Virus record (IMG/VR): IMGVR_UViG_3300021959_003912
Location: 1 to 47,051 of that record
Length of the DNA: 47,051 bases
Strand: one strand, 5' to 3'
DNA from: a virus
Part shown: positions 1-47,051 of the stretch, in pieces
How the letters are laid out: every line of letters starts with the position of its first letter
Position numbering within the stretch: the first letter of the stretch is position 1
The notes under the pieces: model-generated
Told to the model about the DNA's origin: nothing
The model's database searches: none
The model's input: only the letters and a program-made list of their open reading frames with translations
Program-made: the position numbers and the translations under genes

Positions 1-41
1 GCTTGGCGTCATTCACAATCGGTATTCCTGATCCATCATAA
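1..41 (+). CDS. 3' end of the fibre-region structural protein (continues from 46592)
   Basis: In-frame codons ending IGIPDPS then TAA. They duplicate the end of the complete gene at 46592-46963. This is the same gene seen a second time because the sequence wraps round, not a separate gene. Confidence 0.85.
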   Translation, partial: LASFTIGIPDPS

Positions 42-129
42 GGTTTTCTAAATGGCACATCATGAACTTAGTGCCGTTTCTGATGAACACGGTAAAAAGA
101 TTGAAAAGAATGGTTTTTCTGTAGACGTA
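1..129. repeat. Terminal direct repeat, left copy
   Basis: Identical to 46923-47051 except position 23 (T here, C at 46945). It carries the last 13 codons of the gene that starts at 46592 and the first 26 codons of the next small gene, so reading continues across the junction. This shows that the sequence is circular or circularly permuted. A true fixed terminal repeat would look the same, and the mismatch suggests population variation or a read error. Confidence 0.95.
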
Positions 130-162
130 CAGAAAAAGGAGCCACCTAAAAAGGAAAAGTAA
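52..162 (+). CDS. Small lysine-rich protein (36 aa)
   Basis: The frame starts ATG GCA CAT CAT with an AAGG Shine-Dalgarno seven bases upstream, and ends in TAA three bases before the next gene. The protein is very polar. Its C-terminal third is dominated by Lys, Glu and Pro (KKEPPKKEK), with no membrane segment or Cys. It sits between two virion fibre-type genes in a tightly packed operon, so it is probably translated and may be a minor virion or fibre-assembly peptide. I do not recognise a family. Its first 26 codons are repeated at 46974-47051 because of the terminal overlap. Confidence 0.6.
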   Translation: MAHHELSAVSDEHGKKIEKNGFSVDVQKKEPPKKEK

Positions 163-165
163 AAG

Positions 166-3100
166 ATGGTCACTCTTGCGGATCGTGTCAAAGTAGCTAC
201 TAGCACAACTGGCACAGGAACAATAACCCTTGGTTCAGCGGAGAGTGGCTATCAATCCTTTGCTGATGGTGGCGTTTCTAACGGTGATGTGGTTCGCTAT
301 GTCATTGAAGATGGTACGGCTTGGGAGATAGGTACTGGTACTTATACTTCCAGCGGTACAACTTTATCACGTTCACTATCATCTAGTTCTACAGGATCGC
401 TTCTAAGTCTTAGCGGTTCTGCGGTTGTATTCATTAGCCCCAGCGCAAGCGATATTGAGTTAAATCTTACAGGTGGCTTTAGTTCAACCAACTTTACAGC
501 GACATCAGGTCAAACTGAATTTGCTGGTACATATGCTACCGATAAAACGGAAGTATATAAGAACGGCATCTTGCTTGTTCCAACAACAGATTACACCCTT
601 ACATCAGCCCTTGTTACCCTAACCTCTGGCGCAACCACTGGCGATATTGTTCAGGTGCATACCTACGGCGGCGGTGTAAACGATGGCTATGAGGAAACCG
701 TATATACGGCTACATCAGGGCAAACTACATTCACAGGCACATTCAACCCATCAGCGGCGGCGGTGTTCTTGAATGGTATTTTGCTTAAACTGACCACAGA
801 CTATACAATCAACTCTACAACGGTCACTCTGCAATCAGCGGCAGCGGTAGATGACATTTTGACGGTTGCGCATTACGGCTTCCCTAGCAGTAATTTCAAG
901 TCATTCTTGGATACGTTTACGCTTCCAACATCAGATGGAACTAGCGGTCAGGTGTTGCAGACGAACGGGTCAGGCGTTCTTTCCCTTGCAGACGCGGCAA
1001 GCGGCGGTGTTACGACTTATTCAGCGATTGGCGATTTACCCCTTACAGGAAATACAGCGGGCGATATGGCCTATGTCTCAGGCAATAACCGCTTGTATAT
1101 CAATAATGGTACAGGATGGTACAACATTGCTTTGGTCAATACCAACCCAAGCATTACGTCTGTACAAGATGCTAACAGCAACACATCTCCATTTGTTCTA
1201 TCAACAGATGGAACTGCTACTGTTATTACAATTACAGCATCTGATCCTGAAGAAGTACCTCTTACATATTCTTACAGTGTTACATCTGGAAGCCTAACTA
1301 ACGGTGGCGGCACAACAGCGACAGTAAGTCAAGGAACAGGTGCAAATACAAATGTATTTACTATTACCCCTACTAGTAACTTAGATTATTCAGGGTCGTT
1401 TACATTGACCTTTACGGCAAGTGACGGAATTAATCAGGCTACAAGCGCATCTTCATTTTCCCTTGCCTTTTCAATAGTCAATTCGAACTATTCAGTCTTT
1501 CTGTTAAAGACGGATAGTAATTCTACAGATAATCAAGTTGATGCATCCTCTAATAGTTTGACGATCACTGAAAATGGCGATGTAACATCCACGGCGTTTA
1601 CGCCACATCACCCCAAAGGATACTCTACTTACTTTGATGGCTCTGATGATAGCCTAGAAATTACAACGTCTGGTGATCTTCAGGCTTTAGGCAGAACTGG
1701 TCAAGAGTGTACTATTGAGGCTTGGATTTGGATGGCTTCTGCGCCAGCGTCAGGGTCATATGGAACAGGAATATATTCACAGGGGTCAGCGGGTTCTACT
1801 ACAGCGGGTACAAATGTTTTATCGTTGGAGGTACAAGAAAATCTTACTATTAGAGGGATGGTTAACGGGAGCTATAACAGCCTTACAAATTGCCCTGTAA
1901 CTACAGCAACAATTAATGTTAAGGAATGGACACACGTTGCGCTTGTTTTATATAATCAAACGTGGACCATTTATATTAACGGCACATCTTCAGCAACAGC
2001 CACAGGATCATATCCCCAAGGAACAACTCATAACACGGCTTACATCGGAAGAATTTTTTACGCATCAACTAGAACTACAGAAGCGTACATCCGTGACTTG
2101 AGGGTTACTAGCACCGCAGAATACACATCAAACTTTACACCTACTACTGAAAGTTTAACGGCGGTCACTGGGACAGAGTTGTTAACGTGTCAAAATGCGT
2201 ATCTTGTAGACAATTCTACCAATAGCTTTGACATTACTGCAAATAACGAACCAGCTACAAAACTATTTACTCCATACGATCACTTACCATATAACAAGTC
2301 CTCACACGGTGGTTCTGTCTATTTTGATGGATCAGGTGATTATTTGTCTTGCGGCTCTGGTTCACAATTCGATATGGGAACTGGCGATTTTACTTGGGAG
2401 GCATGGGTTTACCCAATGGAAGCCTCAAGATCGCAGCAAATTATTAGTGTAGGAGACAGTAACTCTACAATTTACGGTTTCTATTTTAGGTCTACGAATA
2501 AATTTGCGTTTTATGGTAATAGTACACTTTATTTAGAAAGTTCTTCTACATCGTCAATTAATCAATGGTATCATGTAGCAGTTGCAAGAAGCGGAACAAG
2601 TCTAGCATTGTACGTTAATGGCACATCTGTCGCAACTGCAACAAATTCAGCCAGCATTGGTTCATCGTCTGAGGGCGGTTATGTGGGTGTGAACTATGGC
2701 GTATCAACGCAAAATTGGAAAGGGTATATTTCTGATGCCAGAGTTGTAAAAGGTACAGCGGTTTACACCGCCGATTTTACACCACCTACGATACCACTTA
2801 CTGCTATAACAAACACTCAGCTTCTTACCTGTACAAATAAGAATAATACATGGGACGCGGCTAGTACTGGTAGTATTAATCTTCTTGAAAGTGGTGCAAC
2901 ACTTTCCACAACAATTACAAAATATGAAAATGAAAGTGTGCAGCTAGATGGAGTAGATGATTATATAGCAATAGATTACACCAATCCGTTTTTTGATGTT
3001 TCAACTGGAGACTTCACTTGGGAGGGTTGGTTTAGATTTGAAAATGTTTCTAGTAGCCCTAAAATATTTATTTCTTTAGCCACAGCTACTTCATACTGGC

Positions 3101-3417
3101 AGGTGTATGCGTATCAAGGTAAATTAACTGTAAGGATTAACTCAAGTAATGCAGTATATGGTCAAGACACTGCTTCACTCAGCAATTCAACATGGTATCA
3201 CATAGCATTTGTCAGAGAAGGTAATAATTTTACCCTCTATAAAGATGGAACATCTGTAGTAACCGATACTTATAGCGGCAGCATAGGTAATCATATCTCA
3301 TATGGTGTTGGTGGCCCATCTACACGCATGCAGGGCAATGTCGAAGGTGTAAGGCTTAGTAAATATGCTCGCTACACCAGTAACTTTACACCACCATCAG
3401 AGGCACTTGAGGGTTAA
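166..3417 (+). CDS. LamG-domain tail fibre / receptor-binding protein
   Basis: 1083 residues with no signal peptide, rich in Ser, Thr, Gly and Asn like phage beta-fibres. Visible order: N-terminal module about 1-105; two copies of a roughly 70-residue module ([10 protein letters not shown]... and [10 protein letters not shown]...) at about 108-240; a linker with [13 protein letters not shown]; a cadherin-like or Ig-like domain at about 326-440; then three concanavalin-like LamG domains starting near residues 484, 715 and 923. Each LamG begins with a YFDGSGDYL-type strand and contains a [11 protein letters not shown]-type strand. LamG folds bind glycans or proteins, so host-surface binding is the likely role (inference). 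The cadherin-like and LamG parts are paralogous to the next gene, three bases downstream. Confidence 0.8.
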
Positions 3418-3420
3418 AAA

Positions 3421-5910
3421 ATGAGCATTAATAACAATATCTCAAAGTTCGCTAACACGGTTGATAGTTCAGGCCAGATAGATTTTGCAGACTTGGCAAA
3501 CAAGCCAACAACGCTTGCGGGATACGGCATCACAGATGGTGCAAGCGGGGGTAGCGTAACAAGCTATACAAACGCCTCAGACTTACCCTTAACAGGAAAT
3601 AGCGCGGGTGATCTAGCGTATGTCGTAGAAACCAATCGCATGTATGTAAACACAGGATCAGGTTGGTACAGCATAAGCCTAGTCAATACTGATCCGTCTA
3701 TTACATCGGTGCAAGATGCTGGGAGTAACACTTCACCGTTTACTCTTTCAACGGATGGAACCGCAACAGTAATTACAATTACAGCGAGTGACCCAGAAGA
3801 TGTCCCCTTAACGTACTCATATAGCGTAACCTCTGGTAGTTTGACAAATGGGGGCGGTACGACAGCTACTGTCACACAAGGAACTGGCTCAAATACTAAT
3901 GTATTTACTGTAACACCAAGCACCACGGAGGCTTATGCTGCGGATTTTACGCTGACCTTTACGGTAAGCGATGGGGTAAATACATCTACAAGTGGGAATT
4001 CTTTTTCTCTTAGCTTCGTAACCACAATTACTAATTCTAATTATACGACTTTGTTATTAAAAGCAGATGCTGCCGCATCAGACAACCAATCAGATGCTTC
4101 GTCGAATAGCTTGACTATTACAGAAAGCGGGAATGTAACCTCTACAGCGTTCAGTCCTTACCATCCCAAGGGTTATTCAACTTATTTTGATGGGACGGGA
4201 GATTATCTAACAGCTAGTTCCAATGTCCATAATGGAATAGGCACAGGCGACTTTACGGCAGAGGCTTGGGTTTATTTGGATGAAGACGTAGGATCAAACA
4301 GGGGTATATTCGGTTCTGGGTCTAGTGATAGCGCAGACGAATTTACACTGCTTCTATTGACCAACGGTACTTTGTATTTTGATTACGGTGGTTCTACATC
4401 TTATGTTCAATCATCAGCTTCATTTAACGCAAGAACATGGCATCATGTAGCATTAACTCGCTCAGGAACATCATTTAACATTTGGCTAGATGGTACAAGT
4501 ATTGCATCAGCAACAATCAGTACTTCCATAGGCGGTTCTTCAAACTTTGCAGTTGGTTGGGGTAGAGGTATCGTTTGGAAGGGATACATTACAGATGCAA
4601 GGGTCGTCGTAGGCACAGCGGTTTACACTTCAGCATTTACACCACCTACTGAACGTCTGGAAGCAATAACGAACACTCAGTTACTTACATGTCATCTTCC
4701 CTATATTGCCGATGGATCAAGTAACGATGCAAGTATTACTGTTTCTGGTGGCCCACAGACACAACAGTTCAGCCCATACGATCATGAAGAATACAGTAAA
4801 TCATCTAATGGTGGTTCTGTATACTTTGATGGAAGTGGGGATGAGTTAAATATTAGTCCTAGTGGAAGTGAACTTGTTTTTGGCACAGGTGCATACACTG
4901 TAGAATTTTGGATATATCTCAAATCCGTCTCAGGGGGCCATCATATTTATGGAGCAAACTCATTAAATGGATTTTTGATTTATTATACCACTTCTAAAAT
5001 AGCGGTTAATAAATATAGTGTCTCGGATGTAATTTCATATGCCGAAGCACCGCCACTAAACAAGTGGACCCATTATGCAATTGTTCGTGAAGGAACAGGA
5101 GCAAATCAAACTAAAATCTATAAGAATGGCGTTGTCGTAGCTACTGATACTGACGCTACAGATTGGGCAACTAATGCAAGTTGGACTGTTGGTGGGAACC
5201 CAAACAGCGCTCAAGATTTTAATGGATACTTATCAGACTTAAGAGTTGTAAAAGGTACAGCGGTTTATACCTCTAATTTCACACCTCCTGCTGAACCACT
5301 TACAGCGGTTACCAATACACAACTACTCACCTGTACCAACAAACATGAAGTTTGGGATGCGGCTAGTGGTGAACTTCCTGCCATTTCTGGGAATACCACG
5401 GCATCCACTACGCAATATAAGTGGGGAAATAGTGTTTATTTGGATGGTTCAGGGGACTATATTAATCTTAATTTTGAAGCACATGGCACAGAAGATTTTA
5501 CATATGAATGTTGGCTATACCCGACAAGCCTAGGTTCTTATGGAAGTGCGTGGTCGTCAGGTGGAGAGGTATCTGGTACTGGTGTAATAGTATCTGCGGA
5601 TCAATGGTGGATTGGCAATGGTTCGGCTGTAAATCAGTTTGTTTCTGGTAATAAATTTACCTTAAATACTTGGCAACATGTAGCGGTGGTAAGAAACGGC
5701 ACAACGGTAACAGGTTATGTTGATGGCACCTCTGTAGGGTCAGCTACGATTTCATTATCGTTGACAAGCACACAAGTAAGATTAGGTTCGCGATACTACG
5801 ACAATTCAAGTTACTTAATGACTGGATACATAGAGGATTTCCGTCTTACACAGGGTCTAGCCCGTTATACCAGTAACTTCACTGCACCAACATCAGCATT
5901 TGGGGGATAA
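3421..5910 (+). CDS. LamG-domain tail fibre protein, paralogue of upstream gene
   Basis: 829 residues. It begins with a short N-terminal piece containing NKPTTLAGYGITD, a module typical of phage fibre proteins. It continues with a segment YVVETNRMYVNTGSGWY and a cadherin-like domain (about 88-200) nearly identical in protein sequence to the upstream protein. Three LamG domains follow, starting near residues 250, 463 and 668. The N-terminus differs from the upstream protein, so the two may attach differently to the virion while presenting similar ectodomains. A GAGGG ribosome site lies just before the ATG, and the gene ends three bases before the next ATG. Glycan binding is inferred from the fold. 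Confidence 0.8.
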   Translation: MSINNNISKFANTVDSSGQIDFADLANKPTTLAGYGITDGASGGSVTSYTNASDLPLTGNSAGDLAYVVETNRMYVNTGSGWYSISLVNTDPSITSVQDAGSNTSPFTLSTDGTATVITITASDPEDVPLTYSYSVTSGSLTNGGGTTATVTQGTGSNTNVFTVTPSTTEAYAADFTLTFTVSDGVNTSTSGNSFSLSFVTTITNSNYTTLLLKADAAASDNQSDASSNSLTITESGNVTSTAFSPYHPKGYSTYFDGTGDYLTASSNVHNGIGTGDFTAEAWVYLDEDVGSNRGIFGSGSSDSADEFTLLLLTNGTLYFDYGGSTSYVQSSASFNARTWHHVALTRSGTSFNIWLDGTSIASATISTSIGGSSNFAVGWGRGIVWKGYITDARVVVGTAVYTSAFTPPTERLEAITNTQLLTCHLPYIADGSSNDASITVSGGPQTQQFSPYDHEEYSKSSNGGSVYFDGSGDELNISPSGSELVFGTGAYTVEFWIYLKSVSGGHHIYGANSLNGFLIYYTTSKIAVNKYSVSDVISYAEAPPLNKWTHYAIVREGTGANQTKIYKNGVVVATDTDATDWATNASWTVGGNPNSAQDFNGYLSDLRVVKGTAVYTSNFTPPAEPLTAVTNTQLLTCTNKHEVWDAASGELPAISGNTTASTTQYKWGNSVYLDGSGDYINLNFEAHGTEDFTYECWLYPTSLGSYGSAWSSGGEVSGTGVIVSADQWWIGNGSAVNQFVSGNKFTLNTWQHVAVVRNGTTVTGYVDGTSVGSATISLSLTSTQVRLGSRYYDNSSYLMTGYIEDFRLTQGLARYTSNFTAPTSAFGG

Positions 5911-5913
5911 ATC

Positions 5914-6345
5914 ATGGCAAGTAGAAGCAGAAGCATCGCAAACTTTGCAAACTCAGTTAACACCTCTGGTGAGTTTTCTTTTAGCAATCTAACAAATACG
6001 CCGACAACGAGATCAGGTTATGGGATTACAGATAGCCCAGTAGTTGGGACAGATGCGCAAGCATTTGACAGCAACCTTACTAGCTTTGTTAATACATTCA
6101 CACTGCCTACCTCTGATGGTACATCAAGCCAAGTAATCATTACCAATGGTTCAGGTGTTCTTAGCTTCGCGGATCAATCAGGCGGCGGTGGTGGGAGTTT
6201 TAGTTCTATCAATGTTGCCTCGCGTAGTATATCATCAGACACAACAATCAGCGCAACTCAAAGCGGCTTGAGTGTTGGCCCGATAGAGATTGCGGATAGC
6301 GTTACATTAACAGTCGCTGATGGCGGAAGGTTCGTAGTTCTATGA
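5914..6345 (+). CDS. Short mosaic fibre protein
   Basis: 143 residues assembled from pieces seen in its neighbours. The N-terminal IANFANSVNTSGEFSF and NTPTTRSGYGITD parts match the start of the 829-residue LamG protein. The middle [14 protein letters not shown] resembles the linker of the 1083-residue protein. A Gly run (GGGGG) leads to a C-terminal ISSDTTISATQSG / VTLTVADGGRFVVL module that looks like a trimeric beta-fibre tip. It probably forms a short accessory fibre or adaptor. It overlaps the next gene by four bases (ATGA). Confidence 0.6.
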   Translation: MASRSRSIANFANSVNTSGEFSFSNLTNTPTTRSGYGITDSPVVGTDAQAFDSNLTSFVNTFTLPTSDGTSSQVIITNGSGVLSFADQSGGGGGSFSSINVASRSISSDTTISATQSGLSVGPIEIADSVTLTVADGGRFVVL

Positions 6346-7484
6346 CACAAATCAAAGTAGATACAGTCACAAACGCCGCTGGCACTGGTAATCCAGATTT
6401 TGCGGATGGCCTTACTTATGAAGGTTCGGCTACGTCTACGCTTAATCTCTGTGAATATACTTCATCTGCCTCAGAGCCAAGTAGCCCCAAGAATGGTGCG
6501 CTTTGGTATGACACTGGAAACTCAGTTACCAAGATATATGCCAACGGTAGTTGGAATGAACTCACCGCTGCATCTGGTAGTAGTGGAATTGCTTGGGGTG
6601 GTGATAGGGGCATATTCTCAGGAGGTAATGCTTCAGGAAATACATCTATTTCGACCATTGATTATATAGATATAACAACACCATCTAATGCTGCGGATTT
6701 TGGTGATTTGACAGCGGCTAGACATACATTAGCTTCTGCTTCTAATAGCACTCGGGGGATAATGGCTGGTGGATATCTAAGCAGTTCTACCAATCGCACG
6801 AATGTAATTGATTACATAACAATCGCTTCAGTTGGTAATGCTTCTGACTTTGGAGATTTGACCGTATCCCGCTATCTTGCCGCTGGAGTGGGTGACGGGA
6901 CATATGGCATTATGGCTGGCGGCTACACAACAACGAATGTAAATACAATAGATTACGTCACAATAGACACTGCTGCAAATGCCCAAGATTTTGGCGATAT
7001 GGCGGTTGCAAAAAGACTTCACGGAAGTCTAAACGATGCGACATATGGATTATTCGGTGGGGGCTATGTATCTGGTTCAAGTAATGATATTCAGTATATA
7101 ACAATGGCAACAACGGGCAACAGCTCGGATTTTGGTGATTTAACAGAAGCTAGATATTATGTGCAAGGAGTATCCGACGCAACTTACGGTGTTTTCTGCG
7201 GGGGTCGTATATTATCAGCAAGTAATGTTATGGATTATGTCACAATAGCGACTACAGGAAATGCAACAGATTTTGGTGATCTGACATCAAACCGTGAGAA
7301 ACACGGTTGCAGCGGCGCATCTAACGGCACCTATGGATTGATACAAGGCGGCAGTTCAAGCGGATCAAATTATGTAAACACAATTGATTACGTTACTGTT
7401 GCAACACCAAGCAATGCTTCTGATTTTGGTGATACCACAGTTTCAGTATGGGATAGATCAGGACTATCAGGAGCAGCATCATGA
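6342..7484 (+). CDS. Propeller-like repeat fibre protein 1 of 3
   Basis: 380 residues. The N-terminal about 80 residues hold IKVDTVTNAAGTGNPDF and a SASEPSSPKNGALWYD module common in phage fibre N-termini. The rest is six repeats of about 45-48 residues, each with an aromatic-rich strand (IDYVTI), a turn ATDFGDLT, and a strand YGVFAGG-like. Six DFGD turns and six GG strands are visible, which suggests a six-bladed beta-propeller (inference from periodicity). The last residues SGAAS encode, in TCAGGAGCAGCATCATGA, the Shine-Dalgarno and start of the next gene. Likely a host-recognition or lectin-like virion protein. Confidence 0.65.
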   Translation: MTQIKVDTVTNAAGTGNPDFADGLTYEGSATSTLNLCEYTSSASEPSSPKNGALWYDTGNSVTKIYANGSWNELTAASGSSGIAWGGDRGIFSGGNASGNTSISTIDYIDITTPSNAADFGDLTAARHTLASASNSTRGIMAGGYLSSSTNRTNVIDYITIASVGNASDFGDLTVSRYLAAGVGDGTYGIMAGGYTTTNVNTIDYVTIDTAANAQDFGDMAVAKRLHGSLNDATYGLFGGGYVSGSSNDIQYITMATTGNSSDFGDLTEARYYVQGVSDATYGVFCGGRILSASNVMDYVTIATTGNATDFGDLTSNREKHGCSGASNGTYGLIQGGSSSGSNYVNTIDYVTVATPSNASDFGDTTVSVWDRSGLSGAAS

Positions 7485-8614
7485 GTACATTCAAAGTAGA
7501 TACAATCAACAACGATGGTACTAACGCTATTGATGCAACAAATGGATTTACCATAGCGGGCAATAGCATTGTTCAAGGCTACACATCTAGTGCGAGCGAA
7601 CCTTCTAGCCCAAGCACAGGTGATCTCTGGTGGGATAGCACAAATGAAGTTCTAAAGCGTTATATTAACTCAGAGTGGAAAGAGTTAAGTTTTGCAGCGG
7701 CGGCGGGAATTTGGTACGGTGATAGGGCTATATTTGCTGGAGGTGGACAACAAGGTGTCTCAAGTTCTGGAACTAATCGAATAGCATATTTTGATATTAC
7801 TTCAACTGGTAATGCCACTGATTTTGGCGATCTTACTGATACCCTTAGACGATGTGATGCGGTGAGTGATGCTACCTATGGTGTTATCATCGGTAAAATG
7901 GATGGTGATTATAGTACTAATCGCACCAATGAAATGGAGTACGTTACCATAGCTACCACTGGCAATTCATCCGATTTTGGTGATCTAATTTCTGGTGTAC
8001 AGACTTATACTGCTTCTTGTGGGGATGGCACGAAAGGTGTCATAAGCGGTGGAATTGTCAGTTCATATACAAATGTGATACAATATATAACAGTTGCAAG
8101 CCCAAGTAATGCAACAGATTTTGGTGATTTAACTGTAAATAGAGGTGCTCATGGTAGTTGTAATGATACTACTAGGGGTTTATTCGCTGGTGGCGGAACA
8201 GGCAGTGGAAATACAAATACCATTGAATACATTACAATAGCCACTACAGGGAATGGCACATCTTTTGGAAACTTAACTTCTTCAAAGGCCAGTTTGGCTG
8301 GAACAAGTGACGACACATATGGAGTTTTTGGCGGCGGCTCTGGCAGTACAAATGTAATCGAATATGTAACTATACAAACAACATCTAACGCATCTGATTT
8401 CGGTGATTTAACTAAGGGCGCACATAGTTTAGCGGCAACAAGCAATAACAGTCGTGGCGTTTTTATTGGTGGGACTGTAAACAACTCTGGAGTTTATTCC
8501 TCTACTGATATAATCAGCTATATTACAATTTCTACAGCGGGTAATGCTACAGACTTTGGTGATATGGACTATGCATCTTCTGAACTTTGCGCCACATCAG
8601 GAGCAGCATCATGA
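7481..8614 (+). CDS. Propeller-like repeat fibre protein 2 of 3
   Basis: 377 residues with the same architecture as the gene before it: N-terminal FKVDTINNDGT plus SASEPSSPSTGDLWWD module, then six repeats carrying DFGDLT-type turns. One repeat is degenerate, with GTSFGNLT in place of DFGD. It ends in SGAAS, whose codons contain the AGGAG ribosome site of the following gene, and the stop TGA overlaps the next ATG. Tandem duplication followed by divergence is the simplest origin. The three paralogues probably give alternative or combined receptor specificities. Confidence 0.65.
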   Translation: MSTFKVDTINNDGTNAIDATNGFTIAGNSIVQGYTSSASEPSSPSTGDLWWDSTNEVLKRYINSEWKELSFAAAAGIWYGDRAIFAGGGQQGVSSSGTNRIAYFDITSTGNATDFGDLTDTLRRCDAVSDATYGVIIGKMDGDYSTNRTNEMEYVTIATTGNSSDFGDLISGVQTYTASCGDGTKGVISGGIVSSYTNVIQYITVASPSNATDFGDLTVNRGAHGSCNDTTRGLFAGGGTGSGNTNTIEYITIATTGNGTSFGNLTSSKASLAGTSDDTYGVFGGGSGSTNVIEYVTIQTTSNASDFGDLTKGAHSLAATSNNSRGVFIGGTVNNSGVYSSTDIISYITISTAGNATDFGDMDYASSELCATSGAAS

Positions 8615-9756
8615 GTGAAGTTAAAGGCATAAGCACAATTACAAATCGCGCTGGCACTGGTGCAGTAGATTTTAGCAACGGTGTTAATATCTCTGGCTCA
8701 GATAGTGGCCTTAGTGGCTTCAAGCACACAGAGGGCGCAACAGAACCTACTAGCCCATCAAACGGTGACACATGGTGGGATACTGAGAATGAAGTTTACC
8801 AAATATATGTAAACGATACTTGGACTACCTACATAGGGGCATCTTCATCGGCAGTTTGGTACGGAGATCGTGGACTTCATATAGGCGGTCTTTTGAACGA
8901 TAACGTAACTTCTTTAAATGTAATTCAATATTTTGATATTACTTCAACTGGTAATGCAACTGACTTTGGCGATTTATCTGCGGCAGAGTATACAAGCGAT
9001 GCTTGTAGTAATGGAACGTATGCTTTGAACGGGGGTGGCTATACTACAACTTTAATTGATACAATTGATTATGTAACTGTAGCTACTATTAGTAATGCAT
9101 CTGACTTTGGGGATTTAACGCAAGCAAGGAGTGGCATTTCTGCTAGTTCTAACGGCACATATGGTTTGTGGAAGGGCGGAAATGTAAGCAGCGGTGAGAC
9201 AACAATTGATTATGTAACAATTGAAACAACAGGTGATGCTACAGACTTTGGTGATTTAACTGTAGGAAGATTTTATGGCACTAGTTTTGCAAATACTACA
9301 TATGCACTTATGGCTGGCGGTAGAATAAGCAATACTTCCAATATGCAAAACACTATCGATTATGTTACCGTATCCACAACAGGTAATGCTACAGACTTTG
9401 GCGATTTGGGTACAGTTATGGAGGCTGCTGCTAGTGCGTCAGATAGTACCTACGGAGTAATCGGTGGCGGCAGAGATGGAGTACAGCCCCAAGATTATCA
9501 AAACATTATTCAATATGTAACGATTGAAACACCAAGCAACGCCACAGACTTTGGTGATCTGACAGTTGCTAGAGCCGAGCTAGGTGGATGTGGTAATGCA
9601 ACGAGGGGTGTATTTAGTGGCGGTTATGGAAATACTAATGGTATTTTTAACACCATTGATTATGTAACTATAGCATCTACTGGTAATGCAACCGACATAG
9701 GGGATTTGTTACAAAATATTAGACTAGGTTGCGCTACATCAGGAGCGGCATCATGA
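8611..9756 (+). CDS. Propeller-like repeat fibre protein 3 of 3
   Basis: 381 residues from the ATG that overlaps the previous stop. An in-frame ATG 24 bases upstream lies inside the previous gene and lacks the AGGAG site, so I prefer 8611. N-terminal VKGISTITNRAGTGAVDF and EPTSPSNGDTWWD modules are followed by six repeats. The last repeat is altered to ATDIGDLL, and the protein ends SGAAS like its two siblings. The function is inferred as for the siblings: an exposed beta-propeller on the tail or fibre. Confidence 0.65.
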   Translation: MSEVKGISTITNRAGTGAVDFSNGVNISGSDSGLSGFKHTEGATEPTSPSNGDTWWDTENEVYQIYVNDTWTTYIGASSSAVWYGDRGLHIGGLLNDNVTSLNVIQYFDITSTGNATDFGDLSAAEYTSDACSNGTYALNGGGYTTTLIDTIDYVTVATISNASDFGDLTQARSGISASSNGTYGLWKGGNVSSGETTIDYVTIETTGDATDFGDLTVGRFYGTSFANTTYALMAGGRISNTSNMQNTIDYVTVSTTGNATDFGDLGTVMEAAASASDSTYGVIGGGRDGVQPQDYQNIIQYVTIETPSNATDFGDLTVARAELGGCGNATRGVFSGGYGNTNGIFNTIDYVTIASTGNATDIGDLLQNIRLGCATSGAAS

Positions 9757-10580
9757 CGAATATAGTAACAAAACCAGTAACATTCAGCTTGCCTGTAGAG
9801 GCCAGTGAAAACATCAATCAGGTTGCGGCGGCACGGGTCGCTGAAAAGTTGCCAGAGATTGACCAAGCTACACGCGCGTTTGATCGCAACAATTCACAGA
9901 CAACGCTGAACATGATGACACTGACCATGCTTAATGGTCACAGCCCTATGCGGATGCTGCGTCAAATTACAGCGGAAGTTGAAAAGCGCAAAATGGCTTT
10001 GTCAGAGGCACAGGTTTCCCATGCAGAAATCCGCGAGGAAATCTTAGAACTTGAGCCAATGACTGATGCGGTAAGCGAGGCCAAGCTGCGCCATAAGCGT
10101 CACAGCCTTATTAGCATTGAAAACAAGATCAACGGTTCGATCAAAGACATCGCAACGATGATTGACGCATATGAAAACATCAAAGAAAATTTCGACATTG
10201 ATGAGTGGGATGAAGCGGCTTTTGAACGTGAAGAAAAACGTCACCATGTTCGCCGTGGTTTTGAACTTATGTATCGTAATCTTATGGATGGTGGTCGCGC
10301 TTCAACAGCAACCATAGAATATATGCAGCAATATGGGGTTCATCCGCAACTAGCATTAACTGAGGTTTCAGGTTATATTAAAGTCACGGCTGAACGCATC
10401 GCTAAGAAAGAATTGTTGCACTCAAACGATCTGGAAGAATTTTTAGATCAAATGGCAGACAAGTATTTCAAGAATGCAGACAAGACCGCAGAACGAATTT
10501 TTGGCAAGGCAGACTTTGTAAATCCAGAGTATATGAACTTGCTTCCAAAGAAGGATGACGAAGATGTATCTGAAGTATAA
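9753..10580 (+). CDS. Alpha-helical virion or fibre-associated protein, unknown function
   Basis: 275 residues from the ATG that overlaps the TGA of the last propeller gene. The composition changes sharply from the beta-rich neighbours to charged helix: long heptad-like stretches between residues 60 and 165 (for example AEVEKRKMALSEAQVSHAEI) suggest a coiled coil. No signal peptide or membrane segment is seen. Sandwiched between fibre genes in one transcription unit, it may be a fibre stalk, adaptor or assembly factor. I do not recognise a named family. Confidence 0.55.
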   Translation: MTNIVTKPVTFSLPVEASENINQVAAARVAEKLPEIDQATRAFDRNNSQTTLNMMTLTMLNGHSPMRMLRQITAEVEKRKMALSEAQVSHAEIREEILELEPMTDAVSEAKLRHKRHSLISIENKINGSIKDIATMIDAYENIKENFDIDEWDEAAFEREEKRHHVRRGFELMYRNLMDGGRASTATIEYMQQYGVHPQLALTEVSGYIKVTAERIAKKELLHSNDLEEFLDQMADKYFKNADKTAERIFGKADFVNPEYMNLLPKKDDEDVSEV

Positions 10581-10845
10581 GCTGCATATGACCGAAAAGG
10601 GAATGCGTTGCCCTCCTTGGATTGAGGACGGTGGTTATTTCGTAAATGGTGATGAACTCATTGGTTGGACCCCAGACGAAGCCAATAGAGAGTATTATGT
10701 CCCTGATACTGTGACAGAGTACACACAGGTTGAATTGGTCGCTTACGTTCAAGGTCTTACTATTTTGGACGAAGATGGTAACGAAATGAGCGATGCAGAC
10801 GTTGCAACTATGGTCAACGATTGGTGTTCTACTAGAACAGGTTAA
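10564..10845 (+). CDS. Small hypothetical protein
   Basis: 93 residues, MYLKYKLHMTEKGMR... An alternative ATG at 10555 would add three residues, but the AAGGA at 10551-10555 is correctly spaced only for the ATG at 10564. It overlaps the end of the previous gene by 17 bases. Acidic, with CPPW near the start and WCSTRTG at the end, and no recognised domain. The position suggests a minor structural or assembly protein. Confidence 0.5.
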   Translation: MYLKYKLHMTEKGMRCPPWIEDGGYFVNGDELIGWTPDEANREYYVPDTVTEYTQVELVAYVQGLTILDEDGNEMSDADVATMVNDWCSTRTG

Positions 10846-10849
10846 GTAA

Positions 10850-13800
10850 ATGCTTGGATTTAGCCCATTAGCATCTGCCCCATTAGGTGATGATGGTGCA
10901 ATCGAAGTTACATCCGTAACGCCAAACGGTATTGCAGCGGGCAATCCATCTGTAGCATCTACAGGAATAACCCAAGACCACGATTTTGATCTTAATACGA
11001 TTACTAAAATCGTAACCGTTGTTAATGATGGCGGTAATAAGTTCGCAATAGATGGAACAACAGCACCAGTTCTAACGCTAGAACGCGGCAAGACTTATAT
11101 CTTCGATGTATCGGACAGCTCTAACAGCGGGCATCCATTAGCATTTAAAGACAGTGGCGGTAATAGCTACACATCTGGTATTACTTCATCAGGCACGGCG
11201 GGATCATCTGGGGCAACAGTTACCTTTGTTGTTCCTAGCAACGCGCCAGATAGCCTGAGATATTACTGTACAGTTCACGGCAATGGCATGGGTAACACCA
11301 TTTCCGTTGTCGATGATATTGTTGGTATTCTTACAAGCGCACCAAGTATCGGTTCGCCTACATTTACACAGGTGCATGATCTAGCGGCAACATCAATTGT
11401 TACTGGAACACCAGTAGTAAACAGCCCAGCGTTTGAACAAGAACACGATCTGGTCGCTGATGCAGTAGCTACGGGCGCACCACAGGTTGCGGATGCTACA
11501 TCATTTGCTCAAGAGCATGCATTAACCTGTAACAATATTGCGGCTGGCCCACCATCCATAGCGTCACTCACATTGACGCAAGAGCATGATCTTACCGCCT
11601 CAGTCATTACATCAGGCGCAGTATCCATAACTAGCGCGAATATGGCAGAGGATGAAACCTTTGCTGGAACATCGGTTTCAACTGGCGTACCGAGCGTAGC
11701 AACCACCACATTTACACAAGACCACAGCATCCAAGCATCCAACATCAATGTTGGCGCACCTTCTGTTGCGTCTGTTGAGTATGCTGCGGGATTGCTTGCT
11801 GATGCATGTGAAGCGGGATCGCCCACACTCGGCACCCCTGCTATTACACAGGATCACGACTTAGCGGCTGATGGCGTTGCATCTGGTGCGGTATCTATTG
11901 CATCAATTGCAGTTATTCAGGATCACGACTTAACGGCTACAGGGTTCGTCTCTGGGTCGCCATCAGTTGCTGCATCTACTGTATCGCAAGATCACAGCTT
12001 AACAGCATCTAATATTAGCGCGGGCAATCCTGTCGTTAATAACGCCAACATGGCTGAATATGAGACATTGACCACAGCGGATATGTCTAGCGGTGAACCG
12101 CAAGTTGGTAGCCCAACAATGGCACAGGCGCACATCATTGGCGCGTTCATGCTGATTGATCCACCAGAGGTTGGTTCACCAGTAATGACGCCAGATGTTG
12201 CTATGGTGTTCGATGACATCGTAGCTGGTTCGCCTGTCGTTTCTGACATCACGTTTATTGATAATGAGCAATTCACAGTTGATGCGGTTGAAAGCGGCAA
12301 CCCAGCCCTTGCAGATGTTGTTGTTACACAGGCGCATGATCTAAGCGCGGACAGCATTGTTACAGGCGCACCAACACTACAGACGCCATCAATAGATCAA
12401 GTACATACGCTGACCGCTACAGCTATCGCTACAGGCGCAGTAAGCATTACCTCTGCTAACTTTAGCGTTCTAAGTCAGATCAATGTTAGCAGTATCAATG
12501 CGGGTAGCCCAGATTTAGGCAATGGCGTATTTACTCAGGATCATGAAATTGGCGCGTTCTTACTAGCTAATTCGCACCTACTACCAGAGATAGTTCTTAC
12601 ACGCGAAGTCGCGCTCACTCCTGATAGCATTGCTACAAACGCACCAGTTGTAAGTGATATTGATTTCATTGATAACGCACAATCAGTTGCGGACAATATT
12701 ACAACTGGTTCTCCAGTTAATGAACAAATCTCTCTTACCCAAGAGCATGATCTAAGTGCTGATAGCATTGCACTGGGTGCGCCAAGCGTAGAAACAATTG
12801 TTATAACGCAAGCGCATGATCTTACAGCCACTGACATAACTACTGGAAATGCTCTTTGTGGTTCTGTCAACATGGCAGAATTTGAAACATTAGTAGCAGA
12901 GAACATCAACGCTGGTGCGACTTTTGTCGATAATATTACGTTTACACAAGACCATTTGGTTGGTGTAGTATTTAACGCAAACGCACCAGAAATAGATCAA
13001 GCAACTATTACGCAAGATCATGATCTAAACGCTGATGGCATTGCGACAGACGCGCCAAGCGTAGGTAATATTGGCTTCATACCAAATGAACAGCTACAAG
13101 CATCTGACATCGATGTCGGCGCACCAAGTGTTGCTGATGGTGTGGTCACACAAGAACATGCGCTGACAGCCGATAATATCGCTACTGGTGCGCCAAACGT
13201 ATCTAGCCCCGCTATTACGCAAGTACACGATTTGGGCGTTGACAGCATCCTTACAGGCGCGGCTCTGTGCGGTTCAGCTAATATGGCTGAATTCGAAACG
13301 CTGGTTGCTGAAAATATTAATGCGGGTGCAACCTTTGTTGATAGCGCAAGTATTACTGTGGATCATGACTTGGGCGCGTTCTTTACGGCTCAAGGTCATA
13401 TCATCCCAGATATTGAGTTTACAGAACTTGGTGATCTTGAGGGCGATAGCATCCTTGCGGGTGCGCCTGTTGTTAACAACACCTCGGTTGAACAGGATCA
13501 TATTGTAACGGCAGATGCGATTGCGACAGGATCGCCAAGCATTGCTGACAGCGCAATAACGCAAATACACGACCTATCTTGTAACAACATCGAATGTGGT
13601 GCGCCAACAATAGAAGAAACTTCTATTGAGCAAGACCACGCGGTTGTCGCAACAGATATTATCGTCGATGCTCCAGACGTTTCTGTTGCGGCAATTGCAA
13701 TTAACCAAAAAGATTTGTTTGCTGATGATCTTCTAGGTTCTGCCCCAGAACTTGGATCGCCTACATTCTCTATTGCTTATCCGCTCACTGCTAATGCGAT

Positions 13801-13954
13801 AGAAGCGGGAAGTCCAGAGATACCAAGCCTTACTTATGATGCTGGTGTGCCTCTATCATTAAGCCCAACAGTAGACACTAAGAACAGCCTAACCGTTGAC
13901 GCGAGTATCAACTTTGCAGAAGTTGAGAATTCTGGTATAAATTCTATAAGTTAA
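10850..13954 (+). CDS. Giant tandem-repeat structural protein with cupredoxin-like N-terminal domain
   Basis: 1034 residues. After about 50 residues there is a plastocyanin/cupredoxin-like domain (about 52-155) with candidate type-1 copper ligands His95 (GHPL), Cys140, His143 (YYCTVHG) and Met147. Residues about 160-1000 are some three dozen repeats of about 23 residues with the pattern TQDHDLTADxIxTGAPSV. A higher-order duplication is visible: NMAEFETLVAENINAGATFV occurs near residues 672 and 809. Repeat length and composition suggest an extended beta fibre or stalk. Copper binding is only inferred from the residues. The neighbouring fibre and BppU-like genes suggest a baseplate or fibre location. 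Confidence 0.65.
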   Translation: MLGFSPLASAPLGDDGAIEVTSVTPNGIAAGNPSVASTGITQDHDFDLNTITKIVTVVNDGGNKFAIDGTTAPVLTLERGKTYIFDVSDSSNSGHPLAFKDSGGNSYTSGITSSGTAGSSGATVTFVVPSNAPDSLRYYCTVHGNGMGNTISVVDDIVGILTSAPSIGSPTFTQVHDLAATSIVTGTPVVNSPAFEQEHDLVADAVATGAPQVADATSFAQEHALTCNNIAAGPPSIASLTLTQEHDLTASVITSGAVSITSANMAEDETFAGTSVSTGVPSVATTTFTQDHSIQASNINVGAPSVASVEYAAGLLADACEAGSPTLGTPAITQDHDLAADGVASGAVSIASIAVIQDHDLTATGFVSGSPSVAASTVSQDHSLTASNISAGNPVVNNANMAEYETLTTADMSSGEPQVGSPTMAQAHIIGAFMLIDPPEVGSPVMTPDVAMVFDDIVAGSPVVSDITFIDNEQFTVDAVESGNPALADVVVTQAHDLSADSIVTGAPTLQTPSIDQVHTLTATAIATGAVSITSANFSVLSQINVSSINAGSPDLGNGVFTQDHEIGAFLLANSHLLPEIVLTREVALTPDSIATNAPVVSDIDFIDNAQSVADNITTGSPVNEQISLTQEHDLSADSIALGAPSVETIVITQAHDLTATDITTGNALCGSVNMAEFETLVAENINAGATFVDNITFTQDHLVGVVFNANAPEIDQATITQDHDLNADGIATDAPSVGNIGFIPNEQLQASDIDVGAPSVADGVVTQEHALTADNIATGAPNVSSPAITQVHDLGVDSILTGAALCGSANMAEFETLVAENINAGATFVDSASITVDHDLGAFFTAQGHIIPDIEFTELGDLEGDSILAGAPVVNNTSVEQDHIVTADAIATGSPSIADSAITQIHDLSCNNIECGAPTIEETSIEQDHAVVATDIIVDAPDVSVAAIAINQKDLFADDLLGSAPELGSPTFSIAYPLTANAIEAGSPEIPSLTYDAGVPLSLSPTVDTKNSLTVDASINFAEVENSGINSIS

Positions 13955-13965
13955 AGGTATCGGTC

Positions 13966-14289
13966 ATGATCTTCACAATTAAGCAAGACAATACAAGCCC
14001 ATTTATCGCAGCTACTTTAAAGGATGCGAACTCAAACGCTGTAGACCTTACGGGGGCCACGGTGGCTTTTAATATGGCTGATGTAAACGATACGACAATT
14101 GTAGATGGAAGTGCAGCTACAATCGTAGATGAGGATTCTGGTCGGGTGCAGTATGAGTGGCAGACAGGTGATACAGCAAATGCTGGATCATTTAGAGCAG
14201 AATTCAAAGTTACTTATTTGGGTGGAAAGGTAGAGACATTCCCAAACAACGACTACATCATAATAAATATTGTTAGCGATTTAGCTTGA
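13966..14289 (+). CDS. BppU N-terminal-like baseplate / fibre anchor protein
   Basis: 107 residues. The start IKQDNTSPFIAATLKDANSN, a strand-rich centre (GATVAFNMADVND) and a GRVQYEWQTGDTANAG segment match the pattern of the BppU N-terminal-like Ig-type domain found in receptor-binding complexes of siphophages. An AAGGT ribosome site precedes the ATG. It follows the giant repeat protein by 11 bases and probably docks a fibre protein to the tail tip. Family assignment is by eye. Confidence 0.55.
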   Translation: MIFTIKQDNTSPFIAATLKDANSNAVDLTGATVAFNMADVNDTTIVDGSAATIVDEDSGRVQYEWQTGDTANAGSFRAEFKVTYLGGKVETFPNNDYIIINIVSDLA

Positions 14290-14298
14290 GGCTTGAGC

Positions 14299-14571
14299 AT
14301 GTCAGACGAAACGCGGTTAGAGCGCATGGAGATCAAACTAGACCAAATGTCAGAAGCAATTGTGTCACTTGCTAGAATGGAAGAACGCATGGTTACGTTG
14401 TTCAAGCGCATGGATAGCTATGACGGGCAGCAAGAAAAGATGGATGATCGTGTATCTAAAATTGAAAAGCTATCAGGAGCAGATGGCATAACCTTAAAAT
14501 TTTTGGAACGCATATTCTGGATAGTCGCAACGGCAGCTATAACGGCATATGTGATTTCTAAAATGGGGTAG
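14299..14571 (+). CDS. XhlA-like coiled-coil membrane protein
   Basis: 90 residues from the ATG with a GAGG site eight bases upstream (a TTG at 14293 is too close to that site). Residues 1-60 form an amphipathic helix with LERMEIKLDQMSEAI and MEERMVTLFKRMD heptads. Residues about 70-88 (FWIVATAAITAYVISKMG) are one membrane span. This topology resembles XhlA-type haemolysin/holin partners. It begins the membrane/lysis cluster, so a role in membrane disruption is likely but unproven. Confidence 0.5.
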   Translation: MSDETRLERMEIKLDQMSEAIVSLARMEERMVTLFKRMDSYDGQQEKMDDRVSKIEKLSGADGITLKFLERIFWIVATAAITAYVISKMG

Positions 14572-14574
14572 ATC

Positions 14575-15051
14575 ATGGACCCAGTGAGTTGCGTAGCTTT
14601 AGCGACAGGGGCTTATAAAACCCTCAAAGCAGCGATAAGCACTGGGAAAGATATCCAAGAAATGGGTCAAACTATTTCTACTTGGGGTCAAGCCTTTTCC
14701 GATTTCAATAGATTAGAAGAACGCCAAAAAAACCCGCCTTGGTGGGAAAAGACATTTAAAGGTTCTGACGAAGAAACAGCGATCTTAATTTGGAACCAAA
14801 AGCGCAAGATGGAACAGATGCGCAAGGAGATCAAAGACCATATCAGTTTTGTGTATGGACCTTCAGCTTGGGACGAAGTTTTAAGGATTGAAGCGGAGCA
14901 GCGGCGTATTAGAAAAGAAGCGGCTTATAGAAAACAAGAATTCATCGACAACATGATTAATTGGGGGGTAGGTCTTTTGTGTTTCGCTATGGGCGGGATG
15001 ATTTTAGTAATTGCCGTTTGGATTGTTGGTAAGGCAAGAGGTCGGTGGTGA
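14575..15051 (+). CDS. Conserved phage membrane protein of lysis cluster
   Basis: 158 residues. The N-terminus (VALATGAYKTLKAAISTG) is a small amphipathic helix. The centre is charged and helical, including WNQKRKMEQMRKEIKDHISF and YGPSAWDEVLRIEAEQRR. A C-terminal membrane span, LLCFAMGGMILVIAVWIVG, is followed by a basic tail. I recall the YGPSAWDE motif as frequent in marine phage proteins of unknown function. It lies among holin-like genes, so a lysis accessory role is a fair guess. Confidence 0.5.
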   Translation: MDPVSCVALATGAYKTLKAAISTGKDIQEMGQTISTWGQAFSDFNRLEERQKNPPWWEKTFKGSDEETAILIWNQKRKMEQMRKEIKDHISFVYGPSAWDEVLRIEAEQRRIRKEAAYRKQEFIDNMINWGVGLLCFAMGGMILVIAVWIVGKARGRW

Positions 15052-15227
15052 TGATTTACGTTCTTATTTTCATACAATATATTCCATCTGCCGAATTAAA
15101 ATATTATCAAATAGGCCCAACACACGCGACATACGAAGAATGCGAACAAGAGCGCAGAAAGGCAAGAGAGGGTTTGGTTGTTCACAACAGCCAGACTGTG
15201 GTTTGTCTTGAAGTTAGTGGAAAATAA
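15051..15227 (+). CDS. Small secreted or membrane-anchored phage protein
   Basis: 58 residues starting at an ATG that overlaps the previous TGA stop. The hydrophobic N-terminus MIYVLIFIQYIP could act as a signal anchor. The rest has two Cys (YEECEQERR and TVVCLEV) that could pair in the periplasm. It resembles in layout the minus-strand gene at 17203-17424, which also has a hydrophobic start and two Cys. Function unknown. Confidence 0.5.
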   Translation: MIYVLIFIQYIPSAELKYYQIGPTHATYEECEQERRKAREGLVVHNSQTVVCLEVSGK

Positions 15228-15354
15228 ACTGGGCCAATGGGTTGTTTTGACGGATGATAATAAAGTGGTTATTATCACTACCCATAAGCGGATAGCCGAA
15301 AGGTATTTCAATGAACAAGGAAAACTACGATCTAAACGGAAACGGAAAGATTGA
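15217..15354 (+). CDS. Small basic protein (45 aa)
   Basis: GTG start at 15217 (in-frame TTG at 15208 is an alternative), ending TGA at 15352-15354. The protein has a core WVVLTDDNKVVIITTHKRIA and a very basic end (KLRSKRKRKD). It overlaps the previous gene by 11 bases and the next by 44. The hydrophobic-alternating core looks like a real small fold rather than chance, and it fills an otherwise unexplained gap. The ribosome site is weak, hence the moderate confidence. Confidence 0.4.
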   Translation: MENKLGQWVVLTDDNKVVIITTHKRIAERYFNEQGKLRSKRKRKD

Positions 15355-15643
15355 CCCAGATGAGCGCGAGATCATGTTAGAGGATCGTCGTCGCCGTATG
15401 GAAGATCAGGACGCCAAGAGGGACACACAGAGACGGCTCACAGTAGCGTGTACGGCTGGAATGCTCTTGTACCCCCTAGTTATCTTTTTGGCTGTCTGGG
15501 TGGGGTTAGATCGCGCGGCAGAGCTAATTACAGACATAGCAAGCGTATATGTAATTGGTGCAAGCGGTGTTGTCGCGGCTTACTTCGGTTTCAATGCAAT
15601 GGAGAACAGAAATGCTACAGGCTCTGATCGGACCCTTAACTGA
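15311..15643 (+). CDS. Two-span membrane protein with EF-hand loop, holin candidate
   Basis: 110 residues. Residues 7-18 (DLNGNGKIDPDE) are a perfect 12-residue EF-hand-type calcium loop: D1, N3, N5, G6, I8 and E12. A charged helix (about 19-42) follows, then two membrane spans, about 44-66 (VACTAGMLLYPLVIFLAVWVG) and 75-95 (SVYVIGASGVVAAYFGF). Located immediately before the GTA-type holin and overlapping it by 32 bases, it may be a second holin or antiholin. A calcium role is an inference from the motif. Confidence 0.55.
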   Translation: MNKENYDLNGNGKIDPDEREIMLEDRRRRMEDQDAKRDTQRRLTVACTAGMLLYPLVIFLAVWVGLDRAAELITDIASVYVIGASGVVAAYFGFNAMENRNATGSDRTLN

Positions 15644-16001
15644 ATTAGCTGGCGGTTGGCTTAAAGGTAAAGCAGACGTACAGGCGGCAGATGCAAAATT
15701 AAAACTGACTGAAGCAGAAGCCAAAGCAAAGATCATGCTTTCCAAAGAAACATCGGTTGCCGATTGGGAACGCATTATGGCTCAAGGTTCTCAATCAAGT
15801 TGGAAAGATGAGTATCTGGTTATACTTTTTTCAATCCCATTGATCCTTGTATTCACTGGTGAATGGGGGCGCACTGTCGTTGCAGAAGGGTTTGCGGCGT
15901 TGGAGGTAATGCCAGATTGGTATCAATACACTTTGGGTGTAATCGTAAGTGCTAGTTTCGCAGTGCGGTCTGCAACTAAGTTTTTTGGCGGTAAGAAGTA
16001 G
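15612..16001 (+). CDS. GTA-type holin (3TM holin family)
   Basis: 129 residues. The start is the ATG at 15612 with GGAG seven bases upstream; longer in-frame starts lie inside the previous gene. N-terminal LQALIGPLTELAGGWLKGKAD and an Ala/Lys/Glu helix (DAKLKLTEAEAKAKIM) precede WKDEYLVILFSIPLILVFTG and a second hydrophobic segment YTLGVIVSASFAVRSATKFF. This is the layout of the holin used for gene-transfer-agent release in alphaproteobacteria. It would permeabilise the inner membrane for the endolysin encoded two genes downstream. Confidence 0.75.
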   Translation: MLQALIGPLTELAGGWLKGKADVQAADAKLKLTEAEAKAKIMLSKETSVADWERIMAQGSQSSWKDEYLVILFSIPLILVFTGEWGRTVVAEGFAALEVMPDWYQYTLGVIVSASFAVRSATKFFGGKK

Positions 16002-16366
16002 TGGAAAACATTAAGTTACCTATAACGATTATTGGCGTTATCGTCTTACAAGTAGGCGGTTTTATTTGGTGGACAGCGCAGCAAGCAGCTACCATTGCTG
16101 ATCTACAAGAAACGGTTAGCGAACTTGGTTCGAAAATGGCTATTGAGGATAATGTCAATTTAAGGCGCGATGTAAAAGATGCATTTATGGAGATTGAATA
16201 TCTTTGGGAAGAAACCGAAGACCTTTGGGACGAGCATGAAGGTTTGTCTCGTACAATCGGTGCAATTACCACACTGCAACAACGTGTGGCGGTGCTTGAA
16301 AATGAACTGAAATACATCAATCGTGACCATGAGGGCATGTTTGATATGAAGGGGAGCATGGAATAA
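16001..16366 (+). CDS. Membrane-anchored coiled-coil protein, possible spanin-like lysis factor
   Basis: 121 residues from a GTG that overlaps the TAG of the holin gene. One N-terminal membrane span (about 6-25, ITIIGVIVLQVGGFIWW) is followed by about 95 residues of charged helix with heptads (LQETVSELGSKMAI; LQQRVAVLENELKYI). It probably sits in the inner membrane with a periplasmic coiled coil, the topology of an inner-membrane spanin. No matching lipoprotein gene was found nearby, so spanin function is only a suggestion. Confidence 0.5.
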   Translation: MENIKLPITIIGVIVLQVGGFIWWTAQQAATIADLQETVSELGSKMAIEDNVNLRRDVKDAFMEIEYLWEETEDLWDEHEGLSRTIGAITTLQQRVAVLENELKYINRDHEGMFDMKGSME

Positions 16367-16989
16367 TGGCTAAAGGTGACGCACTCAAGGCACTGCAATC
16401 AAAGTGTGGTGTCACTCCAGATGGGGCATTTGGTCCTAATACAGCAAGAGCAATCGCCGCGCATTTTAAGTTAGATGCGAAGCGTGGCGCGCATTTCCTT
16501 GGACAGGTCGCGCACGAAAGCATGAACTTTCTCATATCTAAGGAGAGTTTGTTTTACAGTTCAGCTGATCGTATCCAAAAAATATGGCCTACAAGATTTA
16601 AGAATGTTGATGCGGCAAAGCCATATACAAAGAACCCTAAAAAACTAGGTAACTTTGTTTACGGTGATCGCATGGGCAATGCGCCGAATGAAGGTCACAA
16701 GTACCTTGGACGTGGATTTATACAGTTAACTGGCAAGAAAAACGTTACAGAATTTGCTCACCATATTGGGCGTGATAGCCTGATTGATGATCCAAAGCCT
16801 ATTGAAGATGAGTTAGCTATGGATAGTGCTATCTTTTTCTTTGAGAAAAATGGTTTGTTTTTGATCGCTGATAAAGGTGTTACGGAAGAAATCATTAAGA
16901 ACATCACTAAAAGAGTAAACGGTGGGTATCACGGCCTAGAGGATCGAATAGAGAAAACTATGAAAATTCATAGGTGGCTTTCGACCTAG
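16366..16989 (+). CDS. GH19-type endolysin
   Basis: 207 residues. Residues about 5-30 (ALQSKCGVTPDGAFGPNTAR) look like a small cell-wall-binding or PG_binding-like helix. The rest matches glycoside hydrolase family 19 (chitinase-class, lysozyme-like fold): Glu51 in the AHES motif is the likely catalytic acid, and YLGRGFIQLTGKKN and VNGGYHGLEDR are family hallmarks. It hydrolyses peptidoglycan glycan strands once a holin gives access. No signal peptide is seen, fitting holin-dependent export. The start overlaps the previous stop (TAATG). Confidence 0.85.
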   Translation: MAKGDALKALQSKCGVTPDGAFGPNTARAIAAHFKLDAKRGAHFLGQVAHESMNFLISKESLFYSSADRIQKIWPTRFKNVDAAKPYTKNPKKLGNFVYGDRMGNAPNEGHKYLGRGFIQLTGKKNVTEFAHHIGRDSLIDDPKPIEDELAMDSAIFFFEKNGLFLIADKGVTEEIIKNITKRVNGGYHGLEDRIEKTMKIHRWLST

Positions 16990-17216
16990 TGCGGCTTCAT
17001 GGCAAAATAACCAAATCTAAAGTTACAAGGCTAGGCGGTTTGATCGCCTTTGTTTGTGGTCGGTTGCCGTATGATCATATACTGAATGATCTGTTGCGTA
17101 ATGAATTGCTGGAACCTGATGGTGATTGGTTCGCGTTAACAGACAAAGGCTACCAAGAGATGGTGAAGTTAACCAATATGGCTGGATTACATCTTGATGA
17201 TTTTAGTCCTGAGTAG
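16989..17216 (+). CDS. Small winged-helix-like protein
   Basis: 75 residues using the GTG that overlaps the endolysin stop (TAGTG). A GTG at 16974 would add five residues. The pattern is helix-helix-strand with LLEPDGDWFALTDKGYQEM near the end, which resembles a winged-helix wing followed by a recognition-type helix, so DNA binding is possible. Its 3' end overlaps by 14 bases the end of the first minus-strand gene: the late-lysis and early operons converge here with interlocking stop codons. Confidence 0.45.
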   Translation: MRLHGKITKSKVTRLGGLIAFVCGRLPYDHILNDLLRNELLEPDGDWFALTDKGYQEMVKLTNMAGLHLDDFSPE

Positions 17217-17424
17217 GTCGTAAAACTGGTCGTATGCTGCGGGATAAAGTTTCGCCCTCAATGCACCACATGTTCACATCGCTGTCTGCATTGAAGTATG
17301 TCGGCATGTCCTCATTGTCACGAATTGCAATCTGACAAGCCTCATAGTCTGGCAGCACAAGATAGGTTTGTACGTCGATGCCTCTTAGTGTGTATTCTAT
17401 GTATAACGCTGTAAAGAATTCCAT
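17203..17424 (-). CDS. Small phage protein with signal-like N-terminus
   Basis: 73 residues; an AAGGTGG ribosome site lies six bases before the ATG. The start MEFFTALYIEYTL is hydrophobic, two Cys follow (YEACQIAI and MWCIEGE), and the end is ETLSRSIRPVLRP. Layout and end motif match a group of small proteins I have seen in marine phages, of unknown role. It is the last gene of the leftward early operon and overlaps antisense the end of 16989-17216. Confidence 0.5.
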   Translation of the reverse strand: MEFFTALYIEYTLRGIDVQTYLVLPDYEACQIAIRDNEDMPTYFNADSDVNMWCIEGETLSRSIRPVLRPTQD

Positions 17425-17691
17425 TTATTCCACCTTTTTGTATTTAGCTTGGCGCACCATTTTTAATTTATGCCCTTTGGGCAGGTCGCTCCACCATTTC
17501 GGGGCATTTCTGCCATACCCTTCATCCCCGTGTCGCCAATCACGTTTAATGCCTACGCCTGATAAGTATTCATATGCTTCGATTTCATCAGGCATAAGGT
17601 TTTTTTCATTTTCTGATTTATCTTCTAACTCTCTAATTTTCCGTACCATTAAATTATATTCTGTTTCGGTTATTGTGACGGTTTTTTCCAT
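17425..17691 (-). CDS. Hypothetical early protein
   Basis: 88 residues with a GAGG site before the ATG. An N-terminal coiled helix (EYNLMVRKIRELEDKSENEK) is followed by a compact aromatic and basic half (WRHGDEGYGRNAPKWWSDL). No family recognised. Its ATG lies 36 bases after a strongly structured leader (17727-17829), so its expression may be RNA-regulated. The next gene starts at the adjacent base. Confidence 0.5.
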   Translation of the reverse strand: MEKTVTITETEYNLMVRKIRELEDKSENEKNLMPDEIEAYEYLSGVGIKRDWRHGDEGYGRNAPKWWSDLPKGHKLKMVRQAKYKKVE

Positions 17692-17726
17692 TGTGTTCCT
17701 CTGTTGTTCTTTGCTAAGAAAGTCTA

Positions 17727-17829
17727 GTGGGTCGAACTGTGACGGTAAGTTTTAACCTAATCCGTAAATTGTCTTACCTGAACTTTCTGGTGCCATCGGC
17801 AAATCACAAGTGACACCAATTCGACCCAC
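17727..17829 (-). ncRNA. Candidate pseudoknotted three-way-junction RNA (leader or riboswitch-like)
   Basis: Read on the minus strand: closing stem GTGGGTCGAA/TTCGACCCAC, 10 perfect pairs (17829-17820 with 17736-17727); second stem TGGTGTC/GGCACCA (17818-17812 with 17794-17788) with one G-U pair; third stem GGTAAG/CTTACC (17778-17773 with 17749-17744). The loop of stem 2 contains TTGTGA, which can pair with TCACAG in the joining strand before the closing stem. The G-U pair becomes an A-C mismatch on the plus strand, favouring minus-strand RNA. It lies in the only sizeable gap of this part of the operon, before the gene at 17691. Confidence 0.4.
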
Positions 17830-17833
17830 ACGA

Positions 17834-18121
17834 TTATTCTATATTGTACCTTCTGCGCCAGTAACGAATACTGGTGTCGCTTACGTTTAGTATCCTAGCA
17901 ATTTCCCTATTCGATTTGCCCTCTTTGCGAAGCCTTGTAATGTCATCAAACCTCCGAGGGTTATACGCTCTGGTCTTGTCCATCTTGGGATCGTATTTAG
18001 GTTTCGTGTTGTATTGATTTTTGGGTTTATCAGGTAGTTTGCCACCATCGCGCATCTTTACTCTTTTGCGTTCCAGTTCTGCAATTGCCGCCCATTCCTC
18101 TGCAATTTCTGCCTCTGTCAT
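17834..18121 (-). CDS. Small helix-turn-helix DNA-binding protein
   Basis: 95 residues. N-terminal acidic helix (AEIAEEWAAIAELERKR), basic linker with repeated Lys/Pro, then a clear C-terminal HTH: ITRLRKEGKSNREIARIL as first helices and VSDTSIRYWRRRY as recognition helix, at about 58-92. It likely binds phage or host DNA. The ATG overlaps the previous stop (ATGA). It is one of a run of small HTH proteins in this operon. Confidence 0.6.
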   Translation of the reverse strand: MTEAEIAEEWAAIAELERKRVKMRDGGKLPDKPKNQYNTKPKYDPKMDKTRAYNPRRFDDITRLRKEGKSNREIARILNVSDTSIRYWRRRYNIE

Positions 18122-18309
18122 ACTTCGTATCCGTTTGCCCTTAGTTGAGATAGTAAGTTACTCAATTCTTCTCTTGATTTGTAAAGTTCCCGCTGTGCAT
18201 TTGGTTGAGCATCACGCCTGTTGGCTTCTGTCTCTGCGTTGCGTACTCTGCGCTTTGTGTCTTTGAGAAGCCCATTGTAAAAAGGGTTGGTTTCAATTTT
18301 CTTTGACAT
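18118..18309 (-). CDS. Small charged helical protein
   Basis: 63 residues starting MSKKIETNPFYNG, with a GGTGG site eight bases upstream. A longer in-frame start would overlap the previous gene much further. Mostly helical with many Arg, Glu and Asn (RRVRNAETEANRRD) and a final SREELSNLLSQLRANGYEV helix, possibly a coiled coil. It overlaps both neighbours by a few bases, so it is translationally coupled. Function unknown. Confidence 0.45.
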   Translation of the reverse strand: MSKKIETNPFYNGLLKDTKRRVRNAETEANRRDAQPNAQRELYKSREELSNLLSQLRANGYEV

Positions 18310-18505
18310 GCGATTTTCCACCCTGCCGTTTTTCTTTCCACTCAATTCCATATCTCTGTACATAATTGTTTATGAAACGCATGGGCTTCTTGAGTATGTG
18401 TGCAGCTTCTGTTTGAGTGTACCCGCTGTCTGATAGGGATTGCAGCGCTTCACGGCGCTCTCTCTCATGTCGTGCAGACATTTCATCCCATGTTTCAATC
18501 CACAC
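18293..18505 (-). CDS. Small helix-turn-helix protein
   Basis: 70 residues using a GTG start with a strong GGAGG site six bases upstream. The centre LQSLSDSGYTQTEAAHIL followed by KPMRFINNYVQRYGI has the spacing of a resolvase/Fis-type HTH, and the same layout (TQ/TEAA...NGIKFK) recurs in the next upstream gene. Probably a DNA-binding regulator. It overlaps the preceding gene by 11 bases. Confidence 0.55.
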   Translation of the reverse strand: MWIETWDEMSARHERERREALQSLSDSGYTQTEAAHILKKPMRFINNYVQRYGIEWKEKRQGGKSHVKEN

Positions 18506-18695
18506 TGCTTACCTCCTCCAGTTTGCTAGTTTTGAATTTAATCCCATTGCGCTTGCAAAAACGGTTTAGGTGTTGGCGAGGCATCCCAAGATTTCTTGCG
18601 GCTTCAGATTGTGTATGCCCCATGATCACTTGCCCCATCACCATATTGATCTGCGCTTTTTTGTGATCTTCGATTAGTTTTTTCCATTTGCTCAT
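18495..18695 (-). CDS. Small helix-turn-helix protein
   Basis: 66 residues. Residues about 18-50 carry the HTH: VIMGHTQSEAARNLGM then RQHLNRFCKRNGIKFK as recognition helix. Very similar in pattern to the 70-residue protein just downstream, suggesting duplication and divergence. Its ATG overlaps the previous stop by four bases. Possible regulator of the early-late switch (inference). Confidence 0.55.
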   Translation of the reverse strand: MSKWKKLIEDHKKAQINMVMGQVIMGHTQSEAARNLGMPRQHLNRFCKRNGIKFKTSKLEEVSSVD

Positions 18696-19033
18696 AGTCC
18701 AGCAATCCTTTTCATAGTTTTGATTTGAAAGTATCCGTCATGTTGTGGGTGACGGGCCATGAATAGCCTTGCGTAAAGCGCGATGAAATCATTTGTCACT
18801 TTGTAAGGTTCGTCTCGGATCATGGTTTCCCAACGAACACGGTTTGCGACCATCCACTGCGATCCTCGCTTGGGGCGGGTTTGTATCATTTCCAATGTGA
18901 ACTTTTCAAAGTGCTGATAGGTTTCTGGTTTGGTTCTATAGTGATACAGGAATTGACTTGCGAGACAGTCTTTTTCATTTGTCTTAATGCTGTCCAAGTA
19001 ATTGATGAATTCATTTTCTGTTCCGTACTGCAT
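18692..19033 (-). CDS. Conserved phage protein of unknown function
   Basis: 113 residues. The segments FEKFTLEMIQTRPKRGSQWMV, NRVRWETMIR and YARLFMARHPQHDGYFQ follow a pattern I associate with a family found widely in cyanophages and other phages (one to two helices, then RWET, then YARLF and HP). No enzymatic motif is known to me. A GGAAGG ribosome site precedes the ATG. Member of the leftward early operon. Confidence 0.5.
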   Translation of the reverse strand: MQYGTENEFINYLDSIKTNEKDCLASQFLYHYRTKPETYQHFEKFTLEMIQTRPKRGSQWMVANRVRWETMIRDEPYKVTNDFIALYARLFMARHPQHDGYFQIKTMKRIAGL

Positions 19034-19046
19034 AGTTCTTCCTTCC

Positions 19047-19322
19047 TTATTTGGTTTGATTTTTCAGGTAGCCTTTCATGCGGTCCCGAAGAACAGACGG
19101 AAGCGCATTGATGTATTTTTTTAGTTCATCATAATCTCTATCGCTTGCCATGCGGTCACAGACGCCACGAGCGCGTTGGTAGTCGCTGTCTGTGGGCATC
19201 TGGCCCTGACACTGGCAGTATTCGATTACCCGCACTGTATCAGCGTTAAAATGGCTGTGACCCTCTGGATAGAAGTGATGGATTACTTTCTGATCTCGGC
19301 ATATTGGGCAGTTGTAAGACAT
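19047..19322 (-). CDS. Small zinc-ribbon-like protein
   Basis: 91 residues. N-terminal CPICRDQ and, about 30 residues later, YCQCQ give two Cys pairs, with several His between (HHFYPEGHSHF), so a zinc-binding domain is likely. The C-terminal half is a helical charged segment. AAGGAAA lies seven bases upstream of the ATG, preceded by a strong GC hairpin. Role unknown; nucleic-acid or protein binding is possible. Confidence 0.5.
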   Translation of the reverse strand: MSYNCPICRDQKVIHHFYPEGHSHFNADTVRVIEYCQCQGQMPTDSDYQRARGVCDRMASDRDYDELKKYINALPSVLRDRMKGYLKNQTK

Positions 19323-19343
19323 GATGTTTCCTTTGGTGTGGGT

Positions 19344-19359
19344 GGGGGCTTTCGCCCCC
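19344..19359 (-). terminator. Intercistronic GNRA hairpin
   Basis: Read on the minus strand: GGGGGC GAAA GCCCCC, a six-pair GC stem with a stable GAAA tetraloop. It lies between the stop at 19366 and the next ribosome site. It has no T run, so it may be a Rho-type or partial terminator or an mRNA-stabilising hairpin. Similar hairpins occur at 19730, 29921 and 34815. Confidence 0.5.
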
Positions 19360-19365
19360 GATTGA

Positions 19366-19707
19366 TTAACCGATCAGGCCATACTGACCCATTGTGCGGT
19401 TCAGGTTTTTCTGGGTGATTTCTGCTAGATCATCCTCGAAATCGGATGCGTCTAAGATGTCAACACCATCTACCAAGCAACCAGACTTGCTGCGTTGACG
19501 GATGCCGACTGAATGACAGCGACCATTCACCAACCAATCGCGGGCAATCGCTCTTGCGTGATGAGCGTCTTTCGCGTCCAGTTCGGTCATAGGTTCGTCC
19601 GTATATGGAGCGACCTCTAGGTGGACCACATAGCCGTGATCTTTGGTGCGCTGTGCGCGGGCAACCGCTGCGTCTGCGGACATTAGGAAAGAAAGAGAAT
19701 ATGCCAT
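19366..19707 (-). CDS. Hypothetical early protein
   Basis: 113 residues starting MAYSLSFLMSADAAV with GGAGG seven bases upstream; a longer in-frame start adds 20 residues but has no ribosome site. Pattern: strand (GYVVHLEVAPYTDE), helix (DAKDAHHARAIARDWLVNG), strand (CHSVGIRQR), then an acidic helical end. A small alpha-beta fold is likely. No family recognised. Followed by the GAAA hairpin and preceded by a UUCG hairpin. Confidence 0.5.
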   Translation of the reverse strand: MAYSLSFLMSADAAVARAQRTKDHGYVVHLEVAPYTDEPMTELDAKDAHHARAIARDWLVNGRCHSVGIRQRSKSGCLVDGVDILDASDFEDDLAEITQKNLNRTMGQYGLIG

Positions 19708-19729
19708 AGGAAACCTCCGTTGTTGGCGT

Positions 19730-19743
19730 GGGGCCGAAGCCCC
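19730..19743 (-). terminator. Intercistronic UUCG hairpin
   Basis: Minus strand: GGGGC UUCG GCCCC, five GC pairs closed by the very stable UUCG tetraloop. It sits in the gap between the small acidic gene (stop at 19749) and the ribosome site of the 113-residue gene. No T run follows, so polarity control or RNA protection is as likely as termination. Confidence 0.5.
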
Positions 19744-19748
19744 TATGT

Positions 19749-19916
19749 TTATCGTGCGTTGAACCAATCAATCGCGTCCTTCATTGTGTCGAACCATTCT
19801 TCATCATCGGTGTCCCAATCTGATGCGACATAGCAACCGTCAAGATGTTCGATAACTTTGTTGCCATTGTTGAACCATGAGCATTCTGGGTTCCATTTGA
19901 AATCTGCGATAGTCAT
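19749..19916 (-). CDS. Small acidic protein, first gene of the 17-20 kb leftward unit
   Basis: 55 residues from the ATG (MTIADFKWNPE...) with GGAG nine bases upstream. It is strongly acidic with many Trp (WNPECSW, SDWDTDDEEWFDTM, AIDWFNAR). Such small acidic proteins in early phage operons sometimes mimic DNA or inhibit host proteins, but that is speculation. It lies just downstream of the best minus-strand promoter in the region. Confidence 0.55.
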   Translation of the reverse strand: MTIADFKWNPECSWFNNGNKVIEHLDGCYVASDWDTDDEEWFDTMKDAIDWFNAR

Positions 19917-19944
19917 TGATTTGTTCTCCATTTGGTATATGAAG

Positions 19945-19973
19945 AATGTAGCCGCTGTGATTACAAGTGTCAA
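19945..19973 (-). promoter_or_regulatory. Sigma70-type minus-strand promoter
   Basis: TTGACA (19973-19968), 17-base spacer, TACATT (19950-19945). The spacer holds TGTAATCACA. A second TGTAA half lies 21 bases upstream. The 59-base module ending in TACCAAATG matches, without gaps, the promoter before 30492 at 40 of 59 positions. Confidence 0.65.
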
Positions 19974-20054
19974 CACTTTGGTTACAAAAAAGATAAGAAA
20001 AGTAAAGAAAAAATAAAAAATTCTGGGATTTCAATAACTTAGAGGTGCAGAAAA

Positions 20055-20528
20055 ATGGGTACGGTAACGGTAGAATTTAGGGTCGAAGGTGATCCAGTGG
20101 GTAAAGGGCGACCGAAATTCACGCGATCTGGTCATACTTACACGCCAGAGAAAACGAGATTATATGAGAAAAAAGTAAAACAAGCTGCGTGGGCGGCAAT
20201 GGCAAAGCAGAAACTGACCCCAGCTACGCGGCGGGTATCTGTGATATTAGCGTGTTACTTTGCGGTTCCTAAGTCTTGGTCCAAGCGTAAGACATTGGAG
20301 GCTCAGTGCGGTTTGATAATCCCATCTCGCCCAGACATTGATAATCTTGCGAAATCAATATTGGATGGTGGGAATGAAATTCTGTGGACTGATGATAGTG
20401 TGGTCTGGCACCTAGCAGCATTCAAAGCATACTGTGATGAGGAGCAAGAACCACACGTTAGAGTTAAGGTTCAGTGGGATGATCCGAATGTGACCAATCA
20501 GGACCATATAGTTCCCGCCAACGTATAG
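20055..20528 (+). CDS. RusA-type Holliday junction resolvase
   Basis: 157 residues. The start VEFRVEGDPVGKGRPKFTR and the acidic motif SRPDIDNLAKSILDGGN followed by WTDDSVV are hallmarks of RusA, where the conserved Asp residues bind Mg2+. It would resolve branched DNA made by replication and by the annealing protein encoded nearby. It is the only plus-strand gene inside the leftward early block. A GAGGT site lies nine bases before the ATG. Its last 65 bases overlap antisense the HNH gene. Confidence 0.85.
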   Translation: MGTVTVEFRVEGDPVGKGRPKFTRSGHTYTPEKTRLYEKKVKQAAWAAMAKQKLTPATRRVSVILACYFAVPKSWSKRKTLEAQCGLIIPSRPDIDNLAKSILDGGNEILWTDDSVVWHLAAFKAYCDEEQEPHVRVKVQWDDPNVTNQDHIVPANV

Positions 20529-20793
20529 GTTCTTTGTGGATGGCTATTTTTGATTGATCCCAAAGACCTTGGTGATGGCCCTCACAAAGCGGGATCGCAG
20601 ATCGGTCAGATCGTTTTCTAGTTCCGTGGCGATCATGGATAGGGTGATGCGCTGTGGTTGGTGAGGTTTGGTGATAACCAAATTTTCGGCAGATAACGCA
20701 TGGTTTTTCACGGATTTCTTGGAGGTATTTTTCATCTTTAGTTTCCTTTGGTTTCTTCAGGCCCATCGGTGGGCGTTTCGCTAGGTTCGTCAT
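20464..20793 (-). CDS. HNH nuclease, Ref/recombination-nuclease-like
   Basis: 109 residues. KPCVICRKFG gives a CxxC pair, TTAHHPIHDRHGTRKRSD the HH motif, and IPLCEGHHQGLW the second metal-binding Cys and HH; IHKEPIRWRELYG closes the domain. This order matches the P1 Ref-like RecA-dependent nuclease family within the HNH superfamily. It probably nicks or cuts DNA in recombination or host DNA turnover. It overlaps RusA antisense by 65 bases and the upstream gene by 56. Confidence 0.7.
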   Translation of the reverse strand: MTNLAKRPPMGLKKPKETKDEKYLQEIREKPCVICRKFGYHQTSPTTAHHPIHDRHGTRKRSDRSAIPLCEGHHQGLWDQSKIAIHKEPIRWRELYGPDWSHSDHPTEP

Positions 20794-20959
20794 TTTGCAT
20801 TCTTATCCATTCGCTGATCGCTTTCGTAGAATACTCTGACAGAGCAAATCTATCATAAGAAGCGGTTTTCGGTTTGGTGACATTGCTATGCTTGCAATAA
20901 TCATCTGCCGCAGCACCGCACTTCCTACAAACTTCATTTATACTTCTGAGAACGTGCAA
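20738..20959 (-). CDS. Small Cys-rich protein
   Basis: 73 residues using a TTG start with GAGG nine bases upstream; no in-frame ATG lies near. CRKCG and DDYCKHS form a small Cys/His cluster that could bind zinc. The acidic C-terminus (NDEPSETPTDGPEETKGN) overlaps the start of the HNH gene, suggesting translational coupling. No family recognised. Confidence 0.45.
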   Translation of the reverse strand: MHVLRSINEVCRKCGAAADDYCKHSNVTKPKTASYDRFALSEYSTKAISEWIRMQNDEPSETPTDGPEETKGN

Positions 20960-21116
20960 TCCTTGTTTCCTCTATTTGATATTGTTTTCGGGCATCTAGT
21001 TTGGCTTGAGAGGTTGGGTGTAGGTCCGTTTCTCTCCTGAGAAGTTCGACTTGATCCCGTAGATCAGCATTGGCTTCGTCGCCGTAGGTTGGCGTATTTA
21101 CCAGCAATGATTTCAC
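20934..21116 (-). CDS. Small helical protein
   Basis: 60 residues from a GTG at 21116. One charged helix dominates (ADLRDQVELLRRETDLH, KLDARKQYQIEETRIARSQKYK), basic at the end. It overlaps the HTH gene upstream by 53 bases, and the ribosome site is weak, so the start is uncertain. The dense overlapping layout of this operon favours it being real. Confidence 0.35.
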   Translation of the reverse strand: MKSLLVNTPTYGDEANADLRDQVELLRRETDLHPTSQAKLDARKQYQIEETRIARSQKYK

Positions 21117-21387
21117 TCACTCTGCCGTGGTTTATCCCAAAATGTTTTCCAACCACATGATTTGCCGCATTCGGATTTGCACGCATATATAGTAACACAC
21201 TATCTCTTAGTTCGGCAGTGATTTTGTTTGATGTTCTGGATGCTTTAATTTCCTTGTGTCTTTTTCGTGTCATGTTGTTTAGCGCCAGTTCGACCTGATC
21301 CAGAGCAAAACCATCGGTGCAGAACCCGCTTTCTAAGGCAGATTTCAATTCTTCTAGTGCTTTTCGCGCAACTGGAATGTTACTCAT
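21064..21387 (-). CDS. Helix-turn-helix protein with N-terminal helix domain
   Basis: 107 residues. Residues 1-40 form helices (VARKALEELKSALESGF, ALDQVELALNN). The C-terminal part contains LRDSVLLYMRANPNAANHVV and GKHFGINHGRVSEIIAGKY, an HTH with recognition helix NHGRVSEII and the final KYANLRRRS. It likely binds DNA. It overlaps the next upstream gene by eight bases. Confidence 0.55.
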   Translation of the reverse strand: MSNIPVARKALEELKSALESGFCTDGFALDQVELALNNMTRKRHKEIKASRTSNKITAELRDSVLLYMRANPNAANHVVGKHFGINHGRVSEIIAGKYANLRRRSQC

Positions 21388-21787
21388 TTAGCAACTCCAT
21401 CGGGTCTTTCCCCAGTACCACAGCTAGTTCTCCAAGTGCGGCATCTAGGTATTTGTTAAATTCTTCCTGATCCATTTTCTGATACGCAATACTATCTGCG
21501 GTATAATAGACATTACCTGTTAGAAGGTTCAGCGTGGCCTTGTGATAGCCTAAAAGCATTTTGAGATCATCGTGTAAGTGTTTGGGCGTTGCCCATTTCC
21601 CAGTGGCCTCTGCGGCTCTCTTGATGATTTGCCAATACATTTTGTGCTGTGGTGGTGATCTGTGCTTGGTTGCTTTTAGGGTATAGATTTGACCGTCTTT
21701 GCTTTCTTCTACCGCTTCTGCATCGTAAGTGGTGAGGGGCAAAAGACGCCCCTTTACCTTATGGACTTGGATTGGAGGTTTAGCCAC
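21380..21787 (-). CDS. DUF1367 / NinB-like recombination-associated protein
   Basis: 135 residues from a GTG overlapping the upstream stop (GTGGCTAA); a further GTG at 21808 is possible. The motif ATKHRSPPQHKMYWQIIKRA, followed by PKHLHDDLKMLLGY and ADSIAYQKMDQEEFNKYLDAA, fits the DUF1367/NinB-like group of lambdoid recombination genes. It sits next to annealing, SSB and nuclease genes. Assignment is by pattern. Confidence 0.5.
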   Translation of the reverse strand: MAKPPIQVHKVKGRLLPLTTYDAEAVEESKDGQIYTLKATKHRSPPQHKMYWQIIKRAAEATGKWATPKHLHDDLKMLLGYHKATLNLLTGNVYYTADSIAYQKMDQEEFNKYLDAALGELAVVLGKDPMELLNE

Positions 21788-22244
21788 GCTGGAACCAAGC
21801 CTTGTCACGATCAGCCTCTAAGGGAAAAGCAACCGCCCCCTCAGTCACACGCGCTGAGTTGTTCCGAAACTCTCTGGCATTAGCGCCCTTCTCAGCTATA
21901 TGGCGCAGCATCCAATCTAAGGCACGAACTTGGATTTTAACGCGGGTCAATCCCGTTCTGATTTCCTCTGCGGTTTTAGATTTAGTACTCAATCCGCATA
22001 CCATTGATCCATTCTGATCACGCTCAATCAAAAGCCATTTTTTCTTGTGTTCATCCTCGACCATATGGATGGTTGCTCTTTGTCCAATTATTAAATTAGC
22101 TCGCCGTGATATTTCATCACTTAGAATTACAGCCATCGCTGTCTTACCCTTAGCGCCCTTCCTTTGATCATAAATTTTAACATAGTTATCACCATATCTA
22201 GTCGCTGATTTTCCATGCTCAGATGAGTGTATTTTCTTAAACAT
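21780..22244 (-). CDS. Hypothetical early protein
   Basis: 154 residues from MFKKIHSSEHGKSATR, with AGGA eight bases upstream; a longer in-frame start lacks a ribosome site. The N-terminal half looks beta-rich (DNYVKIYDQRKGAKG, AMAVILSDEISRRANLIIG), the middle has KKKWLLIERDQNG, and the end is helical and basic. It could be a small nucleic-acid-binding protein, but I do not recognise a family. Confidence 0.5.
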   Translation of the reverse strand: MFKKIHSSEHGKSATRYGDNYVKIYDQRKGAKGKTAMAVILSDEISRRANLIIGQRATIHMVEDEHKKKWLLIERDQNGSMVCGLSTKSKTAEEIRTGLTRVKIQVRALDWMLRHIAEKGANAREFRNNSARVTEGAVAFPLEADRDKAWFQRG

Positions 22245-22281
22245 TTGTGGTTCCTTTTTGGTACGGTTTCTTTTTTTGAAG

Positions 22282-22665
22282 CTAGAACGGAATTTCATCA
22301 TCCATCCCATTATTTGGATCGCTTGGTGGCTCTCCTTGTGGCGGTGTCATTACTGCATCGCCCTGTGGCGGTTTGGTATTCGCCTCATTCCCGCCTAATA
22401 GTTTTATGCTTGGTTTGCGTATCGAAAGGTAAATCTTACCATCGTATTCGCGTGATTTGAGTTCGCCGCTAACGGCAACTTCTTTTGTGGCCTTTAGAAA
22501 ATCAGAAAGACCAGTTTGATTTGTATTTACATCGAAGTACATCATGCGCCCTAAGTCTCCATAGGCATCGCGGACGCCAACGCTGAAGGTTAGGTAATCC
22601 CCATTGCCTCCAGTTTTAATCTCACTGTCTCTGTAAAGTTTACCTACAACTGTAATGCTAATCAT
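22282..22665 (-). CDS. Single-stranded DNA-binding protein (SSB)
   Basis: 127 residues. An N-terminal OB-fold pattern (ISITVVGKLYRDSEIK, YLTFSVGVRDAYG, YFDVNTNQ, KEVAVSGELKSREYDGKIY) is followed by a Pro/Gly/Gln linker and the acidic tip MDDEIPF, which in SSB proteins recruits partner enzymes. It protects ssDNA during replication and works with the Sak-like annealing protein whose stop codon it overlaps (ATGA). Confidence 0.9.
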   Translation of the reverse strand: MISITVVGKLYRDSEIKTGGNGDYLTFSVGVRDAYGDLGRMMYFDVNTNQTGLSDFLKATKEVAVSGELKSREYDGKIYLSIRKPSIKLLGGNEANTKPPQGDAVMTPPQGEPPSDPNNGMDDEIPF

Positions 22666-23315
22666 GCCATCAATCCTTTTTTAGCTGTATCGTGTGCGTC
22701 CCAAAGCCTTTGGGTAAAGTCTGCGCTTAGGTATTGTTCAGCGCGGTTATTCATGAACTTCTGAAAAGATTGAACCGTATCTGCAAACTTTTGGGGGTCG
22801 CTTAATTCCTTGTAAAAGGTTAGCCAATTGTCTGCTACATCTTGAACCCTTAACGTCATCTGTGGATCGTTGTTTTTAGGTTCTGGGTTAATAGGGTTAA
22901 CCTCTGGCTCATTCACTTCCTCGGCCTCCTGAGAGGCTTGTGGTACATCTTCCCCAGCATAGATGTAGTGGCCCAGCCCATGCATCGCTATCGCTTTGAC
23001 AAGGCACCTCATACGCGCGTCATTGATTGCTCTGGCATCTGGGTTCTTAATAGCGCGATTTTGATGATCCATTACGGGCAACCACATCATATGTGATATT
23101 CCATCAATGGTTACGGTGCATCGAACCTCGCGCGTCTTATCTTCATACACGATATCTTCATGAACTTCGTATGATGATGTGCAAGAGTATTCTTTCACCT
23201 GTTGCCAAGCCCAAGCCCAAGACAGGTATTTGAAGCGACCTTTTTTTTCAATCTGGTCGTTTACGTTAATTGAACTCAGTTCGGCCCAAACCTCATGATT
23301 TACATCATCCGACAT
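22662..23315 (-). CDS. Sak/Rad52-like single-strand annealing protein
   Basis: 217 residues. YLSWAWAWQQVK, VRCTVTIDGISHMMWLPVMD and the block NPDARAINDARMRCLVKAIA then HGLGHYIYAGED are the signature of the DUF1071/SSAP_Sak family, a phage Rad52-type recombinase. The C-terminal third after a Pro/Glu/Asn linker is helical and variable. It would anneal complementary ssDNA together with the adjacent SSB. Its ATG overlaps the previous stop by 11 bases. Confidence 0.8.
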   Translation of the reverse strand: MSDDVNHEVWAELSSINVNDQIEKKGRFKYLSWAWAWQQVKEYSCTSSYEVHEDIVYEDKTREVRCTVTIDGISHMMWLPVMDHQNRAIKNPDARAINDARMRCLVKAIAMHGLGHYIYAGEDVPQASQEAEEVNEPEVNPINPEPKNNDPQMTLRVQDVADNWLTFYKELSDPQKFADTVQSFQKFMNNRAEQYLSADFTQRLWDAHDTAKKGLMA

Positions 23316-23574
23316 CTGGCTGTCCCCCCGTGATTGGTTGCGCTATAAGATTGTGGTTTGATTTTTTCCCCAGCCACAAATCGTGAGCGTTTACCCCCGC
23401 CTTTTTTAGCAGATCGTCTGCGCCCATTGGGAACTGTGCTTGTAGATATTCCTGATGGGTGAGTTCACCCTTTTCAGTTTTGGCAACCAACTCTGTCATA
23501 TAATTAGAGATCGCTATTGATATTTGATCTACAACAAATGACACTGGTGGGTGATCAGGCGTAGTTTTCGCCAT
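23305..23574 (-). CDS. First gene of the leftward recombination operon, unknown function
   Basis: 89 residues starting MAKTTPDHPPVSF with AGGAG seven to eight bases before the ATG (a longer in-frame frame has no ribosome site). Helical centre ISIAISNYMTELVAKTEKGEL and LTHQEYLQAQFPMGADDLLK, followed by a flexible end. No family recognised. Its leader carries the ATACCAAA element 21 bases upstream of the ATG. Confidence 0.5.
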   Translation of the reverse strand: MAKTTPDHPPVSFVVDQISIAISNYMTELVAKTEKGELTHQEYLQAQFPMGADDLLKKAGVNAHDLWLGKKSNHNLIAQPITGGQPDVG

Positions 23575-23608
23575 CGCTTTTCTCCTGTGATTTCTTTTGG
23601 TATCGCTA

Positions 23609-23637
23609 CAACTATGCCTTATTTGCAGAGTAGTCAA
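23609..23637 (-). promoter_or_regulatory. Minus-strand promoter candidate for the recombination operon
   Basis: TTGACT (23637-23632), 17-base spacer, TAGTTG (23614-23609, a weak -10). TGCAAA hexamers flank the -35 box at about 23 bases apart, mimicking the arrangement of TGTAA repeats in the promoter at 19945-19973. Confidence 0.35.
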
Positions 23638-23645
23638 GAAAATGT

Positions 23646-23674
23646 TTGCAAATTGGTGAAAATTCCAATAGAAA
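23646..23674 (+). promoter_or_regulatory. Weak plus-strand promoter candidate
   Basis: TTGCAA (23646-23651), 17-base spacer, TAGAAA (23669-23674). It would give a long leader of about 220 bases before the initiator gene, running through the structured region. Confidence 0.25.
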
Positions 23675-23676
23675 CC

Positions 23677-23707
23677 AAAAAGGGCCAGCTACTGGAGCCG
23701 ACCCTTT
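23677..23707 (-). terminator. Rho-independent terminator on the minus strand
   Basis: Minus strand: AAAGGGTCGGCT, loop CCAGT, AGCTGGCCCTTT, with the T run TTTTT at 23681-23677. All 12 positions pair in RNA, two of them as G-U. On the plus strand those two become A-C mismatches and no T run follows, so the hairpin is built for leftward transcription. No minus-strand gene ends here. Confidence 0.65.
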
Positions 23708-23810
23708 AAGATACCAAAAGAAACACATGCACGTTGATCTAAGAGGAAGGACGCGCGTAACGCGATAAGATCAACCCACTTGGGAGGTTTCAAAGCCTCC
23801 TTAACACAAG
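23677..23810 (-). ncRNA. Candidate structured small RNA
   Basis: Upstream of the orphan terminator, reading leftward, are a GGAGG/CCTCC hairpin (about 23800-23783), then a perfect GTTGATCT/AGATCAAC stem (23775-23768 with 23740-23733) enclosing CGCGTTACGCG, then TTTCTTTTGGTATC, then the terminator. No convincing protein frame runs through. The TTTGGTAT stretch complements the ATACCAAA element in leaders of four minus-strand genes, with 14 perfect pairs to the leader of 23574. The 5' end is not defined. Confidence 0.35.
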
Positions 23811-23875
23811 ATGTTGTGCCAGACAATACAGTATGAGACGTAATGTTACATACTGATACATTATGGACACAACAT
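23811..23875. promoter_or_regulatory. Nested dyad / operator region upstream of initiator
   Basis: Two nearly coaxial inverted repeats: ATGTTGTG (23811-23818) with CACAACAT (23868-23875), and CAGTATG (23829-23835) with CATACTG (23849-23855); GTAA/TTAC lies at the centre. An extended -10 (TG then TACATT, 23857-23862) could serve the plus-strand initiator gene. ATGGACA occurs twice, at 23863 and 23881. It is likely an operator or control site between divergent units. Confidence 0.45.
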
Positions 23876-23900
23876 GTAGTATGGACATAGGAGGTACAGA

Positions 23901-24611
23901 ATGTCCCATTACATGACAGCACTGGCGATGAAGCAAAGGGGTTTAGCCCCAGCGACCAAAATTTTGCTATATTGGTTAGCGGATCACCACAATGCTGAAA
24001 CAGGCAAATGTTTCCCTAGCGTTAATCGCTTGGTGAAGCTGTGCGAGATGTCAAAGCGTTCAGTGCAAAATCATTTGGATGCCCTAGAGTTCATTGGTTT
24101 AATTGAAGTTGAAAAAGCCCATCGCGATAATGGGCAACAAACTGCCAATAACTACATTCTACACTTAGGCGATGAGGGGGTGCAGAATTTGCATGGGGAG
24201 GGTGCAGATATTGCACGGGGGAGGGTGCAGAATTTGCACCCCAATAACCTTGTAAGAAATAACCTTGGAAGTATTAACCAAGAATTATTTGCGCAATTTT
24301 ACTCTGCATATCCTCAGAAAAAGGGAAAGGGCGCAGCGGAAAAGGCTTGGGAAAAAGCAATAAAGATTAAAGACCCAAAAGAATTAATACAGGCTGCGCA
24401 AGTTTATGCTCAATTCTGTGAGGGTAAAGATAAGAAGTTTATTCCATACCCATCTACATGGTTAAATCAAAAGCGCTGGGAAGATGAGTTGGAACCAGAG
24501 CAAAGGCCCGCTACATCTACTGATCTTCTAAACTCTCTCATGTCTCCAGAAAGCGGTTGTCAGACCGTAAAGATAATCAGACCATTTGATAAGTATTTAG
24601 GGAAGGAATAA
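23901..24611 (+). CDS. Replication initiator, lambda O / DnaD-like with winged helix
   Basis: 236 residues. N-terminal winged helix (about 5-75): LAPATKILLYWLADHHN, CFPSVNRLVKLCEMSKRSVQNHL, EFIGLIEVEK, of the HTH_36 type. A low-complexity linker (VQNLHGEGADIARGRVQNLH) coincides with DNA iterons. The C-terminal domain FYSAYPQKKGKGAAEKAWEK...YPSTWLNQKRWEDE is common in phage O-like and DnaD-like initiators. It would bind the origin within its own gene and recruit host replication proteins. AGGAGG lies before the ATG. Confidence 0.75.
   Translation: MSHYMTALAMKQRGLAPATKILLYWLADHHNAETGKCFPSVNRLVKLCEMSKRSVQNHLDALEFIGLIEVEKAHRDNGQQTANNYILHLGDEGVQNLHGEGADIARGRVQNLHPNNLVRNNLGSINQELFAQFYSAYPQKKGKGAAEKAWEKAIKIKDPKELIQAAQVYAQFCEGKDKKFIPYPSTWLNQKRWEDELEPEQRPATSTDLLNSLMSPESGCQTVKIIRPFDKYLGKE
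24181..24290 (+). other. Candidate replication origin: three iterons inside the initiator gene
   Basis: TGCAGAATTTGCA at 24181-24193, TGCAGATATTGCA at 24203-24215 and TGCAGAATTTGCA at 24226-24238: imperfect palindromes spaced 22 and 23 bases apart and flanked by G runs. They are followed by AT-rich DNA with AATAACCTTG twice (24243, 24258) and CTTGG/CCAAG. The arrangement copies the lambda origin inside gene O. Confidence 0.6.
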
Positions 24612-24613
24612 CT

Positions 24614-25087
24614 ATGAATTATGAGGAGCGGAAAAAGATTGTATCAGGTTGGTTGTTTGATACTCTCAAGAGATACGAAGCACCATCGCATATGGATCAA
24701 AATGCAATGCGTGAAGAAATGGTTTTAATGGTTGAGGATATTAATTCAGAAATTCCAACTGCCACCAATGAGGGCGGCTTCAAGTATATCCTTGAGAAAG
24801 CAGCGGAGTATGTGCGCAAGAACCAATCTTCTCGGAGGTGGCCTTCGATCTCTATGTTCGTAAAGGGTATCAAGGAAAACAGGTCTACTATGGCAGATGA
24901 TCATTTGGCTATAGAGGGTAGGCCCAAGGATTTTGATGAAAGCCACATCATGGCCCGCAGGATCAAGGCGGGTGAACCCGTAGGTGATTGGTGGATAAAT
25001 GGAAGTGGTCGCCGCCATGTTTTGGATACTGGCCTTGTAACCCATCAGGATTTGGAACCCTACGAAAGGTATTTAAGAAGTCGCTAA
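24614..25087 (+). CDS. Replication-associated protein, unknown (possible loader)
   Basis: 157 residues directly after the initiator. Helical N-terminal half (ERKKIVSGWLFDTLKRYE, MREEMVLMVEDINSEI), then WPSISMFVKGIKENR and a C-terminal segment ending LEPYERYLRSR. In lambdoid phages this slot holds a helicase loader, but I see no Walker motif, so that is only context. No family recognised. Confidence 0.5.
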   Translation: MNYEERKKIVSGWLFDTLKRYEAPSHMDQNAMREEMVLMVEDINSEIPTATNEGGFKYILEKAAEYVRKNQSSRRWPSISMFVKGIKENRSTMADDHLAIEGRPKDFDESHIMARRIKAGEPVGDWWINGSGRRHVLDTGLVTHQDLEPYERYLRSR

Positions 25088-25165
25088 AATGTGGTATGCT
25101 TATATCAGCGAGGCCACCTTTCTTTTTTATCTCTCCCTGATAATATCGCTTTTGCCTCGTAAACT

Positions 25166-25197
25166 GACCCTCTGAAATATGGGGGTCTTTTCTTTTT
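25166..25197 (+). terminator. Rho-independent terminator after the replication genes
   Basis: GACCC (25166-25170) and GGGTC (25183-25187) form a five-pair stem, followed by TTTTCTTTTT. It separates the replication unit from the late promoter just downstream. The rest of the gap 25088-25265 holds a weaker GTGG/CCAC hairpin with a T-rich tail at 25091-25128. Confidence 0.6.
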
Positions 25198-25210
25198 AGT
25201 AATCTTGTAG

Positions 25211-25239
25211 TTTACGGATTTAGTATTAAGACATATAAT
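25211..25239 (+). promoter_or_regulatory. Strong plus-strand promoter for packaging/head genes
   Basis: TTTACG, 17-base spacer, perfect TATAAT (25234-25239), 27 bases before the terminase start and just after a terminator. AGGA lies nine bases before the ATG. Confidence 0.7.
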
Positions 25240-25265
25240 CGAACTAGTTTTGTAGGATTGGTAAC

Positions 25266-25664
25266 ATGTCAGACGTCGAGAAAAACAAAGGCGGGCGACC
25301 TAAGATTGAGTTAACTAAAAAGCAGAAAGAAATATTGCCTACCTTAGCTCAGAAGTTAACAGCGGACCAAATCGCTGATAGTTTCGGTATATCACGCAAG
25401 ACATTCTACAATATTTTGGAGCGTGATGAGGAGGTTTTTACACTCTATAAAAAAGGAAAGGCCAAGGGAATAGACATTGTTGCAAAGAGTTTAATTGACA
25501 TGGCACAGGCTGGTAACGCTTCTGCGGCAATCTTTTACCTCAAAACACAAGCGGGCTGGAAGGAAACTTCAGCGGTAGAACATACGTCTCCAGATGGGTC
25601 TATGACGCCACAAGCGATTGAATGGGTGGTAGTGAATGAGCAATCTACAGATCGGGATAGCTAA
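25266..25664 (+). CDS. Terminase small subunit
   Basis: 132 residues. N-terminal GGRPKIELTKKQKEILPTLAQ, an HTH with LTADQIADSFGISRKTFYNIL, and KGKAKGIDIVAKSLIDMA...GNASAAIFYLKTQAGW, the last being typical of terminase small subunits. It recognises phage DNA and feeds it to the large subunit, whose start overlaps by 29 bases. First gene after the TATAAT promoter. Confidence 0.8.
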   Translation: MSDVEKNKGGRPKIELTKKQKEILPTLAQKLTADQIADSFGISRKTFYNILERDEEVFTLYKKGKAKGIDIVAKSLIDMAQAGNASAAIFYLKTQAGWKETSAVEHTSPDGSMTPQAIEWVVVNEQSTDRDS

Positions 25665-26844
25665 TTGGGCTGTGCCTGTTATCACTCAGCCTGTAAGGTA
25701 TCGGGGTGTTAAGGGTGGTCGTGCTTCTGGAAAGTCTCATTTGTTTGCTCATATGATCGTCGCCAGAATGGTAAGTGATCCATCACTTAAATGTGTTTGT
25801 GTTCGAGAAATACAAAAGTCCCTAGAGTTTTCTTCTAAGCAAGTAATCTCAGATAAAATATTAGATATGGGGGTTTCCCATCTATTCGATATTCAGCAAT
25901 CAAGAATAAAGCGCATTGATGGTGATGGCGTTATTACGTTTCAGGGAATGCAAGATCACACCGCAGAGACTGTGAAATCTATGGAGGGTTTCAAGGTTGC
26001 TTGGGTTGAGGAGGCGCAGTCGATCTCGCAGAAGTCTATAGACTTGTTAGACCCCACAATTCGGGCCGAGGGATCAGAGGTTTGGTTCAGTTGGAACCCT
26101 TACAAAGAAGATGATCCAGTGGAGCAATTGTTTAAAGACAACGATAACTCTGTATTAGTCCACGCGAATTACATGGATAATCCGTTTCTGAATGAAGCCA
26201 CCAGAGAAATGGCAGAGCGCCAAAGGCTTCAGAATATACAGAAGTACAATCATATTTGGTTGGGCGATTACATCAAAGAGGTAGAGGGCGCACTTTGGAA
26301 TGGTGATATGATCCAAGCTAACAGGGTTGATATAGAGGATGTGCCTGATCTTTCGCGTATCGTCGTAGCAATTGACCCTGCGGTAACAGGTGGTAAGAAT
26401 TCGGATGAGACAGGTATTGTTGTCGCTGGTCGGGCTGCGGACAAGCCTGAATACTACATACTGGAGGATGCCACTCTACGGGGGTCGCCAGATCAATGGA
26501 TAAAAAAAGCGATTGCAAAGTACCACGAATGGGACGCTGATCGTATTGTAGCAGAGGTCAATCAGGGTGGTGATATGGTGCAAAAGCTGATATTAGATAG
26601 TGATAGAACCGTTGCTTATAGGGCGGTCAGAGCCACTAGGGGTAAGATGATTAGAGCGGAACCTATCGCGGCACTATATGAGCGCAAGCAAGTATTTCAC
26701 GCTGGTAAGTTCCCAGAACTGGAAGAACAGATGATTTTTTATAACGGTTCTGGTAATGTATCCCCAGATAGACTTGATGCCCTTGTGTGGGCTGTAACGG
26801 AATTGTCCCAATCTAGTGGACAGGCAGTTTGGAGAATTAGCTAA
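25636..26844 (+). CDS. Terminase large subunit
   Basis: 402 residues. ATPase: Walker A GGRASGKS at 27-34, Walker B VAWVEE at about 121-126, and FSWNPYKEDDPVEQLF. Nuclease (RNase H-like): Asp247 in AIDPAVTGG, AEVNQGGDM, and Asp381 in SPDRLDALVWA as likely metal ligands. It is the motor and nuclease that packages DNA into the prohead. The reduced length fits the PBSX/terminase_3 type. Its last base is the first of the portal ATG. Confidence 0.92.
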   Translation: MSNLQIGIANWAVPVITQPVRYRGVKGGRASGKSHLFAHMIVARMVSDPSLKCVCVREIQKSLEFSSKQVISDKILDMGVSHLFDIQQSRIKRIDGDGVITFQGMQDHTAETVKSMEGFKVAWVEEAQSISQKSIDLLDPTIRAEGSEVWFSWNPYKEDDPVEQLFKDNDNSVLVHANYMDNPFLNEATREMAERQRLQNIQKYNHIWLGDYIKEVEGALWNGDMIQANRVDIEDVPDLSRIVVAIDPAVTGGKNSDETGIVVAGRAADKPEYYILEDATLRGSPDQWIKKAIAKYHEWDADRIVAEVNQGGDMVQKLILDSDRTVAYRAVRATRGKMIRAEPIAALYERKQVFHAGKFPELEEQMIFYNGSGNVSPDRLDALVWAVTELSQSSGQAVWRIS

Positions 26845-29066
26845 TGGGCGTTTTAGACAACTTGCGGAACGCAATATTCCCGCGCTTAGAAATGAAAGAA
26901 GCGCCAAAGGTTTACGTTCAAGGCGGTTCGATGTTCTCTCATAAGAGAAAAGACAGCTTCAAAGACTATGCCTCAGAGGGTTATCAACAGAACGCCATTG
27001 TGTATCGGTGCGTGAACGAAATTGCGAATGGTGCTGCATCCATCCCGTTCAAGGTTTATCAAGGCGATATAGAGTTAGAACAGCATCCGTTGATTACATT
27101 GCTTAAGCGCCCAAACCCGATGCAAGCTGGTGTTGAATACTTTCAAGCACTGTATTCGTTTTTACTTTTATCGGGTAACAGTTACGCATTAGCCTCTGCG
27201 GTTAGCCAAATCCCAACTGAATTGTACCTGTTGCGCCCAGATCGAATTGAGATAGAGCCAAGCGAAACGTCTATTCCAAAGGCTTATAAGTACAAGCTGA
27301 ACAGTCAAACGGTTGCTAAGTATGACGCAGACCCAGTGACAGGCCAATCTGAGGTTAAGCATTTTAAGATGTGGAACCCATTAGATGATTACCTTGGTTT
27401 ATCGCCATTGATGGCTGCGGCGGTTGATCTTGATCAGCATAACATGATTGCGAAGCACAATATCGGTCTTTTGACAAATGGAGCGCGTCCGTCTGGTGCA
27501 ATCATATTCAAGCCCAAAGATGAAATCGGCAATTCAGTAATGCTGACTGATACTCAGCGCCAAGTTATCAATGAAGATATGGAGCGTAAGTTCACGGGGC
27601 AAAAGAATGCGGGACGCCCAATGTTACTTGAGGGTGACTTTGATTGGAAAGAGATGGGCATGTCGCCACGCGATATGGATTTCCTACAGAACAAGCACAT
27701 GGCTGCCAAAGATATTGCGCTTTGTTTTGGCGTCCCGTCACAACTTATTGGTATTCCTGATAGTCAGACATACGCCAATGTCCAAGAAGCGCGGCTTGCG
27801 CTGTATGAGGAAACTATTATTCCACTGGCCCGCCGCGTTGAAAGCGACATGAACGAATGGCTATCCCCTAGCTTTGGTGATGAAATACGGGTTGAATATG
27901 ACGTAGAGCAAATCCCAGCCATGACAGAACGCCGCCGCCGTATCTATGAGAACGTAGTTGCTGCGGTCAGAGAGGGCATTATTAGCCGCAACGAAGCGCG
28001 GGAGCGCTTGGGTCTGGAACCAATCAGTGGTGGTGATGAGGTCTTTATTGCAGCTAATCTATTCCCGCTTGGTGGCCCAGAGGTTGCAGAAGATGAGGGG
28101 ATTGATCCAGAGGAGGCGGGTAAGTCTGCTTATGGTTCAGAAACCAAGCTAGACTTCTACCCTGATGGCGAGGATGTTCCTCCATCCCTGCCAGATGCCT
28201 ATGCTATGGGTGATGACGAAAAGAACTGCGGTAACTGTATCCATAACGAGGATGGTTATTGCGAATTGTTCGATGCAAATATCCGCTTGGAATATGTCTG
28301 CGCCCGTTGGTCAGAGGCCGAGGAAGGCAAGGCAGAGGCCGATGTGGACACAGTACCTACGGCGGCAATGGCTAGAAATGCACAGCGGGCCTTGGACTTG
28401 CGCAAGGAATATGGGCGCGGCATGACCCCAGTGGGCGTTGCTAGAGCGAACCAGTTGATCGACAAAGAACGCCTAAGCCCAAGAACCGTTCGCCGTATGC
28501 ACAGTTTCTTTGCACGACATGAGGTGGACAAGGAAGCGCAGGGTTTTCGTCGGGGCGAAAATGGTTGGCCCTCTGCGGGCTTGATCGCATGGCTTGGTTG
28601 GGGCGGTGACGAAGGACAAGCGTGGGCGCGGCGAAAGGTTCAGCAACTAAATGACGAACGCGATAAGTCGCTAGAGTTAGAAGCGTATTATCACGATTTC
28701 TGGGACAGCCCCAATCACGGCGAAATCAAAGCCGAGGAAGTAAGCGCGGCGGTCAAAAAAGGTTTGGGCGAGAAGGTCAAAGATCATAATGACAAGTTCG
28801 GCAATCAAAAGGGAAAGCGGGTCACACAGCGCATGCTAGAGGCTGTGTTCCGCAGAGGGGTGGGGGCATACCGCACAAACCCTGAGAGCGTCCGTCCAAG
28901 CGTCAATAGTGCTGATCAGTGGGCCTATGCCAGAGTGAATGGTTTCCTACGCGCTGTGCGCACTGGAAAGTTCCGCAGCGGCAAGTTTGACACCGACTTA
29001 TTGCCAGAGGGACATCCGCTAAAAACTGAAAAGTCGCACGGCACTTACGAGATTGCAGCGGAGTAA
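26844..29066 (+). CDS. Portal protein with C-terminal extension (Cys motif and DUF5824-like domain)
   Basis: 740 residues. Residues 1-410 are an HK97-family portal (NAIVYRCVNEIANGAASIPF, LIGIPDSQTYANVQEARLAL, ERLGLEPISGGDEVF). The extension holds a four-Cys motif, C462, C465, C473 and C486 (NCGNC...GYC...VCARW); a helical module at about 521-605 (ERLSPRTVRRMHSFFARH, WLGWGGDEGQAW); and at about 612-727 a module (VTQRMLEAVFRRGVGAYRTN, WAYARVNGFLRAVRTGKF) resembling DUF5824-type proteins. The portal forms the DNA channel; the extra domains may act in head assembly or be cut off. They are separate genes in other phages as far as I recall. Confidence 0.85.
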   Translation: MGVLDNLRNAIFPRLEMKEAPKVYVQGGSMFSHKRKDSFKDYASEGYQQNAIVYRCVNEIANGAASIPFKVYQGDIELEQHPLITLLKRPNPMQAGVEYFQALYSFLLLSGNSYALASAVSQIPTELYLLRPDRIEIEPSETSIPKAYKYKLNSQTVAKYDADPVTGQSEVKHFKMWNPLDDYLGLSPLMAAAVDLDQHNMIAKHNIGLLTNGARPSGAIIFKPKDEIGNSVMLTDTQRQVINEDMERKFTGQKNAGRPMLLEGDFDWKEMGMSPRDMDFLQNKHMAAKDIALCFGVPSQLIGIPDSQTYANVQEARLALYEETIIPLARRVESDMNEWLSPSFGDEIRVEYDVEQIPAMTERRRRIYENVVAAVREGIISRNEARERLGLEPISGGDEVFIAANLFPLGGPEVAEDEGIDPEEAGKSAYGSETKLDFYPDGEDVPPSLPDAYAMGDDEKNCGNCIHNEDGYCELFDANIRLEYVCARWSEAEEGKAEADVDTVPTAAMARNAQRALDLRKEYGRGMTPVGVARANQLIDKERLSPRTVRRMHSFFARHEVDKEAQGFRRGENGWPSAGLIAWLGWGGDEGQAWARRKVQQLNDERDKSLELEAYYHDFWDSPNHGEIKAEEVSAAVKKGLGEKVKDHNDKFGNQKGKRVTQRMLEAVFRRGVGAYRTNPESVRPSVNSADQWAYARVNGFLRAVRTGKFRSGKFDTDLLPEGHPLKTEKSHGTYEIAAE

Positions 29067-29070
29067 TTGA

Positions 29071-29778
29071 ATGAATATCGGTTCAGTACAAGCCGCAAAG
29101 GGTGCATATGGCCCCGCAATCTATAAGTTCGGGTTCAATTCTGCGATCAGCACAGATGAGGAAACTGTTTGGGATGGCAGCGGTATATACGGCTATATAT
29201 CCACAGCGGGCAGCGTGTCAGTGGTCAGTTCAGACGCAGCGGATGATATTAATGGAACGGGCGCACAAAAGATCACCATTCAGGGGCTAGATGAAAATTG
29301 GCTTCCTAAGTCCCTTGAGGTGGACATGGATGGGACTTCTAGCACGACAGTAGCAAGCACATTCATGCGCGTGTTCCGAGCGTTCGTTACTCAGGCGGGT
29401 TCTGGTGAGGTGAACGCGGGCGACATTACACTGTCCATAGGCGGGACCACAGTAGCAAAGATCAGCGCAGACATGGGGCAAACCCTAATGGCGGTCTACA
29501 CCGTCCCTGCGGGCTTCACAGGTTACATAACGCAGTGGTCCTTTAGTTCGGGTGCATCAGCATCAAACAAGTATCTGGACGGGCGTTTGATCGTTCGCAA
29601 GAACGCGGGCATCATAAACACGAAAGCGCGGGCTACGGTTCAGAACACAGCGTTTGTACAGGATTTGCCAAAGGCTACAGTGGTAAGTGAGAAAGATGAT
29701 ATTGAGGTTCGGGCGGTCACATCGTCGGGAACTGATGCGGTATCAGGGACATTCTCGGTATTGCTCAAGCGCAACTAA
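29071..29778 (+). CDS. Conserved marine-phage beta-rich virion protein
   Basis: 235 residues, Ser/Thr/Gly/Val rich. ITIQGLDENWLPKSLEVDMDG, FMRVFRAFVTQAGSGEVNAG, GQTLMAVYTVPAGFTGYIT and a final strand-rich part follow a pattern I recall from many marine phage structural proteins of unknown role. Between portal and MuF gene, it could be a head decoration or head-fibre protein. It ends in a bidirectional GC hairpin. Confidence 0.6.
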   Translation: MNIGSVQAAKGAYGPAIYKFGFNSAISTDEETVWDGSGIYGYISTAGSVSVVSSDAADDINGTGAQKITIQGLDENWLPKSLEVDMDGTSSTTVASTFMRVFRAFVTQAGSGEVNAGDITLSIGGTTVAKISADMGQTLMAVYTVPAGFTGYITQWSFSSGASASNKYLDGRLIVRKNAGIINTKARATVQNTAFVQDLPKATVVSEKDDIEVRAVTSSGTDAVSGTFSVLLKRN

Positions 29779-29782
29779 GAAA

Positions 29783-29798
29783 GGGGCCGCTTGGCCCC
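29783..29798. terminator. GC hairpin between convergent genes
   Basis: GGGGCC GCTT GGCCCC, six pairs, right after the plus-strand stop at 29778, with CTTCCCTTTT downstream on the plus strand and TTTCTTAG on the minus strand. It can act for both converging units. Confidence 0.6.
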
Positions 29799-29806
29799 CT
29801 TCCCTT

Positions 29807-29896
29807 TTAGATGATCATTAGCTTGTCTATGTTCATTCCCCCTATCACCATAATAATTCCAAAGATGATGAGAATTGCGTAATCTGTTTTTGTCAT
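29807..29896 (-). CDS. Tiny membrane peptide (29 aa)
   Basis: ATG with an AGGA site about five bases upstream; the frame ends TAA at 29809-29807. MTKTDYAILIIFGIIMVIGG then MNIDKLMII: one strong membrane span. It is preceded by the ATACCAAA element at 29917-29910. Second gene of the minus-strand cassette inserted in the head operon. It may modify the host envelope, like many phage moron products (speculative). Confidence 0.5.
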   Translation of the reverse strand: MTKTDYAILIIFGIIMVIGGMNIDKLMII

Positions 29897-29920
29897 TGTT
29901 CCTGCCTCTTTTGGTATGGT

Positions 29921-29934
29921 GGGGCTTACGCCCC
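29921..29934 (-). terminator. GNRA hairpin spanning the stop of 29926-30492
   Basis: Minus strand GGGGC GTAA GCCCC: five GC pairs with a GUAA tetraloop that contains the TAA stop codon. It is the same type as the hairpins at 19344 and 19730. Confidence 0.5.
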
Positions 29935-30492
29935 GTTAATTACAACTTTAGTTGGGCGTTGTATGATTGTTTGTTTAATGCCATCGCGCACTTCATGCGC
30001 TTTTACTTTTGCCATGCAAGAAACTTCAGACCCTTTGTCCCAACTATTAGAGCCTTTATAGATAACAACATTACCGTTCTGGTCGCGGCAGATGTTAATG
30101 TATGAAAAGCCATACATGCCCTGTAACTCAACGACATGTTTTACCGTAACAGTAAATTTTCCGCGCATACCTACTTCACCAATATATGATGACTTGGCAT
30201 CTTGAGCCGCCCATTCAGCAGCTTGCGCTTTGCGCTGGTCTAAAATTGCAACCATCTTATCGCGCATTTTGTCAGTAGGTTTGCCATAGCGCGTAATGCC
30301 ATACTGAACTGCACAGAAGAAACCAGCGTCTTGCTCTGAGGGGTATCCTTCTAAGAAATCAATAATTTCTTGTGCGCGATCATCGGTTGCAATCCAGTTT
30401 TTGCGCTTGGTATTTGCAGCATTAGCCATTTTACGCGCAGCAATAGCGGGTTCATAGTGATGCTCATATTCGTGTGTTGGATCGTATGCCAT
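29926..30492 (-). CDS. Moron-like early protein in the head operon
   Basis: 188 residues. N-terminal half helical (YDPTHEYEHHYEPAIAARK, RAQEIIDFLEGYPSEQDAGF). The C-terminal half is beta-rich: FTVTVKHVVELQGMYGFSYI, GNVVIYKGSNSWDKG, then VKAHEVRDGIKQTIIQRPTK. The last motif (H-x5-G-x2-QT-x3-RP) recurs in phage proteins of unknown function as far as I recall, and the strand-rich half could be an OB-type fold. It has its own promoter, on the strand opposite to its neighbours, which marks it as an insertion. Confidence 0.55.
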   Translation of the reverse strand: MAYDPTHEYEHHYEPAIAARKMANAANTKRKNWIATDDRAQEIIDFLEGYPSEQDAGFFCAVQYGITRYGKPTDKMRDKMVAILDQRKAQAAEWAAQDAKSSYIGEVGMRGKFTVTVKHVVELQGMYGFSYINICRDQNGNVVIYKGSNSWDKGSEVSCMAKVKAHEVRDGIKQTIIQRPTKVVINGA

Positions 30493-30521
30493 GATGGTTT
30501 TCCTTCATTTGGTATGCCCTA

Positions 30522-30550
30522 TGTGTAAGCCATGTGATTACACATGTAAA
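30522..30550 (-). promoter_or_regulatory. Minus-strand promoter of the inserted cassette
   Basis: TTTACA (30550-30545), 17-base spacer with TGTAATCACA, and TACACA (30527-30522). It is aligned without gaps to the promoter at 19945-19973, including the TGTAA repeat 21 bases upstream and TACCAAATG in the leader. Confidence 0.5.
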
Positions 30551-30599
30551 CCCCATGATTACAAAAAAAATGCAATTAGACGAAAAAAAATTCACATGG

Positions 30600-30605
30600 T
30601 ATAAA
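30600..30605 (+). promoter_or_regulatory. -10 box suggesting a leaderless transcript
   Basis: TATAAA lies five bases before the ATG at 30611, with no Shine-Dalgarno. If used as a -10, transcription would begin at or next to the ATG. The -35 (TTAGAC, 18-base spacing) is poor. Confidence 0.3.
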
Positions 30606-30610
30606 AAGTC

Positions 30611-32473
30611 ATGACATTTCCTGTATTTATAAAGGCTAGTCGGACCCGCTTATCTATCTCGAAAGAGATCAGAGAGGTTAACAGGCTGCGAACACGCTAT
30701 GAGAAGTCCATGACAAGCCGCCTAATGGGGGTTTTCAGGAAAGTGGGCCAAAGGGCTGCGGCTGAGTACGAGCAAACTGGGGGCTTTACAAACGCTATGA
30801 GGCCCATGAGGGGTGAACTAGAGCAAGTGTTTCGCGCTCACTACACCGCAGTCATCGAAAAATTTGCAGATCGGGTCTATGACAATCGTAAGCAAGAGCG
30901 GTTTTCTCAGTTCGTATTCCAGTATTACGAGCAATTTGCGGGGGAAAAGATCAGGGGTATCACGGCAACTACGGGTCGCCAGATACTACAGGCTATCAAG
31001 AGTGGAGAGAATGAGGGTGAGGGCGTTGATGCAATCGCCAAGCTGATCAAGCAAAAGACAGGGGGCGCGGTTGGTCGCGCAAGGGCGGCAACTATAGCGC
31101 GGACAGAAACCCATGCAGCGGCGTCCTACGCCACGCACACAGCGACAAAAGAACTGAACCTTCCAGCACAGCGCAAGCGCTGGGTAAGTGTCTCAGACGG
31201 GCGCACACGCGATCATCATGCGGCGGCTAATGGTCAGGAGGTTGGGATAGATGAGAAGTTCATTATTCGATTTAGGGGCGCAGAGATCGAAATGGAATAT
31301 CCTCATGATGGTTCTGGAGGCGCAGCGAACAACATCAACTGTCGCTGTCTGGCGCTGTATTTCACAGATGAGGATGCGCTATTTGATAGCTTTGGCGATG
31401 AGGCACCTACCCCTGTTGAGGTTCCAGATATTGAGGAAGTTCAACCACAACTGGACGAAATCCCTGCGACAGTAGTTGCGAATTTTGTTAGAGATAAGGC
31501 GGTAACGGCTGATACGTTGCCCGCAATCGGTAAGGCCAAGGCCACAAGAGATTTAGATGCAGCACTCAAGGCGGGACATATTGATGTAGAGTATGCGGAT
31601 GAATGGGACAATATAGGCACGAATTGGAGGGGAATTAGGTCAAGTTCTGATCTTGGTAAATCTGGTTTGCGCAGCTTTAGCCAAAGGGCGGTGGAAATGG
31701 TTAGCTATGTTCACACAGTGGAACTTTCTAAGTTAGCCCAGAAAGCGAATGTCCCAAATCTCAGACGAATACAGTCCGCAAGGTCCAAGAACATTAATGG
31801 ATCAATGGGCGGTGGGGTGATGAACCTACAGAAAGATGCGATTGAGGCATATGTCACTGTGGGGGTTCGCCGTAATATTGATGACATTTCAGCGGATATG
31901 ACCGAGGCTAGAAAGGCCAGAGGTGGACCAAAAGAGGACTTAGATGATTTCATGGAGGCTCAGCGCGAAGCGGGTGTGCGCTTCAGTGAGTACAGACAGA
32001 GTGAAGAATATGCGCGTTTATGGCGGGCCTATGAGATTTCTGATGATAATTATCAGGTGCTTTATAGGGAATACAAAGAAGCGCGGGACGCAGCAAACCG
32101 TGGGGCGGGGCTTATAGCCACATATAGAATTGGTGATGACATCAAGGATAGGCCGTGGTCTACAAAAGAATATTTCCCTGATGGATTGGATAAAGTTCGT
32201 TCGTTGATGTATCACGAATTTGGACACCACATTCATCAGATTAGGGGTCTTGATGCGGACTATGCGCCACTGACATCCCCTATTGAAAAGAGATTGGACG
32301 CGTTTTGGAAGTCAACCGCAAGATCGGAAAAAGAGCATTGGTCCCCAAGTACCTACGCCATGAGCAATGAAAAAGAATATTTCGTTGAGAGTTTGGTTAT
32401 GTATCTATTTGACCGAAAAGACATGATCCACCCACAGATGATAGAATTGATTGATGAGGTTCTAGGTGAATAA
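30611..32473 (+). CDS. MuF-type minor head protein fused to a zincin metalloprotease domain
   Basis: 620 residues. Residues about 20-255 match Mu F/SPP1 gp7 minor head proteins: ARTETHAAASYATHTATKEL, WVSVSDGRTRDHHAAANGQ, NNINCRCLALYF. A linker (about 260-340) is followed by a C-terminal domain with YHEFGHHIHQ, i.e. His535, Glu536, His539, and a likely third ligand Glu593 in EYFVES, the HExxH zincin arrangement. MuF proteins enter the capsid and can be ejected with DNA, so a virion-delivered protease is plausible. C-terminal enzyme or toxin domains on MuF proteins are known; activity here is untested. Confidence 0.75.
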   Translation: MTFPVFIKASRTRLSISKEIREVNRLRTRYEKSMTSRLMGVFRKVGQRAAAEYEQTGGFTNAMRPMRGELEQVFRAHYTAVIEKFADRVYDNRKQERFSQFVFQYYEQFAGEKIRGITATTGRQILQAIKSGENEGEGVDAIAKLIKQKTGGAVGRARAATIARTETHAAASYATHTATKELNLPAQRKRWVSVSDGRTRDHHAAANGQEVGIDEKFIIRFRGAEIEMEYPHDGSGGAANNINCRCLALYFTDEDALFDSFGDEAPTPVEVPDIEEVQPQLDEIPATVVANFVRDKAVTADTLPAIGKAKATRDLDAALKAGHIDVEYADEWDNIGTNWRGIRSSSDLGKSGLRSFSQRAVEMVSYVHTVELSKLAQKANVPNLRRIQSARSKNINGSMGGGVMNLQKDAIEAYVTVGVRRNIDDISADMTEARKARGGPKEDLDDFMEAQREAGVRFSEYRQSEEYARLWRAYEISDDNYQVLYREYKEARDAANRGAGLIATYRIGDDIKDRPWSTKEYFPDGLDKVRSLMYHEFGHHIHQIRGLDADYAPLTSPIEKRLDAFWKSTARSEKEHWSPSTYAMSNEKEYFVESLVMYLFDRKDMIHPQMIELIDEVLGE

Positions 32474-32645
32474 AGAACAGATAAAAGAAACTCTGCGTTC
32501 CCATGTCCAGTTATCGGACATCGAATATTTTCGTCTGAAAAATGCCATAGCTGATCTGGATGATGATGATGATTTAAAAATATCAGCATATGCCGCATTG
32601 GGCCAAATGGAGGCCGAGGGGCTTGCGCCAGACATCGCATACTAG
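32466..32645 (+). CDS. Small acidic protein (59 aa)
   Basis: GTG start inside the end of the MuF gene (overlap of eight bases) with GAGG upstream; TAG at 32643-32645. LKNAIADLDDDDDLKISAYAAL is a helix with five consecutive Asp. The product is acidic and compact, possibly a partner or inhibitor of the MuF-zincin encoded just before (context only). It fills the gap before the protease gene. Confidence 0.5.
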   Translation: MNKEQIKETLRSHVQLSDIEYFRLKNAIADLDDDDDLKISAYAALGQMEAEGLAPDIAY

Positions 32646-32708
32646 CCTTTGACCCAATATAGTGTTATATGCTAAGCTACATGCAAAATATGCTGTAGAG
32701 GTGCATAT

Positions 32709-33557
32709 ATGCCATTGCCAAAGCCTAGTTCGGGCGAAAGCAGAGATGATTTTGTTAGCCGCTGTATAGGCGATGACAAGGTAGCAAGTGAGTTCCCAGA
32801 TCAGGGCCAGAGGGTCGCGGTCTGCATTAGCCAATTCGAGGGCAGTAAAATGAGCGATGAACAGGTTGATCTACAGGATCAGGTCGAAGATCAAGAGCAT
32901 AAAGCGGAAACGCTAGACATAGCTTTTGAATATAAGGCGCATCATGACGAAGAAGAAAAGGGCGTGTTCACGGGATACGGCTCAATATTCGGCAATAAAG
33001 ACCTTGGGAATGACGTTGTTGTAGAGGGCGCTTTCGCAAAGTCGATTGGTAAGAAGGGCGCAAGGGCGGTAAAGATGCTATATCAGCACCGTCAAGATGA
33101 GCCGATTGGCGTCTTTGATGAGATCATAGAAGATCGCCGTGGCCTAAAGGTTAAAGGTCGCTTGGCAATGGGTACACAGCGCGGACGCGAAGTATATGAA
33201 CTAATGAAAATGGGTGCGCTTGATGGGCTGTCAATCGGCTATCGCGTAGACCCAAAAGGGGTTGATTATGATGAGAAGGGCAAGCGCCGTTATCTCAAAT
33301 CAGTTGACCTTATGGAGATTTCTGCCGTTACATTTCCAATGAACCCACGCGCACGGGTTCAGGCGGTGAAAGGGGCAGAACGCACCGTTCGTGAATGGGA
33401 GGAACTTCTGCGGGATGCAGGTAGCCTATCGCGTAACGAGGCAAAGGTTGCCGCATCAGCGGTCGCCGTGGCACTGGAACAGCGGGATGCTGTAAAAGAG
33501 GAAACGCCTGAAGTCCTTGATGCGCTTTCGCGCTTCACAAATATCCTTAAATCCTAA
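32709..33557 (+). CDS. HK97-family prohead protease (S78)
   Basis: 282 residues. The N-terminal about 45 residues (PLPKPSSGESRDDFVSRCIG, RVAVCISQF) are a short extra module often seen in phage head proteins. Then comes the protease: GVFTGYGSIFGNKDLGNDVV, His127 in YQHRQDEP, Ser175 in DGLSIGYRV and Glu203 in DLMEISAV, the likely catalytic residues. It cuts the capsid delta domain during maturation. The C-terminal end is helical. TTGACC at 32650 may mark a weak promoter; GAGGT precedes the ATG. Confidence 0.85.
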   Translation: MPLPKPSSGESRDDFVSRCIGDDKVASEFPDQGQRVAVCISQFEGSKMSDEQVDLQDQVEDQEHKAETLDIAFEYKAHHDEEEKGVFTGYGSIFGNKDLGNDVVVEGAFAKSIGKKGARAVKMLYQHRQDEPIGVFDEIIEDRRGLKVKGRLAMGTQRGREVYELMKMGALDGLSIGYRVDPKGVDYDEKGKRRYLKSVDLMEISAVTFPMNPRARVQAVKGAERTVREWEELLRDAGSLSRNEAKVAASAVAVALEQRDAVKEETPEVLDALSRFTNILKS

Positions 33558-33576
33558 TCAACGGAAGGAACTTCTC

Positions 33577-34800
33577 ATGTCAGAAGATCAAGTAAAAGTA
33601 GCCGTTGACGCGATGGCGACAGCTTTTGAAGAATTCAAATCTGTCAATGATGCGCGTCTAGCGGAAATCGAAAAGAAGGGTTCAGCGGACCCAGTAACAG
33701 AAGAAAAGTTGGCAAAGATCGAAGCGGACCTAGACCGTTTTGAGACAGTCAACCAGAAGCTACAGCAAGCCGAAGCAAAATCGGAACAAATGTCTGAAGC
33801 ACTTTCAAACATCGAAACAATGTTGAAGCGCCCAACTGCACAAGTTAAGCACGACGATATTGATTTTGCTGTAAAGGCTTGGGACAAGTGGTTGCGTAAA
33901 GGCGATCAAGGCTTGGACGAAATGGAAGCAAAAGCACTTACAGTTGGCACAGCGGCAACTGCGGGTAACTTGGCCCCTGCGGAATACGTCAATGAAATCA
34001 TCAAGATCATTGAAGAATTTTCACCAGTTCGTTCAGTAGCTCGCGTTCGTCAAACAACGAACAAAGAGATCGAAGTTCCACAGAAAACAGCCAACTTTGC
34101 TGCGGCATGGACTGCGGAAGGTGGATCGCGCACAGAGACAACTGGTTACACAACTGCGTTGAACACTATCCCAACACACGAACTATATGCCCTAGTGGAC
34201 ATTAGCTCTCAGTTGCTAGAGGATAGCGCGTTCGACATGGAAGCGGAAATGAACCTAGAGTTCGCAGAGCAATTCGCAAAAGCGGAAGGCAACGCATTCA
34301 TCGCGGGTAATGGCACAAACAAGCCAACAGGTATCACAAACGGTTCAACAGTTGGTTCAACAGCGGCGGCGGCTGCGGCAGCTATCGCAACTGATGACTT
34401 GATTAACTTGATGCACGATATCAAAACACCTTACATGTCTGGCGCAACATTTATGTTTAACCGTCAAACATTGGGTGAAATCCGCAAGTTGAAAGACACA
34501 GCGGGCCAGTACATCTTCCAAACTGGTTTCTCAGGTCAGTCAGGTGTTCCAAACTCAATCTTGGGTTCGCCATATGTTGAGGCACCTGATGTTGCAGACA
34601 TCGCAGCGGATGCAAAATCAGTGATCTACGGCGATTTCCGTCGCGGTTACATGATTGTGGACCGTGTAGCTCTATCAGTTCTACGCGACCCATACTCACA
34701 AGCATCATCTGGCAACGTGCGCTACATCGCCCGCCGCCGTGTTGGTGGTGAGGTTGTACTTGCTGAAGCAATGCGTGTTCTTACACACCCATCTTCATAA
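33577..34800 (+). CDS. Major capsid protein (HK97 fold)
   Basis: 407 residues from the ATG with AAGGAAC upstream; an upstream in-frame ATG at 33517 lies in the protease gene. Residues 1-115 are a charged coiled-coil delta/scaffold domain. The rest has HK97 landmarks: LAPAEYVNEIIKIIEEFSPV, TTNKEIEVPQKT, LVDISSQLLEDSAFDMEAEM, FIAGNGTNKPTGIT, SVIYGDFRRGYMIVDR. It forms the shell; the protease encoded just upstream removes the delta domain. It is followed by a GC hairpin, perhaps to raise its expression over downstream genes. Confidence 0.9.
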   Translation: MSEDQVKVAVDAMATAFEEFKSVNDARLAEIEKKGSADPVTEEKLAKIEADLDRFETVNQKLQQAEAKSEQMSEALSNIETMLKRPTAQVKHDDIDFAVKAWDKWLRKGDQGLDEMEAKALTVGTAATAGNLAPAEYVNEIIKIIEEFSPVRSVARVRQTTNKEIEVPQKTANFAAAWTAEGGSRTETTGYTTALNTIPTHELYALVDISSQLLEDSAFDMEAEMNLEFAEQFAKAEGNAFIAGNGTNKPTGITNGSTVGSTAAAAAAAIATDDLINLMHDIKTPYMSGATFMFNRQTLGEIRKLKDTAGQYIFQTGFSGQSGVPNSILGSPYVEAPDVADIAADAKSVIYGDFRRGYMIVDRVALSVLRDPYSQASSGNVRYIARRRVGGEVVLAEAMRVLTHPSS

Positions 34801-34814
34801 CACTCACGGAATGG

Positions 34815-34831
34815 GGGGCTATAGTGGCCCC
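34815..34831 (+). terminator. GC hairpin after the capsid gene
   Basis: GGGGC, seven-base loop, GCCCC, 15 bases after the capsid stop. No T run, so it may be a partial terminator or 3' stabiliser separating high capsid output from connector genes. An ATACCAAA element (34848-34855) overlaps the next ATG. Confidence 0.45.
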
Positions 34832-34854
34832 TCAACCACACAGGGATATACCAA

Positions 34855-35163
34855 ATGAAAATAATGATGACTAAATCAGCTAAAGGGATTTCACGCTCAG
34901 ATGGCGCAGCTACAATGGTATATGAGGCTGGTCGCGAATATGAGGGCAAAGAAGATTGGGAACTTAGAGTTTTAGGCGGCTTTGTTAGAATGGGCGTAGC
35001 AAACGAAATCGGCGGCAACGCTGGCCCCAAAGAGACAAAACGCGCCCGCAATGAAAAGGGTCAATTGATTGCGGATGATCCATCAACACCAGATGTTAAT
35101 GAAGCATGGGAAGGTGGAAAGCGCCCAGCAAAGCGCGGTAGACCCAAGAAAACAAAGGTATAG
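34855..35163 (+). CDS. Small head-region protein with basic tail
   Basis: 102 residues. N-terminal KSAKGISRSDGAATMVYEAG and VLGGFVRMGVANE strands, acidic linker, then a basic end (KRPAKRGRPKKTKV) that may contact DNA. Such genes are frequent between capsid and connector genes. No Shine-Dalgarno is seen apart from the overlapping ATACCAAA. Confidence 0.5.
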   Translation: MKIMMTKSAKGISRSDGAATMVYEAGREYEGKEDWELRVLGGFVRMGVANEIGGNAGPKETKRARNEKGQLIADDPSTPDVNEAWEGGKRPAKRGRPKKTKV

Positions 35164-35179
35164 ATTGGAGACATAGGCT

Positions 35180-35857
35180 ATGGCTGGTTTAGAAGTCGTT
35201 ACGGGGCCAACAATAGAGCCTATCACAATCAACACAATCAGAGATCATTTGCGGTTAGATGAGTTGGTCGATGACATCCAGATCAATGGATACATCATCG
35301 CAGCGCGTCAATGGGCCGAGAATTATACGGGTCGTTTCTTCATTCAACGCACTATGCGCCAATGGTACGACACTCACCCAGCGGGGTATGACAACCTTCA
35401 GGGGGGCATGATGACGGGGCATCAGTCCTACTTTAGCAATAGCCAAGTCTTAGAGGTTAATTCTACGCCAATCATATCAATTGATAGCATTAAGTATTAC
35501 AACGATGCTGGCACTGAAAGCACTTGGGACAGTACCAACTACTACACAGACATTGTTTCCGATATTGGCAAGATTGTCTTGAAAGATGGTGGTTCTTTCC
35601 CCACTGATTTGCGGAAGCAGAACGGTCTAGCAGTCAACTTTACAGCGGGGTATGGGGCGACAGCGGCTAGAGTTCCACAGGCTATCAAGGTGGCGATCAT
35701 GCAGTACATCACGTTTCTGTATGAGCATCGCGGAGACTTTGAGCGCTTCCCGCCACCACAGCCCCCAGCGGTACTTCGGACATTGCTTAGCCCGTACAGG
35801 GTAATGAGATTTGGGGCTAATCCTTTTGGTAATCTTGTGAGAAGTGGTGTTGCCTAA
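35180..35857 (+). CDS. Head-tail connector (gp6/QLRG-like)
   Basis: 225 residues. ITINTIRDHLRLDELVDDIQ and NGYIIAARQWAENYTGRFFI are the typical start of the HK97 gp6-type adaptor. The middle is beta (YNDAGTESTWDSTNYYTDIV), the end helical with AIKVAIMQYITFLYEHRGDF. It forms the ring under the portal. Order and overlaps with the next genes match other HK97-like phages. Confidence 0.8.
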   Translation: MAGLEVVTGPTIEPITINTIRDHLRLDELVDDIQINGYIIAARQWAENYTGRFFIQRTMRQWYDTHPAGYDNLQGGMMTGHQSYFSNSQVLEVNSTPIISIDSIKYYNDAGTESTWDSTNYYTDIVSDIGKIVLKDGGSFPTDLRKQNGLAVNFTAGYGATAARVPQAIKVAIMQYITFLYEHRGDFERFPPPQPPAVLRTLLSPYRVMRFGANPFGNLVRSGVA

Positions 35858-36204
35858 TGAAGATAGGGTCTATGCGCCATAGGATTACGATCCAAAGATA
35901 TAGTCCAACATATGATGATGCTGGCGGCTCTAGTATTGCTTGGAGCGATGTTTCGCAGATATATTCCCTTATACAGCCCTCAAAGGTCCAAGAAAGCCTA
36001 TTCAGTGAGCAGATGCGAGAGGTTACAACGCACCTGATTACCATACGTTACAGGGCAGATTTGACCCACAAGGACCGCTTGTTCCATAGCGTGACACGCG
36101 CTGGTACTACATTCACCCGCACCTTTGCAATCAAAGGCATTAAGGACGTAGAGAATAAGCACCGCTTTCTGCAAATCGCGGCAGAGGAAGGTGTTCCGAC
36201 ATGA
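35857..36204 (+). CDS. Head closure / head-tail joining protein
   Basis: 115 residues starting KIGSMRHRITIQRYSPTYDD, the hallmark of the SPP1 gp16/head-tail adaptor family. RADLTHKDRLFHS and TFAIKGIKDVENKHRFLQI complete a small beta barrel. It stops DNA leakage beneath the adaptor. Its ATG overlaps the previous stop. Confidence 0.8.
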   Translation: MKIGSMRHRITIQRYSPTYDDAGGSSIAWSDVSQIYSLIQPSKVQESLFSEQMREVTTHLITIRYRADLTHKDRLFHSVTRAGTTFTRTFAIKGIKDVENKHRFLQIAAEEGVPT

Positions 36205-36626
36205 CGATTAGGGCCAAGACAAAGCGTATATCAAAGCGGGGCGTTGTTCTTGGTAAGTATGATGCTCAATTGAAGCAGATTATTGCGGCTGGCGGTCAGA
36301 TGGTTATGAATGAAGCCAAGGCATCAATTCATGCGACAGGTTCTGCGGGTCGCACTTACCAGAAGTACAACCCTAATCGCGTACACACTGCATCATCTGC
36401 GGGCAACCCTCCAAATACTGATACAGGTTATTTGGCGAACAATATTTATTTGCAGATTGATGCGGATGGTTTAGGTGCGGATGTCGAGAGTAGAGCGGAT
36501 TATTCAGAGGCACTTGAGTTTGGTACAAGCAAAATGGAAGCGCGTCCGTTCCTTCAGCCCGCATTAGAAGCCAATCGTCGCAAAATCATACGCATGTTTG
36601 CACGGCTTAAATCCAGAGGTGTATGA
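36201..36626 (+). CDS. HK97 gp10-like neck / tail completion protein
   Basis: 141 residues. Basic start (IRAKTKRISKRGVVLGKYD), central GNPPNTDTGYLANNI and ALEFGTSKMEARPFLQPALEA, which is the diagnostic end motif of the HK97 gp10 family. Likely part of the neck that joins head and tail. ATGA overlap with the gene before. Confidence 0.8.
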   Translation: MTIRAKTKRISKRGVVLGKYDAQLKQIIAAGGQMVMNEAKASIHATGSAGRTYQKYNPNRVHTASSAGNPPNTDTGYLANNIYLQIDADGLGADVESRADYSEALEFGTSKMEARPFLQPALEANRRKIIRMFARLKSRGV

Positions 36627-37030
36627 TGGGCTTTCACTCTTTCGAATTACAAAAATCAATTTACAGCGCTTTGAACGGGAGCGTTACGGGAATAGATAGC
36701 GCAAGTGTGTCTGTCTATGATGATGTACCAGAAGGTACGAGCTATCCTTATGTGGTGATCGGTGAGGAGAGTACATCAAACAATGGCTCTAAAGACCTAG
36801 ATGGTTTGGAGCATACGATTACCATTCATGCATGGTCCCAATATCGCGGTAGACGCGAGATTAAAGAGATCATGGAAAGTGTCTATTCTTTGCTTCATAA
36901 TACTGCTATAACTATATCAGGTGCATCGCTGGTGAGCATACGACAAGAGTTTAGTACGACACTAGCGGAGAATGACGGAATAACGCGGCATGGGGTGATG
37001 AGATTTCGTGTCGTTGTGTTTGATAACTAA
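36623..37030 (+). CDS. Tail completion protein (DUF3168 / gp17-like)
   Basis: 135 residues. SFELQKSIYSALNGS, VYDDVPEGTSYPYVVIGEES, HTITIHAWSQYRGRREIKEI and the final GVMRFRVVVFD fit the DUF3168 family. It caps the top of the tail tube. ATGA overlap with the gene before. Confidence 0.8.
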   Translation: MMGFHSFELQKSIYSALNGSVTGIDSASVSVYDDVPEGTSYPYVVIGEESTSNNGSKDLDGLEHTITIHAWSQYRGRREIKEIMESVYSLLHNTAITISGASLVSIRQEFSTTLAENDGITRHGVMRFRVVVFDN

Positions 37031-37041
37031 GGAGTAATCAC

Positions 37042-37467
37042 ATGGCGGCTCAAAAAGGTTCAGCCCTCTTACTAAAAATCGGCGCAGACAACACCTCTGC
37101 GGCAGCTTCTGACACATACACTACAGTCGGTGGCTTGCGTTCAACATCAATCACTATGAACGATGAGGCGGTAGATGTTACTACCAAAGATAGTTCTGGT
37201 GTTCGCGCATTGCTTGCAAATGGCGGGGTTCAAACCTGTTCAATTTCTGGGAGCGGCGTATTTACAGATGCAGCATCAGAAACAACATTGCGTTCAGCGT
37301 TTGGCGCAAGTGACTTTCATAACTTCCAAATCATTGTCCCAGACTTCGGAACATACACAGGCGAGTTCATGGTTGCATCACTTGAGTATGCGGGTGAGTA
37401 CAACGGCGAAGTTACTTACTCTATCACACTAGAGAGTTCTGGCGCATTTACATTCGCAACAGTTTAA
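37042..37467 (+). CDS. Major tail tube protein
   Basis: 141 residues. AAQKGSALLLKIGADNTS, TTVGGLRSTSITMNDEAVDV, a TKDSSG turn, and EYAGEYNGEVTYSITLESSG match the TP901-1-type major tail protein. It polymerises into the tail tube around the tape measure. GGAG precedes the ATG. Confidence 0.85.
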   Translation: MAAQKGSALLLKIGADNTSAAASDTYTTVGGLRSTSITMNDEAVDVTTKDSSGVRALLANGGVQTCSISGSGVFTDAASETTLRSAFGASDFHNFQIIVPDFGTYTGEFMVASLEYAGEYNGEVTYSITLESSGAFTFATV

Positions 37468-37477
37468 GGATTAGAGC

Positions 37478-37738
37478 ATGGCTTGGGAAAAAGTACAGAT
37501 ACATCACAATGAGGTAATCTATCTAGGCCATGCTCAAGGTAATATGTTTTCTATTCCCTGCACCTCTGGCCTTGGCGTTGGTGACAGCTTCAAGGTTGGG
37601 GGTAAGGAATATGAAGTTACATCTACATTAGATGTGGCAGATCGTGGCGAAGTGCTACTTATAAACACAATGGAGGTCAGAGTTGACAAATCCAAAACGC
37701 GGAGAGTTCCGTCTAAGTCTGGGGAAGCAGACGTATAA
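37478..37738 (+). CDS. Small tail-region protein
   Basis: 86 residues, beta-rich: WEKVQIHHNEVIYLGHAQGN, GVGDSFKVGGKEYEVTSTL and VLLINTMEVRVDKSKTRR. It may be a small tail adaptor. It overlaps the chaperone gene by 56 bases. AGGA lies seven bases before the ATG. No family recognised. Confidence 0.5.
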   Translation: MAWEKVQIHHNEVIYLGHAQGNMFSIPCTSGLGVGDSFKVGGKEYEVTSTLDVADRGEVLLINTMEVRVDKSKTRRVPSKSGEADV

Positions 37739-38027
37739 TTGTAAACTAAACTTGGACACAATGATGCGCATTGAGCAAAATATAGGCGGGTCATTGTTAA
37801 AATTAGCAACCAAAATGCAAGAGGCTGATATTAGTGCTGCGCAAGTGGTTTCTATATTAACGCCTGTTATCCGTTCAAGCGGTAAAGACATAAAGGATAA
37901 CGATGTTAAAAAGTTGGTCTGGGATGCGGGTGTAACAGAAGGTGTTCGTGCTGTGGCTGAAATCATAGCTTTCATCGTAGGTGGCCCAGAGGAAGATGTT
38001 GAGGGAAACGAAGAAGTGACGGTGTAA
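37683..38027 (+). CDS. Tail assembly chaperone, GTA-gp10-like (frame 0)
   Basis: 114 residues from a TTG with GGAGGT upstream. GEFRLSLGKQTYNCKLNLDT, MMRIEQNIGGSLLKLATKM, LTPVIRSSGKDI and AEIIAFIVGGP match the GTA gp10/Phage_TAC_11 group. It chaperones the tape measure encoded immediately downstream. The frame ends at TAA 38025, but a slippery site shortly before it allows a longer product. Confidence 0.75.
   Translation: MTNPKRGEFRLSLGKQTYNCKLNLDTMMRIEQNIGGSLLKLATKMQEADISAAQVVSILTPVIRSSGKDIKDNDVKKLVWDAGVTEGVRAVAEIIAFIVGGPEEDVEGNEEVTV
38003..38009 (+). promoter_or_regulatory. -1 programmed ribosomal frameshift site GGGAAAC
   Basis: Heptamer G GGA AAC in the chaperone frame, a classical X XXY YYZ slippery sequence six codons before the frame-0 stop. 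In the -1 frame translation continues to 38224. The -1 frame has no usable start codon of its own. Confidence 0.8.
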
Positions 38028-38227
38028 AACTTGATGAATTTCCGTGGGATGATTGGTTACGATTAGGACTTGGTAAAATGCGAATGACCTCTGATGAGTT
38101 TTGGAATAGTTCGCTTACTGAATTCATAATGGCTATAGAGGGTTTTGCAGAGTTTCATTCGAGTGGTTCACCGTCACCGCTCACAAAGAATGAATTGGAT
38201 GACTTACGAGAAAGGTATCCTGATTAA
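38009..38227 (+). CDS. Tail assembly chaperone, -1 frame extension (GT-type)
   Basis: Read after slippage at 38003-38009, it gives 72 more codons, so the fusion is about 181 residues (frame-0 residues 1-109 plus these). DEFPWDDWLRLGLGKMRMTS then DEFWNSSLTEFIMAIEG is the signature of the second GTA-type chaperone (Phage_TAC_6-like), usually a separate gene. The TAA at 38225-38227 overlaps the tape measure ATG. As in lambda G/GT, a fixed ratio of short and long forms would be made. Confidence 0.78.
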   Translation, partial: RRSDGVKLDEFPWDDWLRLGLGKMRMTSDEFWNSSLTEFIMAIEGFAEFHSSGSPSPLTKNELDDLRERYPD

Positions 38228-40401
38228 TGGCTACTACTGTTGACACCCTCTTGGTTCGCATTGAAGCGGACATGGCTGATCTCAAAAGGGATTTGGCGAG
38301 AATTGGAAACCAATCTGAAAAGGTTGGTAGCCGTATGGAAAATTCTTTCAACAAGGCGGGCCGTGCGCTTACTGCATTGGTCGGTGCGGCGGGGTTGCTT
38401 CAGTTCGGCAAGGGTGTTGCAAATACTGGTATGCAAGTTGATGCGCTGCGTATCAAAATGGAAACCATGTTTGGTAGCGCTGAACAGGGCGCAGAAGCGT
38501 TCGATGCATTGGACACGTTCGCCTCCAAGGTTCCTTTTTCATTGCGTGAAATTTCTATGGGCGCGGGTCCGCTTTCTGTTGTTGCTGGTGAAGCAAAAAA
38601 CATGAATGAGCTATTACAGATCACAGGTAACATTGCTGCGATCACAGGTAGACCGTTCAATGAAATGGCAGTTCAGGTTCAACGGGCCATGTCTGCGGGT
38701 GTTAATAGTGCAGAAATACTTAAAGAGGATGGTATCGCTGCGATGATGGGCTTCCAAATGGGGGCCACGGTTTCAGTAGAAGAAACGGTTAGAGCATTAC
38801 AAGAGAACTTCGGCACTGGCGGTAAGTTCGATGGTGTGATGAACAAGATGTCCAAGACCGCACAGGGTTCGCTGTCGATGCTTGGTGATGCATTTTTTCA
38901 AATGCAAAAAAGTATATTTGACAGTGGATTGAATGATGCGATCGTTCAGATTTCCAGCGCTCTCAGAAATATTGTAGTTGCAGCTACGCCCGCGCTTTCT
39001 TTGCTTGGGAGCATGGCAAGCACACTGGCCTCTGTCTTGGCCCCTGCGTTGCAATTAGTGGCAGACAACATGGGTGCGCTCATTGCGCTTGTTACGATAC
39101 TCACAGTAAGATTTGTTGCGCTTAGAGCGGCTGCGGTGGGTGCTAATGTTGCAATCGCCGCAATGCCATTCGTAGGTGCGGCTGCGGGCATGGTAAAAGC
39201 TAGGCTTGCGGCGGGCGCACTTGCGGTTAAAGTAGGCGGGCTAAGTTCTGTATTGATGATTTTGAAAAGTGGTATATCTGCCATTTTGGTTGTTTTGAGA
39301 ACACTTATAACAAGGTTGTTTTTACCCATAGCGATTTTGGTTGGTTTTGCAAAATTGGCAAATGGTCTGTATAAGATTTGGCAGCGTTCAAAAGATTTGG
39401 GCGATATGTTCAAGAATTTGAAAGAAGTATTATCAGCCTTTGTAGAGAATGCGAAAGATCGTTTCGAAGTTGTAGTTAACAAAGTTAACGTAATAAGATT
39501 ACGAATTAAGCAATTGTTTTTGGGGCTGGTTCAGCAAATCGGACAAGCGATTGTTGATAGTATTAATGTCATTGTTCAAAAACTGAACGAAAGCCAAGTA
39601 TTTAAAACTTTAGGATTTGATCCACTGCAAGAATTGTCTGGACCAGACATGTCTAAAGTACAGGCGGCTACTGAGGAACTTACTGGCGCAATTAAGGAGT
39701 TAGACAATTCACAGAAAGATGCAGAAGCTAGTGGTTCAAGATTGCGCGATATTTTAGTAAAATTTGGCTTAATCAAGCCGCCCCCCAAAGAGGCAGACCC
39801 AGAGAAACTAAGCGCGGACATAGGTTCACTTACGGGCGCAGTTGGTGATGCGAAAGAAAAGCTGGACCCAATAATAAGTTCAACGCTGTCGGCGGTTCAA
39901 AGCATGTCTCAAGGTATATCAAACGCATTCGCGGATATGCTTACGTCAGGAAAATTTAATATGGATAGTTTAAAGGACGTATTCCGTAGCTTTGTTAAAA
40001 CAATGATTGCCAAAGCCATCGAATTATTCATAGTTAATAAAATTTTGGGTTCTCTTTTTGGCCTCCCAACTACTACATTCGCCAGTGGTGCAACCGTCTT
40101 GGGTAAGGTCGCTACGGGGGGCGCAGTAAATGCAAATCAACCATATTTGGTAGGGGAGCGCGGTCCAGAACTTATTGTTCCCAATTCAGCCTCTACAGTA
40201 ATGAATAGCAACAACACAAGATCGGCACTTGGCGGCGGCGATAGCACAACAATCGTACAAAACATTAATATCTCTACAGGGGTTCAACAAACTGTCCGTT
40301 CAGAGATTAGATCGTTAATGCCAGAGATCGCAAATAGTGCTAAAGCTGCGGTAGCAGATGGTAAGCGGCGTGGCGGTTCATACGGAAGGGCGTTTGCATA
40401 A
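38227..40401 (+). CDS. Tail tape measure protein
   Basis: 724 residues. N-terminal helix and coiled coil (RIEADMADLKRDLARIGNQS), the tape-measure domain MQVDALRIKMETMFG...FASKVPFSLREI...NIAAITGRPFNEMAVQVQRA, hydrophobic Ala-rich segments (about 290-400), a long helical stretch, and a C-terminal Ser/Thr/Gly region with GGAVNANQPYLVGERGPEL. It sets tail length, roughly 110 nm if about 1.5 angstrom per residue applies. Confidence 0.85.
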   Translation: MATTVDTLLVRIEADMADLKRDLARIGNQSEKVGSRMENSFNKAGRALTALVGAAGLLQFGKGVANTGMQVDALRIKMETMFGSAEQGAEAFDALDTFASKVPFSLREISMGAGPLSVVAGEAKNMNELLQITGNIAAITGRPFNEMAVQVQRAMSAGVNSAEILKEDGIAAMMGFQMGATVSVEETVRALQENFGTGGKFDGVMNKMSKTAQGSLSMLGDAFFQMQKSIFDSGLNDAIVQISSALRNIVVAATPALSLLGSMASTLASVLAPALQLVADNMGALIALVTILTVRFVALRAAAVGANVAIAAMPFVGAAAGMVKARLAAGALAVKVGGLSSVLMILKSGISAILVVLRTLITRLFLPIAILVGFAKLANGLYKIWQRSKDLGDMFKNLKEVLSAFVENAKDRFEVVVNKVNVIRLRIKQLFLGLVQQIGQAIVDSINVIVQKLNESQVFKTLGFDPLQELSGPDMSKVQAATEELTGAIKELDNSQKDAEASGSRLRDILVKFGLIKPPPKEADPEKLSADIGSLTGAVGDAKEKLDPIISSTLSAVQSMSQGISNAFADMLTSGKFNMDSLKDVFRSFVKTMIAKAIELFIVNKILGSLFGLPTTTFASGATVLGKVATGGAVNANQPYLVGERGPELIVPNSASTVMNSNNTRSALGGGDSTTIVQNINISTGVQQTVRSEIRSLMPEIANSAKAAVADGKRRGGSYGRAFA

Positions 40402-41012
40402 TGGCTATAGATTTTACTACACCACTTGCTTTACCCACCGTAACAGGAATTAGAAACATAGAGTTCCGCGCAAAGAACGCTGTCGCATATAGTCAATCGC
40501 CGTTTACTTTTGCTGGTCAAGCCCATGCGTACAGCGGTGAAATCTGGGAGGCTGATATAACCTTGCCACCAATGAAGCGGGCGGCGGCAGAGGTTTGGTT
40601 ATCCTTTCTGATTAGTCTGCGCGGATCATACAATAAGTTTTATCTAGGCGATCCAGACGGAAAGACTGCTAGAGGTTCAGCATCATCAGTCGTAATAAAC
40701 GGTACGGCGGGTGAAAGGGTTGTCGATGTTAATGTACCTTCAAGTGAAACTCTGAAAGCGGGGGATTATTTCTCGCTAGGTTCTGGTAACAGTATGCGTT
40801 TGTATAAAGTTCTAGCCGATTACACGGGTACAGGATCATCAGAGGCAAATGCCTTAGACATATGGCCCGCTTTGCGTGATGATGCATCATCAGAGACAGC
40901 GGATATAACAAGCCCTACAGGTGTTTTCAGATTGGCTAGTAATGAGCAATCATGGACAGCCAATCACGTTTCTACTTATGGAATTACATTTGGAGCCTTT
41001 GAAGCACTATGA
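40401..41012 (+). CDS. Distal / minor tail protein
   Basis: 203 residues. RNIEFRAKNAVAYSQSPFTF, GEIWEADITLPPMKRAAAEV, FLISLRGSYNKFYLGDPDGK and a C-terminal strand-rich end. I recall the NKFYLGDPDGK pattern from phage minor tail proteins. Placed after the tape measure, it likely forms the distal tail ring. Starts on the last base of the previous gene. Confidence 0.6.
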   Translation: MAIDFTTPLALPTVTGIRNIEFRAKNAVAYSQSPFTFAGQAHAYSGEIWEADITLPPMKRAAAEVWLSFLISLRGSYNKFYLGDPDGKTARGSASSVVINGTAGERVVDVNVPSSETLKAGDYFSLGSGNSMRLYKVLADYTGTGSSEANALDIWPALRDDASSETADITSPTGVFRLASNEQSWTANHVSTYGITFGAFEAL

Positions 41013-41584
41013 CACGCACAGTAAGTTCAGGATTTCTCAGCGCATTAGATAACCCAGAGCTAGAAGTTTTCTATGCGGTAAAACTAGAGTTTGATAGCGG
41101 CACACTTAAATTTTGGACGGGTTATGGTGACAAAACAATAGGCAGCGATACCTACACTGGCACTGGTAACTTGTTGCAGATAAGTGAAATTGAGGAGACT
41201 TCTGATCTTTCCGCCCGTGGCGCGACACTTAGATTGAATGGCATCGACAACACAATAATTACATACGCGCTTACGGAAGATTATCAGGGGCGGCTTGTTA
41301 CAATCTATTTAGGCATTGGAACTGAAACAGTAGAAGTGTTTTCAGGCTTCATGGATCAAATGAAAGTAACAGATAGCGGTGATAGTTCTACGATAGAATT
41401 AACTGTAGAGAGTAGATTGATTGGGTTAGAGCGTCCAAACAATCGACGTTATACTGAAGAAAGCCATCAATCCGTAAGGGCATCAAAAAGTCTTAGTGGT
41501 GACGATAGTATTTTCAGATGGGTTACTAAATTACAGGACAAACAAATTGTTTGGGGCAGGGCTGTAGAAGATGGCAACTCCTGA
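41009..41584 (+). CDS. Baseplate hub-associated protein
   Basis: 191 residues. YAVKLEFDSGTLKFWTGYGD, ISEIEETSDLSARGATLRL and STIELTVESRLIGLERPNNR resemble the DUF2163-like hub proteins of GTA and siphophage tails, but shorter. Overlaps the peptidase gene by 14 bases. Confidence 0.55.
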   Translation: MTRTVSSGFLSALDNPELEVFYAVKLEFDSGTLKFWTGYGDKTIGSDTYTGTGNLLQISEIEETSDLSARGATLRLNGIDNTIITYALTEDYQGRLVTIYLGIGTETVEVFSGFMDQMKVTDSGDSSTIELTVESRLIGLERPNNRRYTEESHQSVRASKSLSGDDSIFRWVTKLQDKQIVWGRAVEDGNS

Positions 41585-41996
41585 TTTATTCGCTCTTAAT
41601 AATTACATTACAGAAGTCAAACATAAGCCCTTTCAATGGCACACTAACGATTGCTTTATGTTTACGAACAATGCCTACAGGGCAATGTATGGCGAGGGCT
41701 GGGCCGATGATTGGGTTGGCAAGTATATCGACAAGAATGGTATCTACCTAAAGCGTGACGCACTGCGCAAGGTATTCAAGTCTAATACACTAGCAGATGC
41801 AATAGATACCAAGCTAAGTCGCATTCATTACACACCCCCAAAGGGCGGGTTAGTTACTACAGACAAGATCATTCGTAAGTGGGTGATTGGTGATGCTTTA
41901 GGAATATCTCTCGGTACCAAAGCTATCTTTGTAGGTGAAAAAGGACTAATATCTATTCCGATAAGCCTCATTAGAAATGCGTGGATTAAAGAATGA
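41571..41996 (+). CDS. NlpC/P60-like tail peptidase (DUF6950-like)
   Basis: 141 residues. [20 protein letters not shown] carries the DC of the catalytic Cys motif seen in DUF6950/NlpC-like proteins; GWADDW and [13 protein letters not shown] follow. The catalytic His is less obvious, so activity is uncertain. In this position, before the J-like protein, such enzymes cut cell-wall peptides during DNA entry. Confidence 0.65.
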
Positions 41997-44900
41997 AATA
42001 TCGTCTTGGTGATATAACAATAAAATATTGGAACGATTGGGATCGTGTTCCGCGTATGCCAACTGTAATTGGCAACATCATTCTTGGAGCCTTAGCAATT
42101 CAGGCACCATTAGCGGTCGCATCAGCCGTTGGATATCTTGCTATCGGTCTTGTAGCATCATGGGTTATGCCATCTCTGTTTAAAATGCCAGATATGGGTT
42201 CATTTGGTAGCACAACAGGATTATTGGTAAATTCTACAGCAGCAACCGCGCCACAGGAAATTGTGTATGGGAAGGTTCGCAAGGGTGGCACGATTGTATA
42301 CCGTGAAAGCACTGGTGATAAAAACGAATTTTTACATACCTTGATTGCAGTAGCTGGTCATGAGGTAAACCGCATCGGTAAGATCAGTGTTGGCGGTACA
42401 GAATATGACACCATCTACATCAACGATGAAATATATGAAATAAACTCAAGTGGTTATGTTACTGACCAAAAATATGACGAAAGCAGTGATGCCTTTGTAG
42501 CAGATAATAAATGGGGCTATGATAGTTCTGACAGTACGTCAAAGATATTAATAAAATACTTTACTGGTGCAGATAACCAAAACATTTATACAACTCTTAG
42601 TGCTTTGACGGATGGCCCAGAATGGCAAAATGGCGGTTCTGGTGACGATACGAATTTTAAAGGGCAAGGCATTGCCTGTATTTATATCCGCACAGAATTT
42701 AATGAGGATGTGTTTGTTGATGGCTTTCCCTTGTTTACCACTATTGTCGAAGGTAAAAAGGTTTACGATCCCAGAAACAGCACAACTTCTTACTCCGCAA
42801 ACGCTGCGCTTTGTATCCGTGATTATTTAAGCCAAGGTTACGGTTTAGATAATACAGGCGACATGAATGATACTTCTTTTGAGGCGGCGGCAAACGCCTG
42901 TGATGAAAGCGTATCACTAGATGCTGGTGGGTCTGAAGCAAGGTATGAGTTGAATGGAGTTGTCTCATTAGACAGAAACCCATCAGATATTCTAGCAGAT
43001 TTTATGAAATCATGTGCTGGCACTTTATTTTGGGGCCAAGGGGAATGGCATCTAAAAGTGGGCGATTACACATCATCAGTAAAAACATTTACGCTTGATG
43101 ATTTAAGAGGCCCAATCAATCTTAACACGAAGCACAGTCGTAGAGACAATTTCAATATTGTTCGCGGCACATTTAATGATGCTGAACAGGATTATATTCG
43201 CGCAGATTATCCAGAGCGTCGATCAACAACATTCATTGCAGATGATAACAATGTAGAGAACGTACTTGATCTTCATTTGCCATATACAACATCTAGTGCT
43301 TGTGCGCAGCGAATAGCGAAAATGACACTATTTAGATCACGGGAACAGATGACGTTTACCGCTGATTTTAGCATTGAAGCATTCCAAGTAGAATGCGGTG
43401 ATATTATTGCACTTACAATAGAGCGTTATGGCTGGACTGCAAAAGAATTTGAAGTTGTAGGTTGGCAATTCAAAACAGACGGTGATGCGGGAGATATGCG
43501 GGTTGCGTTAACTTTGCGAGAAACATCTTCAGTAGCATTTGATTGGAACCCAGCGGCAGATGAAAGCCTAATAAAGTCTAATGATAGTGAACTTATCAGC
43601 GGTCGCAATGATCTAAGCGTTTCAAATGTAACGGTTACAGATAAGGGCAATGTACAAGAAGATGGTACATTTGTAGGTCAGGCTCTTGTGTCGTGGACTG
43701 CATCTACAAACCCATATGTGAGCTACTATGAAATTCAATACAAAGACGTAAGTGAAAGTTCATACCTTTCTATCACAGTTCCATACACAGAGAGTTCTGC
43801 AATCATTGGTTCCTTAGAGGTAGGCACTCAATACAATGTTAGAGTTAGAGCGGTTACATCGTCTTTGGCTAAAGGGGGTTATGTATCCGCTACACCATAC
43901 ACACACGGCGGCGATACAATTGCACCCGCAGCGGTTGGGACAGTAACCCCTACTGCAATGATTAACGCTGTTTCTCTTGATTGGGCGGGTGTCACAACAG
44001 ACGAAAATGGAAACACCCTTTATGACCTCAAGGGATATAACATTTACCGTGCGGTTACGAACTCACAGCCCACTAATCCCATAGCTTTTGTTGCGGCTGA
44101 TAAGTATGTAGATGGTGGCCTTACAGATAGCACTGAATACTATTATTGGGTGGCGGCGGTTGACCATTCAAGCAATGAAGGTACGGCAAGTGCAAGCGGG
44201 GCGGTTACTACGCTTGTCGGGGCTTCTGGAGAAGATGGTCAATCTGTCGCCTTGGTACAGGTATTCCGTAGGTCGTCAAGTTCGCTTTCCGCGCCTACTG
44301 GTGGTAGCTTTAATTTCTCTACAACAACACTAACTGCGCCTACAGATTGGTCTGTTTCTGTGCCAAGTGGTACTGATGCAATTTATGTAAGCCAAGCTAT
44401 TGCGTCTATTGAGGGGGCAACGGGTACTGATACAGAATTAACGTGGTCTACTCCTGTTTTATTTGTGCAAAATGGCGCAGACGGAGCGGCTGGGGCGACT
44501 GGGGCGACTGGGGCTGATGGCGCGGTTGGGGCGACTGGCCCAGCGGGTGCAGACGGGACAACAGGAAAATCTGTCTATACTGCGATCATATTCCAACGCG
44601 CATCAACGGCACCTACATCAGCCCCTACAGGCGGTTCTTTTAACTTTGGCACAAATACCCTTACTACACCGAGCAACTGGTATGAAGATATACCAAGCGG
44701 CTCAGACCCCGTTTACGGCACAAGAGCCACATTCTCTATTTCGGGTGATACAGGAACGGATAGCAATCCAACATGGTCAACGCCATTTAAGATCGCAGAG
44801 GACGGTGCGGATGGTTTAGATGCAACTGGAGCGGATGGCTTATCAACATTCCTTGCTTCAGTCTTTAAGAGAAGTTCATCAACGATAAGCAGCGCACCAA

Positions 44901-46150
44901 GTGGAGGCAGTTATAACTTCGGTACTAATACATTAACCGCTCCAAGTGGTTGGAATGCATCAATCCCTAGCGGGTCAAACCCAGTTTATGTTTCTACTGC
45001 ACTAGCTAGTGTTCAAGGTGTTACAGGGACAGATAATTCACTTGGATGGACAACCCCTGTTATTCTTGCACAAGATGGAGATCAAGGTCCGCAAGGTGAC
45101 ACAGGGGCTACGGGTCCGCAAGGTGACACAGGAGCTACAGGTCCACAAGGCAATACAGGGGCTACGGGTCCGCAAGGTGTTCAGGGCATAGATGGTCCAG
45201 CGGGTCCACAAGGCGACACGGGGGCGACAGGCCCGCAGGGACCAACAGGCCCAACAGGCCCGACAGGTCCAACTGGTCCATCTGGAGATGATGGTTCAAG
45301 ATATGCAACGGTGAGATACTATCAATCAGCGGCATCAGCACCTTCTACCGCTGGTTTGAAAAATAGCGTTTCTTACACTTGGTCAACTGGTTCAGCAACA
45401 AGTTCATACGGAAGCTGGACTACAGCAACGCCGACAGTAGCCGCAACGTCTAGTAATAAACTTTGGTATGTAGATGTTGTTTTCATAGATAGCACAGGAA
45501 GCGCAACAAGTAACACTGGATATTCAGTTAGTACTGTAACGCAGCTATTTAATTTCAACGGGCTTGTTACATTTACTAATACAAGCGGATCAACTTCTTT
45601 AAATGATGCTTTAGCAAATGCTTCTACGACAATTGATGGAGCTAGAATTTCCACAGGTACGATTGATGCTGATGCAATCTCAGCAACCACCATTACCGCA
45701 GACTTCTTTATCGGGGCTGGTATTACAAGACTAGCTACAGCTACAACCAACAACAACCAAACTACAAATGGTGTCGGTAATTTCCAAGGTTGGTATAGTG
45801 GGCTATCGGGAAATACTTCTGTTACAAATGTTTTATCCTGTTCATTAAGCGGTGTTACTCAAGGCTCTATTATTTATGCAATATTTAATGGTGAAGCTAT
45901 CAAGAACGGAAGTCAGGTTGTTTCGACTGTTGTTAAACTTAACTGCACGGGGACAACATCGTTAGAAAGTTATGGACGTAATACAGAAAGTTCGAAAAAC
46001 AGTAACGCATTAATGAAGCATAGTATTCTTCGTGTTGATACAAGTGCATCTTCAGGTACTGTAACTGCATCTATTGATCTTAGGGGATCAGGTAGTGGTG
46101 GTTCACACGGTATTCGCGGGACATTGATGGTATTTGAGGGGTTAACCTAA
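41993..46150 (+). CDS. Tail tip attachment protein (J-like) with FnIII and collagen-like regions
   Basis: 1385 residues. A hydrophobic N-terminal segment (about 25-55) typical of J-like proteins; hub domains to about 530 ([44 protein letters not shown]); two FnIII domains about 541-640 and 642-742; three about 80-residue modules ([19 protein letters not shown] type) starting near 751, 860 and 950; collagen-like Gly-X-Y at about 828-860 and 1029-1101; and a C-terminal part ending in a beta-rich tip (about 1275-1385). It forms the tail tip and central fibre that contacts the host. Confidence 0.8.
45077..45295 (+). repeat. Collagen-like Gly-X-Y repeat DNA
   Basis: Codes for residues 1029-1101, for example [19 protein letters not shown] and [16 protein letters not shown]. 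The DNA is a direct repeat of 18- and 9-base units. It likely gives a triple-helical stalk. Confidence 0.8.
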
Positions 46151-46545
46151 TGACTTGGATAATATACTCAGATACAAAGGTAATACGCAAAGCCGAGACA
46201 GATGAATTTTCTGCAAGCGTTGCCGCTACAGTTGATGGCTATCAATACACAGCGGATACTTTTCCAGATTATACCGTAGATGATTTGGAAGTCGTGAATG
46301 GTGTTGTACAAGTAAAAGCAACATGGGAAGCTGACCGCGCTGCTGTTTTATTGCAAGATCAAAAGGATTTTTTGCGCAGTGAAAGAAATGAACTTTTAAA
46401 ACTATCAGATTGGACGCAAGTTCCAGACAGTCCATTGACAGATGCAAAGAAAACAGAATGGGCAACATATCGTCAGGCTTTGCGTGATCTGCCCTATACT
46501 ACTACAGATTTTGCTAACCCAGTTTGGCCTAGTCAACCAAGCTAA
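46150..46545 (+). CDS. Tail fibre-associated chaperone-like protein
   Basis: 131 residues. The C-terminal half LLQDQKDFLRSERNELLKLSD, WTQVPDSPLTDAKKTEWATY, RQALRDLPYTTTDFANPVWP matches the Phage_tail_APC assembly-chaperone pattern. The N-terminal half is a small beta domain. Starts on the last base of the J-like gene, as fibre-assembly genes do. Confidence 0.7.
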   Translation: MTWIIYSDTKVIRKAETDEFSASVAATVDGYQYTADTFPDYTVDDLEVVNGVVQVKATWEADRAAVLLQDQKDFLRSERNELLKLSDWTQVPDSPLTDAKKTEWATYRQALRDLPYTTTDFANPVWPSQPS

Positions 46546-46591
46546 AATCGGTTATTATCCACTGGCATGTGCTAATTAGGAGAAATTCGTC

Positions 46592-46963
46592 ATGGCAACA
46601 TTAAATGATCGCGTCTTTGACAACGGACTTACTGTTCTTGACACAGAAGCAAATCGTATCGATGTGACCTCACAAGAGGCTACAACATACACAGAAGCAA
46701 CATCTACCTACACACTAGGTAACTCTACATCCCTAGCAATCGGCGCACCTGCTGATCGTTCTGGTGGTGGTCGTGAAGTTACCGCGTCTGCTATTTCTGA
46801 TGGCTCTATCAGTGGCAGCGGTACAGTGACACACTATGCAATCGTAGACACATCGAACTCGCGCCTATTGGCTACAGGTTCTTTGTCTGCATCGCAGTCA
46901 GTAACAAGCGGAAACACATTCAGCTTGGCGTCATTCACAATCGGCATTCCTGATCCATCATAA
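46592..46963 (+). CDS. Fibre-region structural protein, unknown
   Basis: 123 residues. NDRVFDNGLTVLDTEANRID, YTEATSTYTLGNSTSLAIGA, SGSGTVTHYAIVDTSNSRLL and SFTIGIPDPS: all beta, resembling proteins found near fibre genes of marine phages. AGGAG lies before the ATG, after a 46-base gap. Its end is repeated at 1-41 because the genome wraps. Confidence 0.6.
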   Translation: MATLNDRVFDNGLTVLDTEANRIDVTSQEATTYTEATSTYTLGNSTSLAIGAPADRSGGGREVTASAISDGSISGSGTVTHYAIVDTSNSRLLATGSLSASQSVTSGNTFSLASFTIGIPDPS

Positions 46964-47051
46964 GGTTTTCTAAATGGCACATCATGAACTTAGTGCCGTT
47001 TCTGATGAACACGGTAAAAAGATTGAAAAGAATGGTTTTTCTGTAGACGTA
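46923..47051. repeat. Terminal direct repeat, right copy
   Basis: Same 129 bases as 1-129, apart from 46945 (C versus T at 23). Evidence for genome closure. Confidence 0.95.
46974..47051 (+). CDS. 5' part of the lysine-rich small gene (complete at 52-162)
   Basis: ATG at 46974 with the same AAGG site; 26 codons then the end of the window. It duplicates 52-129. Confidence 0.6.
   Translation, partial: MAHHELSAVSDEHGKKIEKNGFSVDV

Follow-up and report, generated by a model that had tools for sequence, protein, structure and literature searches.

Why a leftward-pointing hairpin with a T run should lie between two divergent sets of genes is the question raised by positions 23677-23810 of the virus record IMGVR_UViG_3300021959_003912. 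The window, that is, the whole stretch of DNA analysed, is this 47-kb record (47,051 nucleotides, 45% G+C), in the sequence of which no terminal repeat was found. Genes diverge around the interval. Leftward from 23574 lie those for an 89-aa protein, a Sak-type annealing protein and SSB, and rightward from 23901 those for an O-like replication initiator and then terminase and portal, as assigned by Pfam and PHROG searches, which returned zero matches for the 89-aa protein. No integrase or CI-type repressor was found among the window ORFs scanned against PHROGs, a set that omitted some small ORFs. The original prediction placed a structured small RNA here, running leftward and ending near 23677, and the terminator together with minus-strand pairing in relatives supports such an RNA as the best reading of the sequence. 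The prediction had missed what the candidate RNA most likely does, namely pair in antisense fashion with the leader of the first leftward gene, and it is most likely this pairing that has been conserved.

On the minus strand, from 23707 to 23679, the terminator hairpin reads AAAGGGTCGGCT-CCAGT-AGCTGGCCCTTT, followed by TTGG. The 12-pair structure with its T run is real, as had been proposed, and is kept in relatives. Its folding energy makes it specific to the minus strand: -17.3 kcal/mol as minus RNA versus -9.3 as plus RNA in the window, and -16.8 versus -7.2 in relatives. Pairing in the minus RNA was far stronger in all relatives, and conservation is thus not confined to plus-strand pairing. 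The 161 bases from 23830 to 23670 fold on the minus strand with -53.7 kcal/mol (z -3.8; plus strand, z -2.3). It had also been claimed that no minus-strand gene ends at this point. A mechanical ORF (23922-23689) does stop inside the hairpin, but it is not a conserved gene, and a protein-coding reading of 23689-23922 on the minus strand was rejected because the relatives' alignment contains frame-breaking gaps. A plus-strand mini-ORF after GATACCAAAAGAAACAC (ATG at 23727) was likewise rejected, relatives being without the start codon. Within the interval no known RNA family scored above its gathering score (the weak match to STnc390 reached 20.4 bits versus a gathering score of 50), and no tRNA was found.

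A search with the replication protein returned 80 loci on viral contigs, 37 of which were distinct after removal of near-duplicates. A minus-strand terminator lies at most 260 bases from the rep start at 31 of these 37 distinct loci, compared with 1 of 37 for a plus-strand terminator and 2.7% in shuffles. Among cultured phages, rep relatives showed less than 60% identity; in each of the three regions opened, rep sat inside a rightward gene run. In many relatives, L005, L012, L014 and L018 among them, the space separating the terminator from the leftward genes holds a plus-strand gene for an HTH mini-protein (about 62-73 aa), so that no minus-strand gene ends at the terminator there either; this gene is missing from the window clade. 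The first leftward gene of many relatives encodes a protein of 60-90 aa, in several cases starting M-x-H-P-T-P, without a Pfam or PHROG match. Some relatives' first leftward proteins align with the 89-aa protein of the window.

Immediately ahead of the terminator stem lies a stretch, here termed the seed, that is complementary to the leader of the gene starting at 23574 over 14 + 4 pairs with one bulged base (Table 1). The match includes a 14-bp perfect inverted repeat (23591-23604 / 23710-23723). Both seed and target belong to one strand; about 100 bases separate them, a span that includes the terminator and a putative leftward promoter. Of the 46 start regions called on the two strands, the 23574 leader gave the best score (36), and the next two also belonged to leftward genes. 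An RNAduplex scan without loop limits proved too permissive and was dropped in favour of a stricter local scoring. The predicted accessibility of the seed in the window was 0.70 or 0.34, varying with the assumed 5' end.

Table 1. Features of the divergent region and of the leftward genes (window coordinates)
Feature	Positions	Strand	Remarks
O-like replication initiation gene (rep)	23901-24611	+	constant neighbour of the candidate RNA in relatives
Predicted hairpin GGCACAACATCTTGTGTT	23803-23821	-	predicted fold, alignment; may be inside the candidate RNA or upstream
Predicted hairpin GGAGG..CCTCC	23783-23800	-	predicted fold; near-identical in relatives
Predicted stem-loop GTTGATCT/AGATCAAC	23733-23775	-	predicted fold; stem sequence not kept in relatives
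Candidate antisense seed TGTGTTTCTTTTGGTATC	23710-23727	-	two bases ahead of terminator stem
Intrinsic terminator	23677-23707	-	12-pair hairpin 23707-23679, five-T run 23681-23677; conserved in relatives
Putative leftward promoter TTGACT-17-TAGTTG	23609-23637	-	read by eye
Candidate target site GATACCAAAAGAAA-T-CACA	23586-23604	-	leader of first leftward gene, reaching its Shine-Dalgarno AGGAG (23582-23586)
First leftward gene, proposed main target	23305-23574	-	89 aa
Possible further target GTACCAAAAAGGAACCACAA	22245-22264	-	ahead of start 22244
Possible further target GAAACCAAAGGAAA	20742-20755	-	ahead of start 20735
Possible further target TATACCAAATGGAG	19926-19939	-	ahead of start 19916
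Possible further target CACACCAAAGGAAA	19327-19340	-	ahead of start 19322

Few relatives of the same clade (clade A) were found: L011 (also L099 and L137), and L008 with L132, which are near twins. The seed core TGTGTTTCTTTTGGTATCTTAAAGGGTCGGCT is invariant in L008, L011 and L132, whereas the RNA's middle part has been remodelled. The full target is retained in L011; L132 has kept its central part and lost the edge (GAACC instead of GATACC), with the seed unchanged, and the L008 sequence stops short of the target. When a 17-nt piece of the seed was scanned over viral contigs and bacterial genomes, the matches outside this phage and its clade were all unrelated, with neither terminator nor target, and a search with the target protein for further members returned the same phages only. 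The original prediction had drawn attention to upstream stems instead. The stem GTTGATCT/AGATCAAC around CGCG-TTA-CGCG is indeed present in the predicted fold, but it is not kept in relatives; the loop element CCTTCCTC (23743-23750) of this stem-loop is. Judged by the relatives' sequences, the upstream stems are the less conserved part, and it is the seed and the terminator that are kept.

Farther toward rep, positions 23803-23896 hold conserved palindromes (CAGTATG..CATACTG in the window; CAGGATG..CATCCTG, altered on both sides, in L008, L011 and L132) and TGTCCAT repeats on the minus strand. A possible reading of these elements is an operator or an origin.

The correspondence between seed and target was scored across clades. 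Here, up to 60 bases ahead of the terminator and the region from -38 to +20 of the first leftward gene were taken from 21 loci in 11 clades, each RNA was scored against each target, and the cognate sum was taken over clades. A cognate sum of 283.5 was obtained, compared with 205.8 ± 14.3 for clade permutations, and none of 200,000 permutations was as high; the target starts had been located while pairings were being viewed, and the clades are not fully independent. The cognate target ranked first in its row for clades A, C, D, F, G and H and second for B and E (8 of the 11 clades), with a common motif in clades B and F and a weak result for clade E. Cognate pairing was absent in clades I, J and M of the 11 scored. 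Seeds differ between clades: in clade C the seed CCTTTTTACCTC stands against GAGGTAAAAATGG, in clade D CCTTACTTATTGCTA against TAGCAATAAATGAGG, and in clade H TCCATTTTTA is joined by another matching stretch that covers the start codon. One third-codon position in clade H co-varies in part (eight standard pairs, one wobble and two mismatches over 11 loci, many of them near-identical). Selection for base pairing would be expected to leave such a clade-wise joint change of seed and target. In the clade of L043 and L049-L060, a second part of the RNA also matches the beginning of the first leftward gene, spanning its start codon and first codons (GGGTGYGACAC with GTGTCACACCC).

Four further leftward start sites in the window are possible targets (Table 1). 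The TATACCAAATGGAG motif also precedes the same gene in L099 and L132, and CATACCAGAGGAAA precedes the counterpart of the 19322 gene in these two relatives. In the window, ACCAAA occurs in 6 of 14 leftward start regions and in none of the 33 rightward ones (p = 3e-4), compared with a background of 2.5%. With the first gene left out, the further-target score relative to shuffled seeds gave z values of 3.1 for the window, 2.2 each for L132 and L099 and 2.3 to 2.9 for clade C. Other clades mostly gave no clear excess, and further targets are unsupported in clades D to H; some non-cognate seeds score equally high because any CU-rich RNA fits Shine-Dalgarno sequences. Multiple targets as a general rule were rejected, support being confined to clades A and C (and L004 in clade B), and by these scores several targets are probable in clades A and C only. 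Separately, L031 and L069 have, at +1540 and +1664 from the terminator, respectively, a second gene start for an HTH-like protein, METQNAQILHYLKQ. This second start carries the GAAGGGAAAA site of the first leftward gene, which fits CTTTTCCCTTC of the RNA.

Scoring of the putative leftward promoter region favours CATAGT with a spacer of 15 over the TAGTTG read by eye, and the counterpart in L011 and L132 is TTGACA-16-TATTTA. A leftward mRNA from this promoter would begin close to the target site. Promoter-like hexamers also lie within the first rep codons, where lambda has pO (TTGCTT-17-TGTAAT in the window). With 95 of 300 recodings equally good, these hexamers do not exceed what conservation of the protein would yield, and protein conservation could account for them.

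Taken as a whole, we consider it likely that a leftward, intrinsically terminated non-coding RNA pairs with early leftward start sites and represses their translation. We infer a promoter and a transcript that would start somewhere within approximately 23757-23901, run leftward and end near 23677. In the cell, the stretch just ahead of the terminator would base-pair with the first leftward leader up to its Shine-Dalgarno sequence, and four more leftward genes with ACCAAA beside the Shine-Dalgarno would probably be paired too. Such pairing would exclude ribosomes, and early leftward functions would be repressed from the rep side of the divergent region. The role may be to shut off early leftward genes after the rep side has become active, or to confer immunity to a like phage.

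The best surviving alternative, which we nonetheless regard as unlikely, is a plain insulating terminator that blocks stray leftward transcription from the rep region into the leftward operon and involves no acting RNA. It would suit a terminator placed just upstream of the putative leftward promoter, and the promoter searches resolved none for the candidate RNA; however, it leaves unexplained both the invariant seed and the fact that in 8 of 11 clades the sequence beside the terminator is complementary to the first leftward start. A cis-antisense RNA that acts on the opposite strand in the manner of lambda OOP on cII, with the rep leader or, among relatives, the HTH-rep mRNA as its partner, appears decidedly unlikely. 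Although position and orientation are those of lambda OOP (PMC5869508), and in many relatives the plus-strand HTH gene ends near the terminator, the window clade has no plus-strand gene overlapping the RNA, and the relatives' terminator lies beyond the HTH stop codon with little or no coding overlap. Seed conservation and the match to leftward starts would again go unexplained. Cis-antisense action and pairing at leftward starts could, at the same time, coexist.

The perfect inverted repeat flanks the promoter region, and its two arms could be sites at which a protein binds on either side of the leftward promoter. Such a DNA operator is nevertheless highly improbable: in other clades the repeat differs, yet it always lies at a leftward Shine-Dalgarno or start codon on one side and just ahead of the terminator on the other, and an operator has no need to follow start codons. 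In the window, moreover, the motif recurs at other leftward gene starts inside the operon. That the RNA is chiefly aimed at host mRNAs, with the phage matches secondary, is scarcely credible, for although some phage sRNAs act on host genes, such as PreS on dnaN (PMC12197685), host targeting does not predict that the RNA should co-vary with phage start sites.

Pairing of the candidate RNA with leftward start sites on its own strand thus remains the reading that we prefer. To our knowledge, the phage antisense RNAs described so far are isolated examples from a small number of model phages. In the present case, many uncultured phages repeat a single arrangement in which the seeds are re-targeted, and this makes an RNA regulator and its targets readable from DNA alone. 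If this is true, the OOP position would be a general site of RNA control, and a single small RNA could act on several genes of a phage early operon. A broader proposal is put forward tentatively, and with more doubt than confidence: that there is a widespread RNA-switch family in uncultured phages, in which an RNA at the OOP position, through a clade-specific seed, shuts off early leftward genes (several in some clades) and co-evolves with their starts, the identity of the seed dividing co-infecting phages into immunity groups, in the way known for c4 of P1 and P7. The arrangement was not described in the literature found, which comprised open-access papers only.

In lambda, OOP (pO-oop-tO) is a short leftward RNA before O with an intrinsic terminator (PMC5869508). 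It overlaps the 3' end of cII, which is encoded on the opposite strand, and RNase III cleavage follows (PMC5869508, PMC12197685). The candidate RNA is likewise leftward, just before an O-like gene, with its 3' end at an intrinsic terminator. Unlike OOP, it would have same-strand start sites as partners rather than opposite-strand cII; in the window no plus-strand gene lies at 23677-23900, and the relatives' HTH gene ends ahead of the terminator. Scored against lambda leftward start sites, OOP reached at most 20, compared with 36 for the window RNA at the window's own start regions. The sar RNA of P22 is encoded opposite its target, with full complementarity. As an antisense RNA, it hinders the initiation of translation on the mRNA of a phage regulator (PMC12197685). 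By contrast, the present case involves two separate loci on one strand and an 18-pair match. PreS of lambda and VpdS of VP882 are short phage RNAs that use a seed on more than one mRNA (PMC12197685) and act, at least partly, on host RNAs with Hfq. The candidate RNA resembles these trans-acting RNAs in having its own terminator and a seed common to several mRNAs, the further targets being statistical only, and differs from them in that its predicted targets are the phage's own early genes. The c4 RNA of P1 and P7 is encoded ahead of its target, on the target's own strand. It blocks translation by pairing around the RBS of a phage gene, and differing c4 RNAs produce heteroimmunity (PMC12197685). 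The candidate RNA shares with c4 the predicted complementarity around the target RBS and the placement upstream of the target on the same strand. The c4 model RF01695 gave no match at the gathering score and none up to E 5 in the interval. Furthermore, a terminator and a putative promoter separate the candidate RNA from its target, several targets are likely, and the target protein is without a Pfam or PHROG match, whereas the target of c4 is an antirepressor (ant). On the features tested, the candidate RNA would act in the manner of c4 from the position of OOP, and it belongs to neither kind.
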